Shown: in pieces, positions 1 through 56,937 of the stretch
Layout of the letters: every line of letters begins with the position of its first letter
Numbering within the stretch: position 1 is the first letter of the stretch
Origin: Stenomitos frigidus ULC18
GTDB taxonomy: Bacteria > Cyanobacteriota > Cyanobacteriia > Leptolyngbyales > Leptolyngbyaceae
NCBI RefSeq assembly: GCF_003003795.1
Contig: NZ_PVWK01000148.1
Location: 1-56,937, forward strand
Direction: 5' to 3'
DNA length: 56,937 nt
The notes under the pieces: generated by a model
Databases searched by the model: none
The model's input: the letters and a program-made list of their open reading frames with translations, nothing else
Told to the model about the DNA's origin: nothing
Translations under genes and position numbers: made by a program

Positions 1-46
1 ACCGCCACAGCAACTGACCGTGAAACCTGCTGCTCAACCTGCCTGA
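1..46 (+). CDS. possible 3' end of an upstream gene (partial)
   Basis: Reading from base 2, the plus strand is open to a TGA at 44-46 and gives a Pro/Gln/Ala-rich tail ending VKPAAQPA, as expected for a low-complexity C-terminus. Only 14 codons are visible, so no function can be given. The next gene is convergent. It could equally be chance. Confidence 0.2.
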   Translation, partial: PPQQLTVKPAAQPA

Positions 47-115
47 TGAACTTGACATTTAAGATAATCGCTTCTGCTAACCGCCAAGCCGTGCGCTGCT
101 CTGCTAACCCTGCCC

Positions 116-1387
116 CTACGACTGATCACCGTTGCGATGGGATTCACGCGCTAGAGGTAGCTGCACGGTTACAACCGTTCCGGCTGCCGATGACTCGATG
201 TTGAACGTGCCGTCATGGGCTTCTATGATGCGCTTGACGATCGCCAAACCGAGCCCAGTGCCAGACGGTTTGGTGGAACAAAAGGGTTCCGCAAGCCTTG
301 GCAGAAGCTCTGGTGGAATGGGAGCGCCACCATTGTGAATATGAATGTAGACCTGCGCTGGGTGGCTTTCATGCGTTAGCTCGCAGGTCACTGTGTCACC
401 GCTCGCGATCGCCTCACAGGCATTGCGGAACAGATTAATAAACACCTGTTTCAGCTTGTTCACATCTCCCAAAATCTCAACTTCAAGCGAGGCATTCTTG
501 AGTTCAATCGAGCGATCGGTGGCTTCTGGCAATTCGCGCATTTGTCCAAGCAGTGCACGCAAAAACTCACCTAGATTAACTTTGGTAAGCTGCAAAACCT
601 GGGGTTTGGCATAGAGCAAAATTTCATTCAACAACTGCTGTAGACGATCCGCTTCGTCTAAAGAGAGGGCCAGACGATCGCGCGCCGATGCCTCTAAAAG
701 CTGTTTCTGGGCATACTTTAAGCCCATGATCATCGTTGTCAGTGGGTTGCGCACCTCATGCACAATCATGGCAGCAAATTCGCCGATCGCAGCCAATCGT
801 TCACGTTCGACCAGTCTTGCCTGCGCCACTCGTAGCTCCTCGGTGCGGTTTGCCACTTCGAGCTCCAAGAGTTCGTTGAATTTTTGCTGCTGTTGATAAA
901 GACGGTAATTATCAATAGCAGTGGCGGCACGTTCAGCAAACAGTTCGACCGTACGAATTTCAGCTTCTGTAAACTGACGCGCCTGCCGGAAAAAGGAGCA
1001 AATAGTGCCACTGACTTCCCCGTGAACGGTGCGCAACGGCACACCCATATAGCCAAGATAGGCATCAGGTGGCTTGTACAGTCTCATTTCTTGTCGAATA
1101 TCTTCAATAATGAGCGATCGTCCAGTTTCGGTAATTTCACTAATCAACGTGCCATGCACGGAAAAGCCATTGTCTCCTGCACCCAGCCCCAAGCTGCTCG
1201 CCACCACTTGCCCTGTTTCACCCTGGCAGACTGTGACAATTGACCAATCAGACTGGATTAAGCGGCTCACACCACAGGCAATTTCGTAGAGATACTGACC
1301 GAGATCGCCCGATCGATAGCTCAACGTTGCTAAAAACTCCAGAACGCGACGATCATGTTCATAGGGGTGAAGATCCTGCGCATCCAT
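116..1387 (-). CDS. GAF-domain sensor histidine kinase
   Basis: A soluble two-component sensor of 423 residues with no membrane segment. A GAF domain occupies about residues 30-165. A short coiled coil (165-195) leads into a HisKA domain with the phospho-acceptor His210 in the motif MIVHEVRNPLTT. A HATPase domain follows, with the N-box around LFRNACEAI (about 320-330) and the G2 box GTGLGLAIVKRI near 390. No receiver domain is fused and no response regulator is adjacent, so its partner is elsewhere. It lies 76 bases after the Crp-type regulator and thioredoxin genes on the same strand, probably one operon, so the GAF input may be linked to redox state (inference). A second, damaged copy lies at 3404-4513. 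Confidence 0.92.
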   Translation of the reverse strand: MDAQDLHPYEHDRRVLEFLATLSYRSGDLGQYLYEIACGVSRLIQSDWSIVTVCQGETGQVVASSLGLGAGDNGFSVHGTLISEITETGRSLIIEDIRQEMRLYKPPDAYLGYMGVPLRTVHGEVSGTICSFFRQARQFTEAEIRTVELFAERAATAIDNYRLYQQQQKFNELLELEVANRTEELRVAQARLVERERLAAIGEFAAMIVHEVRNPLTTMIMGLKYAQKQLLEASARDRLALSLDEADRLQQLLNEILLYAKPQVLQLTKVNLGEFLRALLGQMRELPEATDRSIELKNASLEVEILGDVNKLKQVFINLFRNACEAIASGDTVTCELTHESHPAQVYIHIHNGGAPIPPELLPRLAEPFCSTKPSGTGLGLAIVKRIIEAHDGTFNIESSAAGTVVTVQLPLARESHRNGDQS

Positions 1388-1463
1388 AGTTTAGTCTTCG
1401 GGAGCAGCGGTTCGATAACAGAGCAACAACAGCGATCCTCTAAAGCCCTGAAACCAAGTTGTT

Positions 1464-2120
1464 TTAAGAGTCTACGGGGATAGCATTAGAACCGCCATGA
1501 TTGGAATCAAGTTCGGAGAATTCTTTACGAAGTGTGACTTTTCGTTTCCTTCGGTTAATCTTTTCATCCCTATGAAGCTGTTTCAGTGACCGAGAGAGGG
1601 CTTCTGGTGTCAAGCCCAGATCATCCGCAATCGCTTTGAGAGAACGATCGAAATTGACAGTGATACCATCCGACTGCACATTTAATTGCAAATAATGCAG
1701 CACGCGCTTTTGAGCGGAACGAATACTTCGCAATTCCAACAAGATCTTGCTTTCGTGTAAACGCTGAGCCAATTGCTCCATAAAGATTACAGCCAACGCT
1801 GTCGATGCCTTCAACGCGGTTAGAAAAGGCTGTTTGGGCAAGACCAAAACGCGAGAGGGTGCGATCGCGATCGCGGTACAGACATACTGTTCGTAGAACA
1901 AGGCGACCTCTGCAAAGCTTTCACCGACTCTCACGCTATAGTGATTGATTTGTTGCCCATCTTCGGTGTAGTTAAGCAGCTGGATGGATCCCGATGCCAG
2001 AATAAAAATGGCTTCCGCTGGCTCGTGTTGAGCAACCAACGTCTGTCCAACCGCCAGATCTACGAACGAAATCATCGCTTGTAGTTCGGCTGGAAGCTGA
2101 TTGAGTTGTGAAAGCTTCAT
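1464..2120 (-). CDS. Crp/Fnr-family transcriptional regulator
   Basis: The protein has 218 residues. A cNMP-binding-like beta roll covers about 1-120, a dimer helix 110-140 and a Crp-type winged helix-turn-helix about 158-190 (SLKAIADDLGLTPEALSRSL). The phosphate-binding cassette reads GESFAEVALF and lacks the usual Arg-Ser-Ala/Thr after it, so cAMP binding is doubtful. There is no Fnr-style cysteine cluster. The start overlaps the stop of the thioredoxin gene as ATGA (2117-2120), which implies translational coupling, and a GAF kinase follows. Family membership is clear; ligand and targets are unknown. A redox- or stress-responsive role is inferred from the neighbours only. Confidence 0.9.
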   Translation of the reverse strand: MKLSQLNQLPAELQAMISFVDLAVGQTLVAQHEPAEAIFILASGSIQLLNYTEDGQQINHYSVRVGESFAEVALFYEQYVCTAIAIAPSRVLVLPKQPFLTALKASTALAVIFMEQLAQRLHESKILLELRSIRSAQKRVLHYLQLNVQSDGITVNFDRSLKAIADDLGLTPEALSRSLKQLHRDEKINRRKRKVTLRKEFSELDSNHGGSNAIPVDS

Positions 2121-2488
2121 AGACAGGCCATTCGACTCCTGCTCGAATAGCTGCCTGGAAGTAAGGCGTTGAGCGTGTCGGCAAAACGTTGCTTAGAAAC
2201 ACTACCAATCACTCGTTCCATCACTTGCCCATCTTTAAACAAGAGCAGCGTTGGCACCGCCCGAATGTCGTAACGCATCGCCAACTGTTCTGACGCTGCA
2301 ATATTCAACCGGCCGATCTTAATTTGCCCTGCAAACTCGATCGCTAGAGTCTCAATGATGGGATTCATCTGATGGAAAGAACCACACCAACTTGCCCAAC
2401 AATCAACCAATACAGGAACTTGAGCTTCCAATACTTCAGACTGAAAGTTAGCATCGGTTAGCAGAATGCACTGAGTGGTCACTAACAT
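2117..2488 (-). CDS. thioredoxin-fold protein with a monothiol CGSF active site
   Basis: The protein has 123 residues and a complete thioredoxin fold. The active-site helix reads WCGSF (residues 34-38) where thioredoxins have WCGPC, so the resolving cysteine is Phe and the proline is Ser. The cis-proline loop is intact (YDIRAVPTLLLFKDG, Pro79). Another cysteine is present at residue 30. Without the second cysteine it cannot be an ordinary disulfide reductase. A monothiol, mixed-disulfide or binding role is more likely (inference). The ATG at 2488 is chosen because AAAGGTAAAAG precedes it; an upstream in-frame start would add 15 residues unlike the family. The stop overlaps the start of the crp-type gene. 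Confidence 0.85.
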   Translation of the reverse strand: MLVTTQCILLTDANFQSEVLEAQVPVLVDCWASWCGSFHQMNPIIETLAIEFAGQIKIGRLNIAASEQLAMRYDIRAVPTLLLFKDGQVMERVIGSVSKQRFADTLNALLPGSYSSRSRMACL

Positions 2489-2570
2489 AACTTTTACCTT
2501 TTCATAGACGTGTGGGTTAGGGCATTTAATCATTCAGTGAGCGCTTCCAAAGCGAGCTTCAGCTGGCATC

Positions 2571-2597
2571 AATGGGAAATGCGCTTACCTTCCCATT
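2571..2597. promoter_or_regulatory. inverted repeat, candidate operator
   Basis: AATGGGAA and its exact complement TTCCCATT are separated by 11 bases. They lie about 80 bp upstream of the thioredoxin-crp-kinase operon and 290 bp upstream of the divergent Met-rich protein gene. The spacing suits a dimeric regulator, possibly the Crp-family protein of the same operon, but this is speculative. The rest of the 2489-2886 divergent region shows no clear promoter boxes to my eye. Confidence 0.3.
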
Positions 2598-2886
2598 GTG
2601 AGAAGCCTAGTCAGGAACAGGCTGGGAAATAGTTAAGAATCAACTGAGAAACGTGTGAATCAAACGGGCGCATTTCTAGAGCTGACGATCGTAAAACGCC
2701 AGATACCTATGCACAGCAGCCAGACGTATGGCTATGGGCTGAGTTCTCATGCAGACCTCGTTCATTTTTAACCTTCTTCTCATGCAGGTTCCATAGGAGC
2801 GCTATAAGCTTCATTCCAACAGATACGATTGGCGTCTCAAAGCAACAAAGAGTATCGATCCATTGCATAGATTAAGGAGATTCCCC

Positions 2887-3348
2887 ATGAAAAGCTTTGC
2901 TTACGGTGTTGGTGTGTTGTCTAGCCTGCTGATTCTAGCGACGACAGTACCTGTTGGAGCGACAACACCGACTGCCACGGTTGCCCAGTCCAACTCATCG
3001 TCGATCGAGCAAATGTTTCGAGAGCAGAAGGTTTTGACTGATGAGATAAAGACGTTAATGACGCAAATGAAAGCGATGATGGCAGAAATGAAAGCACTCA
3101 CGTCGCTGCCAGAGGGACAGGCTCCAACAATGGCTGATTTATATAAACAGCAACAGGTGATACTGGCGCAAGTTCAGACGCTGAGTCAGTCGCGCTTTGA
3201 TACTCTCCAGCCTAGAAAAAATACAGCGACAGTGCAAGAGGTTCACCAGCAGCAGGTGGCGATGATGGCTGAGATGAAGAGCATGATGGCTGAAATGAAG
3301 GCCATGATCGAAGCTTATCGTGGTCGGGCTAGCATTTATAAGCGCTGA
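2887..3348 (+). CDS. methionine-rich secreted coiled-coil protein
   Basis: The protein has 153 residues. An N-terminal signal peptide (hydrophobic core VGVLSSLLILATTVPVGA) probably ends near residue 27, so the product is exported to the periplasm or beyond. The mature part is helical and holds 14 Met residues in two clusters of the form LMTQMKAMMAEMK and MMAEMKSMMAEMKAM, joined by a Gln-rich stretch. Such M-x2-M-x2-MM spacing is known in periplasmic copper- or silver-binding proteins, but no named family is recognised. The start is placed at 2887, preceded by AAGGAGATTCCCC; the first ATG 24 bases upstream has no ribosome-binding site. It is divergent from the thioredoxin/Crp/kinase operon. 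Confidence 0.75.
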   Translation: MKSFAYGVGVLSSLLILATTVPVGATTPTATVAQSNSSSIEQMFREQKVLTDEIKTLMTQMKAMMAEMKALTSLPEGQAPTMADLYKQQQVILAQVQTLSQSRFDTLQPRKNTATVQEVHQQQVAMMAEMKSMMAEMKAMIEAYRGRASIYKR

Positions 3349-3403
3349 AATCGTTTGCAGCAGAGAGTTTTAATGGTCAGTTGCTGCTAGGCAAAAAACG
3401 AAA

Positions 3404-4513
3404 CTACTCTGCTGCAGGCATTGTTGAATCTGGGGCATATTTGAGCATCTCTGTCTCTGCTGTAGCGGAGAGCATCGGCAGATGAACGCTCACCGTGGTA
3501 CCTGAGGAAGAAGATGTAATCTCCAATTCCCCATTGTGAGCGATCACAATTCCCTTAGAAATTGCCAACCCTAATCCAGTGCCAGAGGGCTTTGTAGAGC
3601 AGAATGGCGTCGCTAGATGTGGCAATAATTCTAGCGGAATCGGATGACCACCGTTATGGATCTGGATACAAACGCGATCGGGTGTCATCCCATCTGTGAT
3701 TACACAACTGATGCTCTCGTGAGGAGCGATCGCTTCAAAAGCATTCCGCAACAGATCTTAAAAAACTTGTCTTAGCTTATCGCTATCTGCCATCACTTCA
3801 ATGTCTGGGGAACCTTTGACATAGTTAATACGGCGTTCAGCGGCTTCGGGTAAGTCCTGAATCTGCATGATCAGATCATTGATAAATCCACTAATATCGA
3901 GTCTGATTAATTTTAATACTTGAGGCTTCGCATAGCAGAGAATCTCAGACAAGAGGTGATTGAGGCGATATGATTCGCTCAAGGCCAAGTCTAGACGCTG
4001 TTGGTCGGCGTCAGAATGCAACACTTTTTGAGCGTATCTTAAGCCCATCTGGATGGTTGTAAGTGGGTTGCGTACTTCATGGACAATCATGGCTGTAAAT
4101 TCGCCAATGGCTGCCAACCGTTCGCGCTCAATCAGCTTTTCTTCGGACAGTTTTAGATCAATGGAGCAGGCAGCAACTTCTTGAGACAGTCTTTCGTTGA
4201 ATTGTAACTGCTGTTGATAAAGCCAGAAATTCTCGATCGCGGTAGCCGCTCTTTCAGCAAATAATTCGACGATTTTGACTTCCGATTCGGTGAAGGGACG
4301 AGGCTCCCGCAGGAAAGAACAAATGGTACCAATGACCGCTCCGCTAGTGGTTCTTAAAGGGACTCCCAACCGGAGCGGTAACTCAGTGCCGTTGAGCATT
4401 CTAACGTTGGGTGACTGTGTGCATCGGGCATCGGGTCTACGGCACTCATAGGGGGATAGAACTGACCACGCATCATCAGTGATTTCAATTTGACTTGGAT
4501 CAACGGCTCTCAT
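3404..4513 (-). pseudogene. GAF histidine kinase interrupted by an in-frame TAA
   Basis: A paralogue of the kinase at 116-1387. The reading frame runs from 4513 to 3404 without a shift but contains one TAA at 3758-3760, inside the N-box (RQVF-stop-DLLRNAFEAI), where the intact copy has RQVFINLFRNACEAI. Upstream lie a truncated GAF domain, about 90 residues short at its N-terminus, and an intact H-box (MIVHEVRNPLTTIQMGL). Downstream lies a complete G2 box (GTGLGLAISKGI). No other stop occurs, so the lesion is recent, or a sequencing error, or the two halves are made separately. The start overlaps the stop of the DsbA-like remnant as ATGA, the same coupling seen in the intact operon. Confidence 0.8.
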
Positions 4514-4734
4514 AGCTCATCTTCATGACTGGCTTGTACAACTGCCGCCAAAAGCGTCTCTAAGCTTCGATCGTCGCTGTATTTCAAGCCATTGATGAAA
4601 AACGTTGGCGTTTTGATGACATTGCTTTGAAGCCCACTGGCAATATCTGCTTGTACCTTTGCCACATGACAGTCGGTTGACAATTTTTTCTCGCCACGCT
4701 TGGTTTCCTCGGTTTGTGTGGTTTGAGCCGCTTT
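4510..4734 (-). pseudogene. C-terminal remnant of a DsbA-like thiol oxidoreductase
   Basis: The frame open from a TAG at 4735-4737 down to a TGA at 4510-4512 encodes HVAKVQADIASGLQSNVIKT followed by PTFFINGLKY and a final helix. This is the characteristic end of DsbA-family proteins, including the cis-Pro loop TPTFFING. The N-terminal half with the CxxC motif is absent, and the region before the stop shows no recognisable coding. It sits directly upstream of the broken kinase, as the thioredoxin sits in the operon of the intact one. Probably a decayed gene. Confidence 0.7.
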
Positions 4735-4987
4735 CTAGAATGCTCTTCACTTTAATGCTCTTCACTTTATAGAGGATTGCTCTGTTCGTTACTATGCCAA
4801 ACGATGATTCCTTTACCCGACTATAGTTGAGTCATTTTCCTACCCATTTGGGTGGGTTTAATCTGTTCGTTGCCAACCTGGTCACTGGTAGAGTCTTGGC
4901 ATGGCAAAGACTCTATTCAATTTTGCGCTCTCTCTCAAGGCTTTCGAATAGACTTAATTCAAATCATCCCAATCAGCAGCAAGCCTT

Positions 4988-5491
4988 ATGCCCCATGAAG
5001 CTGTTGTCAAAACAATTAACCTCATCATTGCCCCCGTGGTTATGCTCACTGCCTGCGGCATTATGCTGAATGGGCTCATGGTGCGTTATAGCTGGTTAAG
5101 CGATCGGGTGCGTTCAGTACATCAAGAACGGCTTAACCTGTTGGACTTGGATTGGAATCAGCATAAGTCAAAGGGCGAGCGGCTTGATCACCTCAATCAT
5201 TTGCTCCCTGATTTATTACGTCATCACCATCAGGTGCATGATGTTTTGGTTTTAATTTATCTCTCCATTCTAGTTTTCATGCTAGATATGTTGGTCATCG
5301 CACTCGCCGTCTCTTACGATGTGAGATGGCTCCATCAGCTTGTCGTCATTGTTTTCTTGGTTGGCATTAGTATTTTGCTGGCAGGCATGGTGCTAATTGC
5401 TCACGAGCTTCGGACTTCCCATCATTCCATTCAGTTAGAAGTGGATCAAAATTGTCAGTTATGCAAAAAGCCGCGTCGAATGAGAAAATAG
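4988..5491 (+). CDS. DUF2721-family membrane protein
   Basis: The protein has 167 residues and three predicted membrane segments: about 8-30 (IIAPVVMLTACGIMLNGLMV), 84-108 and 115-138. A basic loop SWLSDRVRSVHQER follows the first segment, a pattern typical of DUF2721. The C-terminus is cytoplasmic and basic (KKPRRMRK) with a CQLC pair. Family function is unknown. It stands alone between the decayed kinase region and the next plus-strand ORF. The ribosome-binding site is poor, so the exact start is uncertain. Confidence 0.8.
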   Translation: MPHEAVVKTINLIIAPVVMLTACGIMLNGLMVRYSWLSDRVRSVHQERLNLLDLDWNQHKSKGERLDHLNHLLPDLLRHHHQVHDVLVLIYLSILVFMLDMLVIALAVSYDVRWLHQLVVIVFLVGISILLAGMVLIAHELRTSHHSIQLEVDQNCQLCKKPRRMRK

Positions 5492-5570
5492 CTTTTGCAA
5501 CGGAAGAACAGGCACCAAATCGTATCCATCAAAGGGAAATCACAGCTTGATAATATCTTGCTGAAGGGCA

Positions 5571-5942
5571 TTGACAACGGCATGGGTACGATCAGTAAAA
5601 CCGGGCGATCGCTTTGAGTGTAAGGTGGCACAACCAAGCCGCAAACCAGAGGCTTCAGGCAACCAGCCAACAGGCACATTAGCCAACGCGAAGGCAAAGC
5701 AAGCGGCCTCTGTAAAGCCGCTAAAGCAGCCCAAACAGCCTGAGGCGATTGCGGTCGCGATTGATCCAGAACGTAATGTGAACTGGCAACAGGTGTTTGC
5801 GTCAGCCTCCAGTCCTGTTACCAGCGCTAAGATGTCGCGATCGCCCCAGTCAAGCGCCCCAGCCACTAAAGCTTCCCCCACGCAGGCCCGCACTAATCTA
5901 TCAACTGAGGCTGCCAAGGATCTCCACCAATTGGCAGAGTAG
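5571..5942 (+). CDS. hypothetical Pro/Ala/Lys-rich protein
   Basis: An open frame of 123 codons with a TTG start and a weak GAAGGG two bases before it. The product is a disordered Lys/Pro/Ala/Ser-rich chain with a short conserved-looking start (VKPGDRFECKV) and an acidic end (STEAAKDLHQLAE). No family is recognised. The opposite strand is also open, but its product (Cys, Phe and Trp rich) looks like an antisense shadow. Just upstream, another plus frame reads IKGKSQLDNILLKGIDNGMG before a stop, so this may be the tail of a frameshifted gene. Confidence 0.35.
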   Translation: MTTAWVRSVKPGDRFECKVAQPSRKPEASGNQPTGTLANAKAKQAASVKPLKQPKQPEAIAVAIDPERNVNWQQVFASASSPVTSAKMSRSPQSSAPATKASPTQARTNLSTEAAKDLHQLAE

Positions 5943-6117
5943 AGATGCTGGCAAGGGAAAAAATGCCTCACTGAGGAAACGCGTTGCTTAAAAAAAATCT
6001 GTGTAACCTCTTGCGTTGCCTCAAGAGCTATGCAATAGTCTTGATTAGAAATTCAACTGTATTCCTATTGACTCGCTGTAGTTTCTGAATTCCTGGAGAC
6101 GCGTTCCCAGGGTTTAG

Positions 6118-7359
6118 ATGTTTACTGCGAATTTTTGGCCGCTTAATTCACAAGCATTGTCTAATCTTATGAGCAACAACCGTCCTCAATCTACTTTGAC
6201 AGCTAAGCTACAAGTAGCTACTACTAGAGTTTCTAGCCTGGTTGACCGTATTACCCAACCGCTGCACCAAGCATCCACGCAAGGTCGCGTGCTGTTAGTC
6301 GCTGCTGGGTTAAGCATGAGTGTTGTTGTACCGGCTTACGCGATCGGCACGGCGTTGCAAGAGCGTCCAGCTAATCCCAAGCACGGTGCAGGTGTTTCCA
6401 ATCAAGCACAGCTCGTAAGCCAAAAGCAAACCGTCGAATTAACGCTGGTTTCCTACGCTGTCACCAAGGAAGCCTTCTCTAAAATCATCCCCCTCTTCCA
6501 GGAAACGTGGAAGCGCGAGAAAGGGCAGGAGGTGAAATTTAATGAGAGCTACGGCGGGTCTGGTACTCAAACCCGTGCTGTCATTGATGGTTTGGAAGCA
6601 GATGTGACCGTACTGGCCTTAGGGCTGGATACGGGCAGGTTGCAGAAGGCAGGCTTGGTCAACGCTGGGTGGGAGAAAGAGCTGCCAAATGAGTCTGTCG
6701 TAACTCGCTCTGTCGTTGCTCTTGTCACCCGTGCTGGCAATCCCAAAGGCATTAAAGGCTGGGAGGATTTGTTGAAACCCGGTGTGAGTGTCATCAACGC
6801 AAACCCCAAAACTTCTGGTGTGGCTCGCTGGAACTTCTTAGGGCTGTGGTCATCGGTGATTCAAACCGGTGGCGACGAAAGCAAGGCAAAAAATTATGTC
6901 ACTCAGGTCTACAAAAATACGCCTGTCCTGGCGAAAGATGCACGGGAAGCTTCAGACTTCTTCTATAAGAAAGGTCAGGGCGATGTGCTGCTGAACTATG
7001 AGAATGAAGTGGTGCTGGCAGCGCAGAAAGGCGAAACAGGCTTTTTCACCGTCATTCCTCAGGTGAATATTTCGATCGACAGCCCGGTTGCAGTGGTGGA
7101 TAAATATGTAGACAAGCACGGCACCCGCGAAATTTCTGAGGCTTTTGCTAAGTTTCTGTTTACGCCAGAAGCCCAGCGAGAGTTTGCCAAAGTTGGCTTT
7201 CGCCCTGTGGATAATACGGTAAAGCGCGAATTTGCTCGTAAGTTCTCACCTGTAAAAAGTCTGTATACAGTGAAGAACTACGGCGGCTGGGATACTGTCC
7301 AGGCAAAGTTCTTTGGTGATGGAGCGGTGTTTGATCAGATTTATGTTGCCAACCGCTAA
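6118..7359 (+). CDS. sbpA: sulfate ABC transporter substrate-binding protein
   Basis: A periplasmic sulfate/thiosulfate-binding protein of the Sbp/CysP family. From about residue 105 it matches the family throughout: VELTLVSYAVTKEAF, the ligand loop NESYGGSGTQTRAV, then ADVTVLALGLD, and PVAVVDKYVDKHGT near the end. The N-terminus is about 70 residues longer than usual; a hydrophobic segment (VLLVAAGLSMSVVVPAYA, about 61-78) is the export signal. An internal ATG at 6169 is an alternative start. No permease or ATPase genes (cysT, cysW, cysA) are adjacent, so the transporter partners lie elsewhere. A TonB-like protein gene follows on the same strand. Confidence 0.93.
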   Translation: MFTANFWPLNSQALSNLMSNNRPQSTLTAKLQVATTRVSSLVDRITQPLHQASTQGRVLLVAAGLSMSVVVPAYAIGTALQERPANPKHGAGVSNQAQLVSQKQTVELTLVSYAVTKEAFSKIIPLFQETWKREKGQEVKFNESYGGSGTQTRAVIDGLEADVTVLALGLDTGRLQKAGLVNAGWEKELPNESVVTRSVVALVTRAGNPKGIKGWEDLLKPGVSVINANPKTSGVARWNFLGLWSSVIQTGGDESKAKNYVTQVYKNTPVLAKDAREASDFFYKKGQGDVLLNYENEVVLAAQKGETGFFTVIPQVNISIDSPVAVVDKYVDKHGTREISEAFAKFLFTPEAQREFAKVGFRPVDNTVKREFARKFSPVKSLYTVKNYGGWDTVQAKFFGDGAVFDQIYVANR

Positions 7360-7582
7360 TTCCCACTGCTAGAAGCTCTGCGACTGTCTTCAAGCCTGGT
7401 AGTTGGTTGCCAACTGATAGCGGAGTGAATACAAAACTATGCACTCCGCTATCCCCTCTACAGACCTGCAATCCAACGGTAATAGGCTACTAGGTGTTTG
7501 CGATCGCCTCCCATTAAGTGACTCTCCTCTCTTCCTAGCACGTTTACCTCCTGTAACCTTGACTTCTCAACGTCCCGATTCC

Positions 7583-8692
7583 ATGTCTCAAAAACCCTCA
7601 GAAGCATCTTCAGTCAGCGAAGCTACGTTGACTGAAGATGCTTTGCGGCGTTCTCGCGTTGCGTCTGAGGACTCGTTCCTCGACTCAGATGACTCACTGT
7701 CCCCCCTCTTTCCTCAAACTAAGCGGAAAGGGGGGCTGTCAAAGTGGGTTTGGTTCGGTGTGGCGGTATCCGTGGGGCTACATGGGCTGTTATTACTGCT
7801 TCCCACAGGCGATGAGCCCATGCCTGTACCGCCTAAAGATCCGGAAAAACAGGTACGCATCACCCAACTTCCCAAGTTGATCAAGGCTGCACCAAGCGTT
7901 AAAAAAGTGACAAAGCTGTTGGTCAAGCCCGTGGTGCGATCGACCACAGTCCCGCCAATACCACAGCCCAAGACGCCACTCAGGCGGGCAGCGGCTGGCA
8001 GTCCGGATGCAGGTGGATCAAGCGCCTGGGATGACTTTCCCATCTATCCAGGTGCCCAGCCTGGTTGCTTTAATTTGTCGTCCTGTCAGCAAACGGCTGA
8101 TGGCGTCAAGTCGGTTGCCGACTATTATGCAAAGGCCTTGCCTGCAAAGAAATATACAGTCAAGCCGACGGTGCAACTGACCGATCGCGAGGTGTTTCAA
8201 ATCTCGCGCAACCGTCAGATGCAGTTTTTGAGCATCATTCAAACAGAAAAAGGCAGTGTATATGTGCTGTCGGATGCGCCGCGATCGCTAGAAGATTTGA
8301 AAAAAGCGGTGGAAGTGCCGCCCGAAGTCTCCGAGATTCTGAGCAATCTAGAAGCGCAAAATGCTGACCCATCCAACTTTGAGCAGCCAAAGTTTTTCTA
8401 CACTGAAGCAACTGGCAAGGGCATCAGCGCTGGCGCACTGGTAACTAAACCAGGCATTCGCAACATTAGTTTGATTGCGGGTTACTCGTTTGACACGATG
8501 ATGGATGAGTTTTTTCGCAACAACCTCCAGCAAAATGACTTTGAAGTTTCCGATCCCTTACCCGATTTCGGTGGTGGGAAGGTCTATGAAGTGACACGGG
8601 CGAGAGACAAGCTGAAACTCTATCTCAATCTGGTGCCTACAAAAGATAAGGCCGGTGCGCTCATCGTGACCTGGAAAGACCCACCGAAGTAA
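7583..8692 (+). CDS. TonB-like single-pass membrane protein
   Basis: The protein has 369 residues from the ATG at 7583; an upstream in-frame ATG at 7439 would add 48 residues of poor quality. The layout is TonB-like: an acidic Ser/Asp-rich cytoplasmic start, one membrane segment at about 53-72 (WVWFGVAVSVGLHGLLLLLP), then a Pro/Lys-rich periplasmic spacer. The C-terminal 230 residues (from DDFPIYPGAQPGC) do not resemble the TonB C-terminal domain that contacts receptors. They may be a distinct ligand or envelope domain. An exbB remnant follows directly, which supports a TonB-system origin. The name is by architecture only. Confidence 0.65.
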   Translation: MSQKPSEASSVSEATLTEDALRRSRVASEDSFLDSDDSLSPLFPQTKRKGGLSKWVWFGVAVSVGLHGLLLLLPTGDEPMPVPPKDPEKQVRITQLPKLIKAAPSVKKVTKLLVKPVVRSTTVPPIPQPKTPLRRAAAGSPDAGGSSAWDDFPIYPGAQPGCFNLSSCQQTADGVKSVADYYAKALPAKKYTVKPTVQLTDREVFQISRNRQMQFLSIIQTEKGSVYVLSDAPRSLEDLKKAVEVPPEVSEILSNLEAQNADPSNFEQPKFFYTEATGKGISAGALVTKPGIRNISLIAGYSFDTMMDEFFRNNLQQNDFEVSDPLPDFGGGKVYEVTRARDKLKLYLNLVPTKDKAGALIVTWKDPPK

Positions 8693-8765
8693 GGCAAGTT
8701 CTGAACCTTAGTTTTCTATTGCCTTAACGCACGACCTTTCCCATTCTTTCTTCCTTCTCTGATCC

Positions 8766-9000
8766 ATGTCTAATCTGCTGAGTCTGCTTGCCAAAGGAGG
8801 GCCCGTAATGATCCCAATGTTGGGATTATCGGTAGCCACGATCGCCACAGGCGTTGAACGAGCCATTTTCTGGGCTTAACTTATTGCGGAAAGAAGATCA
8901 GATCGCCCATGACGTGCTAACAGCTGCTCAGTACGATTTGGACGAAGCTGCAGCGATCTCGTCTCGCTGGCGGTTGAACAATAACGGCGGCAAAAACTGA
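8766..9000 (+). pseudogene. exbB/tolQ remnant, frameshifted and truncated
   Basis: The ATG at 8766 starts a classic ExbB N-terminus (SLLAKGGPVMIPMLGLSVAT, then IATGVERAIFW) which stops at TAA 8877-8879. In a neighbouring frame the sequence continues as LLRKEDQIAHDVLTAAQYDLDEAAAI, the segment that follows in intact ExbB proteins, and ends at TGA 8998-9000. The later membrane segments are missing. So this is a frameshifted, deleted exbB placed 70 bases after the TonB-like gene. No exbD is visible in the remaining gap to 9094. Confidence 0.75.
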
Positions 9001-9094
9001 ATTTCAGGTGCAGTATTCGACGAATCACTCAGTCAATATGATTCGCGAACACTACCTCCTGATCAAAACTGGATGATTTAACCTGGGCTCAACG

Positions 9095-9295
9095 CTAACT
9101 GGCCATGCCCGCAAGCGCCGTACTGGGTGCAACCGATCGTCCCCAAGCAGTCTGGGGCACTGATGTTGCATGCGGCGACTTTGCCGTTTTAGGTAACTTT
9201 AACGAATAGACCATAAAGGCTACAGCCAGATAAGCAAAGAAAAAGTATTCCACTACGGTCGCAGTAAGAGTCAAGAAGTCTTGCAGAGTCTCCAT
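9095..9295 (-). CDS. small single-pass membrane protein
   Basis: The protein has 66 residues. A good ribosome-binding site (GAGGTAACGCAAC before ATG) supports translation. It has one strongly hydrophobic, aromatic-rich helix (about 12-33, VVEYFFFAYLAVAFMVYSLK) followed by a polar Ser/Ala/Pro tail. No family is recognised. It stands alone between the exbB remnant and the DHH gene. Small one-helix proteins of this size are common subunits of cyanobacterial membrane complexes, but nothing here assigns it to one. Confidence 0.5.
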   Translation of the reverse strand: METLQDFLTLTATVVEYFFFAYLAVAFMVYSLKLPKTAKSPHATSVPQTAWGRSVAPSTALAGMAS

Positions 9296-9501
9296 GTTGC
9301 GTTACCTCAAGCTTTACTCTTACTGTTCCATCAATCGATCACGTTGTCTGTTGCAGGCAACACCTGAGCCGCGATCGTTGCCAATGACTGTCAAACCAAA
9401 GGTCTGGCTGCACTGTCAAACGGGTGGTGCATGAATCCAGATTAAGTGGCTTGGTTATAGACGCTTGTCATCGTTTACTACAGCAAGGCGTTCGACCAGA
9501 A

Positions 9502-10440
9502 TCAGCCGTCAGCCGTGATTTGCGCAATCAGCTCGGCCAGTGTTACTTCTGCTTGATCGTTGTCAACCTGGCAGGTGCCAGCGTTGGCATGCCCACCACC
9601 GCCATACTTCAGCATCAACTCACCAATATTCGTTGCGGATGAGCGATTGAAAATTGACTTGCCTGTAGCAAAAACGGTATTTTGCTGCTGTCGTCCCCAC
9701 ATTAGATGAATAGAGATATTGCACTGTGGAAAGAGTGCATACACCATAAAGCGATTGCCAGCATAGATGACCGCTTCATTTTTCAGATCAAGGACAATCA
9801 GGTTCTGATGGACGGTTGCACAGGCTTGAATTTGCGCCTTGAACCGTGACTCCTGCTCAAAGTACAGGTCAACGCGTTCTTGTACGTCAGGTAGCGCAAG
9901 AATGGTGTTGATCGACTGAGTTTTGCAGCAGTCAATTAACTGCATCATCAAGTTATAGTTTGAGACTCGGAACTCTTTGAAGCGTCCCAACCCTGTCCGG
10001 GCATCCATCAAGAAATTGAGCAACGTCCAACCTGTAGGGTTGAGCACTTCTACCGCAGAAAATTGAGCTGAGTCGGCTTTGTCAACGGCAGTCATCATCT
10101 CAAGAGAGAGGTTAGGAAAACGCTCCTGACCGCCAAAGTATTCATAAACGACCCTAGCGGCTGAGGGTGCCTCTGGATTAATAATGTAATTCTCTTTTAG
10201 CCCTTGATTTCTAATCGTTTCACTAGAGTGATGATCGAAGACTAAATAGGCGCTTTCGATGTAAGGAAGATTGGTTGTAATGTCATTTGCCGTAATCTCA
10301 ACCTTACCATCCTGCATATCTTTGGGATGGACAAATTTGATGTCATCAATCATGTCCAGTTCTTTTAGTAGAACGGCGCAGACGAGCCCATCAAAATCAC
10401 TTCTAGTCACCAATCGATACTTTGTCCTGGCTGCTATCAT
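9502..10440 (-). CDS. DHH/DHHA1-family phosphoesterase (exopolyphosphatase-like)
   Basis: The protein has 312 residues. An N-terminal DHH domain holds the metal motifs RSDFDGLV (Asp15, Asp17) and FDHHSSE (Asp69, His70, His71). A C-terminal DHHA1 domain ends with GGGGHANAGT near residue 280, which binds phosphate or nucleic-acid backbone. Family members hydrolyse polyphosphate, short RNA or cyclic dinucleotides using two Mn ions; the exact substrate cannot be read from the sequence. The first motif is SDFDG rather than the usual HxDxD. The start is supported by GGGGGA six bases upstream. It is downstream of vipp1 on the same strand, separated by a probable terminator. Confidence 0.88.
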   Translation of the reverse strand: MIAARTKYRLVTRSDFDGLVCAVLLKELDMIDDIKFVHPKDMQDGKVEITANDITTNLPYIESAYLVFDHHSSETIRNQGLKENYIINPEAPSAARVVYEYFGGQERFPNLSLEMMTAVDKADSAQFSAVEVLNPTGWTLLNFLMDARTGLGRFKEFRVSNYNLMMQLIDCCKTQSINTILALPDVQERVDLYFEQESRFKAQIQACATVHQNLIVLDLKNEAVIYAGNRFMVYALFPQCNISIHLMWGRQQQNTVFATGKSIFNRSSATNIGELMLKYGGGGHANAGTCQVDNDQAEVTLAELIAQITADG

Positions 10441-10509
10441 GTGTATCCCCCGTTTTCAGCGCTAGTCTGCCTTTAAGGTTCCCAGAACGGATCGGGTTTA
10501 CACATGCCG

Positions 10510-10543
10510 AAAAAGCGGTTAGGCGGCTGTTGGTTGAGCCACC
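10510..10543 (-). terminator. probable terminator after vipp1
   Basis: On the minus strand GGTGGCT and AGCCGCC form a 7-bp stem (one G-U pair) with an 8-base loop, followed after seven bases by TTTTT. It lies about 60 bases past the vipp1 stop. A modest hairpin, so moderate confidence. Confidence 0.4.
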
Positions 10544-10604
10544 TTGTAGGAACATCGCAATGTCGTGTCCTGACGCTAGAAATCTCCTTATTTAATCTGT
10601 GTTC

Positions 10605-11360
10605 CTAAGGTTCTCTGATTTGCTGACGCAATTGCTCAAGGTCTCTTTCGGTTTCGGCATCTGGAGCTGTTTGGCTGGGAGGCAATTGGGCAGATTGTGA
10701 GTCGCCAGTAATCTGGTTTTTCATGGCAGCCAGTTCAGCTTCAACGTCATCGGCCTCGCCGAGGGCAGCAATGCGCTTCTCAAGATCGTCTGTCCCCAAT
10801 TCCGCGACGGCTTCAGATTGCGCTTCTAGCTGCAAGACTTTTTCTTCCATGCGCTCGAAGGCTGCGATCGCGCCACCTGTTCCTACCCGTCCCATCATGT
10901 CGTTGATCTGCTGGGAGGCTTTTGCCGATCGTGCCCTCGCAATATATAGATCTTTCTTGGTTTTGGCTTCGGAGATTTTGCTCTCCAGCTTCATCATGTT
11001 CTGCTTCAGCTGTGTCACGATCGTGGACTGTTGTGCAATCTGCGATCGCATAGCTTCTGCCGTGTCCTGGTAAGATTTGCGCCGTGTCAATGCCTCTCGT
11101 GCCAGGGTTTCGTCTCCTTTCTGGAGCGCCAGTTGGGCACGACGATACCATTCGTCGGCAGTGGTTTGTGCTTGAGAGCATTGACGCTCGGTACGCTTTT
11201 GAGTGGCAATGGCCTGGGCGACCGCTTGCCGCAGTTGGATCAGATCCTCCTGCATATCCAGCACAGCTTGTTCCAGGATTTTCTCCGGGTCTTCGGCGCT
11301 GCTCACCAAGCTATTCAGATTGGCGCGAATCACCCGCATGATTCGGTCGAAAAGTCCCAT
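10605..11360 (-). CDS. vipp1: Vipp1/IM30 (PspA family) membrane-remodelling protein
   Basis: The protein has 251 residues. The N-terminal amphipathic helix MGLFDRIMRVIRANLNSLV binds membranes. The long coiled-coil body follows (about 25-215), with the family motifs SSAEDPEKILEQAV and ALTRRKSYQDTAEAM. An ESCRT-III-like PspA core is followed by a Pro/Ser linker and a last helix (ETERDLEQLRQQI), the extra C-terminal helix that distinguishes Vipp1 from PspA. Vipp1 forms rings and rods that maintain thylakoid membranes. The protein is slightly shorter than the Synechocystis form, and a PspA paralogue remains possible. Confidence 0.9.
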   Translation of the reverse strand: MGLFDRIMRVIRANLNSLVSSAEDPEKILEQAVLDMQEDLIQLRQAVAQAIATQKRTERQCSQAQTTADEWYRRAQLALQKGDETLAREALTRRKSYQDTAEAMRSQIAQQSTIVTQLKQNMMKLESKISEAKTKKDLYIARARSAKASQQINDMMGRVGTGGAIAAFERMEEKVLQLEAQSEAVAELGTDDLEKRIAALGEADDVEAELAAMKNQITGDSQSAQLPPSQTAPDAETERDLEQLRQQIREP

Positions 11361-11497
11361 GCTGATCTCCGGATGCGACAGGTTTAAGTTTTGAACTGTG
11401 AATTTCGAGCACCTAGGCTGTATGACCTCACTCAGAACTCAGAACCGTAAACTCACAACTTCTCTCAATCCTACCGTACCTTTTCTGTTCGTACCCC

Positions 11498-12844
11498 TCA
11501 CCGTTTGTAGACTTCAGCAGAAGAAAGCCCTTGATTGTGTAGTCCCTGAATGTTTGCTTTTACTTCAGTTTCGCTACGGGCGGCACCTAACTGCACGATC
11601 GTTCTGCCATCAGGCAATGTGCGAACAAACGCATCTGGTACTACTTTTCTGGCATTCTCTAGAGTCTGGTCATTTTCAAACGGAACTCCCACTTTGTATA
11701 GGTAGGAATCAGCGCCTCCAGAACTCCGTCCACTAACGTTTGGCGCGGGTGCCATCGGTACAGGTCGTGCAGGTATTTTGACCGGAGCCGGACGAATGAG
11801 TGCTGCTTGGGGTGGAGCGATCGTACGCGCAGCATAGGGACGACTGGAACCTGATGTTGCCGCTGGCATTGGGGTTTGTGTGGATGCGGCAGGTGACTGG
11901 CTACTGGATTGAGAACCTTCTGCTTTCGCTGTCGTGGTGGCTGACTGATTGTTAAGTGTCGCAGCCGTTTTCGAACCTGGAACCGACGAAGTTTTGGGTG
12001 GAATGCCAGGACCTACATTCAAAGTGCCTAAGTTGCTTAAATTCAGCTCTGGCAGCTCACGCTTAGCAAGATCGGGTTGTGGCGGTGGTAATGCTTGTCC
12101 TGGAGTTTGCCCTGGAGGCGCATCATTAGAGTGGCCATTTTGCTTCACCGCCAGCCAACCTAAGCTCGACGGGTTCATAATGACATACCCAAACATTGCG
12201 CTAGAGAGTAGCAGCAGCAGCATAGAACCGAGCCCCAGCGGCGTAAGCAGGCTCTGCATGAAATTCCGCTCTGCCCGCACTTCGGCTTTTTCGTCGGCAA
12301 GGCTGCGTAGTAGCTCCTCGGAGGATTCTAGATAATCGTCCAAGTTTGGATTGGCTGCATGGGCAAGGGCATGAGCGTCGTCTCCTGCTAGGGGAGGTTG
12401 CTGCCTGCTGTCGTCCTGGGTCAGCGATTTCGCCGGCGTTCTGAGGGCGATCGCGGCTTCAAATGGTTGCGCGTTGGCGGTAAAGGCAGGAATGGGCTTA
12501 TAGGCATCGGGCGCGCTCGCTGGTTCAGCAATACCCGTCAGACGTTCGTCCAATGCAGGTGTTAACTGTGCGGCAACAGCAGCATTATCTTGACCACTGG
12601 TCGTTCGCTCACTGGTTGCTCGAACATTGGTGGCAGCGACAGCAATCAGATCAAGCTGATGAGACGCCTGCTTCCGATTGGCTGGAGGTGCAGCTCGCCC
12701 AGCGGTCGTCCGCTGCCGCCTGTAGCGTGCCAATTCATCCTCTAGCTGAACATCTAAATTTGCCAGAGCAAGGCTGAGCACTGGATGCAGTGCGATCGCT
12801 GAAGTTGGTTGGTTAGATGGTTCTACTTTAGAATTTTGACGCAT
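11498..12844 (-). CDS. membrane protein with a C-terminal SPOR-like domain
   Basis: The protein has 448 residues. A disordered N-terminal half is cytoplasmic, with an acidic patch DDYLESSEELLRSLADEKAEV just before one membrane helix (about 205-225, GLGSMLLLLLSSAMFGYVIM). A long Pro/Ala/Ser linker follows. The last 70 residues (KVGVPFENDQTLENARKVVP, then DAFVRTLPDGRTIVQLGAA) look like an SPOR-type alpha/beta domain, which in other bacteria binds denuded peptidoglycan. The type is common in cyanobacteria without an assigned function. TAGGAA nine bases upstream supports the start. It is divergent from dciA across 306 bp. Confidence 0.75.
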   Translation of the reverse strand: MRQNSKVEPSNQPTSAIALHPVLSLALANLDVQLEDELARYRRQRTTAGRAAPPANRKQASHQLDLIAVAATNVRATSERTTSGQDNAAVAAQLTPALDERLTGIAEPASAPDAYKPIPAFTANAQPFEAAIALRTPAKSLTQDDSRQQPPLAGDDAHALAHAANPNLDDYLESSEELLRSLADEKAEVRAERNFMQSLLTPLGLGSMLLLLLSSAMFGYVIMNPSSLGWLAVKQNGHSNDAPPGQTPGQALPPPQPDLAKRELPELNLSNLGTLNVGPGIPPKTSSVPGSKTAATLNNQSATTTAKAEGSQSSSQSPAASTQTPMPAATSGSSRPYAARTIAPPQAALIRPAPVKIPARPVPMAPAPNVSGRSSGGADSYLYKVGVPFENDQTLENARKVVPDAFVRTLPDGRTIVQLGAARSETEVKANIQGLHNQGLSSAEVYKR

Positions 12845-13150
12845 TACGCAGTTCCTACCAGGACGCTTAATAAGGTTAGTGTTTGAAGCGAATCATCACC
12901 CGATCGATGGGCTGATTTGTATCAATAGTCTACAAGATTGACCTTTTGTCATAGTCTAGAGGGACTGTAACATTTTAGACTGAGCTGACCCAATAGGTTT
13001 TCAACTGACCCTGACGATATGGTAGACCCACTTGATAGAGATGCTGCCGTCTAGTATTACTGATCGCCAGCCATTTGAGTAAAGACGTTGAGCTAACGTT
13101 ATACACTTTTTTACGCGCTCTCGCACCCCTTTCATGGTTTCGTTGCCGCT
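12845..13150. other. divergent intergenic region
   Basis: 306 bases between the SPOR-like gene (minus) and dciA (plus). It must hold both promoters. I see no convincing -35/-10 pair, repeat or small ORF. Confidence 0.5.
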
Positions 13151-13708
13151 ATGTCCTTTAAGTCTATCGATCACGTTTTAGGTCAATTGGGCGATCGCTA
13201 TCGTGCGTACGATCAGCAGCGCTCTCAACGACTTGTGCGAGCTTGGGTTGAAGCGGTTGGACCGGTGGTAGCAGTACAAACACGACCGCTTGCCATTCAT
13301 AACGATGTGTTGCGAGTAGCCACTTCAAGTTCTGCCTGGGCACAGAATTTAGTCTTCGAACGCCAACGCATCTTGGTGAAGCTCAACGCAAGCCTCTCGC
13401 TGTCTCTTGTCGATATTCGGTTCTCTAGCGCTCAATGGCAGGAACAGCCTCGATCGGCACTCAATGCGTCACTACAGGCACAACTTTGGCAGCAACATCC
13501 TAGTCGCATGACAGAGGTCGTGCGGGCGGTTGGCACACAGCGGCCGGAGACGCTGACCGACCCGTTGCAAGCCTTTCAGCATTGGGGCAACCTCATGCGA
13601 TCACGCACCCAAAACATGCCCTTTTGCCCTCGCTGCCAATGCCCAACACCACTGGGTGAGTTGAAACGTTGGTCGCTATGCTCTCTTTGCGCTGCGAAAC
13701 AATGGTAG
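13151..13708 (+). CDS. dciA: DciA-family (DUF721) helicase loader
   Basis: The protein has 185 residues. The N-terminal DUF721 domain (about 5-95) shows the family pattern RAWVEAVGPVVAVQTRPLAI and VLRVATSSSAWAQNLVFERQ. DciA is the ancestral bacterial loader of the replicative helicase DnaB and replaces DnaC/DnaI in most phyla, including cyanobacteria. The C-terminus carries a four-cysteine zinc-ribbon-like element (CPRCQC, then CSLC), an extension found in cyanobacterial members. It stands alone. Confidence 0.85.
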   Translation: MSFKSIDHVLGQLGDRYRAYDQQRSQRLVRAWVEAVGPVVAVQTRPLAIHNDVLRVATSSSAWAQNLVFERQRILVKLNASLSLSLVDIRFSSAQWQEQPRSALNASLQAQLWQQHPSRMTEVVRAVGTQRPETLTDPLQAFQHWGNLMRSRTQNMPFCPRCQCPTPLGELKRWSLCSLCAAKQW

Positions 13709-14208
13709 GAGTAGCGACTCATTGGCGTCGCAATCATTGCAGGCTTCACTTTGCTGCAGACTGTGACAACAAGACTCAGTCAGTAGGCTGATTAAAAGTT
13801 ACCTTTTTATCTCAGAATCTGCGCGATATCACCCTTGCATTGGCTACAGGCGCTTGGAGTCGGCGGTAAGTTCCTCAGATATACGGTTTTTGCTGAACTG
13901 TGTTGAGGGCTATTTTGTTTGTGACAGCAGTATTCTCTGTTCAAAAATAGAATTTGTTTGACTTGATCCCTCCAACTTTTATGCCAAAACAAGACCTTTC
14001 ATAACGATTTTGCAGCGATCCCACTATCAAAAATGTTGCTCTTGATTTCGTGAAAGTGAAGACAATCTAAAAGGCTTTTTGCCACAAGAACGGCTTAGAC
14101 AGCGGCAGCGGCATGCTCCTGACGTTTTGCTGACTGAATCTGAGGAAACGGCTGACTTCAGAATGAAGTTAATAACACCGATCACGCTTTCAAAGATTCT
14201 TTAATAAT
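13709..14208. other. 500-bp intergenic region without a supported gene
   Basis: Between dciA and the Cys-rich protein gene, both on plus. A 61-codon minus frame at 13807-13992 has no ribosome-binding site and no family likeness, so I do not call it. The stretch is AT-richer than the genes. No RNA gene or terminator could be recognised. Confidence 0.4.
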
Positions 14209-14613
14209 ATGGAAACCTCGCATTCTCAGACGTCTGCTTGTCGGCGCTGTCGGTATTATGAGCCAGAAGGACGACGAGGAGGGCATTGCAACCAGCTGAA
14301 TGTGAATGTTCAGGGTGCCTGGTCTGCTTGTACACTGGCGATCCCGCTGTTCTCCCCAGCATGGGAGAATTTTGAAGACATTATGTTGTGGCAGCAAAAA
14401 ACACTTGCTGCCATAGAGGAATCTGCATTTGTAGAGCCGTTAGAACCCGCTTTGTGCTTTGATGGAACGTCGGAAGGTTCACACATCTCATACACCGAGG
14501 GCGATCGTTTGTCTTCGAAACAGAGCTTCAGCAATACTGCTTCTACTCGCATGGTACAGCCACGTTCAACCGAGTCAAAGCAGACAATGGGCATCAAAGC
14601 ACTGTGGATGTAA
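14209..14613 (+). CDS. conserved cyanobacterial Cys-containing small protein
   Basis: The protein has 134 residues. The first 65 are compact and contain CRRC-x12-C-x13-C, a possible four-cysteine metal or Fe-S site (SACRRCRYYEPEGRRGGHC, then WSACTLAIPLF). I recognise this as the pattern of a small protein family of cyanobacteria with unknown function. The C-terminal half is Ser/Thr-rich and disordered. The ribosome-binding site is weak. The gene is convergent with the ClC gene, 25 bases apart. Confidence 0.7.
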   Translation: METSHSQTSACRRCRYYEPEGRRGGHCNQLNVNVQGAWSACTLAIPLFSPAWENFEDIMLWQQKTLAAIEESAFVEPLEPALCFDGTSEGSHISYTEGDRLSSKQSFSNTASTRMVQPRSTESKQTMGIKALWM

Positions 14614-14638
14614 TGTCTTCGATCGTTAATTCATGCCT

Positions 14639-17296
14639 CTAAGCATCACTAACGATCGCTTTTCTGACTAGAATCACCGTGCAGTCACAATTACGGGTGA
14701 TCTTCTCAGGGATATTTCCTTGAATGGCTTGCTGGAGCAGTCCTTCTCGACTGGCACCGACCACAATCACATCGCACTGATCTTTCTGAGCCATATCAAT
14801 GACGGCATCAGAAACCGAATTCGCGCAGACGGGCAACGTGATGACGCTGGTTTGGAGGCGTTGCTTCAGAAAATTGGCATCTTCTTCTAACAGGATCTGG
14901 CTTTGGGTCTCGTCAGAGGGGTGAAAGACTTGACACAACCGAATCTCAGGGTTCTGGCTGAGAGTGACCAGGGCAGGCAAGAGTTTGAGCGCATGCTGCG
15001 AATTGGGACCGCCTGCGATCGGCAGTAGCCAACGGTTCCAGTTAACGGCAGGTTGGGTGTGATCGTTGGCTGCTGCTGGATCGGATGCCGCTAGCAGTGG
15101 TGTACCAGCGGTTTCACCGAGCTTCACCAGCACAACATCGCAGCTTGCCTGCCGAATAATGGTATCGACGACATCACCAAAAATGCGGCCCGGTGTGGAG
15201 GTGCTGCCTTTCCAGCCCATGAGCAGCAGGTCAATGTGGCGCTCAGTAATGGTTTCTAAGATGGCCTGATCAATACTTTGTGACGCTCGAATCTGCGTGT
15301 GTACCGGGATGTGTTTAGCATTGCCTTGCCTCACAGCTTGTTTTAACAGACGACGGCTCAAGGTTGTGCTAACGTCTGTTTCCGCTGGCGACGTATGCCG
15401 GGGTACTGGGATCACCTGCAAGCATTCGACTTCGTAATGGCGCTCTTGGGCAATCGCAAACGCTAGCTGGAGCATCCTGTTAGCTGTTTGGGGGTTACTG
15501 AGTGGTAAGAGTAGTCGACCGCGACCGATGGCAGGGGCTTGCGTCTGATAGACAACGTAGGACGGTGCGGCTCTTTGTCCTGGACGATCGACCCCGCCAC
15601 GTAACTGATCAGACTCGACCTGCAAAATGTCGCTACGGGTGATAATGCCAACAAGCTTGCGATGGTCTGTCACCGGCAGACGAGACAGCTTGTAACGAGA
15701 CAGCAGATAGAGGACATGACTCAGCGTATCGGGTGGACTGACAGTGATTGGCTGGGGTGTCATGATGTCTTTCAGTACAGCCGTGCCTGGCAGCTGTCGC
15801 TGGGCCACTTTGTCCAGATCGGTGAGCGTCACGATACCTACCAGGCGACTGTCGTCTACGACTGGAAAGCCACGATGATGCGATCGCGAAAAGGCCTGTA
15901 TCACCTCATCTAATGTCATTTGGCTGCTCAGCGTTTCGACTTTCTGCTGCATCACATCCGCGGCGGTGAGTCTTGCCCAAAGACCGTCCTGTACGACGGC
16001 CGGTTCAATATTAATCCCCTTCAGCTCCAGCAGGTGCGTGTAGATGGAGCCTGGAAACAGACGCTCTGCAACAAGGTAGGCCGTCACTGCGCTAATCATC
16101 AGCGGCAGTACCAGATTAAAGTTGGTGGTGATTTCAAAAACAATGACGATCGCCGTAATCGGCACTCTGGCAGACGCTCCCAGGAAGGCTCCCATTCCTG
16201 CTAAGGCATAAAGCACAGGTTCACCGCCTAGCAGCGCTCGATCAGCCAAGCCTACTAGATTCCCTAACGATGCCCCTAAAATCATACTAGGGACAAATAA
16301 TCCCCCTGGCACTTCTACGCTGCAGGCAACCAGCGTTAAGCCAAACTGCACCAGGAACGCAAAGATTGCCATACGCCAGTCTGCCTGACCACTGGTGAGA
16401 AAAACCTCCAGGGTATAGCTATCGCGAAAGGGCACCGGGAGAAAGGCGATCACTGTACCAGAAACAAGCCCTGCTAAGCCGATTCGCCACATGGGGCTCA
16501 TCCGCAGCGTCCGACGGCTCCAACGAATGCTGTAAAGAATGCCGTGATTAAACACCGTGGACAGTACGCCTGTCAGCACACCCAAAACCAAAAAAAAAGG
16601 AATTTCTGCTGGCGAAAAATTGGTGTGATAGCTCAACGGGTTCACACCCAAATGCAGGTTAGGTCCTGCTAAAATGCGGGATGTCACACCACCAATGAAG
16701 GAGGCCAGGATGGCTGTACCCAGCGTCAGATTAGAGAAGTCTTGAAGTAGCTCCTCAAGCACGAACATGACGCCTGCGATCGGTGCATCGAAACTGGCAG
16801 CTAACCCTGCTGCCGCGCCTGCCGCAATCAACTGACGTCGATGCTCTGGTGAAGACGGTAGCCAGCGACTTAGCTGTGCTGCTAGGGCGGCTCCAATCTG
16901 AATGGTCGGCCCTTCCCGCCCCAGCGCGAACCCAGAACCGAGGGCAAGGGTCGTGCTGACCAGCTTGACCACTGCCACACGTAAATTGAGCGGAATGGGC
17001 ACGTAGGCCAACGCTGCTTTGACTTGAGGTACACCGCTCCCTAAAGCCTCTGGTGCAACACGCTCAACCAGCAACCCCACTAAAAGCCCACCACCCAGGC
17101 CGAGAGTAGGTATCAACAGCCAGATGGGCAAAATGAGCGCTTCTTTGAGCCGCCAACTGCCCAACCAATGGATACTTTCCTTCAGTAGTACCGCTGCCAG
17201 TGCAGCGACAAGACCAATCAGAATCGCCTCAAGGATGGCTAACCGTTTGGGGGTAAGCAACTGGGCGATCGCTTTGAAGGTAGCTGAAAACCGCAT
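14639..17296 (-). CDS. ClC chloride channel/antiporter fused to CBS pair and two UspA domains
   Basis: The protein has 885 residues. The ClC membrane domain (about 1-435) has all three selectivity motifs: GSGVP, GREGP with the gating Glu, and GGLFVP. LEELL stands where ClC antiporters carry the internal proton Glu, so Cl-/H+ exchange is likely. Two CBS repeats (about 445-505 and 512-570) probably sense adenine nucleotides. Two universal-stress (UspA-like) domains follow (about 595-715 and 740-880), the second ending with VIVVGASREGLLQQAIQGN and TVILVRKAI. Such fusions occur in cyanobacteria; the cytoplasmic half suggests gating by energy charge (inference). No partner gene is adjacent. Confidence 0.92.
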   Translation of the reverse strand: MRFSATFKAIAQLLTPKRLAILEAILIGLVAALAAVLLKESIHWLGSWRLKEALILPIWLLIPTLGLGGGLLVGLLVERVAPEALGSGVPQVKAALAYVPIPLNLRVAVVKLVSTTLALGSGFALGREGPTIQIGAALAAQLSRWLPSSPEHRRQLIAAGAAAGLAASFDAPIAGVMFVLEELLQDFSNLTLGTAILASFIGGVTSRILAGPNLHLGVNPLSYHTNFSPAEIPFFLVLGVLTGVLSTVFNHGILYSIRWSRRTLRMSPMWRIGLAGLVSGTVIAFLPVPFRDSYTLEVFLTSGQADWRMAIFAFLVQFGLTLVACSVEVPGGLFVPSMILGASLGNLVGLADRALLGGEPVLYALAGMGAFLGASARVPITAIVIVFEITTNFNLVLPLMISAVTAYLVAERLFPGSIYTHLLELKGINIEPAVVQDGLWARLTAADVMQQKVETLSSQMTLDEVIQAFSRSHHRGFPVVDDSRLVGIVTLTDLDKVAQRQLPGTAVLKDIMTPQPITVSPPDTLSHVLYLLSRYKLSRLPVTDHRKLVGIITRSDILQVESDQLRGGVDRPGQRAAPSYVVYQTQAPAIGRGRLLLPLSNPQTANRMLQLAFAIAQERHYEVECLQVIPVPRHTSPAETDVSTTLSRRLLKQAVRQGNAKHIPVHTQIRASQSIDQAILETITERHIDLLLMGWKGSTSTPGRIFGDVVDTIIRQASCDVVLVKLGETAGTPLLAASDPAAANDHTQPAVNWNRWLLPIAGGPNSQHALKLLPALVTLSQNPEIRLCQVFHPSDETQSQILLEEDANFLKQRLQTSVITLPVCANSVSDAVIDMAQKDQCDVIVVGASREGLLQQAIQGNIPEKITRNCDCTVILVRKAIVSDA

Positions 17297-17398
17297 TAGA
17301 CAGTGCTCATAATGATCGCTGAGATTGCCTCTGCTCCACGCTTGGCAGCCGCATCGCTAGGTGAGCCCATTGTTGTGCCACTGTAACTAACGGCGTCG

Positions 17399-18103
17399 TT
17401 AGTAAGCGCCGTTATCTTTTGGGAAGAGAATTACACCAATGGTTCGAGAGACAATCCACAAGTCCATGAGAAAGCCGCGAAAATTGACGTAATAGATATC
17501 AATTTGGACTCGCCTGGGATACGGAATGTCATTCCGCCCAGAGACTTGCCACAACCCAGTAATACCGGGACGAATGCTGAAAACCCGATCGGCATAATTG
17601 CCGTAGCGTTCTAGCTCTTCAGTGACGACTGGACGCGGCCCCACAACGCTCATATCGCCTTTCAGCACATTTAAGAATTGAGGAAACTCGTCTAAGCTGG
17701 TGATTCGCAGGAAGCGACCAATACGCGTGATGCGTGGATCACGTCGCAGCTTAAAATTGCTTTTAAATTCCTGACGCAGACCGGGTGAGGTCTCCATCAT
17801 TTCCATCAGTACCTCATCCGCATTTCGCACCATCGTTCTGAATTTTATGCAGCCAAAGGGTTTGTAATTCCTACCGACGCGCTCTTGAACGTAAAAAATG
17901 GGACCACGAGAACTAAGCGCAATCAAAACAATCAGCAGCAGGTAAACCGGGGCAAAAACAATCAGAACCGTCAGGGAAAATGCAACATCAAACAGCCGTT
18001 TGGCAAACGCTCCGTTTAAAGCATGCTCAAAAAGCGGTGCGAAACCACGCTTTAAGAATGCACGAATTGTCTTGCCAGAGATTAATTGGCTTTCGGCAGT
18101 CAT
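17399..18103 (-). CDS. bacterial sugar transferase (WcaJ/priming glycosyl-1-phosphate transferase type)
   Basis: The protein has 234 residues. A membrane hairpin near 45-68 (VAFSLTVLIVFAPVYLLLIV) is followed by the catalytic domain with FRTM, the RDPRITRIGRFLR stretch, LDEFPQFLNVLKGDMSVVGP (RPV) and GITGLWQVSGR. Such enzymes start lipid-linked exopolysaccharide repeat units by moving a sugar phosphate to undecaprenyl phosphate. It is the short form without the extra N-terminal membrane bundle. It follows the GT4 gene by 122 bases on the same strand, so the two probably act together in capsule or slime synthesis. Confidence 0.92.
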   Translation of the reverse strand: MTAESQLISGKTIRAFLKRGFAPLFEHALNGAFAKRLFDVAFSLTVLIVFAPVYLLLIVLIALSSRGPIFYVQERVGRNYKPFGCIKFRTMVRNADEVLMEMMETSPGLRQEFKSNFKLRRDPRITRIGRFLRITSLDEFPQFLNVLKGDMSVVGPRPVVTEELERYGNYADRVFSIRPGITGLWQVSGRNDIPYPRRVQIDIYYVNFRGFLMDLWIVSRTIGVILFPKDNGAY

Positions 18104-18225
18104 TTTACTCCTTCACACATCCACACCACACAGTCATTATCATAAAGCCACTAACCGGATCTACATAGTTTTTGGTGCCAATTCAGGTGAAAAACCAAGA
18201 TGATCACGCCAGTATACGGTTGTCT

Positions 18226-19374
18226 TCAGGGTGAAATGTGCTGCTGAAATTCCCCATAACAGCGCTCCAGGAAGGCTTGATAGCGATCTTGAAAGATGCT
18301 GGGACTGAAGGATAGTGCGTGCGATCGCACGATGTCTGGATTTAGTGCTGACTGATACTGTTCAAACGCCTTCACAGCATCGACGATCGCGGCTTCAGTC
18401 TGTTCATAAAACAGTAATCCCGTGCCCATCTCACCATATTGTTTGACATCGCGCACCGTCTCTAAAGTTCCCCCCAAGCCATAGGCAATGACGGGTGTAC
18501 CACAGGCCTGCGCCTCTACTGGAGCAATGCCAAAATCTTCAAAGGCAGCATAAACAAACGCTTTTGCCTGCGCCATGTATTGCTCAACAACGGTATCGGG
18601 TTGCCAGCCCAAGATCTGCACATTCGGTTGCGCCAGTTGCTGGATTTGTTTGAGTTCGGGGCCGCCACCAATGACTACCAGCGGTTTTCCTAACTGGTTG
18701 AAGGCTTTGACAATCAACGCGATTTTTTTGTAGCTAACCAGACGCGAAACGGTGACATAAAAGTCCTGCTTTTGCGCCTGAAAGTGGAATCGATCGGTCG
18801 CTACAGGGGGATAAATGACTTCTGCCGGACGACGATAGCAACGCCAGATCCGCCGTGCCGTATGGTGTGAATTTGCAATGAAATAATCGACTCGATTGGC
18901 TGATAGCACGTCCCATTGCCGCAGACGGTGCAGCAGGTAGCGCGTGAGCCAGCCCGGTACGCCTTGACCGGCCGTACTGTTTTGCAAGTAGTCGAAGGTC
19001 ATATCCCACGCATAGCGCATGGGTGCGTGACAGTAACACACGTGCAGTTGGTTCGGTCCTGTGAGCACGCCCTTGGCGACGGCATGGGAGGACGAGAGGA
19101 TCACGTCATAACCGCGGAGGTCAAGCTGTTCGATCGCCAGCGGGAGGAACGGCAAATATTTTTGTACACCACTGCGAGCTAACGGGAAGTGCTGTAAAAA
19201 TGTGGTGCCGATCGTGCGCTTAAACAGATAGCTCTCAGGGTTCGTCGATTCAAAATCAATCAGCGCATAGACATCTGCGTCTATGTGCTTGAGAATTTCC
19301 TGCACGACCAGCTCGGAACCGCCTGTCGCTTTGGGCGTTAACCATTCATGCACTAGCGCATACTTCAATGCCAC
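18226..19374 (-). CDS. GT4-family glycosyltransferase
   Basis: The protein has 382 residues with a GT-B fold. The N-terminal acceptor domain has ALVHEWLTPKATGGSELVVQ. The C-terminal nucleotide-sugar domain contains YVTVSRLVSYKKIALIVKAF, VVIGGGPELKQIQQLA and the retaining-enzyme loop AAFEDFGIAPVEAQACGTPV with the EX7E spacing. It is cytoplasmic or membrane-associated and probably adds a mannose- or glucose-like sugar to a lipid-linked glycan; donor and acceptor are unknown. It precedes the sugar transferase and is separated from upstream rqcH by a strong terminator. Confidence 0.9.
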   Translation of the reverse strand: MALKYALVHEWLTPKATGGSELVVQEILKHIDADVYALIDFESTNPESYLFKRTIGTTFLQHFPLARSGVQKYLPFLPLAIEQLDLRGYDVILSSSHAVAKGVLTGPNQLHVCYCHAPMRYAWDMTFDYLQNSTAGQGVPGWLTRYLLHRLRQWDVLSANRVDYFIANSHHTARRIWRCYRRPAEVIYPPVATDRFHFQAQKQDFYVTVSRLVSYKKIALIVKAFNQLGKPLVVIGGGPELKQIQQLAQPNVQILGWQPDTVVEQYMAQAKAFVYAAFEDFGIAPVEAQACGTPVIAYGLGGTLETVRDVKQYGEMGTGLLFYEQTEAAIVDAVKAFEQYQSALNPDIVRSHALSFSPSIFQDRYQAFLERCYGEFQQHISP

Positions 19375-19476
19375 AGCAGCGTTTACTATCCCTTAGACCG
19401 TTTGCTCTGGTGCAACTATAAACCACCAGAGAAACCACTGGAGCGATCGGCATCCTCCCTAAAAGTCCTGTTCTAT

Positions 19477-19503
19477 AAAAAAAGACCAGCGCAAAGGCTG
19501 GTC
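19477..19503 (-). terminator. rho-independent terminator downstream of rqcH
   Basis: On the minus strand GACCAGC, a six-base loop and GCTGGTC form a perfect 7-bp stem followed by TTTTTTT. It ends the rqcH transcript, leaving a 3' untranslated region of about 255 bases (19504-19758) in which I see no gene, and it insulates the GT4 gene. Confidence 0.85.
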
Positions 19504-19758
19504 GGACAAAAGAATACGTTGCTCTCTCGAAATGGAAGAAACCAATCTGTGCGTTCCCAAACGTACAGCGGACTACTACTTTTTAGTATTCCCTTGGCTC
19601 GGTCTTATTGTAGCAAGATACACATACTCTTTTTCATAAAAATTTACGCTTTTTGGTTTTAAATCATCCTGATGGCAGACGTCCCTCGCTGCAAAGCTCC
19701 CTTGGCCTTCTGCTTTTGGCGTTCTGCCTTCAACGTCCAGTCTTTACCTACACACCGC

Positions 19759-21519
19759 TTACCTCTCACTCTTCACCCCTTGCTGCCGCACAATCCCCTC
19801 ACCCCGTTGCGGCTGCGCCCAAAGCGTGCGCTCGTGTTTATAAACGGTCATCCCTGGTTTCGCGCCCTTTGGCTTGTAAACATGCTTCGGCTCTGTGTAG
19901 ACAACGGAGACTTGCTCGCTCTGCCGTGCTCGACTGTAGTAGGCCGCCAGGTTCGCAGCAAAATGCAGGTCAGCCGTATCCGGCGCTGTTCCCGGCGTTA
20001 AGCGTAGCAGGACGTGGCTACCGGGAATTTCTTGAGTGTGGAACCAGAGATCATAGTCTCCTGCTGTTCGAAACGTGAGTTGATCGTTTTGGCGATTGTT
20101 CCGTCCCACGAGTACTTCAAGACCGCTTGGCGTGATGTAGTGATGGGGATGGCTTTGTGAGTCTTTCTGGGTCAAATTAGCGTTGCGATACTCTGGGTCG
20201 TTCAAATAGTGCTGTTGAATCAGCTCGTCACGAATTTCATCCAGGGTATTCAGGTCTTCAGCCGTCTGATACGTCTCCAGTTCTGCGATCGCCGCTTCGA
20301 CTTGTTCCAGGTAGTTAATTTCGGCTTTAACTTCTGCCAATAGGGGTTCGATCGCATTGCGAGCACGCTTCAGTTTTTGCTGCTGCTTGTAAAATGCCTG
20401 CGCATTTTGCACTGCATTTCTTTCGGGATTGAGCGGGATTGTGATCGGCTCCTCGGTCGTGAAGTCAGGCAGCGTGATAGCAGACATCCCTAGCTGCCAA
20501 TGCTGCAAATTTGCCATGAGCAGATCGGCTTGCTCGCGGTAGCGATCGGCGACATCAGATTGCTGGAGGCGCGTTTGAAAGACGCTTGCCTTGAGACGCA
20601 ACTTTTCGAGACTGGTATGCAGCTTTTGGGTCAGTTGGTGACGCAGTTGAACAAATTCCTGCTGATCAATTTGGCTGGTGTAGTAGCGATCAACGACTGT
20701 TTGTATGCGATCGACGGCTTGCGTCATGCCCCAACCGAGCACGGTGTAACCCTCGGCTGTCCATCCCGGCTGAAAGGTTTCATGCTCCAGCGCTTGCAGC
20801 CACTCTTGCCAGCGCTCAAACAAACGCTGCCAATCGTCTGTACTGAGACTCTCAGTGGATTGGTCGGGGGTGAGTCCTGCGGCGTGAATCAACGAGAGGG
20901 TCAGCGCAGAACTGAGCCCCCGATAGTTTTTTTGCAAATTGCGTCGCAGTGCGCCAGGCACCAGGCTGACTCGCTCCTGCCAGCGATCGAGCGCTTCCGT
21001 TAACTTGGGTGTTGGATCAGTCAACGGTGGCGGTAAGGTATACACTTCCCCTGTCTGGATGGGACGCACGCTGGATTGCTGAGCACTCACCTGGTGTGCC
21101 GCTGTGACGATCACGTTGTCTTGATTGGCAAGCACCACGTTGCTGTACTTGCCCATGATTTCTACATAAAGATGCCAGAGCGCAGGCTCTCCAGGACGTT
21201 GGGTAAATTGAAGATCAAGAACGCGCTCCCACGGCGAGATCGGGACAATTGCATCCAATGCCAAACTTCCTAGTTGGTGTTTGAGCTGTTGGCTAAAGGT
21301 AAAAGTATCGGGAGTACGGGGTGGCGCCTCGCTAACGCAGAGACGCGCTGCTTGCGGATGCCAGGAAAGCAGCAGCCAACCACGCTGGTTGAGGGTACGT
21401 AAGCCTAAGTAAACGGTATAACGATCGCGCTGGTAGACCTGCTCTAGACGGGCGGGCAACCATTCGGCTCGTAGTTCTGCGCCGATCGCGGTGAGGGTGG
21501 TAAAGTCAACAGGTTGCAA
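19759..21519 (-). CDS. rqcH: RqcH/Rqc2-type ribosome quality control protein (NFACT family)
   Basis: 586 residues from the TTG at 21519, where the family start pattern QPVDFTTLTAIGAELRAEW begins; an in-frame GTG at 21606 would add 29 atypical residues. NFACT-N covers about 1-180, with LEQVYQRDRYTVYLGLRTL. Two coiled-coil/HhH segments follow (about 250-430). NFACT-R lies near 470-570 (YITPSGLEVLVGRNNRQNDQ, then DLWFHTQEIPGSHVLLRL). RqcH binds stalled 50S-peptidyl-tRNA complexes and recruits tRNA-Ala to add C-terminal alanine tails for degradation. Older annotation calls such proteins fibronectin-binding. It is divergent from remA. No clear ribosome-binding site precedes either start. Confidence 0.92.
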   Translation of the reverse strand: MQPVDFTTLTAIGAELRAEWLPARLEQVYQRDRYTVYLGLRTLNQRGWLLLSWHPQAARLCVSEAPPRTPDTFTFSQQLKHQLGSLALDAIVPISPWERVLDLQFTQRPGEPALWHLYVEIMGKYSNVVLANQDNVIVTAAHQVSAQQSSVRPIQTGEVYTLPPPLTDPTPKLTEALDRWQERVSLVPGALRRNLQKNYRGLSSALTLSLIHAAGLTPDQSTESLSTDDWQRLFERWQEWLQALEHETFQPGWTAEGYTVLGWGMTQAVDRIQTVVDRYYTSQIDQQEFVQLRHQLTQKLHTSLEKLRLKASVFQTRLQQSDVADRYREQADLLMANLQHWQLGMSAITLPDFTTEEPITIPLNPERNAVQNAQAFYKQQQKLKRARNAIEPLLAEVKAEINYLEQVEAAIAELETYQTAEDLNTLDEIRDELIQQHYLNDPEYRNANLTQKDSQSHPHHYITPSGLEVLVGRNNRQNDQLTFRTAGDYDLWFHTQEIPGSHVLLRLTPGTAPDTADLHFAANLAAYYSRARQSEQVSVVYTEPKHVYKPKGAKPGMTVYKHERTLWAQPQRGEGIVRQQGVKSER

Positions 21520-21677
21520 AGGAGATGAAGAGTGAGGGGTGACGAAGACCTGGCTGCACCGGATGCTCGTACCAGTCTTTTTTTTGGCTGTTCGACCTGG
21601 TTCCACAATTTTCTTGTGAACTACGATAGAAGCCTACGGTTTGTTTGGTTGCGTACCCACCCTTGCCCTGAGTCCAT

Positions 21678-21941
21678 ATGGACATGAAGCTGATCAATAT
21701 CGGTTTTGGTAATATCGTCTCTGCAAACAGGGTGATCGCTATCGTGAGCCCAGAATCTGCTCCCATCAAGCGTATCATCACTGATGCGCGAGATAGCAAG
21801 CAGTTAATTGATGCAACGTATGGTCGTCGCACACGGGCAGTGATCATTACTGACTCCGGACATGTTATTCTGTCAGCCATTCAACCGGAAACAGTGGCGA
21901 ATCGATTCGTTATCAGCAAAGACGGACAGAGTGATGCGTAA
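21678..21941 (+). CDS. remA: RemA-family (DUF370) DNA-binding regulator
   Basis: The protein has 87 residues and matches the family end to end: [48 protein letters not shown]. RemA of Bacillus forms rings that bind DNA and control biofilm matrix genes; the cyanobacterial role is not established. The position just before gmk is the conserved arrangement across many phyla. An ATG two codons in is an alternative start. Confidence 0.92.
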
Positions 21942-22116
21942 GCAGCTTTAAGCGCTGACTAAGCAGCTGTCTTTGCTCAAACTTGTTGGTTGTGTTGCCA
22001 GAAGGGGCTTCCTTAGTTAAAGATGAAGAATAAGGTAAAGAATTATTAATACCGCGTTGTTGTAACACAGCTTTATTGTTGAGCATCGTCATTATTACTG
22101 AGAGTAGGAAGCGGAC

Positions 22117-22674
22117 ATGGGCGCATTAATTGTTTTAACGGGGCCAAGCGGAGTCGGAAAAGGCACACTGCTGCGATCGCTGATTCAGCGCCATTCAGAG
22201 CTTTACCTTTCGATATCAGTGACAACGCGATCGCCTCGACCGGGAGAGGTAGATGGCAAAAACTACTATTTTGTCTCCCGTAGTGCCTTTGAACGTATGG
22301 TTGCGAACGGTGAATTGTTGGAGTGGGCAGAGTTCGCCGGAAACCTCTATGGTACGCCCCGCCAAGCGGTTGAAGAGCACATCCGCGATGGCAGACGCAT
22401 CATTTTAGAAATTGAGTTGCAAGGGGCACGCCAAATTCGCAAAAATTTCCCCGATGCCCTCCAGATCTTTATCTTGCCGCCATCTCTCCTTGAACTGGAA
22501 TACCGCATACGGAGTCGAGCACAGGATAGCGAGGAAGCGATTACACGTCGCTTGCAACGCGCACGCACCGAAATCGCTGCTGCCGATGAATTCGATATTT
22601 GCATTGTCAACGATGACTTTGCCAAAGCGCTAGACCGGATCGAAACAACCCTCTTTGCCGCCGCCGCTTGTTAG
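22117..22674 (+). CDS. gmk: guanylate kinase
   Basis: Phosphorylates GMP to GDP with ATP. The protein has 185 residues. The P-loop GPSGVGKG is at 9-16. The GMP-binding segment has SVTTRSPRPGEVDGKNYYFV and WAEFAGNLYGTP, and the lid region has RIRSRAQDSEEAITRRL. GAGTAGGAAGCGGAC before the ATG is a good ribosome-binding site. It follows remA by 175 bases and is convergent with psaL. Confidence 0.96.
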   Translation: MGALIVLTGPSGVGKGTLLRSLIQRHSELYLSISVTTRSPRPGEVDGKNYYFVSRSAFERMVANGELLEWAEFAGNLYGTPRQAVEEHIRDGRRIILEIELQGARQIRKNFPDALQIFILPPSLLELEYRIRSRAQDSEEAITRRLQRARTEIAAADEFDICIVNDDFAKALDRIETTLFAAAAC

Positions 22675-22797
22675 CCTTACTGAGGATGTCGATGACGTCA
22701 GCGCCAACAACTTTCCTACGCGCTGCTCAAAGATTGCTGCTGGAATCGCTCCAGCGGTCATCTATGCATTGATCAGGTCATTGATCAGGTCACTGCA

Positions 22798-23352
22798 CTA
22801 AAGGCTAAAGATCAGCAGTAAAACGGCTGCAAAAACTGCACCAGCCGTACCGCCGAATAGAAAGCCGCGAGCAAGTTCTTGCCAACCGTGAGGTGTACTT
22901 AAGTCAGTTGGTGGGTGCGGTGTTGTTAAGGTTGCGATCGGGGGTGGCGGTGCGCTGAGAGCATAGGCTAAGAGCGCAAGCGTCGCAATTACGACTACGC
23001 CGATCGCGGCAAGCAGACCTGCAAGGAGGGCTAGAGACGTATCGCGTAGGGGACCCAGCGCCACAAACGGCCCGACCAACCAAAAGCCGTGGGAGAGACC
23101 CACTTGCAGCCCTCTTTGAAAGGAAGAGACCCCCGGACGATAGGCAGGCAACTGATTGATAAACCACCGGGTCAGTTGCGAACTATTAATGGGAGTGGCT
23201 AAATTGCCTTCCTGTGGGTCGCCAGCCGCATAGGCAAATTTGGGCGCTATTGATGGTAGTGCCGTTTGTTTGGGTTTGTCTGCGGCTGGGCTCTGACTCA
23301 TTTGGCTTTGTACTCCCTTGCCAGATGGATGATTAGACTCGCTGACTGCCAT
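22798..23352 (-). CDS. psaL: photosystem I subunit XI (PsaL)
   Basis: The protein has 184 residues. The N-terminal extension is about 40 residues, longer and more polar than in most PsaL. The conserved region then has GNLATPINSSQLTRWFINQL, PAYRPGVSSFQRGLQVG and HGFWLVGPFVALGPLRDT. Two or three membrane helices follow, with a Pro-rich loop between them. PsaL forms the contact of the photosystem I trimer or tetramer. GTAGGAG upstream supports the start. It is last in the psaF-psaJ-psaL order; no psaI was seen downstream. Confidence 0.95.
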   Translation of the reverse strand: MAVSESNHPSGKGVQSQMSQSPAADKPKQTALPSIAPKFAYAAGDPQEGNLATPINSSQLTRWFINQLPAYRPGVSSFQRGLQVGLSHGFWLVGPFVALGPLRDTSLALLAGLLAAIGVVVIATLALLAYALSAPPPPIATLTTPHPPTDLSTPHGWQELARGFLFGGTAGAVFAAVLLLIFSL

Positions 23353-23591
23353 AAAGCTCCTACCTGCATGATTGAATCCTCCACGATTTGGCTGCTAAAC
23401 ACCTTCAACATAGACGTTGATGCGTGGCACTCTCTTCGAATTCCAGACAAATTCTAGTCCAAAGCCGATCGACTATGTGTGCCTGTAAAGCATTTTCTGC
23501 GCTGTTTAAGGTGGTCGGTCTACCTGTAAAAAGCTCGCTGGATTCGTCAGGTAAGACCGATTGACGCCTCAAGGGTCATCAAGACAAGCTA

Positions 23592-23641
23592 ACAACGACA
23601 GAGGGGTGCGATCGCTGACGATCGTACCCCTCTGTCGTTGT
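23592..23641 (-). terminator. 23-bp-stem hairpin between psaJ and psaL
   Basis: ACAACGACAGAGGGGT is followed by G and CGATCG, a four-base loop CTGA, then CGATCG, T and the exact complement ACCCCTCTGTCGTTGT. The stem is 23 pairs with a single G-U. It starts 38 bases after psaJ. There is no U-tract, so it may stabilise the psaFJ 3' end or attenuate psaL rather than act as a simple terminator. The rest of 23353-23679 shows no gene. Confidence 0.7.
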
Positions 23642-23679
23642 GAATTTCATTTAAGGCGCAATCGCCTGATCCAACTGAC

Positions 23680-23808
23680 TTAAGGCATTGGATGAAATAA
23701 CAAATCGGGAAAAAAGCGATTGAACTCAATGAGAATACCGGCTGTAAATACCAACCAAGCGGTCAGGATTACAGGAGCAGTCGAAAGATACTTGAGGAAA
23801 TACGTCAT
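23680..23808 (-). CDS. psaJ: photosystem I subunit IX (PsaJ)
   Basis: The protein has 42 residues: one membrane helix with the family pattern [20 protein letters not shown] followed by [12 protein letters not shown]. PsaJ is a small peripheral photosystem I subunit that steadies PsaF. The ATG at 23808 is preceded by CAGGAGAACACTTT, which decides the start; the longer frame upstream is not family-like. It lies 187 bases after psaF. Confidence 0.96.
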
Positions 23809-23868
23809 AAAGTGTTCTCCTGAAAAGACTGAATTGACCTTAGGTTTTGGACGATCGCTCAATTAAAG

Positions 23869-23908
23869 CGACTAGCGCCAAAGAGTTTAAACGACTAGCG
23901 CCAAAGAG
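23869..23908. repeat. direct repeat in the psaF-psaJ spacer
   Basis: CGACTAGCGCCAAAGAG occurs twice, 23 bases apart start to start, in the 187-base gap between psaF and psaJ. About two helical turns of spacing could suit a paired protein site, but it may be a chance duplication. Confidence 0.4.
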
Positions 23909-23995
23909 GAAATGCGTTGGCGTGCATAGCCCAGAAGCGCCAGTCCAAAGTCCAAAGCCCAAACCGCGAACCCAAGCTATAGAAACAAGGGACTA

Positions 23996-24481
23996 CTAAC
24001 GAACCGAAACAGTAATTTCGTCATCTTTTGCTGTCAGTTCACCAGTGGTGAACTCTTTGATCGCCGCTAGGGGCCAAGCAAAGCCAGAAAGCGCAAACTT
24101 GAGCGCCAAGGGGACGTTAATGATGATCTCATCTTGTTCAGGATTCGATCCCTTCTTAATTGCCTGAAGGTAAGCACGGCCAACCCAGCCGATCCAACCC
24201 GCAATGTAGAGGAAAAGAATACTTGGAATCGCAAACTCGCCAGCGTGAGCCGCTGTTGGGTCAACAACCAGGTGAGGAAGACCTTCTTCACCGCACAGAA
24301 CGCCAGAATTGGCATAGAAGTCAAAACGTTGCTTGGCCGTCGCGCTGATCGAGTCTTTCGCTCGCTGCGCAAAGGCGGCTGAATCTTTACAAGGTGTTAG
24401 GTTGGAGGCACTGGCTGGAGGGATGGAGACAAACCCGAACCAGAGCATAACGACGAGCACTAGAGCAAACAACCGTTGCAT
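23996..24481 (-). CDS. psaF: photosystem I subunit III (PsaF)
   Basis: The protein has 161 residues. A signal peptide (about 1-25, ending PPASAS) directs the N-terminal domain to the lumen. The conserved lumenal part has [17 protein letters not shown] and [20 protein letters not shown] with the two disulfide cysteines. One or two membrane segments follow ([31 protein letters not shown]). PsaF docks plastocyanin or cytochrome c6 in algae and is structural in cyanobacteria. GGGAAACAATTCC precedes the ATG. It is divergent from tsaD. Confidence 0.96.
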
Positions 24482-24653
24482 GGAATTGTTTCCCTTTTTT
24501 TTAATTACAAAACACAGGAGGCAAAAGGCAAAAATTTTCGTACAAACCGCTTAGTCAAACAGTTTAGAGGTCTTGCAACGGTCGGTTCACTAAATTAGCA
24601 TCGTACCGTTTGAAACGACCCCTGTTGCAGTCTAAGGTACAAGAGGCAGTTCA

Positions 24654-24669
24654 TACCTTCAAAAAGGTA
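24654..24669 (+). promoter_or_regulatory. hairpin covering the tsaD ribosome-binding site
   Basis: TACCTT-CAAA-AAGGTA forms a 6-bp stem with a 4-base loop. Its 3' arm contains AAGG, the only Shine-Dalgarno-like sequence before the tsaD ATG at 24677. It could lower or regulate initiation. Short enough to arise by chance. Confidence 0.35.
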
Positions 24670-24676
24670 CCAGCAA

Positions 24677-25723
24677 ATGGCGACGGTTTTGGCAGTTGAA
24701 ACAAGTTGTGACGAAACAGCGGTGGCGATCGTAAATAATCGTCAAGTTTTGAGTAGCATTGTTGCGTCACAGATTGCGGTTCACAAATCTTATGGTGGGA
24801 TTGTGCCAGAGGTGGCATCGCGTCAGCATGTGGAGTATGTGAATCTTGCGATCGCGCAGGCACTCCAGGACGCAAAACTTGACTGGAAAAGCATTGATGG
24901 GATCGGCGTCACATGTGCTCCCGGTTTGGTCGGTGCACTGTTGGTCGGTTTAACCGCAGCCAAAACGCTGTCCCTGCTCTATCAAAAACCGCTCATTGGC
25001 GTGCACCACCTAGAAGGGCACATCTATGCGTCTTACCTGACGGCTGCTGATCTGCAACCGCCGTTTCTATGCCTGTTGGTATCTGGTGGTCACACCAGCT
25101 TGATTTACGTCAAAGATTGCGGTCACTACGAAACGTTGGGGCACACTCGCGATGACGCAGCTGGCGAAGCGTTTGATAAAGTGGCGCGGTTGATGCATCT
25201 GGGCTATCCAGGTGGCCCTGTGATCGATCGCTTGGCACAGCAAGGCAACCCCAAAGCCTTTGCCTTACCTGAAGGGCAAGTATCGTTACCAACCGGTGGC
25301 TTTCACCGCTACGACTCCAGCTTTAGTGGCTTAAAAACAGCCGTTCTACGTCTAACCCAAAAGCTCCAGGAGGAAACCGGGACGCTGCCTGTAGAAGATC
25401 TAGCCGCCAGCTTTCAGGAAGCCGTTGCTAAAGCGTTGACCAAACGCGCGATCGCCTGCGCGCTTGATTACGGGCTGAATACAATTGTTGTGGGTGGTGG
25501 CGTTGCTGCTAACAGTGGGTTACGGCAACACCTCCAAACCGCTGCGCAAGCTCATAACCTGCGCGTCCTCTTTCCCCCGCTCAAATTTTGCACTGACAAC
25601 GCTGCCATGATTGCCTGTGCCGCTGCCGACCATCTCGATCGCGGTCACACCTCACCGTTAACGCTGGGAGCCCAATCACGTATGCCCATCAGCGATGTCA
25701 TGCAGCTCTACACCCACGCTTGA
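24677..25723 (+). CDS. tsaD: tRNA N6-threonylcarbamoyladenosine transferase (TsaD)
   Basis: With TsaB and TsaE this enzyme transfers threonylcarbamoyl to A37 of ANN-decoding tRNAs. The protein has 348 residues. It shows the ASKHA fold with [15 protein letters not shown], the metal motif HHLEGH (His111, His115), the phosphate loop [11 protein letters not shown], then [15 protein letters not shown] and [13 protein letters not shown], and [10 protein letters not shown] near the end. Length is normal. It is divergent from psaF, a neighbourhood seen in other cyanobacteria. Confidence 0.96.
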
Positions 25724-26095
25724 TAGGAGTCAGGAGCCAGGAAAGTTTTGAGTTTTGAGTTGATTGAGCGGTCAGCTATCAGCGGTCAGCTTTCTTCTGA
25801 CAAGGGGCTTGGCATTCGGGTAAAAGCGCTTACCGTAGCCGAAGGCAACCCTGCCGAATGCTAAGCCCTTACCGTGAGGATGACCGATGTTATTTAATCC
25901 ACGCTCCTAATAACCAACAACCCCTTTAGCCTTTAGCCTTTCTGCCCTCATCCCTCCAGGTAGGGAAATCCGCATCTGCAAGTAAGACAAACCTCTCAGT
26001 ACAATCAAAAACAACTAGCTACTTCTCATTGGCTTCGCTCTACGTCTGCCATCAACCTGTTGAGATCAATCTGCTGAGATATTTGGAGTATTACC
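25724..26095. other. intergenic region with dispersed repeats
   Basis: 372 bases between tsaD and htpG. It begins with heptanucleotide-type repeats (TTTTGAG units at 25747-25762, then TCAGCGGTCAGC units at 25770-25794). A palindromic element follows at 25805-25868. The last 150 bases should hold the htpG promoter, but I cannot identify boxes; no CIRCE element was seen. Confidence 0.5.
25805..25868. repeat. imperfect palindromic element
   Basis: GGGCTTGGCATTCGG pairs with CCGAATGCTAAGCCC (one mismatch) across 34 bases. The interior contains a smaller palindrome GGTAA-AAGCGC-TTACC. The layout resembles a REP- or MITE-like intergenic element. No copy elsewhere in the window was noticed. Confidence 0.45.
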
Positions 26096-28231
26096 ATGAC
26101 GACCGTTCTCGAAAAGGGCAATATCAGTATTCATACTGAGAATATTTTCCCCATCATTAAGAAATGGCTTTACTCAGACCACGAAATCTTTCTAAGAGAG
26201 CTGGTCTCTAACGCCGTTGATGCGATTCAAAAGCTCAAAATGGTGTCCTATTCGGGTGAGCTTTCTGGAGAGATTGGCGATCCTGAAATTGTGATCACGA
26301 TCGACAAGGCACAGAAAACCTTGGCAATCACTGATACAGGCATCGGCATGACGGCTGATGAAGTGAAGCAATATATCAACCAGGTTGCTTTCTCTAGTGC
26401 CGAAGAGTTTGTCGAAAAATATAAAGCTGCCGGAGACCAGCAAATCATTGGTCACTTTGGGTTGGGCTTTTACTCGTCTTTTATGGTGGCGCAGCGGGTG
26501 TATATTGACACCCTTTCTTATAAGTCAGAAGCCAAACCCGTTCATTGGTCATGTGATGGTTCTACCGAATTTGAACTGAGTGAATCGACCCGTAGCGATC
26601 GCGGTACCACCGTGACCCTCCTTCTTCAGGACGAAGAACAGGAATATCTGGAGCCTTACCGCATTCGGCAGTTGATCAAGACCTACTGCGACTTCCTACC
26701 TGTACCGATCAAGCTAGAAGTCAAAGAAGCGGCCCCGGAAGCCACTGCTCCAGAAGCCACAACAGAAGCGGTTTCTGACGCGACCACCGAAGCTCCAGCA
26801 GAAACCAAAGTTCCCGAAATTAAAGCGCCTGAACAGATCAACCGCCAGAAAGCGCCCTGGAAAGAAGCGCCTAGCTCGTTGTCGTCCGAAGACTATCTGG
26901 AGTTCTATCGCTATCTCTATCCGTACCAGGAAGAGCCGCTATTGTGGGTACACCTCAACACCGACTATCCGTTCGTTGTCAACGGCATTCTCTACTTCCC
27001 GAAGCTTAAGCCCGACGTTGACACCACCAAAGGTCAAATCAAACTCTTCTGTAACCAGGTCTTTGTCAGCGATAACTGCGAAGAAGTCATTCCCAAGTTT
27101 CTGCTGCCGTTGCGCGGCGTGATTGACAGCGTGGATATTCCGCTGAACGTCTCCCGCAGCTTTTTGCAGAACGATCGCACCGTGCGTCGCATCGCGGACT
27201 ACATTGCCAAAAAAGTGGGCGATCGGCTCAAAGAGCTTTACCGCGACAACCGCGATGAGTACGTTCGTTGCTGGCAAGACCTTGGCACCTTTGTCAAATT
27301 TGGCTCCATCAACGACGACAAGTTCAAGAAGCAGGTAGAGGATATTCTTATCTACCGCACGACCGCAAAGTTGAGTGAGGTGAGAGGTGAGAGGCGTGAG
27401 GTGAGTGAGCCGAAAATTGAGGTTCAATCTGCTGATGGTGATGCGTGGCAAGACGTTAATGCTCCCACTGCTGACTCCATATCTGACCCCTCACCTCTTA
27501 CCCCTCTCTCCTCACCTCCTTACACCACGCTCAAAGAATATCTGGAGCGCAACAAGGAGCATCATCCTAATCGCGTCTTTTACTGTACCGACGAAGTGGC
27601 TCAAACAACCTATGTGGAGCTTCACAAGCAGCAAGGTTTAGAAGTCCTGTTTATGGACTCTTTCATCGATAGTCACTTTGTCAGCTTCCTAGAGCGTGAA
27701 CATCCGGATGTGAAGTTTTCGCGGGTCGATGCTGATCTGGACGACACGTTGATCGACAAAGACAAACCGGCTGACATTGTTGACCCCGCTACGAATCAAA
27801 CCCGTAGCGATCGCATCAAAGAGTTGTTCCAGAAAGCGCTCAACAAGCCCAAGCTGACCATCCGCACAGAAGCACTGAAGTCCAGCGATGCGAAGGGCGT
27901 GCCGCCAGCCATGGTGCTACTGCCAGAGCATTTACGACGGATGCAAGAGATGACCGCGCTCATGCAACAGCAGGCCGTACAGTTTCCCGAAGAACACATT
28001 CTTTTGGTCAACACCTCGCACCCGCTCATCCAAAATCTGGTGAGCCTCAGCCAGGGAGCCATCATTCAAAGTGAAGGACAATCCCCTTCGGCTGAACTTG
28101 CCAATATGATTTGTCATCACGTTTATGACCTGGCGCTGATGGCACAAAAAGGCTTTGACGCTGAAGGGATGCAAGCCTTTGTCGAGCGATCGAACGCAGT
28201 GTTAACCCGGTTAACCGATCGCGCATCATGA
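26096..28231 (+). CDS. htpG: molecular chaperone HtpG (Hsp90) with two inserts
   Basis: An ATP-dependent Hsp90 chaperone of 711 residues, longer than I recall for cyanobacterial HtpG. The N-terminal GHKL ATPase has ELVSNAVDAIQKLK, ITDTGIGMT and GHFGLGFYSSFMVA. The middle domain has PFVVNGILYFPKLKPDVDTT and NVSRSFLQND. The C-terminal dimer domain is present. Two unusual stretches occur. One is an Ala/Thr/Glu-rich linker at about 215-252 before the middle domain. The other, at about 425-480, is partly encoded by heptanucleotide repeats (LSEVRGERREVSEP and DPSPLTPLSSPPYTT). Both keep the frame, so the protein is probably functional. Confidence 0.95.
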   Translation: MTTVLEKGNISIHTENIFPIIKKWLYSDHEIFLRELVSNAVDAIQKLKMVSYSGELSGEIGDPEIVITIDKAQKTLAITDTGIGMTADEVKQYINQVAFSSAEEFVEKYKAAGDQQIIGHFGLGFYSSFMVAQRVYIDTLSYKSEAKPVHWSCDGSTEFELSESTRSDRGTTVTLLLQDEEQEYLEPYRIRQLIKTYCDFLPVPIKLEVKEAAPEATAPEATTEAVSDATTEAPAETKVPEIKAPEQINRQKAPWKEAPSSLSSEDYLEFYRYLYPYQEEPLLWVHLNTDYPFVVNGILYFPKLKPDVDTTKGQIKLFCNQVFVSDNCEEVIPKFLLPLRGVIDSVDIPLNVSRSFLQNDRTVRRIADYIAKKVGDRLKELYRDNRDEYVRCWQDLGTFVKFGSINDDKFKKQVEDILIYRTTAKLSEVRGERREVSEPKIEVQSADGDAWQDVNAPTADSISDPSPLTPLSSPPYTTLKEYLERNKEHHPNRVFYCTDEVAQTTYVELHKQQGLEVLFMDSFIDSHFVSFLEREHPDVKFSRVDADLDDTLIDKDKPADIVDPATNQTRSDRIKELFQKALNKPKLTIRTEALKSSDAKGVPPAMVLLPEHLRRMQEMTALMQQQAVQFPEEHILLVNTSHPLIQNLVSLSQGAIIQSEGQSPSAELANMICHHVYDLALMAQKGFDAEGMQAFVERSNAVLTRLTDRAS
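27371..27531. repeat. heptanucleotide repeats inside htpG
   Basis: Units of the form GTGAGGT/GAGAGGT run from 27371 to 27409. Complementary CTCACCT/CTCTCCT units run from 27487 to 27531. The two arms could pair around an 77-base core. The same units occur between genes at 42151-42202 and 45777-45945. Here they are translated in frame. Confidence 0.7.
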
Positions 28232-28319
28232 GCGATGGCATTTGAGGGCTGAGGGATGACGTTCTGAGTTCATTGCGTCTGATTCTTGACGCCTCACCCC
28301 CTCACTTGAAAATTCTCCT

Positions 28320-28346
28320 ACAACTACCGATTTTTCAGGTAGTTGT
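28320..28346 (+). promoter_or_regulatory. hairpin between htpG and rpmB
   Basis: ACAACTACC, a 9-base loop GATTTTTCA and GGTAGTTGT form a perfect 9-bp stem 54 bases before the rpmB ATG. The palindrome TTGTATACAA overlaps its end at 28343-28352. It may terminate htpG, be part of the rpmB leader, or be an operator; the sequence does not decide. Confidence 0.45.
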
Positions 28347-28399
28347 ATACAATAGTATGCTGGTTACATATTGCGCAGGCGCACACCCCGGAGATTGCT

Positions 28400-28636
28400 A
28401 TGGCTCGTCGATGTCAACTCACTGGCAAAAAGGCAAATAATGCCTTTGCCATTTCTCACTCCCACCGTCGGACGAAGAAACTGCAAGAAGTCAATTTGCA
28501 GTGGAAGCGCGTCTGGTGGGCTGAAGGCAACCGCTGGGTCAAGCTGCGGCTTTCTACGAAAGCGATCAAAACCCTTGAGCATAAGAGCCTTGCTGTCTTT
28601 GCAAAAGAAGCAGGCATCAATCTGAATCATTTCTAG
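28400..28636 (+). CDS. rpmB: 50S ribosomal protein L28
   Basis: The protein has 78 residues. It shows the family start [20 protein letters not shown], then [20 protein letters not shown]. The ATG at 28400 is preceded by CCGGAGATTGCT; the longer frame upstream lacks homology. It has a single cysteine, so it is not the zinc-ribbon (C+) form. A terminator follows. Confidence 0.96.
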
Positions 28637-28689
28637 GATTCAGTGGGCTATCTACAATGAGCACTGTTCGTCAAGAACATGTAAAAAGT

Positions 28690-28730
28690 ATCGGGCGATC
28701 TCCGTGGGTCGCCCGATTGTTGCTTTTATA
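28690..28730 (+). terminator. rho-independent terminator of rpmB
   Basis: ATCGGGCGA and TCGCCCGAT form a perfect 9-bp GC-rich stem with a 10-base loop, followed by TGTTGCTTTTA. It lies 53 bases after the rpmB stop. Confidence 0.8.
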
Positions 28731-29227
28731 AAATCTTCTCAAAGAATAATTGGATTGATCGGAATCTTGATTGGTGATCAAAAAGCGGTCAAAAAATGTT
28801 TGGCCGGCATGATCGCTTCAAGGGGGCAGATGGGTACTATTGATACATCTCTTCGTGCTGAGTCGGTGAAGTTTTCGTGAAGCGGCAACGTACAACACAC
28901 CTCCTGCAAGGCTCCATCCCTTACTGTGACAGACAGAAAATGTGGCTCGCAAAATTGATCTCCTTGCTTCAGTACACTTGCTTTACCGCTCCGTTAATTT
29001 GCTGACTTTGTCATCTCTCCTCGTTTTCTCGAACTCGTGTCTTCCCGGTTGATTACAGACTCTTTGAACTGTTACATAGTGAACATCTGCATCAGAAATT
29101 TGTGAGTGTTTAACAAAGAAATTGTCATTACCCTTGCAGAGCGCCCTTGCTTTGCCTTGTGTAGTGCCCGTTTGATCACTCTGTGAGTTCAGTCCAATCT
29201 CTCGCGTAGTCGCAGGAAGCAGCTATC
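28731..29227 (+). other. long leader region upstream of hpsA
   Basis: About 500 bases with no ORF or RNA gene I can support. It should hold the promoter and 5' leader of the hps operon. hpsA itself has AGGAAG nine bases before its ATG. No sigma-factor boxes could be assigned with confidence. Confidence 0.4.
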
Positions 29228-32200
29228 ATGTCAGACCGTAAACTAGCCAAGGCTGTCCAATCCCTTTTTAGGCAGGTTGCCCGTCTCTCCCGCAATCTGA
29301 GTCGGGCACTCGTTGGGTGGCTGCTGCGAACTGCCTTGATTGCCAACCGTAGAACTCGATCGACGTCAGGCTTTGTGTTGCCAACCACCGTGTTGCTCAT
29401 CCTAATTGTGTCGTTGACCGCGGGTGCCCTGAGTTATCGCGCCTTTAACACCAGCACGCGCACGATTAATGAAACGCAAAACCGCGTGATTTACAATGCG
29501 GCAACCCCTGCGATCGATCGTGCCCGTGCCAAAATTGAGTTCCTCTTCGACTCCACGAAAGACACCCGTTTCCCTGGTGGTGTGCCGTCGTCAGATTTTC
29601 TAGTGTCGATGCTGCTCAATGACGGCACTACAACAATTAATGGTCAAAAAGCAGGGCAACTGCTTCTTGGCGGTAACGACCCCTACACGTTGCCCGATGA
29701 GAAGACGTGGGGGGCAGCTAATGGTTCTGCGACCGGACGGCTCGATAGCAATGGTGACACCAAGCCTGATAACGCCTGGGGTTTTCGGGCGGATACCGAT
29801 GGCGATGGCAGCGATGATGCCACGATCGTCTACTCGATCGCCTTCTCAATTCCACCCAACACGGGCACTGGTAGTAACATTACGCAGGGTTGGCAGCGGC
29901 TGGTTGCCCTCAGTGATTCCGATAAGGCAAAAGGTATTGCTGGCAGTGACCCGCGATCGCCTGTTCCTTTCGCCCGTACGGGGCCACTGAGCAATTCTCC
30001 TAGTGCGGCTGGGTGCCGAGGCTCTAGCAGCGGTGGTTCTAGCGTGGAGCAAGGCTGGTATCAAGACACCAGCAACACCGCCGTTTTGCGTCGAAACTTC
30101 CAGGTGGATGCGTTTGTACTGCCTGACAGTGCGACCAAAGCTGGCAGTACGACTAATCTTGCCACTCTGGAGTTTCAGCAAGACCGGGTGTTGAACCGGG
30201 GCAACAAGTGGGGAGCCTGGTTCCGCAACGACTTGGAGATCTTCCCGGGCCCGCCCTTCCAGTGGAATGGGGCAATGCATACTGAGGGCAACCTGATTGT
30301 TGGTAACAACAGCTTCAGTGCTTACCTGATCAGTTCGCCGTACTCTTGCTTGTGGTACGAGTCCTCATCCGAGATTACAGTCACTGATGTCACCCCTACT
30401 GTCAACAACGGGCAAGATTTTCAGGGGCAGGTGATTAGCGGCTTGGTCGGTGCCAATAGCTATGGCGGCAGCAGCCTGGTTTACATCTGGAACCAGAACT
30501 TTAATCCAGCGACTAATCAGCAAACGCTCAATTCTGGTAGTGATTCGGTTAATGGCAGTAGCGCTCCGTTTGACCTTTCTATTGACCCGTTGGGGATTCA
30601 AACGAACAACAGCTATAAGCCAAGAGTGGGTACGAACAACCGCAATGCTCGTCGGGCTGCTTACGATACCAGCACGCTGAAAAGCCGGATCTTTAACCGC
30701 CCAGAGTCTGCGCCTTATGTTGATGACACGTATCGAGCAGACGATCGCTATGGGCCTAAGCAGAAGTATAGCGACCAGGTACAGATTCCCAGCGGTAAGA
30801 AAATCGGTGACCTGATTGCCGCTACTGATAACGTTTCGACTACGGCCACAACGACTATTCCAGCTGATCCTGCTTTAACAGCGCAGGATGACCCGAATGC
30901 TAAGGCGGGTGACACGCCCAATCTGGGTCTGGATGGTTATTGGGAACGGCGCGCTCGCTTCCAGGGGCTGCGCGTACTGGTGGGTCAGCGGTTGGAATTG
31001 GGCAATACTTATGGCTGGGTTACACCTCAAGATCGACCAGCGGCAGTTACCACTGACACTGCGGAACAGACATATCTTCAGACGACAGCACCTGCACCCA
31101 CAGTCGTTAATGGCACTACGACGATCGGTGATGGTATCTACACCCAACTGCGTAATAGCACGTACGCCACTTCTACAGACCCCAACTTAATTGATCCGGA
31201 TAAGAGCGACAATGAAGGCGATCCACTATACCCGCCTCATTCTGCCACCATTACCCATGAAGCCCGTCAGCGTCGGGCGCTCCGTGATAACCTGGCAGCG
31301 GTTCAAAGCACGGCTGTGTACCACGCTGCGGTTGATAAAGACTACCCGGTTGCCTGCATGGCGAGCGTGGTGCATCCTGGATCGCCGTTGACGCTACAGC
31401 AGTCACTGAACTTCGTGCCGACGGTGTTTGTCGATAGCACGGCAACGGGTACGAACCCTGCGAATAACGCCAGTCCGAGCACGATCGATACTGCGCTCTT
31501 GACAGACTTCTTCAACGGCCGTGGCACCGATGGCTGGGAGTTTGATTCTCCAGGTGGCAATAAGTCAGATTTTATTCGTGATATTGCCGATGCCACCAGC
31601 CCGCTACGGATTGGGCTGCAAAACCTGGCTCAGTTCGCAGGTGACCACGTTAGTGATGCTAAAACGGGAGCCTTTCCGCCTACGCAAGAAGCAGGCCAAA
31701 TTCATCCCGACCCAGAGTTTGCCATGTGGGGGAACTTCTCCAACCTGCGGCGGACGCTGGCACAGCTCAACGCGGTTGGCTACGACAAACTCAGCATTGC
31801 TGACAAAACCTATTTACATACAGCAGGCTGCACGCTGGGCATGCTGGCATACAACATCGATACCGTCCAGAAATTTGACCCCACTAACTTCAAAAACGAT
31901 ATTGTCCGTCCTGGTCAAGGTTCGCCGATCGTCACCACGTTGGTGGGCGACCTGTACAAGCTGATGGATGGCACCGTCGATGAAGCGGCTGGCAACTTTG
32001 AAGTCTTGCCGAAGGGACGACTGGCAACCTATGGCTACAACCCAAGTGCGACGACAGTTGATCCGGCTTCTTATGATGCACGCGACTACGATCGTGTGCC
32101 AGCAGAAGCCTATCTCGGCAAACTGCGAGAGTACATTGCAGCTACTAACTCCAGTATCAACCCGAATAACGACCCCCGTTACCGTCTAGCAGAGCAGATT

Positions 32201-35098
32201 TTCACCTATTTTCAGATCCGACGCGATCGCACCTTTGGCTTCCGCCCGTCTCCTGCTGCCAACACCTGGAACTATAACCCTTACGTTGCGCTGATCCAGG
32301 GCAAAGTTAATCTGTGGTCGTCTGCTTGTGACCCCAACGTTTTTGCCATCAATGATCCGGTTGGTAAGCTGACGGGTGAAGCAGGCGTGTTTGCCTACGC
32401 TGCACCTATTACTGCAGGCTCAACTACTTCCAAGTTCGAAGTTGACCCAACCGTCAGCATTTCGAGGCTAGCGCTATCTCGGCTCTGTGGCACAGTGATC
32501 TCTCCGGGCGCCGTGCGAGACTATCCTGGCGATCAAGGTTTTCCAGCACGCAATGGTGACTCTACTACGCCAAACTCTCCAGCCGCAGTTACGAAGTTCG
32601 TTCCTAAGAACTCAACGAACACCTATTCTCAAAGCACCCCGACTACTACTGGATCGACCGCGTTTGCACTTCAAGCCCCAGGAACAGGCCTTAATGATCC
32701 TGCAAAACCCTACACGGCTTCTTCATCGAACGACAATGGTTATCCATATTTAGCTGCATCAGTAGCGCCAAAGTGGCCGTCCTTGTACTACCTCTTTCCA
32801 GAAGTGCAACACAGTCATCTGGGCGCTGTTGAAGACTTTGGCTCGGTGACTCCTGGTGTAGGGGGGTTGCCAGGCACCATCGTTCCTGCTGATGGGGTTG
32901 GCCTTGCTAACAAGCGAGACAACAACGGTACTACAGGCTTCAACTGGGAGGATGATGTTGACCATCGTCAGCCAACAGGACAGCTTCCCTATCCGCTGGT
33001 TGGTTCTACCGACCCAACCCCCGTCGCCGCAAATGCTAGCAACATCTTACCAGCTGCCTTTCAACCGTGGGCAGAGCCCTACATCACTGACGCTTATATA
33101 AGCACCGTTAATGCATCAGTCATTTACAAGCCTGTTGATACGCTCACGGCTCCTGCTATTCCGGCTGGCAGGGATATTGGTTATGTGGTGAAAGATATTG
33201 ATATCACAGCTAGTGGCGACCAGCCTATTAGCTTCAAAGATCCCAAATCAACTGCGACCCTAAGTTACTCCTACAAGACGTTTGGCAATCCGCTTGCTGA
33301 CACCTCGGTAACAAGGCTTGCTCTTAAGCCCCGAAAACTGCCGACGGGCTTTAACAATCCCTTCTCAATTACGAATAACAACACCTGGCAACTGCCTGTC
33401 TCGCTTCTATCGAGCGTTTCGGTCGTCGCGCAAAATACGCCGCCGAACCGGATTACGGCACCCAACGCTACGGCTGTGACAGGCGTGACGGCGGTGATTC
33501 CGTTCCTCGACCGGGCGTTGTTCAACGGGCGAGAATGGATGCCTGCACGGGTCACAGATGTTGACCTGGGTATGTTGCGTCGTACGAAAGTCAACGCTAC
33601 GGTAAACCTTTCGTCATTGCCTGTGACGGATGCCAGCGATGTCTGGTTGCCCCTTAGCGGCATTGTGTATGCCTTCCGTGAAGACGCAGTGCGAGAAGAT
33701 GCCATCAATCGCCCGGCAGCTGGTACCTTTACCAATACCACCAACCCCGCTTCACAAACTGATCCAGCGGTCATTGCCAATACGCTCATCTCAGTGAAGC
33801 AAGTTGATGGTGTGCCTGACCCCGATCGTCGTCCATACGGCTTCCGCTTACGGAATGGTTCGCAGCTCAAACGTCATGCCGGCACCAACGTTCCAGCTCA
33901 AGATAATATTCGGGGGCTCTCCTTCTTCACGGATAACCCGCTCTACATCATGGGGAACTTTAATCTCCATCAGGATGGCTCAGACGACACGGTTGGTAAT
34001 CGGCTAGAAGAGTTTAAGGAGCAGTTGCCAAACGGCAACTACAACGAGACCGAGTTCTACGGTCGGCAAAATCGTGAAAATAACTTCGCCGATCGTGATG
34101 GCGATCGCTGGAGACCTTCTGAAATCCTGGCAGACGCCATTTCAATTATTTCCGACACATTCTGCGACGGTAGTGCGCTCGACACATTTATGACGGCGGG
34201 CACTTCGAGCAATGCGACGCTTGGCACTGCTACCTACGAGGGTCGCACCAGAACTGATTCCGGCGTTAACTTTCCTGCAGGTTTCTTTCCCTATCGGGCA
34301 AGTGCAGGTAACAGTGGCGGTGCTAGCGTTTACACCACTACTAACAGCGCTCTCTATGGACGAGGCTGTACCAATAATGGTGTCACCAGCTTCCTGAACC
34401 AGAATCGTCCCAGTGTCGATCTCCCCGGTGGTGGAGCTGGTAACTGGGGCTGGCTGCGGGAGAATCCCTACGATATCTTCTCGCCCATCAAAGTTTCGCG
34501 TAATGGGGATGGGCTGGCGTTGCAATCGCAGGTGAACGCACGAGCGGCAAATACAGGAGAAGGTCTGCTCAAGCAGAAGCCCCTGGCGCCCATTCCATAC
34601 TCCAGTGCTCCTGTTAACGGCACTTATTACAACATCGCCAATGACACTCGGACTAGACAGGTTGCCGAAAACACTCGTGTCAACACGATTGTGATCAGTG
34701 GGTTGATTCCTTCAAAGAATGGGCAGTCCTACGGTGGGTTGCACAATTTCCCTCGTTTTCTGGAAGACTGGGATCGCCTCTGGTTTGCGGGTTCCTTCTT
34801 GCAGCTTAGCTTTAGCAACTATGCCACTTCACCGTTTGACCAGCAGGTTTGGGAGCCTGGCTCGACACCAACCGCCGGGAATGAGCGGATTACGTACTAC
34901 AGTCCACCTGCTCGGCTTTGGGGCTATGATGTCGCCTTGCAGAAGTCTCCAGCGGGGCCAGCAGCGGCACGCTTTGTCACCGCAACGAAGGATCGCAACG
35001 AGTTCTATCAGGAACCCGCCGCGAATGATCCTTACATTCGGAACCTTTGCATTGCATTGCCTGATAGTCTCTTCCCTGATGCGAAGTGCCCATCCTAA
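29228..35098 (+). CDS. hpsA: hormogonium polysaccharide protein HpsA (giant pseudopilin-like)
   Basis: A protein of 1956 residues. A basic leader of 48 residues ends in a prepilin-type cleavage site (TSG/FVLPTTVLLILIVSLTAG) and one hydrophobic helix. The mature position 5 is Thr, not the Glu of normal pilins. The rest is an extracytoplasmic beta-rich, Asn/Thr/Asp-rich body with FPGPPFQWNGAMHTEGNLIV near residue 340. In Nostoc punctiforme, hps genes are needed to secrete the polysaccharide that lets hormogonia glide. The gene leads a unit with hpsB, hpsC and a FimT-like gene. Assignment rests on architecture and gene order. Confidence 0.88.
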   Translation: MSDRKLAKAVQSLFRQVARLSRNLSRALVGWLLRTALIANRRTRSTSGFVLPTTVLLILIVSLTAGALSYRAFNTSTRTINETQNRVIYNAATPAIDRARAKIEFLFDSTKDTRFPGGVPSSDFLVSMLLNDGTTTINGQKAGQLLLGGNDPYTLPDEKTWGAANGSATGRLDSNGDTKPDNAWGFRADTDGDGSDDATIVYSIAFSIPPNTGTGSNITQGWQRLVALSDSDKAKGIAGSDPRSPVPFARTGPLSNSPSAAGCRGSSSGGSSVEQGWYQDTSNTAVLRRNFQVDAFVLPDSATKAGSTTNLATLEFQQDRVLNRGNKWGAWFRNDLEIFPGPPFQWNGAMHTEGNLIVGNNSFSAYLISSPYSCLWYESSSEITVTDVTPTVNNGQDFQGQVISGLVGANSYGGSSLVYIWNQNFNPATNQQTLNSGSDSVNGSSAPFDLSIDPLGIQTNNSYKPRVGTNNRNARRAAYDTSTLKSRIFNRPESAPYVDDTYRADDRYGPKQKYSDQVQIPSGKKIGDLIAATDNVSTTATTTIPADPALTAQDDPNAKAGDTPNLGLDGYWERRARFQGLRVLVGQRLELGNTYGWVTPQDRPAAVTTDTAEQTYLQTTAPAPTVVNGTTTIGDGIYTQLRNSTYATSTDPNLIDPDKSDNEGDPLYPPHSATITHEARQRRALRDNLAAVQSTAVYHAAVDKDYPVACMASVVHPGSPLTLQQSLNFVPTVFVDSTATGTNPANNASPSTIDTALLTDFFNGRGTDGWEFDSPGGNKSDFIRDIADATSPLRIGLQNLAQFAGDHVSDAKTGAFPPTQEAGQIHPDPEFAMWGNFSNLRRTLAQLNAVGYDKLSIADKTYLHTAGCTLGMLAYNIDTVQKFDPTNFKNDIVRPGQGSPIVTTLVGDLYKLMDGTVDEAAGNFEVLPKGRLATYGYNPSATTVDPASYDARDYDRVPAEAYLGKLREYIAATNSSINPNNDPRYRLAEQIFTYFQIRRDRTFGFRPSPAANTWNYNPYVALIQGKVNLWSSACDPNVFAINDPVGKLTGEAGVFAYAAPITAGSTTSKFEVDPTVSISRLALSRLCGTVISPGAVRDYPGDQGFPARNGDSTTPNSPAAVTKFVPKNSTNTYSQSTPTTTGSTAFALQAPGTGLNDPAKPYTASSSNDNGYPYLAASVAPKWPSLYYLFPEVQHSHLGAVEDFGSVTPGVGGLPGTIVPADGVGLANKRDNNGTTGFNWEDDVDHRQPTGQLPYPLVGSTDPTPVAANASNILPAAFQPWAEPYITDAYISTVNASVIYKPVDTLTAPAIPAGRDIGYVVKDIDITASGDQPISFKDPKSTATLSYSYKTFGNPLADTSVTRLALKPRKLPTGFNNPFSITNNNTWQLPVSLLSSVSVVAQNTPPNRITAPNATAVTGVTAVIPFLDRALFNGREWMPARVTDVDLGMLRRTKVNATVNLSSLPVTDASDVWLPLSGIVYAFREDAVREDAINRPAAGTFTNTTNPASQTDPAVIANTLISVKQVDGVPDPDRRPYGFRLRNGSQLKRHAGTNVPAQDNIRGLSFFTDNPLYIMGNFNLHQDGSDDTVGNRLEEFKEQLPNGNYNETEFYGRQNRENNFADRDGDRWRPSEILADAISIISDTFCDGSALDTFMTAGTSSNATLGTATYEGRTRTDSGVNFPAGFFPYRASAGNSGGASVYTTTNSALYGRGCTNNGVTSFLNQNRPSVDLPGGGAGNWGWLRENPYDIFSPIKVSRNGDGLALQSQVNARAANTGEGLLKQKPLAPIPYSSAPVNGTYYNIANDTRTRQVAENTRVNTIVISGLIPSKNGQSYGGLHNFPRFLEDWDRLWFAGSFLQLSFSNYATSPFDQQVWEPGSTPTAGNERITYYSPPARLWGYDVALQKSPAGPAAARFVTATKDRNEFYQEPAANDPYIRNLCIALPDSLFPDAKCPS

Positions 35099-35131
35099 TT
35101 CCGTCGTCTACCCTTCTTGGAGCATCGTGCC

Positions 35132-35962
35132 ATGAGAGTAAGTTCAACCCGGTCTGCCAGTGAGCCTACTGAGCGATCGCTACCAAAAATGGCACCCAAA
35201 TGGGCGTTGTCGCTTTTGCTTGCTGATCGCAAACGGCTAACAACAGGTGGCCTCCGTCGATCGCGGCAATCAGAATACGGTCTCACGATTATTGAATGTC
35301 TGGTGGCGATCGTGGTCATTTCGCTGACGGTGGTCGCGATCACACCACCCATCATGCTTGCTACTGCCAGTCGCATCCAGTCTCGTAAGGTCGAAAAGGC
35401 AAACCAGGTAGCCCAAGGCGAGATCGATCGGGTTCGCCTACTGGTTGAACGAGGCTCGTATCAGCTTTCCGACTTGCCTGGGACAGCGGGCGCTATTAAT
35501 GGGGCGACCACGATTAGTTCGTTTGGTGCGGCCACAGGTAGCCCAACTGGTGGTCCACTGTATTCTACGGCTTCCTGTTCTACTTATCCAACTGTGGCGG
35601 CATCGGTGACGACCCTTATTCGCGTCGATGTCGATGGCGATTGTAAACCAGAGTATGTGATGCAGGTTTTTCGGACACCAGGCTACGCTCCTACTAGCCC
35701 TGCCATTACAGCAACGACAGTACCCTTTTCCTTTGAGATGGGGGTAAGAGTTTACGCTTATTACGAAGGGCAGACCTTCATCCCATTGGACACCACCAAA
35801 GCATCCATGCGGATGGGCACGGGGCCACTGGATCTGGCTGGCGGCAAGCGACGGCCGATGGCAGTTCTCTACTCTAAAATGGCGCGTAACGATTCCAGCC
35901 GATCCCTTGGTCAGCTTTGCATCCAGAATGCGGGCACAACTGGGCAAACTTGTAATTATTGA
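35132..35962 (+). CDS. hpsB: pseudopilin HpsB
   Basis: The protein has 276 residues. An unusually long leader of 50 residues precedes the prepilin site YG/LTIIECLVAIVVISLTVV, with Glu at mature position 5. It is a type II secretion/type IV pilus-like minor pilin that would insert in the inner membrane and join a pilus-like fibre. The C-terminal domain contains a calcium-like loop VDVDGDCKPEYV. The ATG at 35132 is chosen because GGAG lies nine bases before it. It follows hpsA by 33 bases, probably cotranscribed. Confidence 0.85.
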   Translation: MRVSSTRSASEPTERSLPKMAPKWALSLLLADRKRLTTGGLRRSRQSEYGLTIIECLVAIVVISLTVVAITPPIMLATASRIQSRKVEKANQVAQGEIDRVRLLVERGSYQLSDLPGTAGAINGATTISSFGAATGSPTGGPLYSTASCSTYPTVAASVTTLIRVDVDGDCKPEYVMQVFRTPGYAPTSPAITATTVPFSFEMGVRVYAYYEGQTFIPLDTTKASMRMGTGPLDLAGGKRRPMAVLYSKMARNDSSRSLGQLCIQNAGTTGQTCNY

Positions 35963-36002
35963 TTTTCATCAGGCTTGATCCATTTGCTAAACGGTAAGAA
36001 TC

Positions 36003-37175
36003 ATGGCTAGACCCCGCATTATCGCTCGTTTGAAACGGCTCTGGGCTACGTACCAAAAGCGGCGGCTCGCTGGTTTTACGTTGATTGAGCTGCTGGTGGC
36101 GATGCTGGTAGGAGGCATTATCACTGTGAGCTTGCTGGCTCTGGTCATACAGTTGGTGGATGTTAACCAACGGGATGCATCTCGTAGCGAAACCCAGCGA
36201 GACATGCAGGCCGCCATGAACTACATTGGCCAGGAACTGCGAGAAGCCGTGTTTGTCTATGACGGCGATTGCCTCCAGGGAACGGCAAGCACCCTTACTG
36301 CTACCAACTTTGCCACCGAGTGCCCCGGTTTAGTTAATTACATTCCGGCTGGTCTTACCACCGCTAGCGCTGGCAACACGCCAATCCCTGTCCTTGCCTT
36401 TTGGCGTACCGACCCTCTGCCTCAAGGGTTGATCGCTGCCTGTAAAACCAATTCAGATGCTTTGGATGACACAGCGTTACCAGCCGCAGTCGCAACCGTG
36501 CCCTGTCTTTCGGGTCGAAGCTACACCCTTGTGGTCTACCTCCTCGTTATTGATTCAAGCACCAGCGATACCTGGCAAGGTCGTGCACGGATCGTCCGTT
36601 ACCAGTTAGCTCAGTTTTCGAGTGGCGCGACATCCGGCACGCAAACCAACCAGGGCTATGTCGATCCGCTGTCATCTCCGAGCTCTAGCTTCCAGCAGTG
36701 GCCCTTCCAGTTGGCTACTGTGAGTAATGTTTCTTCTGTCAGTAATGCTCAATCAGCTCGCCCAGCAGGAGCCGATTTGAATGCTGTGATTTTGACGGGT
36801 AATGCAGCCGTGTTGGTCGATTATATAGACGACGGTCTATTAGCTGCATCTTTGGGCAACCCGACACCGTCATGCCTTAATAGAGCAACAGCGTCTAATT
36901 TTTATGCGGCAACGCCTAGAAGTGATGCTTCGTTCAACCCAAGTAATATTCGGAGTTTCTATGCCTGTGTGCGCGGAAAAACCTATCAAGCGCCAGACAC
37001 GGAACAGGGCGTTAACCAGGAAGTACAGGTCTTTTTAGTGGGTAACGTGCAGGGGCGACCAGGCTTCCCGCTGAGAACATCTTTGCCCACTGGCGCGATC
37101 GAAAGTCAGGCGTTCCCGCTATCAACAAGAGTGCTGACGCGAGGTATCGTCAACAAGAGTCCTAAAGCGTCCTAA
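36003..37175 (+). CDS. hpsC: pseudopilin HpsC
   Basis: The protein has 390 residues. A leader of 24 residues ends at the site AG/FTLIELLVAMLVGGIITV. The first mature helix continues into SETQRDMQAAMNYIGQELRE, a pattern shared by PilW/GspJ-type minor pilins and HpsC. The C-terminal domain is large, Thr/Ser-rich, with several cysteines that may form disulfides outside the cell. It lies 40 bases after hpsB. It probably joins HpsB and the next gene product in the secretion pseudopilus tip. Confidence 0.85.
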   Translation: MARPRIIARLKRLWATYQKRRLAGFTLIELLVAMLVGGIITVSLLALVIQLVDVNQRDASRSETQRDMQAAMNYIGQELREAVFVYDGDCLQGTASTLTATNFATECPGLVNYIPAGLTTASAGNTPIPVLAFWRTDPLPQGLIAACKTNSDALDDTALPAAVATVPCLSGRSYTLVVYLLVIDSSTSDTWQGRARIVRYQLAQFSSGATSGTQTNQGYVDPLSSPSSSFQQWPFQLATVSNVSSVSNAQSARPAGADLNAVILTGNAAVLVDYIDDGLLAASLGNPTPSCLNRATASNFYAATPRSDASFNPSNIRSFYACVRGKTYQAPDTEQGVNQEVQVFLVGNVQGRPGFPLRTSLPTGAIESQAFPLSTRVLTRGIVNKSPKAS

Positions 37176-37207
37176 AGAGCAGTCTGTCTAACTGGAGGAA
37201 AACGACG

Positions 37208-37840
37208 ATGAAGCAACGAACGCGCTCAAAGCGCTCAATTGGCGGTTTTACCCTGATCGAGATGCTGGTGGTCATTATTGTCATTGGCGTGTTGTTTGCG
37301 ATCGCGGCTCCCGGCTGGGACACCATTTTGAGCCGTCAGCGCGTTTCTGCTGCCCGCGAACAAATTGCTCAAACGATTCGCGTTGCGCAAAGTGATGCCA
37401 GACGCACTCGTTCACCGAGAGCGGTGGTGTTTGACATGAGCACAGCCAGTAAACCCAGAATTGCTAACGTTCCTTACATTCCGGATGACACCCAGGTGAC
37501 GGCTAGCAAAAATACCGTACTCATTAGCAATACCAGTCCTGCCTGGGCGCTGTTGGGTAATGGTGATGTTGGTTCAGGTGCAATTAAACTCGCTGTGAAC
37601 GGCACAACGACCAATGCCACGAACGGCTATCCTTTACTGATCTTTGACGGAAACGGTACGATCGCTCAAACGCCGCTTGTGCCAACGACGCAAACAATAC
37701 CAAGCGTGATTACAGTCTCGCGGGGCAATACAACAGCTAGAGCCACCGATCGTTGCGTCGTCGTCGATACGCTCTTGGGAGCAATCCGAACGGAGGAAGG
37801 AGCCTTTAACAATAGTACTCAAAGGGGCTGTAAGCCTTAG
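37208..37840 (+). CDS. FimT/GspH-like pseudopilin
   Basis: The protein has 210 residues. A short leader of 13 residues is followed by GG/FTLIEMLVVIIVIGVLFAI, then AAPGWDTILSRQRVSAAREQ, the FimT/GspH pattern. The strong site CTGGAGGAAAACGACG precedes the ATG. It is the last gene of the pseudopilin unit, 32 bases after hpsC, and is followed by a paired-repeat terminator. It has the same type of product as the fourth pseudopilin gene in hps loci; I give no symbol. Confidence 0.85.
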   Translation: MKQRTRSKRSIGGFTLIEMLVVIIVIGVLFAIAAPGWDTILSRQRVSAAREQIAQTIRVAQSDARRTRSPRAVVFDMSTASKPRIANVPYIPDDTQVTASKNTVLISNTSPAWALLGNGDVGSGAIKLAVNGTTTNATNGYPLLIFDGNGTIAQTPLVPTTQTIPSVITVSRGNTTARATDRCVVVDTLLGAIRTEEGAFNNSTQRGCKP

Positions 37841-37850
37841 TCAACACAAA

Positions 37851-37945
37851 GTAGGATGGGCAAGGAATGCGTGCTCATCCAGTCCGTCGAGAGCAATGGG
37901 CATGGGTAAAACCCTTTCCCCATCCTACGAGAAGGGTTTTGTTTG
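37851..37945. terminator. nested inverted repeats ending the hps unit
   Basis: An outer pair GTAGGATGGG (37851-37860) and CCCATCCTAC (37919-37928) overlaps an inner pair AAAACCCTT (37908-37916) and AAGGGTTTT (37932-37940), the latter followed by GTTTG. The two pairs exclude each other. The second looks like a bidirectional terminator between the convergent pseudopilin and ABC binding-protein genes. GTAGGATGGGC-type repeats are common intergenic elements in cyanobacteria. Confidence 0.6.
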
Positions 37946-37948
37946 AGA

Positions 37949-39742
37949 TCAATTGTTGGTCACCTTTAGTTCGTAAACATTCCAGAGCGAACCACGGGTA
38001 TCTAAGCCAGAGAACTGCACGCCTTTGACTCGTTCGCGGATGGCGGAGAGTGCTATGGGTGTGACCAGATGAATCACTGGCAGTTGTTCCTGGACGATCC
38101 GTTGAAAGTCAGCGTAGATCTGTTTGCGTTTGTTCTCGTCGTACTCTCTGGCTCCCGCGACGAACAGGCGATCGATCTCTTTCTCCCAGTCTGAGACGAC
38201 CCAGTTTTTGATGGGTGGCGAACCGACATTGGGACCCTGGTTAAAGTCATGCGAGGTGCCAACGCTCGTCCAGTAATTCGCGCCTTCATTAGGTTCTACG
38301 CCACCTGTGTAGCTGATGAAGTAGCATTCCCAGTTTCGTTGACCCATACTCTCGACCATCACGTTAAAGTCAACCGGATTCAGATCTAGCTGGATGCCAA
38401 TGCGCTTTAAGTCTTGCTGCATTTGTGCGGCGAACTGCTGCCCGGTACGGCTACCTGCAGGCAAGATCATCGTAAACCGAACGCGATTGCCCTCTGCATC
38501 AAACAGTTGACCTTTAGGGTCGTACTTGAACCCGGCATCAGTTAAGAGTGCCTTTGCTTTCTGAGGATTATGCTCATACACCTTCAACCCTTGCTGCGGT
38601 GACAGGAAGTAAGGGCTTTGCACAGAGACGGGTGAATTTTGTAACTCGCCAATGCCACGAAAGAGGTTGTTGATAATGCTCTGGCGATCGAGCGCATAGG
38701 CAACTGCCTGCCGAAACGCTTTGTTGCTGAACCAGCGCGTTTTGATGGGGTCAACGAAGGGTTTGCCATTGGCATTCGTCGCACGATTTTGGTTGAACGC
38801 AATAAAGGTCGTGCCTGAAGCGGCTCCACCGTTGCGGATCTCAAACTTACCGCGACGCTCCTCTCGCTTCAGTAGAGAGAAATCTTCGGGGCGTAACCCA
38901 GCCATGTCTAAATCGCCAGACCGAAAGCGCAACATCCGACCATCACTATTTTCAACAACTTGCCAGATGATGCGATCGATATACGGCAACGTTTCACCCT
39001 GAGCGCCCTTTCGCCAGTAATGAGGATTGCGGCGATAAACGACCCGCTGGCTACTGCTATAGCTCTCGATTGTGTAAGGCCCATTCGTGACAATCTCAGT
39101 CGGTTTGGTATCAGTGCCCCAGGTAGACAAAAAGCGAGGATTGCCGTCTGAGCCTTTAGTAAACACTGTTTGGCGGAGGCTGTGAGCAGGCAGAATCTTG
39201 GCGGTCATTGCCCGTATAAAGGGTGAAGAGGGTTCCGGCAGAATGAACTCCACCCGTCGATCGTCTAACTTTTTAACCTCTGGCAAACGCTTTTTCTCAC
39301 CAATCCGCAGCCCGTCTCGTACATCAGTGGGAATGGTTTCATTCAGATAAATGTCTTTGTAACTGAACAGCACGTCATCTGCCGTCAAGGGCTGCCCATC
39401 TGACCATTTCATGCCTTCTCGCAAGGTGAATGTGATGTGCTTTTTATCTTCAGAGATTTGCCAAGACTCTGCCAGAGCCGGAACCACTTCTGCTGTAATG
39501 CCGTGCTCATCCACCAGCCCATCGAAGGTGAAAGAGAAGACGTTGGGAACGGAGTTGTTGAGCGCTGCATTAAAGGTTTTGGGGTCTGTTGTTGTGCTGA
39601 TCACCAGTTGCGGGATGCGTTCTGCCTGGCTCTTAAGCTGCTGTGGCTGACAGGCAGCAAGGGCGATCGCGACGATCGTTACACTCGCTAAAAGCCAGTA
39701 ACGCCATCGTTGAATGTATGCAAACAGCTTGTACACAGACAC
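37949..39742 (-). CDS. ABC transporter substrate-binding lipoprotein (peptide/nickel, SBP_bac_5)
   Basis: The protein has 597 residues. A lipobox LAAC (Cys31) follows a hydrophobic segment, so it is membrane-anchored on the periplasmic side. Class II periplasmic binding fold: PKTFNAALNN, DGLVDEHGITAEVVPALAES, then TFTLREGMKWSDGQPLTADD in the family signature. It probably binds oligopeptides or a similar solute; the ligand cannot be read. The GTG start is supported by AGGAGA eight bases before it. No permease genes are next to it. Confidence 0.9.
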   Translation of the reverse strand: MSVYKLFAYIQRWRYWLLASVTIVAIALAACQPQQLKSQAERIPQLVISTTTDPKTFNAALNNSVPNVFSFTFDGLVDEHGITAEVVPALAESWQISEDKKHITFTLREGMKWSDGQPLTADDVLFSYKDIYLNETIPTDVRDGLRIGEKKRLPEVKKLDDRRVEFILPEPSSPFIRAMTAKILPAHSLRQTVFTKGSDGNPRFLSTWGTDTKPTEIVTNGPYTIESYSSSQRVVYRRNPHYWRKGAQGETLPYIDRIIWQVVENSDGRMLRFRSGDLDMAGLRPEDFSLLKREERRGKFEIRNGGAASGTTFIAFNQNRATNANGKPFVDPIKTRWFSNKAFRQAVAYALDRQSIINNLFRGIGELQNSPVSVQSPYFLSPQQGLKVYEHNPQKAKALLTDAGFKYDPKGQLFDAEGNRVRFTMILPAGSRTGQQFAAQMQQDLKRIGIQLDLNPVDFNVMVESMGQRNWECYFISYTGGVEPNEGANYWTSVGTSHDFNQGPNVGSPPIKNWVVSDWEKEIDRLFVAGAREYDENKRKQIYADFQRIVQEQLPVIHLVTPIALSAIRERVKGVQFSGLDTRGSLWNVYELKVTNN

Positions 39743-39851
39743 CGTGCTGATCTCCTGACTCGTGAGGTTAACTGGGACAAACTGTAGTGATGATGAGGGG
39801 CGACAGGCGATCGTCTGTGGTGCGATCGTCTATTAGTTTAAAGTCTAGAGC

Positions 39852-41177
39852 CTAGCTTCGCCCTGTGACCGATAGTCCCTCAACAATCAGGGATGGCGTA
39901 AAACAAGAACCGTTCCAATCGGCATCGCCACCCAGTTCAATCAACTGCTTTAGCGCGGTATACACATTGCCCGACACCATCGTATCTTTGACTCGCCCGA
40001 TCACCTCACCGTTTTGGACACGATAGCCCAGATCAACATTGATTGAGAACTCGCCCGAAATCCCTGCGCCACCACCCAGCATCTGGTCAATAATGAGTCC
40101 CTCATCAAGCGTCGCAATCAGTTCTTGGAGCGATTTGCCAGTGGATGCACTGCCCTCAGGCTGAATGATGATGTTAAACAGTCCAGGTGTAGGGTAGCTA
40201 CCCAAACCGGGTCGAAAGCCATTGCCTGTCGTGCCACTACCCAGAACGCGTCCCGTCGTGAAATCGGTGTAGAACAGCTGTAGCACACCACGATCGATAA
40301 AAGTAATGGGACGAGTTGGGATGCCTTCGTCATCAAATGGGCAGCTAAAGGGGCCAATGTTGGGCTGTTGAGACAGCGTTAGGCCTTCAGAAATCACCAG
40401 TTCATTGAGGCGATCGCTCCAGGGTGATGCCCCTTCAAGGACTTGTTTGCCACTTAACGCCGATTGCACCGTGCCCCACAGCATATCGGCGGCCTTGGAG
40501 GTGAAGAGAATGGGCACCCGCCCAGTAAGGGGATGAGTATTGTCTCTTGCCCACTCCAGGCGCTGCAAAATCTGGTGAGCCAACTCGATCGGGTCGAGGC
40601 TGCCTCGCTGCGTTTGCCCATCCGAAACGCACAGAAAATCATCACCGCGCACCCATTCTGCGGAGAGGTAACAACCGAGAGTTGTGTCAGTGTAGCCGCA
40701 GTCTAAGCCATTGGAATTAATCAGGCGCGTAGTTTCTGCTTCACATTCCCATTCGGCGGTGCAGATCAGGTCTGGATTTGCCTCGCGGATGATCGCGATC
40801 GCCTCTCTCCCCCAGGCAACTAATTGATCAACGGGTACGGCTGTGCCCAAGTCTGGGTATTGGTTTTTGGCAGTGCCTGCAAGCTCGATCGTCTCTGGCT
40901 CATTGAGTTGGCTCAATGCGATCGCTCGATCCACTAAGGCTTGTGGTTCTACAGGCCCGTAAGCAACCGCCAAACCAGGACACCCATTCCGCCATAGCCG
41001 CAGTGCTGTTCCTTCTGCCTGAGCGCTTTCTAGCTGCTTGAGTCGATTGGCTTCGAAAAAGACGGGGTATGCTAGCGATCGCGACTGTAAGACTTCTGCC
41101 GCTTCTGCCCCTGACTTGGCAGCCAATTCCAGCAGTTGATCTGCTAAGGTTTCGTGTTGCAAGTCGTCGGAACCCAT
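39852..41177 (-). CDS. TldD/PmbA-family metalloprotease subunit
   Basis: The protein has 441 residues. Family features include GTALRLWRNGCPGLAVAYGP near the start, VPILFTSKAADMLWGTVQSA in the middle and a Gly-rich end MLGGGAGISGEFSINVDLGY. The HExxxH zinc motif of TldD is absent, so it is the PmbA (TldE)-like partner. TldD/E complexes cleave unfolded peptides and RiPP precursors. The ATG at 41177 fits the family; a TTG nine codons earlier is possible. No tldD gene lies nearby. Confidence 0.88.
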   Translation of the reverse strand: MGSDDLQHETLADQLLELAAKSGAEAAEVLQSRSLAYPVFFEANRLKQLESAQAEGTALRLWRNGCPGLAVAYGPVEPQALVDRAIALSQLNEPETIELAGTAKNQYPDLGTAVPVDQLVAWGREAIAIIREANPDLICTAEWECEAETTRLINSNGLDCGYTDTTLGCYLSAEWVRGDDFLCVSDGQTQRGSLDPIELAHQILQRLEWARDNTHPLTGRVPILFTSKAADMLWGTVQSALSGKQVLEGASPWSDRLNELVISEGLTLSQQPNIGPFSCPFDDEGIPTRPITFIDRGVLQLFYTDFTTGRVLGSGTTGNGFRPGLGSYPTPGLFNIIIQPEGSASTGKSLQELIATLDEGLIIDQMLGGGAGISGEFSINVDLGYRVQNGEVIGRVKDTMVSGNVYTALKQLIELGGDADWNGSCFTPSLIVEGLSVTGRS

Positions 41178-41210
41178 AGTGTGTGAGCGAACGGGACGGA
41201 GCAAGGGCGA

Positions 41211-41242
41211 TTAGCTTTCAGCTTTCAGCGGTCAGCGTTTAG
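41211..41242. repeat. heptanucleotide repeat, CAGCTTT/CAGCGGT type
   Basis: Seven-base units (AGCTTTC, AGCTTTC, AGCGGTC, AGCGTTT) in the gap between the TldD/PmbA and tab2 genes. The same unit family lies at 25770-25794, 48722-48752 and 50660-50690. Confidence 0.55.
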
Positions 41243-41286
41243 AGCAGGCTCTCATGCCAACGGCTGTTTGACCGCTAAAGATCACT

Positions 41287-42150
41287 TTACGCTAAGTTGA
41301 CCGTCTGCAATAGCCAAAATCCAGCGAAGGCTTCTGCTTCAGGATTGGCCTGAATGGCAAGAAAATGAACGCCGCGAACCTGCTGTTTGGCTGTTTCAAA
41401 GTTTTTTGCTTCGGTCTGCATTTGCGGTTTGGCGAGGCTGGCAAGATTCCAGCGATCGTTCAACCCTGTTTCTAGCAACAAGCGTGTGGGATACTCACTG
41501 TCAAACCTGACGCCTGCCACCTCTAGCCCCGACATCCACGCAGCTAATGGAGTTGCCCGTGTGGAAAAGATTAGCAGTCCCGGAATTTGGGCGTCTGGCG
41601 GTAGCCCCGCGAGCCCCAGAGGAAAGGCTTCGCCAAAGTCGATCGCCCACTCGTTCATTTCGGCAAGAGCGCTTGCTGACAAAGTGACGAACTGCCACTT
41701 CTCTCCCAGTAAGGCATCTGGCAGCGTCTGTGGCGGTGTCTTGGCAAAGCTAACGGATGGATTGGTGCCTGGCTGAAATCCTGGCAGTGCTGGATAGACC
41801 TCTTGAAGACGCTGCTGCAGCCACTGGTTGAGCACAAACGTCCGTTGGCTAAGCTGAGCCGGAATGCCTAACTCCTGGCAAGCTTTGGCAATCATGTTGT
41901 TCATGGCCTGCCGAAAGAAGCGAATCTTGTCAGGAGGGCTGGGAGCCTGAGCGATCGCGGCCTCAATCACATCCTTTAGCCGCACTGAATTGACTTCCGC
42001 ACTGGAGCAGAACTCAGAGTAGCGAAAGAGCGAGTCAGGTTCGCGATCGACACTCAGCGGGCTTTCGCAAACCAGCACTTCCCAAATTTTTTTCTTGTTC
42101 TCATCCAGAAGTGGACGGGAGTAGAAGTCGAGTTCCCAGACGGTGAGCAT
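41287..42150 (-). CDS. Tab2/Atab2-family RNA-binding protein (DUF1092)
   Basis: The protein has 287 residues and matches the family from its start (VWELDFYSRPLLDENKKKIW) through KIRFFRQAMNNMIAKACQEL to the end FLAIQANPEAEAFAGFWLLQ. In algae and plants Tab2/Atab2 is needed for translation of psaB mRNA and photosystem I assembly; the cyanobacterial homologue is presumed to act similarly. Its ATG directly abuts a repeat tract (42151-42202) and has no Shine-Dalgarno. The upstream gene overlaps it by 50 bases, so translation may depend on coupling. Confidence 0.9.
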   Translation of the reverse strand: MLTVWELDFYSRPLLDENKKKIWEVLVCESPLSVDREPDSLFRYSEFCSSAEVNSVRLKDVIEAAIAQAPSPPDKIRFFRQAMNNMIAKACQELGIPAQLSQRTFVLNQWLQQRLQEVYPALPGFQPGTNPSVSFAKTPPQTLPDALLGEKWQFVTLSASALAEMNEWAIDFGEAFPLGLAGLPPDAQIPGLLIFSTRATPLAAWMSGLEVAGVRFDSEYPTRLLLETGLNDRWNLASLAKPQMQTEAKNFETAKQQVRGVHFLAIQANPEAEAFAGFWLLQTVNLA

Positions 42151-42592
42151 GGAGGTGAGGTGAGAGGGGTGAGGTGAGAGGGGTGAGGTGAGAGGGGTGA
42201 GGAAGTGTTTTTTGTTTTTGGAGGAGGACTTTGCGTAGACCGATGAGCATGCGATCGATGGTGGCTAGTTTTGTATCAAGTGCTGTGTATCGGTCACTCG
42301 ATAAGTAGCTAAGCCGATGGCAGATTTCTAGTTGAGTATCCAATTCGCTGGTGGAGCCAATGGCGATTCGTATAAACTGGGCAAATTCTACTGTTCCCCT
42401 CGCTGCACCTTCAGACAGATTACTAGGAATTGACACAGCAGCGCGTCGCATCTGCGAAATCAGACCAAACCGCTCATCAGCCGGAAAGCCGCTTGTCACT
42501 CCATAAATCTCAGTCGCAAACTCAATACTCTTCTGCCACACCTCCAAGCGTCTATGCGGCTTCTCCACTCTTTCCACTTTCCACTTCCACAT
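42101..42592 (-). CDS. four-helix-bundle protein (S23-like family)
   Basis: The protein has 163 residues. The core (about 13-128) is the four-helix-bundle family first known from rRNA intervening sequences: RRLEVWQKSIEFATEIYGVT, QMRRAAVSIPSNLSEGAARG. Function is unknown. The last 35 residues are encoded by the heptanucleotide repeat (SHLTPLTSPLSPHL) and then by out-of-frame tab2 sequence. The original stop was evidently lost or displaced, giving an overlap with tab2. AAGGAGG touches the ATG, so a GTG five codons later may be the true start. Confidence 0.8.
   Translation of the reverse strand: MWKWKVERVEKPHRRLEVWQKSIEFATEIYGVTSGFPADERFGLISQMRRAAVSIPSNLSEGAARGTVEFAQFIRIAIGSTSELDTQLEICHRLSYLSSDRYTALDTKLATIDRMLIGLRKVLLQKQKTLPHPSHLTPLTSPLSPHLHAHRLGTRLLLPSTSG
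42151..42202. repeat. heptanucleotide tandem repeat, 14-base double unit
   Basis: GTGAGGTGAGAGGG is repeated about 3.5 times. The tract lies immediately upstream of the tab2 ATG and within the 3' end of the four-helix-bundle frame. Confidence 0.8.
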
Positions 42593-42619
42593 CCCTCCTT
42601 ACCCCTCTCACCTCTCACC

Positions 42620-43519
42620 TTACTCCCCAAGAATTGTCTTCCTTGCTCGTTCCTGCCGCGACTCGGCTTCTGCCATCACGTCGGCTGGTTTTTCCAGCAT
42701 TTCGCCGGGGTAGTTTTCGAGCACTTTCGTTGAAAGTGAAATTCTGCCTCTGCCTTCATCAAGGTCAGCAATGATTGCTTTGATGGATTGCCCAACCTGA
42801 AACAGGCCTGCCAGGGATTGGACGTAGTTTTTGCTGATCTGGTTGATGTGGAGCAAGCCCGTGGTACCGCCAAATTCGACAAACACGCCAAAGGGTTTAA
42901 TGCTGGCAACTTTGCCGTCTACCAGTTGCCCAATTTCGAGCTGGCTAAAGCTGGCAGTGCGAGTAGCGAGACGGTTGGAAAGCACGAGTTTGTCGCGCTC
43001 CTGGTCGAGTTCCAGAATACTCGCGCTCAGCGTAGTGCCTTTGAGCGCTTCCAGGTCTTCACGTTCTACCAGGTGCGATCGCGGAATGAAGCCTCGTAGC
43101 CCTTGAATATCGACGGTGACGCCGCCTTTGTTAGCGCCTGTCACTCTTACCTGATAGCTCTGATTACTGTCCTGGGTCTCTGCCAGCCGATCCCAGACTT
43201 GCTTGATTTCTAACTGCTTGAGCGACAGCGTTACCTGACCGTCGCCATCTTGCTCGCGGATAATCAGATACTCGCGTTCTTCGTTGAGGGGCACGATCGC
43301 AGAGGGATCGGTGACACCCCGCAGGCTAGCTTCGTTGGCAGGTAGAAAGGCAAGAGATTTGGCACCAATGTCAACGTAAATTCCATCAATTTCGTAGTTG
43401 ACAGCTTTACCTGTAATGATCTGTCCTTGCTTAAATTGATAGTTGTGTTGTTCAAGCGCCTTCTCAAAGTCCTCCATTGAAAAGGACTCACTGGCTGAAC
43501 GAGTTGATTTAGCTTCCAT
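42620..43519 (-). CDS. rps1b: S1-domain RNA-binding protein (ribosomal protein S1 homologue)
   Basis: The protein has 299 residues with three S1 OB-fold repeats (about 32-100, 115-182 and 196-265), for example GQIITGKAVNYEIDGIYVDI and GQLVDGKVASIKPFGVFVEF. Cyanobacteria carry short S1 proteins that bind mRNA leaders and help Shine-Dalgarno-independent initiation; Rps1b is the smaller paralogue. The family is certain; the choice between Rps1a and Rps1b rests on size. It is upstream of the four-helix-bundle gene, 27 bases apart, probably cotranscribed with it and tab2. Confidence 0.88.
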   Translation of the reverse strand: MEAKSTRSASESFSMEDFEKALEQHNYQFKQGQIITGKAVNYEIDGIYVDIGAKSLAFLPANEASLRGVTDPSAIVPLNEEREYLIIREQDGDGQVTLSLKQLEIKQVWDRLAETQDSNQSYQVRVTGANKGGVTVDIQGLRGFIPRSHLVEREDLEALKGTTLSASILELDQERDKLVLSNRLATRTASFSQLEIGQLVDGKVASIKPFGVFVEFGGTTGLLHINQISKNYVQSLAGLFQVGQSIKAIIADLDEGRGRISLSTKVLENYPGEMLEKPADVMAEAESRQERARKTILGE

Positions 43520-43569
43520 GAGACAAGCGAAACATAGTCGGCTTTCCTACTATAGTCCGGTATGTAAGA

Positions 43570-43606
43570 GAGTTTTGAGTTTTGAATTTTGAGTTTTGAG
43601 TTTTGA
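43570..43606. repeat. heptanucleotide repeat GAGTTTT
   Basis: Five near-perfect copies of GAGTTTT between the S1-domain and hydrolase genes. The same unit is at 25747-25762 and 50793-50808. Confidence 0.85.
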
Positions 43607-43628
43607 ACTACTCCCCACACCCCATTCC

Positions 43629-44372
43629 CTACTCCCCCTTCAACACTCGTCCAAACAACTCTTTCACCTTCTCCCAGGCATCAGCAGCGTCGTTGGGGTT
43701 ATAGTCGGGGCGTTGGTCGCAGAAGAAGCCGTGCCCAGAGGGATAGCGGAAAAAGCGATGGTCGATATGATGCTGTTTGAGGGCGGCTTCAATCTGATCG
43801 ATTTGCTCGACTGGAATGAGGGGATCGGTGGTGCCGAAGAAGGCGTAAAGGGTGCCTTCGATATCTGGGGTGCGAGTGATTGTGGGCGCACCACCGCCGG
43901 GAGTCATGGTCGCAATGCCGCCACCGTAGAAGGATGCTGTGGCTTTGATATCGGGCAAGGTGGCTGCTAGATAGACGATGTGACCACCAAAGCAGAAGCC
44001 GATCGCGCCGATCGCATCCTTTTTAACCGTGGGCAAGGTTCTGAGATAGGCGATCGCAGCTTGAACGTCACTCAGCAACTCATCGGCTTTTGTCGCGTCT
44101 TTGTATTTGCGCCCCAGAACCGTACTGTCTGCATCGTAATTGCCCTCAAACCCAGGAGCAGCACGCTGGAAGATGGCAGGGGCGATCGCTACGTAGCCCT
44201 CTCTCGCAAGGCGCTCGGTCACGTCACGAATGTGGGCATTGACGCCCCAGATTTCTTGAACGACCACAATGCCCGGAAAGCTGCCGCCTGTTGGTTCTGC
44301 AAGATAGGCCTCGATCGACAATTCTCCGTTGGGAAGATGAACGCTGCTTGTCTGAATGGTTTGATTGGGCAT
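43629..44372 (-). CDS. dienelactone hydrolase family protein
   Basis: An alpha/beta hydrolase of 247 residues. The nucleophile is Cys127 in GFCFGGH, with Asp183 (GTTDPLIP) and His214 (PSGHGF) completing the Cys-Asp-His triad of this family. It is cytosolic. Natural substrates in cyanobacteria are unknown; family members open lactones from aromatic degradation. The ATG at 44372 follows AAAGGTGACC and fits the family start; an in-frame start at 44513 adds 47 unsupported residues. Confidence 0.9.
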   Translation of the reverse strand: MPNQTIQTSSVHLPNGELSIEAYLAEPTGGSFPGIVVVQEIWGVNAHIRDVTERLAREGYVAIAPAIFQRAAPGFEGNYDADSTVLGRKYKDATKADELLSDVQAAIAYLRTLPTVKKDAIGAIGFCFGGHIVYLAATLPDIKATASFYGGGIATMTPGGGAPTITRTPDIEGTLYAFFGTTDPLIPVEQIDQIEAALKQHHIDHRFFRYPSGHGFFCDQRPDYNPNDAADAWEKVKELFGRVLKGE

Positions 44373-44767
44373 TTTTTGGTTGGTCACCTTTAGTTTCTGA
44401 TCCAGTTTCTTATCCACGATCGCGGTTAATCTTCGCTTGACGTAATTTCCCTTGACGTAGCTTTTAGCCCGCCTATAATTCAAAAGGTTAATTTCCCTCT
44501 CAGAAGTTGCCACAGATTCCTGAACATCGCAAGTGCGTACGAATGATGTTGTGAGATCAATAACATCGTGGTTCCCAGCCCTCTACCTTTCAGCGTGATA
44601 TTTAGTTGAACGAAGATTTTTTGGTATTGGGAGACTATTGGTTTATCAAGGATTGAAGACAACACCGTATCAGGGATTGCTGCATCTAAGATGGAGTAGA
44701 AGATGTGTGTCCCAACGACTGTGTTGCACCGTTAAACGCTTCCTTTAGAGCGCGTGGAGGCTCTTGC
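44373..44767. other. divergent intergenic region
   Basis: 395 bases between the hydrolase (minus) and GntR (plus) genes. TACGTCAAGGGA/TACGTCAAGCGA occur as a direct repeat at about 44437-44460, possibly an operator. Nothing else could be recognised. Confidence 0.4.
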
Positions 44768-45751
44768 ATGGTTCAGTTTCATATTCAGACGGAGAGTGAC
44801 ATTCCGGCATCGACACAGCTTTATAACCAGATTCTGTTTGCGATCGCGTCTCGACAGTATCCACCTGGACATCGGTTGCCCAGCACGCGCCAGTTGGCAA
44901 TGCAAACGGGGCTACACCGTAACACCATCAGCAAAGTCTATCGCCAGTTAGAAGAGGCAGGCGTGGTGGATGCCCAGGCAGGTTCGGGTATCTATGTGCG
45001 TGATCAGACGCATGAAGATGTTGCCAAAGTGCGATCGCCCATTCTCGACCAGCATCCTGAAGCGTACAAGGTGGTGCAGAACAGTCTGGACGATCTGCTG
45101 AAGCGAGGCTGCTCTTTGAACCAGGCGCGGGAGCTGTTTCTGGCAGAGATCGATTGGCGGCTGCGCTGTAGCGCGCAGGTGTTGGTGACGGCTCCGACGC
45201 ACGATATTGGTGCCGGAGAAGTGATTGTGCGTGAGCTGGAGCGAGCGCTGAATATTCCTGTGCAGCTAGTGCCGATCGAAGAGCTAGATCAAATTCTGGA
45301 TCAAACCCGGTCTGGCACGGTGGTCACGAGTCGCTACTTCATTGCTCAGGCAGAAGCGATCGCGGCTCCCAAGTCGGTGCGCGTCATCCCGGTGGATATT
45401 TATGACTTTGATTCGGAAATTAAGTTGATCAAGCGTCTACCCAAAGGCACCTGCATTGGAGCTGTGAGTCTTAGCTCTGGGACGGTTGGGGTGGCGGAAG
45501 TCATCATTCATAGCCTGCGGGGCGACGAACTGCTGGTGATGACCGCTCAGGTGGGTGATAGCTACAAATTAGGGGCGATCGTGCGCAGTGCCCAAACGAT
45601 TATTAGCGATCGTGCCAGTTGTGCTACTGTGAAAGCCGCCATTTCTGCCGCCAGGGAAGATCTGATCCGTCCACCACAACTTATTTGTTGCGAAAATTTT
45701 ATCGTCACGAAGTCGATCGAATTGCTGAAGCGAGAGTTGGGGTTGGAGTGA
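44768..45751 (+). CDS. GntR-family transcriptional regulator
   Basis: The protein has 327 residues. The N-terminal winged helix (about 12-80) has PPGHRLPSTRQLAMQTGLHR and NTISKVYRQLEEAGVVDAQA. The C-terminal 240 residues have an alternating alpha/beta pattern like a periplasmic-binding fold (GTVVTSRYFIAQAEAIAAPK; GTCIGAVSLSSGTVGV); it is not a clear FadR, UTRA or aminotransferase type. The effector is unknown. GGAGG seven bases before the ATG at 44768 decides the start. It is divergent from the hydrolase gene, which may be a target. Confidence 0.88.
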   Translation: MVQFHIQTESDIPASTQLYNQILFAIASRQYPPGHRLPSTRQLAMQTGLHRNTISKVYRQLEEAGVVDAQAGSGIYVRDQTHEDVAKVRSPILDQHPEAYKVVQNSLDDLLKRGCSLNQARELFLAEIDWRLRCSAQVLVTAPTHDIGAGEVIVRELERALNIPVQLVPIEELDQILDQTRSGTVVTSRYFIAQAEAIAAPKSVRVIPVDIYDFDSEIKLIKRLPKGTCIGAVSLSSGTVGVAEVIIHSLRGDELLVMTAQVGDSYKLGAIVRSAQTIISDRASCATVKAAISAAREDLIRPPQLICCENFIVTKSIELLKRELGLE

Positions 45752-45776
45752 GGCAGGGTGAAAGGCTTAAAGGCTA

Positions 45777-45945
45777 AGTGAGAGGTGAGAGGTGAGAGGG
45801 GTCAGAATCAACTCAAACCTTGAAACTTGAAGTTACTCCTTTGGAGTCGCTACGCGTTTCTTGAATGCCGGAGACTATACAAAGCTTAGTCTTCAAATCC
45901 TGGCTCCTGACTCCTCACTCCTGACTCCTCACCCCTCTCCTCCTA
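45777..45945. repeat. heptanucleotide repeats and an interspersed repeat
   Basis: GAGAGGT units lie at 45779-45800 and TGACTCC/TCACTCC units at 45905-45944, flanking a stretch (GCTACGCGTTTCTTGAATGC at 45848) that recurs with few changes at 50752-50782. They fill the space between the convergent GntR and clpB genes. Confidence 0.7.
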
Positions 45946-45950
45946 ACCGA

Positions 45951-48650
45951 TCAGTTGACGGCTGAAAGTTCACTATTTTTAGGGACGGGCTTCTTGTTGA
46001 AGGTCAGCGCCTCATCAACGAGGTCAATCAGTATGGTGTCGCCTTCGGTGAAGGTGTTTTCGAGAATCTTAGTGGCGATCGGGTTTTGCAGTTGGCGCTG
46101 AATGGCTCGCTTCAGCGGACGAGCACCGTAGGCGGGATCATAGCCGGATGCTGCAATAAAGTTTTGCGCCTTGGTGGTCAGTTCCAGGGTGAGTTTCTGG
46201 TCTGCTAGCAAAGACTGAATGCGATTGAGCTGGAGGCGCACAATCTGGCTGAGTTCACTGCGGGTCAGCGTATGGAAGAGGATGATGTCATCCACACGGT
46301 TTAGAAACTCGGGGCGGAAGTGTGCCCTTAACGCATCGGTCACGCGCTCCTGCATTTCGTCGTAGCGGGTATCATCGCCTGACAAATCGAGAATGTGGTC
46401 GCTACCAATGTTGCTGGTCATCACAATAACCGTGTTGCAAAAGTCCGTGGTGCGTCCCTGCCCATCGGTAATGCGTCCGTCGTCCAGCACTTGCAGCAAG
46501 ATGTTGAAGACGTCGGGATGGGCTTTTTCGACTTCATCCAGCAGTACGACTGCGTACGGCTTGCGACGCACCGATTCGGTCAGTTGTCCCCCTTCTTCGT
46601 AGCCGATATAGCCCGGAGGCGCACCGATGACGCGCATGACGGAGCTTTTGTCCATGTATTCCGACATGTCGAGGCGAATCATGGCATCGTCGGCATCAAA
46701 GAGCGACTGCGCCAGCGCACGAGCGAGTTCGGTTTTACCCACGCCTGTGGGTCCCATGAAGAGGAAGGAGCCGATCGGCCGTCCGGGATCTTTCATCCCA
46801 GCGCGGGCACGACGAATGGCCGCCGACACCGCTTCGACTGCTTCGGTTTGACCGACCACACGCTGATGCAGGTGGCTTTCTAGCTGAAGCAACTTTTGTC
46901 GTTCAGTTTCCAGCAGGCGATTGACGGGAATGCCTGTCCAATTAGCGACGATTTCGGCAATATCGGACTCGGTGACTTGTTCGCGCAGCAGGGCACCGCC
47001 ATCGGACTGAATGACACGGAGTTGAGCTTCGTAAGCGCCGCGTTCATCCCGAATGCGGGGCAGAACCGCATGGAACAGTTCGCCTGCTTTCTTAAGTTTG
47101 TTGTTGCGCTCGTATTCTTCGCTGGCTTTGGCGAGGTCGGCTTCTCGCTTAAGCTGCTGAATTTGGAGTTCGATTTGCTCTTCTTCTTCTTTCTTGGCGT
47201 TGATGCCGTCTAGTAAACGTTTTTCGTTCTGCCAATGAGAGTTAAGCTGCTCTTGCTTTTCGAGGAGCGAATCCATCTCTTGCTGAATGCGATCGAGCCG
47301 ATCTTGCGCCGATCGCCCCGCGCCAAACACATTGCCGGGGCTTTGCTTTTCGGTTTCTAACGACAGCTTCTCCATTTCAAGCTGCATGATGCGCCGATCG
47401 TACATCTCCAGTTCGGCGGGCTTGGAGGTGATTTCCATCTTCAGATTGGCAGCGGCTTCGTCGACCAGGTCGATCGCTTTGTCGGGCAAGAAGCGATCGG
47501 CGATGTAGCGGGACGATAGCGTGGCAGCCGCGACCAGAGCCGAATCGGTAATCTTCACGCCATGATGCACTTCGTAGCGTTCTTTGAGCCCCCGCAGAAT
47601 GGAGATGGCATCTTCTACGCTGGGCTGATCGACAAAGACCTGCTGAAAGCGACGTTCCAGAGCCGCATCTTTTTCGATGTATTTACGGTATTCATCAATG
47701 GTGGTGGCACCGATACAGCGCAGTTCGCCGCGTGCCAGCAAGGGTTTGAGCAGATTGCCCGCATCCATTGCACCCTGCGTGGCACCGGCACCGACCACCT
47801 GATGGATTTCATCAATGAACAGTACAATTTGCCCATCGGAGTGGATGACTTCTTTGAGGATCGATCGCAGCCGCTCTTCAAAATCACCGCGATACTTGGC
47901 ACCTGCCAGCAGTGAACCCATATCCAGTGAGATCAACCGCCGATTTTTGAGGGATTCTGGAACATCGCCGTTCACGATGCGTTGGGCAAGGGCTTCAACG
48001 ATCGCTGTTTTACCCACTCCCGGCTCCCCAATCAACACCGGATTATTCTTTGCCCGGCGAGACAGCACTCGCACCACCCGTCGAATTTCTTCATCCCGAC
48101 CAATGACGGGATCAGTCTTCCCTGCTCTCGCCTTTTCGGTCAGATCTTGCCCGTACTTTTCCAGCGCTGCATAGCGATTTTCGGGATTCTGATCTGTCAC
48201 CTTCTGGCTGCCCCGCACCTCGCGGATGACGGCTTCTAGCTGCTTGACATCGAGATTGAAGCCCCGCATCAAGCGTAGACCCAGCCGTGAATCGGTCGCA
48301 AAGCCCAGCAGCAAATGCTCAACCGAAATAAACTCATCCTCCCAGTCTTCTCGTGCTTCGTCAGCGCGATCGAGCATGATATCCAGGTTGCGCCCCAGAT
48401 AGAGCTGCTCATTGCTAGGCACTTTGGGCTGTCGCCGCACAAAGTCCTCAATTTGCTGCCACAGACGCGTGGTGTCCACACCTGCCTTGGTCAACACTTT
48501 CGTCGCTAGCCCGTCCTTTTGCTCCAGCAGGGTAATGATCAGGTGCTCTACTTCCAGTTGCTGTTGCTTGTAGCGGCGAACAACATCCTGCGCCTGTACG
48601 ATCGCTTCCCATGCTTTGTCAGTGAACTTATTCGGGTCGGTGGGCTGCAT
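45951..48650 (-). CDS. clpB: ATP-dependent disaggregase ClpB
   Basis: With DnaK, ClpB pulls proteins out of aggregates. The protein has 899 residues. The N domain covers about 1-145. NBD1 has Walker [10 protein letters not shown] (about 208) and [14 protein letters not shown] coiled-coil middle domain (about 410-530) is present, which separates ClpB from ClpA/ClpC. NBD2 has [15 protein letters not shown] (about 605) and [20 protein letters not shown]. The last residues form a polar tail beyond the usual end. It is complete. Cyanobacteria often have two clpB genes; which one this is cannot be told. Confidence 0.95.
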
Positions 48651-48825
48651 GTTTGAGTCTTAAGATTACGAGTAAAAATACGGTGTGTCAGCGTTTTCAG
48701 TATAGCGAGATTGGTCGGGAGCTAGCGGCTGTCAGCGTTCAGCTTTCAGCCAGGCTGACTATCAATCATAGGGCAACTGATTCATAGAGCAACAGCAGAA
48801 AATGGCAGGCAAGCGATCAACTCTG

Positions 48826-48900
48826 TTCTAAGCTGACCGCTGATCACTGATCACTGACTGCTGACCGCTGATCGCTGACCGCTGATTACTGATTGCTAAT
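48826..48900. repeat. heptanucleotide repeat tract CTGATCA/CTGACCG
   Basis: About ten consecutive seven-base units of the form CTGA(C/T)CG or CTGATCA, in the gap between clpB and the porin gene. A smaller cluster lies at 48722-48752. Degenerate but regularly phased. Confidence 0.75.
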
Positions 48901-48913
48901 TCTGACCGCTTCT

Positions 48914-50542
48914 TCAAAACGAATACACCAGACGTAGCAACCATTCAAAGATAGTACCGCGATCGCGATTGTTGGGATTGCTGACAACGGTGAGTGCGGG
49001 GGTGACGCTGATGTTGTCGTTGAGTAGAAAGCTGTAAAACGCTTCGATGTTGGTTTGCGTAGCATTACCGAGGTCTTTTTCGACAAAGGGCTGCCCGATC
49101 GCCAGACCAGCAGTAGAGCCAGGCACGAACAACCGCCGTGCGACAAAACCGATCGACCAGCTTTTGGGATTTAGGTCGAGATCCTGGTTTAGCAGTGGGT
49201 TGAAGCCTTTGTAGCTGCCGATCGCGAAGCGACCAAAGACTGCGAAATCGCGATTGAGTGCCCATTCCGCATTAAGGCCGCCCGCAAAAATATCGACGTT
49301 ATTGACAGTGGCTTTGGTGAATTGCAGTCGGGCAACGATGTCTTTGCTGAAGTCATACTCGACTTCCAGACTGCCCTGGTGGCGATCGCCAAACAAGCCG
49401 CCTTTAGTGATGCCACTGTTAGGGCGTTCGGCATCGGCTGCGACATACAGTGCTCGTACGGTGAGCGGCAAGGTTGCAGCTTTCCAGCTGAGGGCAGCTC
49501 CTGCCCCGCCGGGGCGATCGATCTGGTTTTGGACAATCAGTGGGTTGTTGGTGAAAAAGCTGGAAGAGAAATTTTGGGTAGAGTCGTTTGCAAAACGGTT
49601 ACCGTCAATAAAGTCTCGTGGCGAGAGGCGTGCGCCCACGGTTAACTCCAATCCATCGGTAGGCTGAAAGGTGTAGTACAGCTTGCTCAGGCGTACTGCG
49701 TTGTCTACCCTGACATAGTCTAAACCACCGCCATCTGCCAGTAGACCCACTGTGCCCAGCAGGTTTTGCGCCTGTTCGTGAACCCGCCCGATCGCGTCGT
49801 TGCCATTGTTGCCAGCTTCTAGCTGCGTGCGGAGCAGGGTATTGGGCGCAAAGCTGGTCTTCAAATCTAAACGGGTGCGAGACAGGATGGTGCTGCGGCT
49901 GTTGGAGCCGTTTGTCAGCCCGAAAACGGTTTGTCCAACCAGTTTGGTCGTGGTGGAAAAGCGTTGCTGCTCAAGCTTGGTGATTTGTGGTTCAAGTTGA
50001 TCGGTGCGATCGCGCAAGTCCTTGGCGATCGTGGCGTAGGATGCCTGAAGCCGTTTCAGCGTCGCAAAATCTTCTTGCAGCTGCGCGATATTGCCCTGAC
50101 CAAGCACAAACTGCTGTGAGATAACATCCAGCACTTTTGCCAACGTGGCTGCAAACTCGTTTCGTGTCAACGCTTGGTTTCCGCGAAAGGTGCCATCTGG
50201 GTAGCCGATCGCCACACCGTACCGTTCGGAGAGCGCTTGCAAGGTCTGGTAAGCCCAATCTGTAGGACGCACATCGCTGAGCTCGCTAACCGATCGCACC
50301 TGCGCTATCGAGTCGTCAGGTGCCCATTCGCAAGCCGACTCAAGGATATCGGGCTGAATCGGTTGCGGTATGGCAGCACAATGCGATGAGGGGCGATTGT
50401 CCAGAGGCGCGGCTGCTGGCGTTTCTGTAACGTTGATGGACGACTCTTGCTGGATCGGTGTTGCCCACCCAGGCGATGTGGCGTTAAGCATCCCGAAACT
50501 GCCCAATCCTCCAACCAACCAGACTCTTTTTTTCACACTCAC
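48914..50542 (-). CDS. SLH-domain iron uptake porin (OprB type)
   Basis: 542 residues from the GTG at 50542, seven bases after AGGAG; an earlier in-frame GTG at 50557 lies inside the ribosome-binding region. A signal peptide comes first. An SLH domain follows (about 85-145, VRPTDWAYQTLQALSERYGV and FRGNQALTRNEFAATLAKVL), which binds peptidoglycan-linked glycan. A coiled coil (about 150-195) and an outer-membrane beta barrel ending in aromatic LRLVYSF complete it. Such Slr1908-type porins pass inorganic iron and other small ions. The ribosome-binding site is covered by a perfect complement of the Yfr1 RNA motif. Confidence 0.93.
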   Translation of the reverse strand: MSVKKRVWLVGGLGSFGMLNATSPGWATPIQQESSINVTETPAAAPLDNRPSSHCAAIPQPIQPDILESACEWAPDDSIAQVRSVSELSDVRPTDWAYQTLQALSERYGVAIGYPDGTFRGNQALTRNEFAATLAKVLDVISQQFVLGQGNIAQLQEDFATLKRLQASYATIAKDLRDRTDQLEPQITKLEQQRFSTTTKLVGQTVFGLTNGSNSRSTILSRTRLDLKTSFAPNTLLRTQLEAGNNGNDAIGRVHEQAQNLLGTVGLLADGGGLDYVRVDNAVRLSKLYYTFQPTDGLELTVGARLSPRDFIDGNRFANDSTQNFSSSFFTNNPLIVQNQIDRPGGAGAALSWKAATLPLTVRALYVAADAERPNSGITKGGLFGDRHQGSLEVEYDFSKDIVARLQFTKATVNNVDIFAGGLNAEWALNRDFAVFGRFAIGSYKGFNPLLNQDLDLNPKSWSIGFVARRLFVPGSTAGLAIGQPFVEKDLGNATQTNIEAFYSFLLNDNISVTPALTVVSNPNNRDRGTIFEWLLRLVYSF

Positions 50543-50548
50543 ACTGCT

Positions 50549-50559
50549 ACTCCTCACAC
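50549..50559 (-). promoter_or_regulatory. candidate Yfr1 small-RNA target site on porin mRNA
   Basis: The porin mRNA reads GUGUGAGGAGU here, the exact 11-base complement of ACUCCUCACAC, the invariant unpaired motif of the cyanobacterial sRNA Yfr1. It includes the Shine-Dalgarno AGGAG of the porin start at 50542. Yfr1 is known to base-pair with outer-membrane protein mRNAs in Prochlorococcus. Pairing here would block initiation. Confidence 0.6.
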
Positions 50560-50860
50560 GGTTTTTCAGGTCTGCCCATCCACAAAGACAGTCCCGGCTA
50601 AACCCTATCAGGAGTTTACACGGTCAATTCAGTAATCAGAAGAGGGGTAGGACATTTAACTATCAGCAGTCAGCGATCAGCGGTCAGCTTTTTCTTGATG
50701 CCTAATGCCTGGGTTTTGAGTAGTGCTTTGTGCCGCTGAGCCCGTTGGACACGCTTCGCGTTTCTTGGATGCCAGAGGCTCTACGCTAGAGAATTTTGAG
50801 TTTTGAGTTCGACCCCACTCTCTACTCCCTGCTGACTGCTGACTCATCGTCAGAACGCAT
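50560..50860. other. porin leader and repeat-rich spacer
   Basis: This holds the porin promoter and leader on the minus strand, then dispersed repeats: CAGCGGT-type units at 50660-50690, the interspersed repeat at 50752-50782 (second copy at 45848) and GAGTTTT units at 50793-50808. No gene seen. Confidence 0.5.
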
Positions 50861-51292
50861 CTAAACATTCGCTGTTTGAACCTGAGTGGCTTCCTGTGCT
50901 GCCGTTTGACCGCTCAGTTGAATCAGCTCAACTTTGTAGCCGTTGGGATCTTCGACAAAAGCGATCACAGTCGAACCGTGCTTCATGGGGCCTGGTTCGC
51001 GGGTGACTTTGCCACCCCGATCGCGGATCGCTTCACAGGTAGCGTAGATGTCGTCAACGCCGATCGCGATGTGGCCGTAGCCATCGCCCACATTGTAGGT
51101 GTCGGTGCCCCAGTTGTGGGTGAGTTCTAGAACGGTATGGTCGGCTTCGTCGCCGTAGCCAACAAAAGCGAGTGTAAATTCGCCACCGGGATAGTCTTTG
51201 CGACGCAGGAGCGTCATGCCGAGAACATCGCAATAGAACTTGAGGGATTCGTCCAGGTTGCTAACGCGCAGCATCGTGTGGAGTAGTCGCAT
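50861..51292 (-). CDS. gloA: lactoylglutathione lyase (glyoxalase I)
   Basis: Converts the methylglyoxal-glutathione adduct to S-lactoylglutathione. The protein has 143 residues. The metal ligands fall at the same positions as in E. coli GloA: His5, Glu56 (LELTH), His74 (GYGHIAIGV) and Glu122 (YKVELIQ). The C-terminal ten residues are an extension. The ATG at 51292 is chosen by homology, with a GAGAA site upstream; the longer frame adds 14 unrelated residues. Confidence 0.95.
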
Positions 51293-51387
51293 CGCTAAAT
51301 TCTCAACGTGATTTACTGCTTCTATGGTAAACACTCAAGGACGCATGAAGCGCGATCGACCCTTTTTGCAAGACCGATCGCGGCGTT

Positions 51388-51822
51388 CTACGCATTATCC
51401 TTGGCATGCTTAACTGTGGCTTTGGCACTGTCAGCGGCATTTTTTACGGTATCAACAACACGTTCGACTGCTTTTCCAGCCGAAGCTTGAGTGCCTTTTG
51501 CTTTCGCTTTCAACACGGTTGCAGCATCGACAACGTCTGTATCAGCTTCATCCAGCGCAGCATACACGGCACCAGCAACATTTTTGAGCGCACCCGCTGC
51601 TTCTTTGATAGTGTGCCGCACGGTATCAAGCCGATCGCTCTCTGCTCCTTTTTCAGCCATTTTAGCGATCGTGGCTTGTGCACCTTCAGCCGTAACGGCT
51701 CCAACTAATGCTGTTCCGAGAGACGCTGCATTTTTGCCAAGCTTGCCCAAGCGACTACTACCGACTTTCTGCTTCTTCTGCTTATCTTTTTTGTCTTGCT
51801 TATCTTTCTTTTTCTTACTCAT
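51388..51822 (-). CDS. Ala/Lys-rich basic helical protein
   Basis: The protein has 144 residues. A very basic head (KKKKDKQDKKDKQKKQKVG) is followed by long amphipathic, Ala-rich helices with recurring AKxTVK/AADSAKATVKHAKD-like segments. The composition resembles late-embryogenesis-abundant or histone-H1-like proteins; a protective or nucleoid role is possible but unproven. The opposite strand is also open, but its Cys/Phe/Ser-rich products look like shadows. The ribosome-binding site is weak. Confidence 0.6.
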   Translation of the reverse strand: MSKKKKDKQDKKDKQKKQKVGSSRLGKLGKNAASLGTALVGAVTAEGAQATIAKMAEKGAESDRLDTVRHTIKEAAGALKNVAGAVYAALDEADTDVVDAATVLKAKAKGTQASAGKAVERVVDTVKNAADSAKATVKHAKDNA

Positions 51823-51876
51823 CGGTTAAAGAATGGATGACACCATTGCAAACGTCTGCCCTTAAGGCTGCCTTAA

Positions 51877-51988
51877 CTAGCCCACAAATCCATCTGCTTT
51901 AAGTAAGAGGGCATCGAGTTTGGCGTTGAGCTTGAAGAGTTGGCTGGTCGGCTCATGGAAGTATGCGTTGTAGAGCTTGGTGATGCCT
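51877..51988 (-). pseudogene. RM-enzyme tail fragment, copy 1
   Basis: Encodes GITKLYNAYFHEPTSQLFKL followed by NAKLDAL and stops at TAG 51877-51879. It is the start of the C-terminal tail seen complete in copy 3 and is nearly identical to copy 2 over about 85 bases. It lies directly downstream of the PIN toxin gene, 28 bases away. It is a repeat rather than a working gene. Confidence 0.75.
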
Positions 51989-52016
51989 AGTGGTTCTTCA
52001 AGCTTTGACCTGAACA

Positions 52017-52418
52017 CTAAAGGATTGGCACTACGGTGACCGAGCCAAACTGTCTGAAGTGGTGGTCAAAGGCAAAGGCTTCTTTGCAGTTAAGTTTTTC
52101 GAGTATGGTTTTGCTGGAGCAATCGGTGAAGCTCCATTGTTTATCGGCAAATTGCCGAAAGTTTTGCCAGATTACCTGAATATCGGCTTGGGTCAAATAG
52201 TAAATTTGGGTCAATGTACCTGAAAAGAACGCTTCGCCCAAGACGATCGCGCGTTGGCATTCTCCTCTGGCTCGGAGGAGCGTTAAAGTTTCATCAATCA
52301 CATAGTCGGTGGTCAGCAAGGATGGCTGGTTTTGTTGCATCCAGGCTCTGGCTGTTGGATAGTTGGGGTCGGATGGTACGGTAATCGCAAACCATGCACC
52401 TGTATCAACAAAAATCAT
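52017..52418 (-). CDS. vapC: VapC-type PIN-domain toxin
   Basis: A probable RNase toxin of 133 residues. The PIN acidic residues are visible: Asp5 (FVDTGAWFA), Glu near 44 (YVIDETLTLLRARGE), Asp near 100 (SFTDCSSKTI) and Asp near 117 (AFAFDHHF). The toxin gene starts 19 bases after the antitoxin stop, the usual arrangement. Related cyanobacterial modules cleave RNA; the target is unknown. Flanked by copies 1 and 2 of the RM tail. Confidence 0.85.
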   Translation of the reverse strand: MIFVDTGAWFAITVPSDPNYPTARAWMQQNQPSLLTTDYVIDETLTLLRARGECQRAIVLGEAFFSGTLTQIYYLTQADIQVIWQNFRQFADKQWSFTDCSSKTILEKLNCKEAFAFDHHFRQFGSVTVVPIL

Positions 52419-52437
52419 GTGCCTTCGCTCATCACAA

Positions 52438-52662
52438 TCATTGGGGATAGAGCACTTGATCGTGGTCTTGCCAAGAGAAGGCATTCGTTTTGCCCTCCAG
52501 AGGCAGGTCGGCGATCGCGTCTAGAATTTGGGCGGCAGAGGGTTTTTGAGGTGCTTTTGCATGTTGGCGCTGTCGCAGAAAGAGGCAGAAATCGAGGATT
52601 TCTTCGATGAGAACATCAGGGGTTTGATCGAGTTCCTTCAATAATTGATCTCGCGCAGTCAT
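52438..52662 (-). CDS. antitoxin of the PIN-toxin module (DUF2281/VapB-like)
   Basis: The protein has 74 residues. Helical start TARDQLLKELDQTPDVLIEE and LDFCLFLRQRQ, the pattern of the DUF2281-type antitoxins paired with PIN toxins. The C-terminus (LPLEGKTNAFSWQDHDQVL) would wrap the toxin. AAGGAG eight bases before the ATG at 52662 decides the start; a longer frame exists. Confidence 0.75.
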   Translation of the reverse strand: MTARDQLLKELDQTPDVLIEEILDFCLFLRQRQHAKAPQKPSAAQILDAIADLPLEGKTNAFSWQDHDQVLYPQ

Positions 52663-52689
52663 CGTTGCTTTCTCCTTATGCAAGAAGGG

Positions 52690-52912
52690 TTACTGGTTAG
52701 AGTCATTCGGTGCCCAGGGACTGACGACGGGTTCGCCTCGCTTTTCTTTCTCTGCTAATTCTAAGTTTAACGTCAGGAGCTTTTCGAGCAGGTCATTGTT
52801 GGGGTTGAAGCCATAGGCTTGCAGGACAAGGGCATCAAGTTTGGCGTGGAGCTTGAAGAGTTGGCTGGTCGGCTCGTGGAAGTATGCGTTGTAGAGTTTG
52901 GTGATGCCGCTC
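52690..52912 (-). pseudogene. RM-enzyme tail fragment, copy 2
   Basis: Without a start codon, the frame reads GITKLYNAYFHEPTSQLFKL, HAKLDALVLQAYGFNPNND, LLEKLLTLNLELAEKEKRGE and PVVSPWAP, stopping at TAA 52690-52692. It is a full-length copy of the tail at 53472, diverged by about a fifth at the protein level. It sits between the RelE-type toxin gene (upstream) and the VapB-like antitoxin (downstream). Confidence 0.8.
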
Positions 52913-52937
52913 TGCTTTATTGTCTCTGTCTGGATTA

Positions 52938-53216
52938 TTAGTTATAGATATTGCCTCTATAGTTAATGTCGTAAATGAAAATCTCATTTGTTTCTCTACG
53001 AATTTGAAAAATAACGCGAATTTTGCCGACGCGAATTCTAGAAAATCCTGACAGAGTGCCTTTCAGCTTTTTAATATCAAGTTCTTCGGGGGGATAGATT
53101 TTTTGAGTCTCTAGACAGGCTTTTAGAGTGCCGATTTTTGCGATGACGGCTTGTTGACTGCTGCGATCGAGCTTTTGCAGAAACTTATCAGCTGCTTTAC
53201 TGAGCTTGATTTTCAT
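52938..53216 (-). CDS. RelE/ParE-family toxin
   Basis: The protein has 92 residues: MKIKLSKAADKFLQKLDRSS, then KKLKGTLSGFSRIRVGKIRV and IFQI, the RelE/ParE fold with its basic strand. Either ribosome-dependent mRNA cleavage or gyrase inhibition is possible; the family alone does not decide. Its ATG at 53216 overlaps the antitoxin gene by 20 bases, so the pair is coupled. Confidence 0.85.
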   Translation of the reverse strand: MKIKLSKAADKFLQKLDRSSQQAVIAKIGTLKACLETQKIYPPEELDIKKLKGTLSGFSRIRVGKIRVIFQIRRETNEIFIYDINYRGNIYN

Positions 53217-53424
53217 GGTCAAACCAGTTTGTGATGTCAACGAAGTCAGCCTCCGAATGGTCAGCCGGGGAGAATGAGGCTTCGATCGCCGCTTGCTCTT
53301 CGTTGTCTACGTAGGGAGTCAGCAGGTCGAAGAATTTGAACCACTCTTCGCGCATGACTTCACGAACGCTTTCTTTGATGAGGGCTTTGAGGGCTTGTGC
53401 ATCAAGCGAGATCGTAGGTTCCAT
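53197..53424 (-). CDS. antitoxin of the RelE-type module
   Basis: The protein has 75 residues, acidic and helical (LDAQALKALIKESVREVMRE, then EWFKFFDLLTPYVDNEEQ). No DNA-binding fold is obvious, but size, charge, the GGAG site before the ATG and the 20-base overlap with the toxin identify it. It follows RM tail copy 3 by 47 bases. Confidence 0.75.
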   Translation of the reverse strand: MEPTISLDAQALKALIKESVREVMREEWFKFFDLLTPYVDNEEQAAIEASFSPADHSEADFVDITNWFDHENQAQ

Positions 53425-53471
53425 GACGGTTACTCCGGGTGTGCTTTAACGAAACCAGTCGTTCACTCAGT

Positions 53472-53733
53472 TTATTGTGCTGGTGCCCAGGGACCAACGA
53501 CTGCCTCCCCGCGCGTTTCTTTCTCGGCTAATTCTAAGTTTAACGCCAGCAGTTTTTCGAGGAGGTCATCGTCTGGATGGAAGCCGTATGCCTGCAGGAC
53601 AAGGGCATCGAGTTTGGCGTGGAGTTTGTAGAGTTGGCTAGTGGGTTCGTGGAAGTATTCGTTGTAGAGTTTGGTGATGCCCCACTGTTTTTTCTCCATT
53701 TGGGTGGAGCGGTAGGCGTGGAGGACTATGCAG
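53472..53733 (-). pseudogene. C-terminal fragment of a type IIL restriction-modification enzyme (tail copy 3)
   Basis: Open from the stop of the HEPN gene, the frame reads VLHAYRSTQMEKKQWGITKL, YNEYFHEPTSQLYKLHAKLD, ALVLQAYGFHPDDDLLEKLL and then a Leu/Glu helix ending GPWAPAQ. This is the end of large single-chain RM enzymes common in cyanobacteria. An ATG at 53699 allows a 75-residue product, but the methyltransferase core is missing. The matching N-terminus lies at 55397-55831. Confidence 0.75.
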
Positions 53734-55242
53734 TTATTTTCCAGCCTCTACACCTAGAGTTTTTACCATATTTAACGCTTCACTTGCACCGACCTGGTTG
53801 TGCAGCCTCAAGAATGCCTTCAGACATTCCTGAGACAAAGCGGAACTAGAAAGCTTTACCCCTTCATTCGCTAGGTCAAGCAATATCTGATCAATCTGTG
53901 TAATGTCTGCTGTTTTGACTTTTTTGCTAGCGAGCCAATCTTGCATTTTTGCATCAGTTTCAATAGCTGCTAGCTCAGGATTAGTAATGAGTTGAGTCAC
54001 TATTTCTTTAACTAATTTCAGCATTTCAACGACCATACTATTATCGACAACGCTACTTCTTCCGTGAGCGATAGCAGAACGTTTATCATAGATCTTCGTA
54101 ATTCGGTTTTTTCTTATTTCTACCTTTTGAGGTTCAGATTCAAGCACGTAAGCTGAAAATTCAGCCAATTGCTTCGTAACAGCATCTTTACCAATGGTGA
54201 ATAAGGCTTCAAGCGCAAAGGCGTATTGGACTAATGAACGGCTTAAGTCCTTATCACGAATGCCGCGCCCAATCCATTCAATAGCAGTAAGTACTCTTTT
54301 TTGACGCTCATTTAGGTCAGAACGAGTAAGGGCTTGCCAGATCCACTCATGTCCTGAATCGATCCAGTATTGCGCCTGCTCTGTTGGAAAAACGCCGTTG
54401 GTGAAGAAAGGAAGCGCAAGGTCATAGGGAATAGCGTTCTGATCTCGGTTCTTTGGTCCATTAGTAAAAAAGATGTTGTCCTTGGTCAGAAGCAGAACCT
54501 GATGAAAATCGTCGAGGTTAAAGAAATTGAAGATTTCAGCGTATTTGGTTTTGGTGTCTGCCAGCATGTAGCTGACAACATTTTCAAATTGATAGAAGCG
54601 TTCATCCGCTAACTCTATGGCTCTTGTTTTGTCTCGCGCTTCGACCTCAACACTAATAATCAGATTGTCCAAATTTTCTAGCAGCGGATTGGATGAAGGT
54701 TGATCACCGTTTATCTGGTCATGGGCTAAGTTGTCTTGAAGACAATCCGCTAACCAACTAGCATGGTTAGCTACCACCGCTTGATATGTATCCCATGTAT
54801 GAATCGTGTATGGTCCGAGCGTTATCCTGTCAGCTGATAGAATAATCCCATACAAGGGGCGAAACACTTGCCAATACTGCTTTTGCGCTGATTTGAGCTG
54901 TATAAAAAGGCTTCTGATGCTGCTTGTATCAAGGCTATTAGGATTTTGACGGTGCTGCCCAATCAAATCGAAAACGTCTGCCTCAATTGTTTTTCTTGAA
55001 ACTGTTTGGGTTACTTCTTTATCAGCGAGCCAAAACTGCTCAACAAGCTCCGCTATGTTATTGAGATCCTGCTCAAGGAGTTCTAGGCGTTCAGTGTTGC
55101 CGCAGCCTATTGATGTCCGTCTATAGTTATAGCTAGATAACGGAACCCGCCTTTTCAATCGCTGCTCCTCCTTCCCCTTTAAGCTTTCGGCTACAGACTT
55201 CAATCTTTTTAGCAGAGCTTTTGCTTTGTTCTTCTCAATCAT
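53734..55242 (-). CDS. HEPN (Apea-like) domain protein inserted in an RM gene
   Basis: The protein has 502 residues. A C-terminal HEPN-type helical domain (about 330-450) contains KIYDKRSAIAHGRSS, an Rx4H motif (Arg388, His393) characteristic of HEPN RNases. The N-terminal 320 residues are helical and unassigned (YWQVFRPLYGIILSADRITL; DERFYQFENVVSYMLADTKT). The gene is richer in A and T than its neighbours and has few HIP1 sites, which suggests transfer. It lies exactly between the two halves of a broken type IIL RM gene. HEPN proteins often act in phage defence; that role here is inference. No good ribosome-binding site; a TTG at 55266 is an alternative start. Confidence 0.75.
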   Translation of the reverse strand: MIEKNKAKALLKRLKSVAESLKGKEEQRLKRRVPLSSYNYRRTSIGCGNTERLELLEQDLNNIAELVEQFWLADKEVTQTVSRKTIEADVFDLIGQHRQNPNSLDTSSIRSLFIQLKSAQKQYWQVFRPLYGIILSADRITLGPYTIHTWDTYQAVVANHASWLADCLQDNLAHDQINGDQPSSNPLLENLDNLIISVEVEARDKTRAIELADERFYQFENVVSYMLADTKTKYAEIFNFFNLDDFHQVLLLTKDNIFFTNGPKNRDQNAIPYDLALPFFTNGVFPTEQAQYWIDSGHEWIWQALTRSDLNERQKRVLTAIEWIGRGIRDKDLSRSLVQYAFALEALFTIGKDAVTKQLAEFSAYVLESEPQKVEIRKNRITKIYDKRSAIAHGRSSVVDNSMVVEMLKLVKEIVTQLITNPELAAIETDAKMQDWLASKKVKTADITQIDQILLDLANEGVKLSSSALSQECLKAFLRLHNQVGASEALNMVKTLGVEAGK

Positions 55243-55396
55243 GAATCTAGAGGTCGTTACTACCAACGTTGGAGAGTGTGCATACAGAATAAATGCTCGA
55301 CACTGGTAGCAGAGGCAACAGTGCCATGTTGAAGAAGCTAAGTCGCTGAAGTGCGCTCATAAACTGTATTTCGGGTTAGCGCTTAGTGTTCCTACC

Positions 55397-55831
55397 TTAC
55401 CTAAACGCGAATGCTCCCACTCGATCGGGCAACCGTTCCAGCGCCACCTTCTCGATCGGTTCCTCGGACTGTTTGCGAAAGTCGTAGATCCAGAACTCAT
55501 CAAAGTTGCACAGCATCACATAGGTGGGGCACTGCAACTGCATCCAGTACGTCACCGCTTGCGCGTAATGCTTGTTGAGGTCTTCGCCGCGCTTCTTCAT
55601 CTCAATCAGCAAATGGGGCTTCCATGCCAGATCCGCAAAGCCCGTATTGCCTTTTTTGCTGCCCTTTTTCACCCGTTGCTCCAGCGTCGCCCCGGCTTCT
55701 TGCACGCCTTCATGCCCAAACGCCTGAAAAAAGCGATCGAGAAAGTTCTGCGACTCTCCTTTCTCATCGCCTTTAAGATGCTGCTGGCAGTACTGGACAA
55801 ATTTCTGGAGGCTTGCGGGTGTAGCTGGCAT
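55397..55831 (-). pseudogene. N-terminal nuclease fragment of a type IIL restriction-modification enzyme
   Basis: The protein has 144 residues: LQKFVQYCQQHLKGDEKGES, FLDRFFQAFGHEGVQEAGAT, then the PD-(D/E)xK site GFADLAWKPHLLIEMKKRG (Asp67, Glu77, Lys79) and YVMLCNFDEFWIYDFRKQSE. Intact enzymes continue into a helical spacer, an N6-adenine methyltransferase and a target-recognition domain. Here a TAA follows GAFAFR, where the spacer should begin. The nuclease fragment could still be translated, but without the methylase it should not act on its own. Confidence 0.8.
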
Positions 55832-55921
55832 AGAAGGCTTTTTGCGCAGAGACTAGCGTGAGGCGCGATCGATGAACACAGGGTTAACAACCAATGTTCC
55901 CACCTTAACCTCCAACCTACA

Positions 55922-56215
55922 GGCTCTAAACCCGGAGGGTCGAGCCGTTTGCACCGTGACTCTGCCTTGAAACCTGGAGTGCCGAGCTTTTTGCCCGAAC
56001 ATTACAGTTCCGAACTTGGACGATCGAGCTTAGAACTCGGAAGGTCGAGCCTTTTACTCGAATCTTGCAGTTCAGAACTCGAAACGCCGAGCTTAGAACT
56101 CGGAACGTCGAGCCTTTTACTCGAATCTTGCAGTTCAGAACTCGAAACGCCGAGCTTAGAACTCGGAACGTCGAGGTTTTTACTTGAACCATCAAGCGTC
56201 AAAGCGTAGAGCTTG
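55922..56215. repeat. 21-bp minisatellite (63-bp higher-order unit)
   Basis: Units such as GAACTCGAAACGCCGAGCTTA, GAACTCGGAACGTCGAGCCTT and TTACTCGAATCTTGCAGTTCA run without a phase break. The block of three repeats almost perfectly with a 63-base period at 56045-56170. Outer units are degenerate. Because 21 is a multiple of three, several frames on both strands stay open (heptapeptides like SSELETP on plus and SSKLGVS on minus). I do not call a gene. Confidence 0.85.
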
Positions 56216-56273
56216 TCCGCGCACGTTTGCGTTAATGGTGCCGCGATCGACATCGAAATGCCAGCGGTGATTG

Positions 56274-56588
56274 TTACGGTGGAGCGATCGACATCTCTAG
56301 AAAAGAGGTCACACTACCCTTCGCACAGGCACAGCTCGCCGTGAACAGATCTTCCTTATATTCCAGCCCCGGTTCGCGAAAGTGCACCTGGGGGGCAATC
56401 ACTCCCGGCAACAAAGTCAAGCCGCTTGCGTCAAGCTCAATAGTGTCATCAGCTGTCGCTGTGGGCGGCAAGGTCTCCGCTACCTGGGCGATCGTGCCGC
56501 CAAACAGCTGCACATCCCCAGTCATCCAGGTGCCGTCAGGCAAAAGGATGTGGGCATGACGGATGATCAAAGCAGAGTTGGCTACCAT
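56274..56588 (-). pseudogene. pyrC: dihydroorotase (pyrC) N-terminal fragment
   Basis: 104 residues. Begins as a cyanobacterial dihydroorotase: [60 protein letters not shown]. The family has [13 protein letters not shown], so the Asp before the metal-binding HxH region is Ala. The sequence departs from the family right after FLEM and stops at TAA; three quarters of the enzyme are absent. It cannot be active. Sequence after the stop in another frame (DVDRGTINANVRGQALRFD) looks like the tail of an unrelated protein, so the fragment probably arose by recombination. Confidence 0.8.
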
Positions 56589-56937
56589 AGCTGATACGAA
56601 TAAAGTATCTAGTGCAGAGCCACAGTTTAATTTTAGGGTGACTTACTTTGAGAAAGCTTGCTATGTAGGGATTTCAGAGATTGCCAACCCTAATTCTTAG
56701 TCTTGACGCTGCACTAGGGCCTGTCTGAGCTTTCTAGTAAACAAAAGATCCGTGGAGACGGGTTGAGCAATGAGGTTAGCGGCAAAATCTAAAGACTTTG
56801 GCAAAAACTGCCCCTAACCAACGGTAATTTTTTGTTTGGAAATCACTTAAGTAAGACTTATAGAAGTTACGCATTGACAGAGAGCAGGAAATGTGATGAC
56901 TCTAGATTAGTCTCCTAGCCCTTGGAAATCCGTCGTG
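56589..56937. other. intergenic region at the window end
   Basis: 349 bases upstream of the pyrC fragment, AT-rich. I see no ORF, RNA gene, terminator or repeat that I can support. It may be the edge of the accessory island. Confidence 0.4.

Follow-up and report, generated by a model that had tools for sequence, protein, structure and literature searches.

Yfr1 is an sRNA whose invariant motif, ACUCCUCACAC, was proposed to match, possibly, a conserved element in other RNAs (PMC2190773). In Prochlorococcus MED4, the porin mRNAs PMM1119 and PMM1121 were pulled down with Yfr1, the PMM1121 leader conferred repression by Yfr1 in reporters, and this repression was relieved by Yfr2 in an E. coli reporter with the MED4 RNAs (PMC6778093, Lambrecht et al.). 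For Nostoc PCC 7120, reporter assays in E. coli showed repression of alr4550 (OprB-like) and alr0834 by Yfr1, murC was also a tested target, and the repression of murC and mraY was found to act through the region of the ribosome-binding site; the same report sets the carbon and nitrogen targets of Prochlorococcus against the cell wall targets of Nostoc, and regards Yfr1 of nonheterocystous filamentous strains as worth analysing (PMC6974561). A previous reading of the DNA studied here, made from the letters alone (the sequence-only reading), had described porin repression by Yfr1 as established in Prochlorococcus, which is correct, although it is not confined to that genus, as the Nostoc work demonstrates. 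Yfr1 control of porins is already known in both organisms, and the newer part of the present analysis is its breadth. No publication linking Yfr1, a porin and Leptolyngbya was found in a literature search that fell short of most subscription journals; two that link Yfr1 to OprB were retrieved.

The porin analysed here is encoded in a 56,937-nt stretch of the Stenomitos frigidus ULC18 genome (hereafter, the window), at 48914..50542 on the minus strand, flanked by clpB and by a gene for a lactoylglutathione lyase (glyoxalase); a glyoxalase C-terminal motif was also detected at most 700 nt upstream in 27/40 orthologous loci. The protein (542 aa) had been labelled an SLH/OprB iron-uptake porin, and profile searches agreed, with SLH and OprB domains both over their cut-offs and 234.6 bits against NCBIfam NF033921 (cut-off 100), from which the name 'iron uptake porin' is taken as an annotation of putative function.

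The leader of this gene reads GTGTGAGGAGT, the full 11-nt complement of the Yfr1 motif, at 50559-50549 (minus strand), which is the sole exact match in the window; 0.04 were expected by chance and 4/100 shuffles had one. Within it lies the Shine-Dalgarno core AGGAG (50554-50550, anti-SD duplex of -8.8 kcal/mol), separated by seven bases (50549-50543) from the predicted GTG start codon (50542-50540), so that both the match and the spacing given by the sequence-only reading are confirmed. The GTG is in frame, the protein alignments of five same-genus orthologues begin at residue 2 or 3, and an automatic rule chose GTG in 32/40 orthologues. A second, partial Yfr1 complement, GTGTGAGTGTGAA, spans the start codon (50532..50544, minus strand).

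A search of the host genome, which comprises 7.0 Mb in 167 contigs, for yfr1, as had been recommended, yielded one gene, with 59.7 bits compared to the gathering score of 38 for RF01116, so the sRNA gene is not missing from the host. It contains the invariant 11-mer, and its predicted fold consists of two hairpins with UUCACUCCUCACACCACAC single-stranded between them and the motif unpaired, in support, together with PMC2190773, of the earlier description of ACUCCUCACAC as the invariant unpaired motif. A yfr1 match was detected in 41/42 genomes of the order, host included.

The 11-mer of the porin site is present in 11 copies in the whole host genome compared to one for the reversed pattern, and these correspond to yfr1, one Cyano-1 RNA, four predicted gene starts and five other places. 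The latter are inside open frames or repeat-like sequence, and an Rfam search revealed no sRNA there. The gene starts are those of the window porin, a MurC-like Mur ligase, a DUF11 protein and a fatty acid hydroxylase. In the leader of the Mur ligase, which judging from its N-terminus we take to be MurC, a 14-nt perfect Yfr1 complement, GTGTGAGGAGTGAA, precedes the ATG (L004, 1501-1518), and GTGTGAGGAGTGAAAATG is present at this gene. As the reversed control was less clean in some genomes of the genus (7 vs. 6 in G035 and 11 vs. 6 in G037), the case made here is not based on raw 11-mer counts.

Three matches to Cyano-1 (RF01701), a name linked to the Yfr2 family in PMC8400943, were observed in the host, the third slightly below the gathering score. 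Near their 5' ends these RNAs read GTGTGAGGAGT, GTGTGAGGAG and GTGTGAGGAG, all three thus having GTGTGAGGAG(T) and sharing 10-11 bases of the porin-leader word. The host Yfr2-family RNAs bear this word, as would be expected of a Yfr1 titrator.

To rank the porin leader, it was compared within 456 kb of host genome, made up of the window together with 20 sampled stretches, in which 323 gene starts were predicted. No other leader matched the Yfr1 loop perfectly over as many bases as that of the porin (11; next, 10), in accordance with the previous claim that such a match at this place was unlikely by chance, and the porin had the second-best hybridisation energy. After a rough accessibility correction the leader was placed fourth instead of first, and the optimum was not the 11-mer itself but the partial complement that overlaps it and covers the start codon. 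The pairing of Yfr1 against the leaders that had been proposed as a check came out in favour of the porin in length and energy, but not in corrected rank, where the neighbouring register was preferred.

Two other leaders of this set ranked high. The strongest Yfr1 hybrid of the 323 (-24.7 kcal/mol) was that of a WbaP-type sugar transferase gene (envelope polysaccharide; 18103-17399, minus strand), whose leader, GTGTGGTGTGGATGTGTGAAGGAG, was second after accessibility correction, making it a candidate second Yfr1 target within the window. First by corrected energy was the G-rich leader of the gene at 42592-42104 (minus strand), perhaps as an effect of composition; its product, 163 aa long, falls into the 23S rRNA-intervening-sequence family (120 bits) and has a bAvd-like match under the cut-off, and bAvd proteins occur in diversity-generating retroelements.

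Regarding leader structure, the Yfr1 site was unpaired in the centroid fold of a 101-nt leader and partly paired in its minimum-energy fold, likewise in a shorter fragment, and the 101-nt leader folded no better than shuffles (z -0.25). A weak hairpin was predicted immediately 5' of the site (50567..50596, minus strand), but in the seven same-genus leaders (g1) it showed no two-sided covariation and 94% of cells paired, equal to shuffles, so it was too weak to be claimed as a real element. In another genus (g12, L079-L088), an inverted repeat directly ahead of the Yfr1 site had 93% of cells paired and two two-sided changes, with 16/500 shuffles as good; it surrounds a TATAAC that could be a promoter instead, and this hairpin, too, was considered too weak to claim.

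A leader block (50534..50624, minus strand) could be aligned in all seven same-genus orthologues including the window porin, L065 being omitted from the family alignment, and comparable conservation was absent further upstream in these seven leaders. Its upstream part (50567-50624) is composed of the conserved GTAAACTCCTGATAGGGTTTA plus the predicted hairpin. As the block begins about 65 nt upstream of the site, a porin transcript starting downstream of 50559 seems unlikely. A consensus scan of 50480-50900 detected no sigma-70 promoter or terminator.

The conservation of the site was then analysed in porin orthologues, taken as best matches with E of 1e-60 or better, without a tree, for which 40/42 genomes of the order qualified. 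In all comparisons starts were set by the same SD-favouring rule for porins and background, leaders L236, L244 and L253, which look like wrong starts, were still scored as misses, and P values overstate independence because each set is made up of related sequences. At least seven contiguous bases of the complement of the 20-nt Yfr1 loop were present in 27/40 orthologous leaders, and at least eight in 25/40. By word, GTGAGGA was found in 17/40 (5/571 in background leaders), GTGTGAGGA in 7/40 and the full 11-mer in 5/40, four of them within the genus. Among the seven members of the genus, all eleven bases are kept in four, ten in one, nine in one, and the remaining one has a single mismatch; GTGTGAGGA is present in six of the seven, and L064 lost AGGAG but kept GTGTGAGGA. 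Fewer than seven complementary bases were detected in 13/40 orthologues; genus g5 contributes its full set of four, and yfr1 is present in three of these. Thus, the sequences indicate partial conservation past the Shine-Dalgarno, strongest in the genus: the idea that the complement would be kept beyond AGGAG holds for GTGAGGA, also in paralogues, whereas the full 11-mer is rare and about a third of the orthologues lack the site.

The relatives that have a name and share 79-82% identity with the porin (Tildeniella nuda, Stenomitos rutilans, Lyngbya sp. HA4199-MV5 and Leptolyngbya sp. ES-bin-22) are filamentous, and S. rutilans is classified in Leptolyngbyales. Of six further named relatives, leaders were available for five (all but L150). 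One of these, a MAG under the name Microcoleus vaginatus, has the full 11-mer, as AGTGTGAGGAGTACAATG, before an ATG; the species belongs to Oscillatoriales, the placement of the MAG being taken from its name. In the other four, Oscillatoria PCC 10802, Chroococcus, Richelia and L143, the site was not seen. The L063 leader carries tandem Yfr1 complements, GTGTGAGGAGTGTGGTGTGAG, over the Shine-Dalgarno and the start codon.

The analysis was extended to the OprB family. OprB matches cover 16 stretches of the host genome, which amount to no more than 15 genes; subtracting two belonging to the window porin and L023 (wrong frame) leaves 13 paralogues. Three leaders with probably misplaced starts (L024, L025 and L027) and L210, the window-porin orthologue in G012, were kept in the complement-length counts and left out of the word counts. 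In three other genera (one genome each) 30/44 OprB matches were examined, and in 15 genomes, each from a different cyanobacterial family, 30/88, the best-scoring per genome first in both cases. At least seven complementary bases were found in 9/13 host paralogues vs. 15/322 other genes, and at least eight in 8/13. Among the best 30/44 porins of the three genera, these thresholds were reached by 23/30 (17/290 in other genes) and 20/30 (0/290), respectively, and among the best 30/88 of the 15 families at least eight bases were present in 23/30 vs. 4/303. Altogether, at least eight bases are shared by 51/73 OprB leaders examined in four genera of the order and 15 families, one of the 73 doubling as an orthologue of the window porin, which suggests a possible porin-wide, ancestral Yfr1 regulon.

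As a control we used the reversed complement, in which the palindromic GTGAGGAGTG of the true one is retained. Counting at least eight bases, reversed and true complements gave 25 vs. 25/40 in the orthologues, 5 vs. 8/13 in the paralogues, 9 vs. 20/30 in the three genera and 6 vs. 23/30 in the 15 families. Therefore, the orthologues alone cannot tell the true complement from its reverse, whereas the paralogues and the wider sets can.

The picocyanobacterial family offers a natural experiment, as, under stricter filters, no yfr1 match was detected in 42/201 of its genomes (14/131 good ones). Loss of the porin site was not seen in those examined: 7-9 complementary bases were present in 12/12 porin leaders from eight yfr1-negative genomes (two of the 12 being a tandem pair with identical leaders, and fragments L312 and L313 omitted), and likewise in 12/16 leaders from seven yfr1-positive genomes. 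This persistence is what would be expected if the leader word served porin translation independently of Yfr1, for instance by binding a protein, and Yfr1 and Yfr2 exploited it only in part. We consider this explanation improbable, though the best placed of the alternatives, for the following reasons. Yfr10, with the same motif, is present in Prochlorococcus SS120, once counted as lacking Yfr1 (PMC6778093), and may explain the sites kept in picocyanobacteria without a yfr1 match; one or two copies of the 11-mer are present in each of three yfr1-negative genomes (G066, G134 and G205), where they could belong to Yfr10, Yfr2 or a target. In addition, the register of the complement slides along the Yfr1 loop in the paralogues (TGTGGTGTGAG, GTGGTGTGAGGA), which fits pairing and not a fixed site.

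It could also be argued that the leader holds only a strong Shine-Dalgarno and that the additional matching bases are chance or inherited, because the CUCC core of Yfr1 overlaps the anti-SD and any Shine-Dalgarno thus yields some complement; AGGAG is indeed found in 29/40 orthologous leaders, above any longer counted word. However, in a word count blind to Yfr1 (39 porin leaders vs. 571 background leaders) AGGAG was mildly enriched (9/39 vs. 63/571), whereas the top 8-mers were GGTGTGAG (14 vs. 0), TGTGAGGA (16 vs. 3) and GTGTGAGG (13 vs. 2), and TGTGAG was present in 26/39 vs. 4/571. Ahead of GAGGA, GT was found in 18/21 porin leaders compared to 4/43 others, so the selected part is the extension that matches Yfr1, outside the Shine-Dalgarno. 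Paralogues L015, L018 and L020 even keep GTGTGAG without AGGAG, and TGTGAGGA was detected in 18/30 porins of the 15 families (best 30/88) vs. 0/303. When complements were shuffled with AGGAG fixed, eight bases were matched in 0.65-4.06 leaders (means of four sets) vs. 8-25 observed, although single shuffles reached up to 26 leaders. A Shine-Dalgarno alone is therefore a very unlikely explanation. That the effective regulator is another sRNA of the same motif, given that in MED4 Yfr10 has this motif and part of its targets in common with Yfr1 (PMC6778093), is similarly doubtful, because a canonical Yfr1 is present in the host and the 11-mers of the host genome outside yfr1, Cyano-1 and gene starts coincide with no Rfam sRNA.

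The above results support the interpretation of the sequence-only reading, with yfr1 present and the complement partly conserved, and we consider it likely that the leader of the window porin is a Yfr1 target, repressed at translation initiation. If both RNAs are expressed as we infer, the unpaired ACUCCUCACAC of Yfr1 would pair in the cell with GUGUGAGGAGU across the porin Shine-Dalgarno and block 30S binding, keeping the porin low, and the Yfr2-family RNAs would titrate Yfr1 and release it. As so many of the OprB leaders share the word, a single sRNA would adjust the levels of much of the porin family jointly. With somewhat less confidence, though still as the favoured view, we propose that most cyanobacterial OprB porins have their translation start marked by GGTGTGAGGA(GT), and that this word is copied in Yfr2 and reflects porin control as an ancestral, class-wide job of Yfr1. 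If true, one sRNA would tune much of the cell's porin set and the near-invariance of the Yfr1 undecamer would be explained; the word in porin leaders of 15 families would be one testable answer to the questions raised in PMC6974561 and PMC2190773.

Compared with the systems described, the window porin resembles PMM1119 and PMM1121 of MED4 in that those are likewise porin mRNAs, but it belongs to another lineage, and its predicted site matches at 11/11. The Yfr2-family RNAs of the host likewise contain the Yfr1-motif complement, as in other Yfr2 (Cyano-1) systems, although relief of repression was seen in an E. coli reporter with MED4 Yfr2 and is a proposed role in the host. With respect to Nostoc PCC 7120, a heterocyst former, the window porin can be likened to alr4550 as OprB-like, orthology apart, and both an OprB-like porin and murC are direct Yfr1 targets there.
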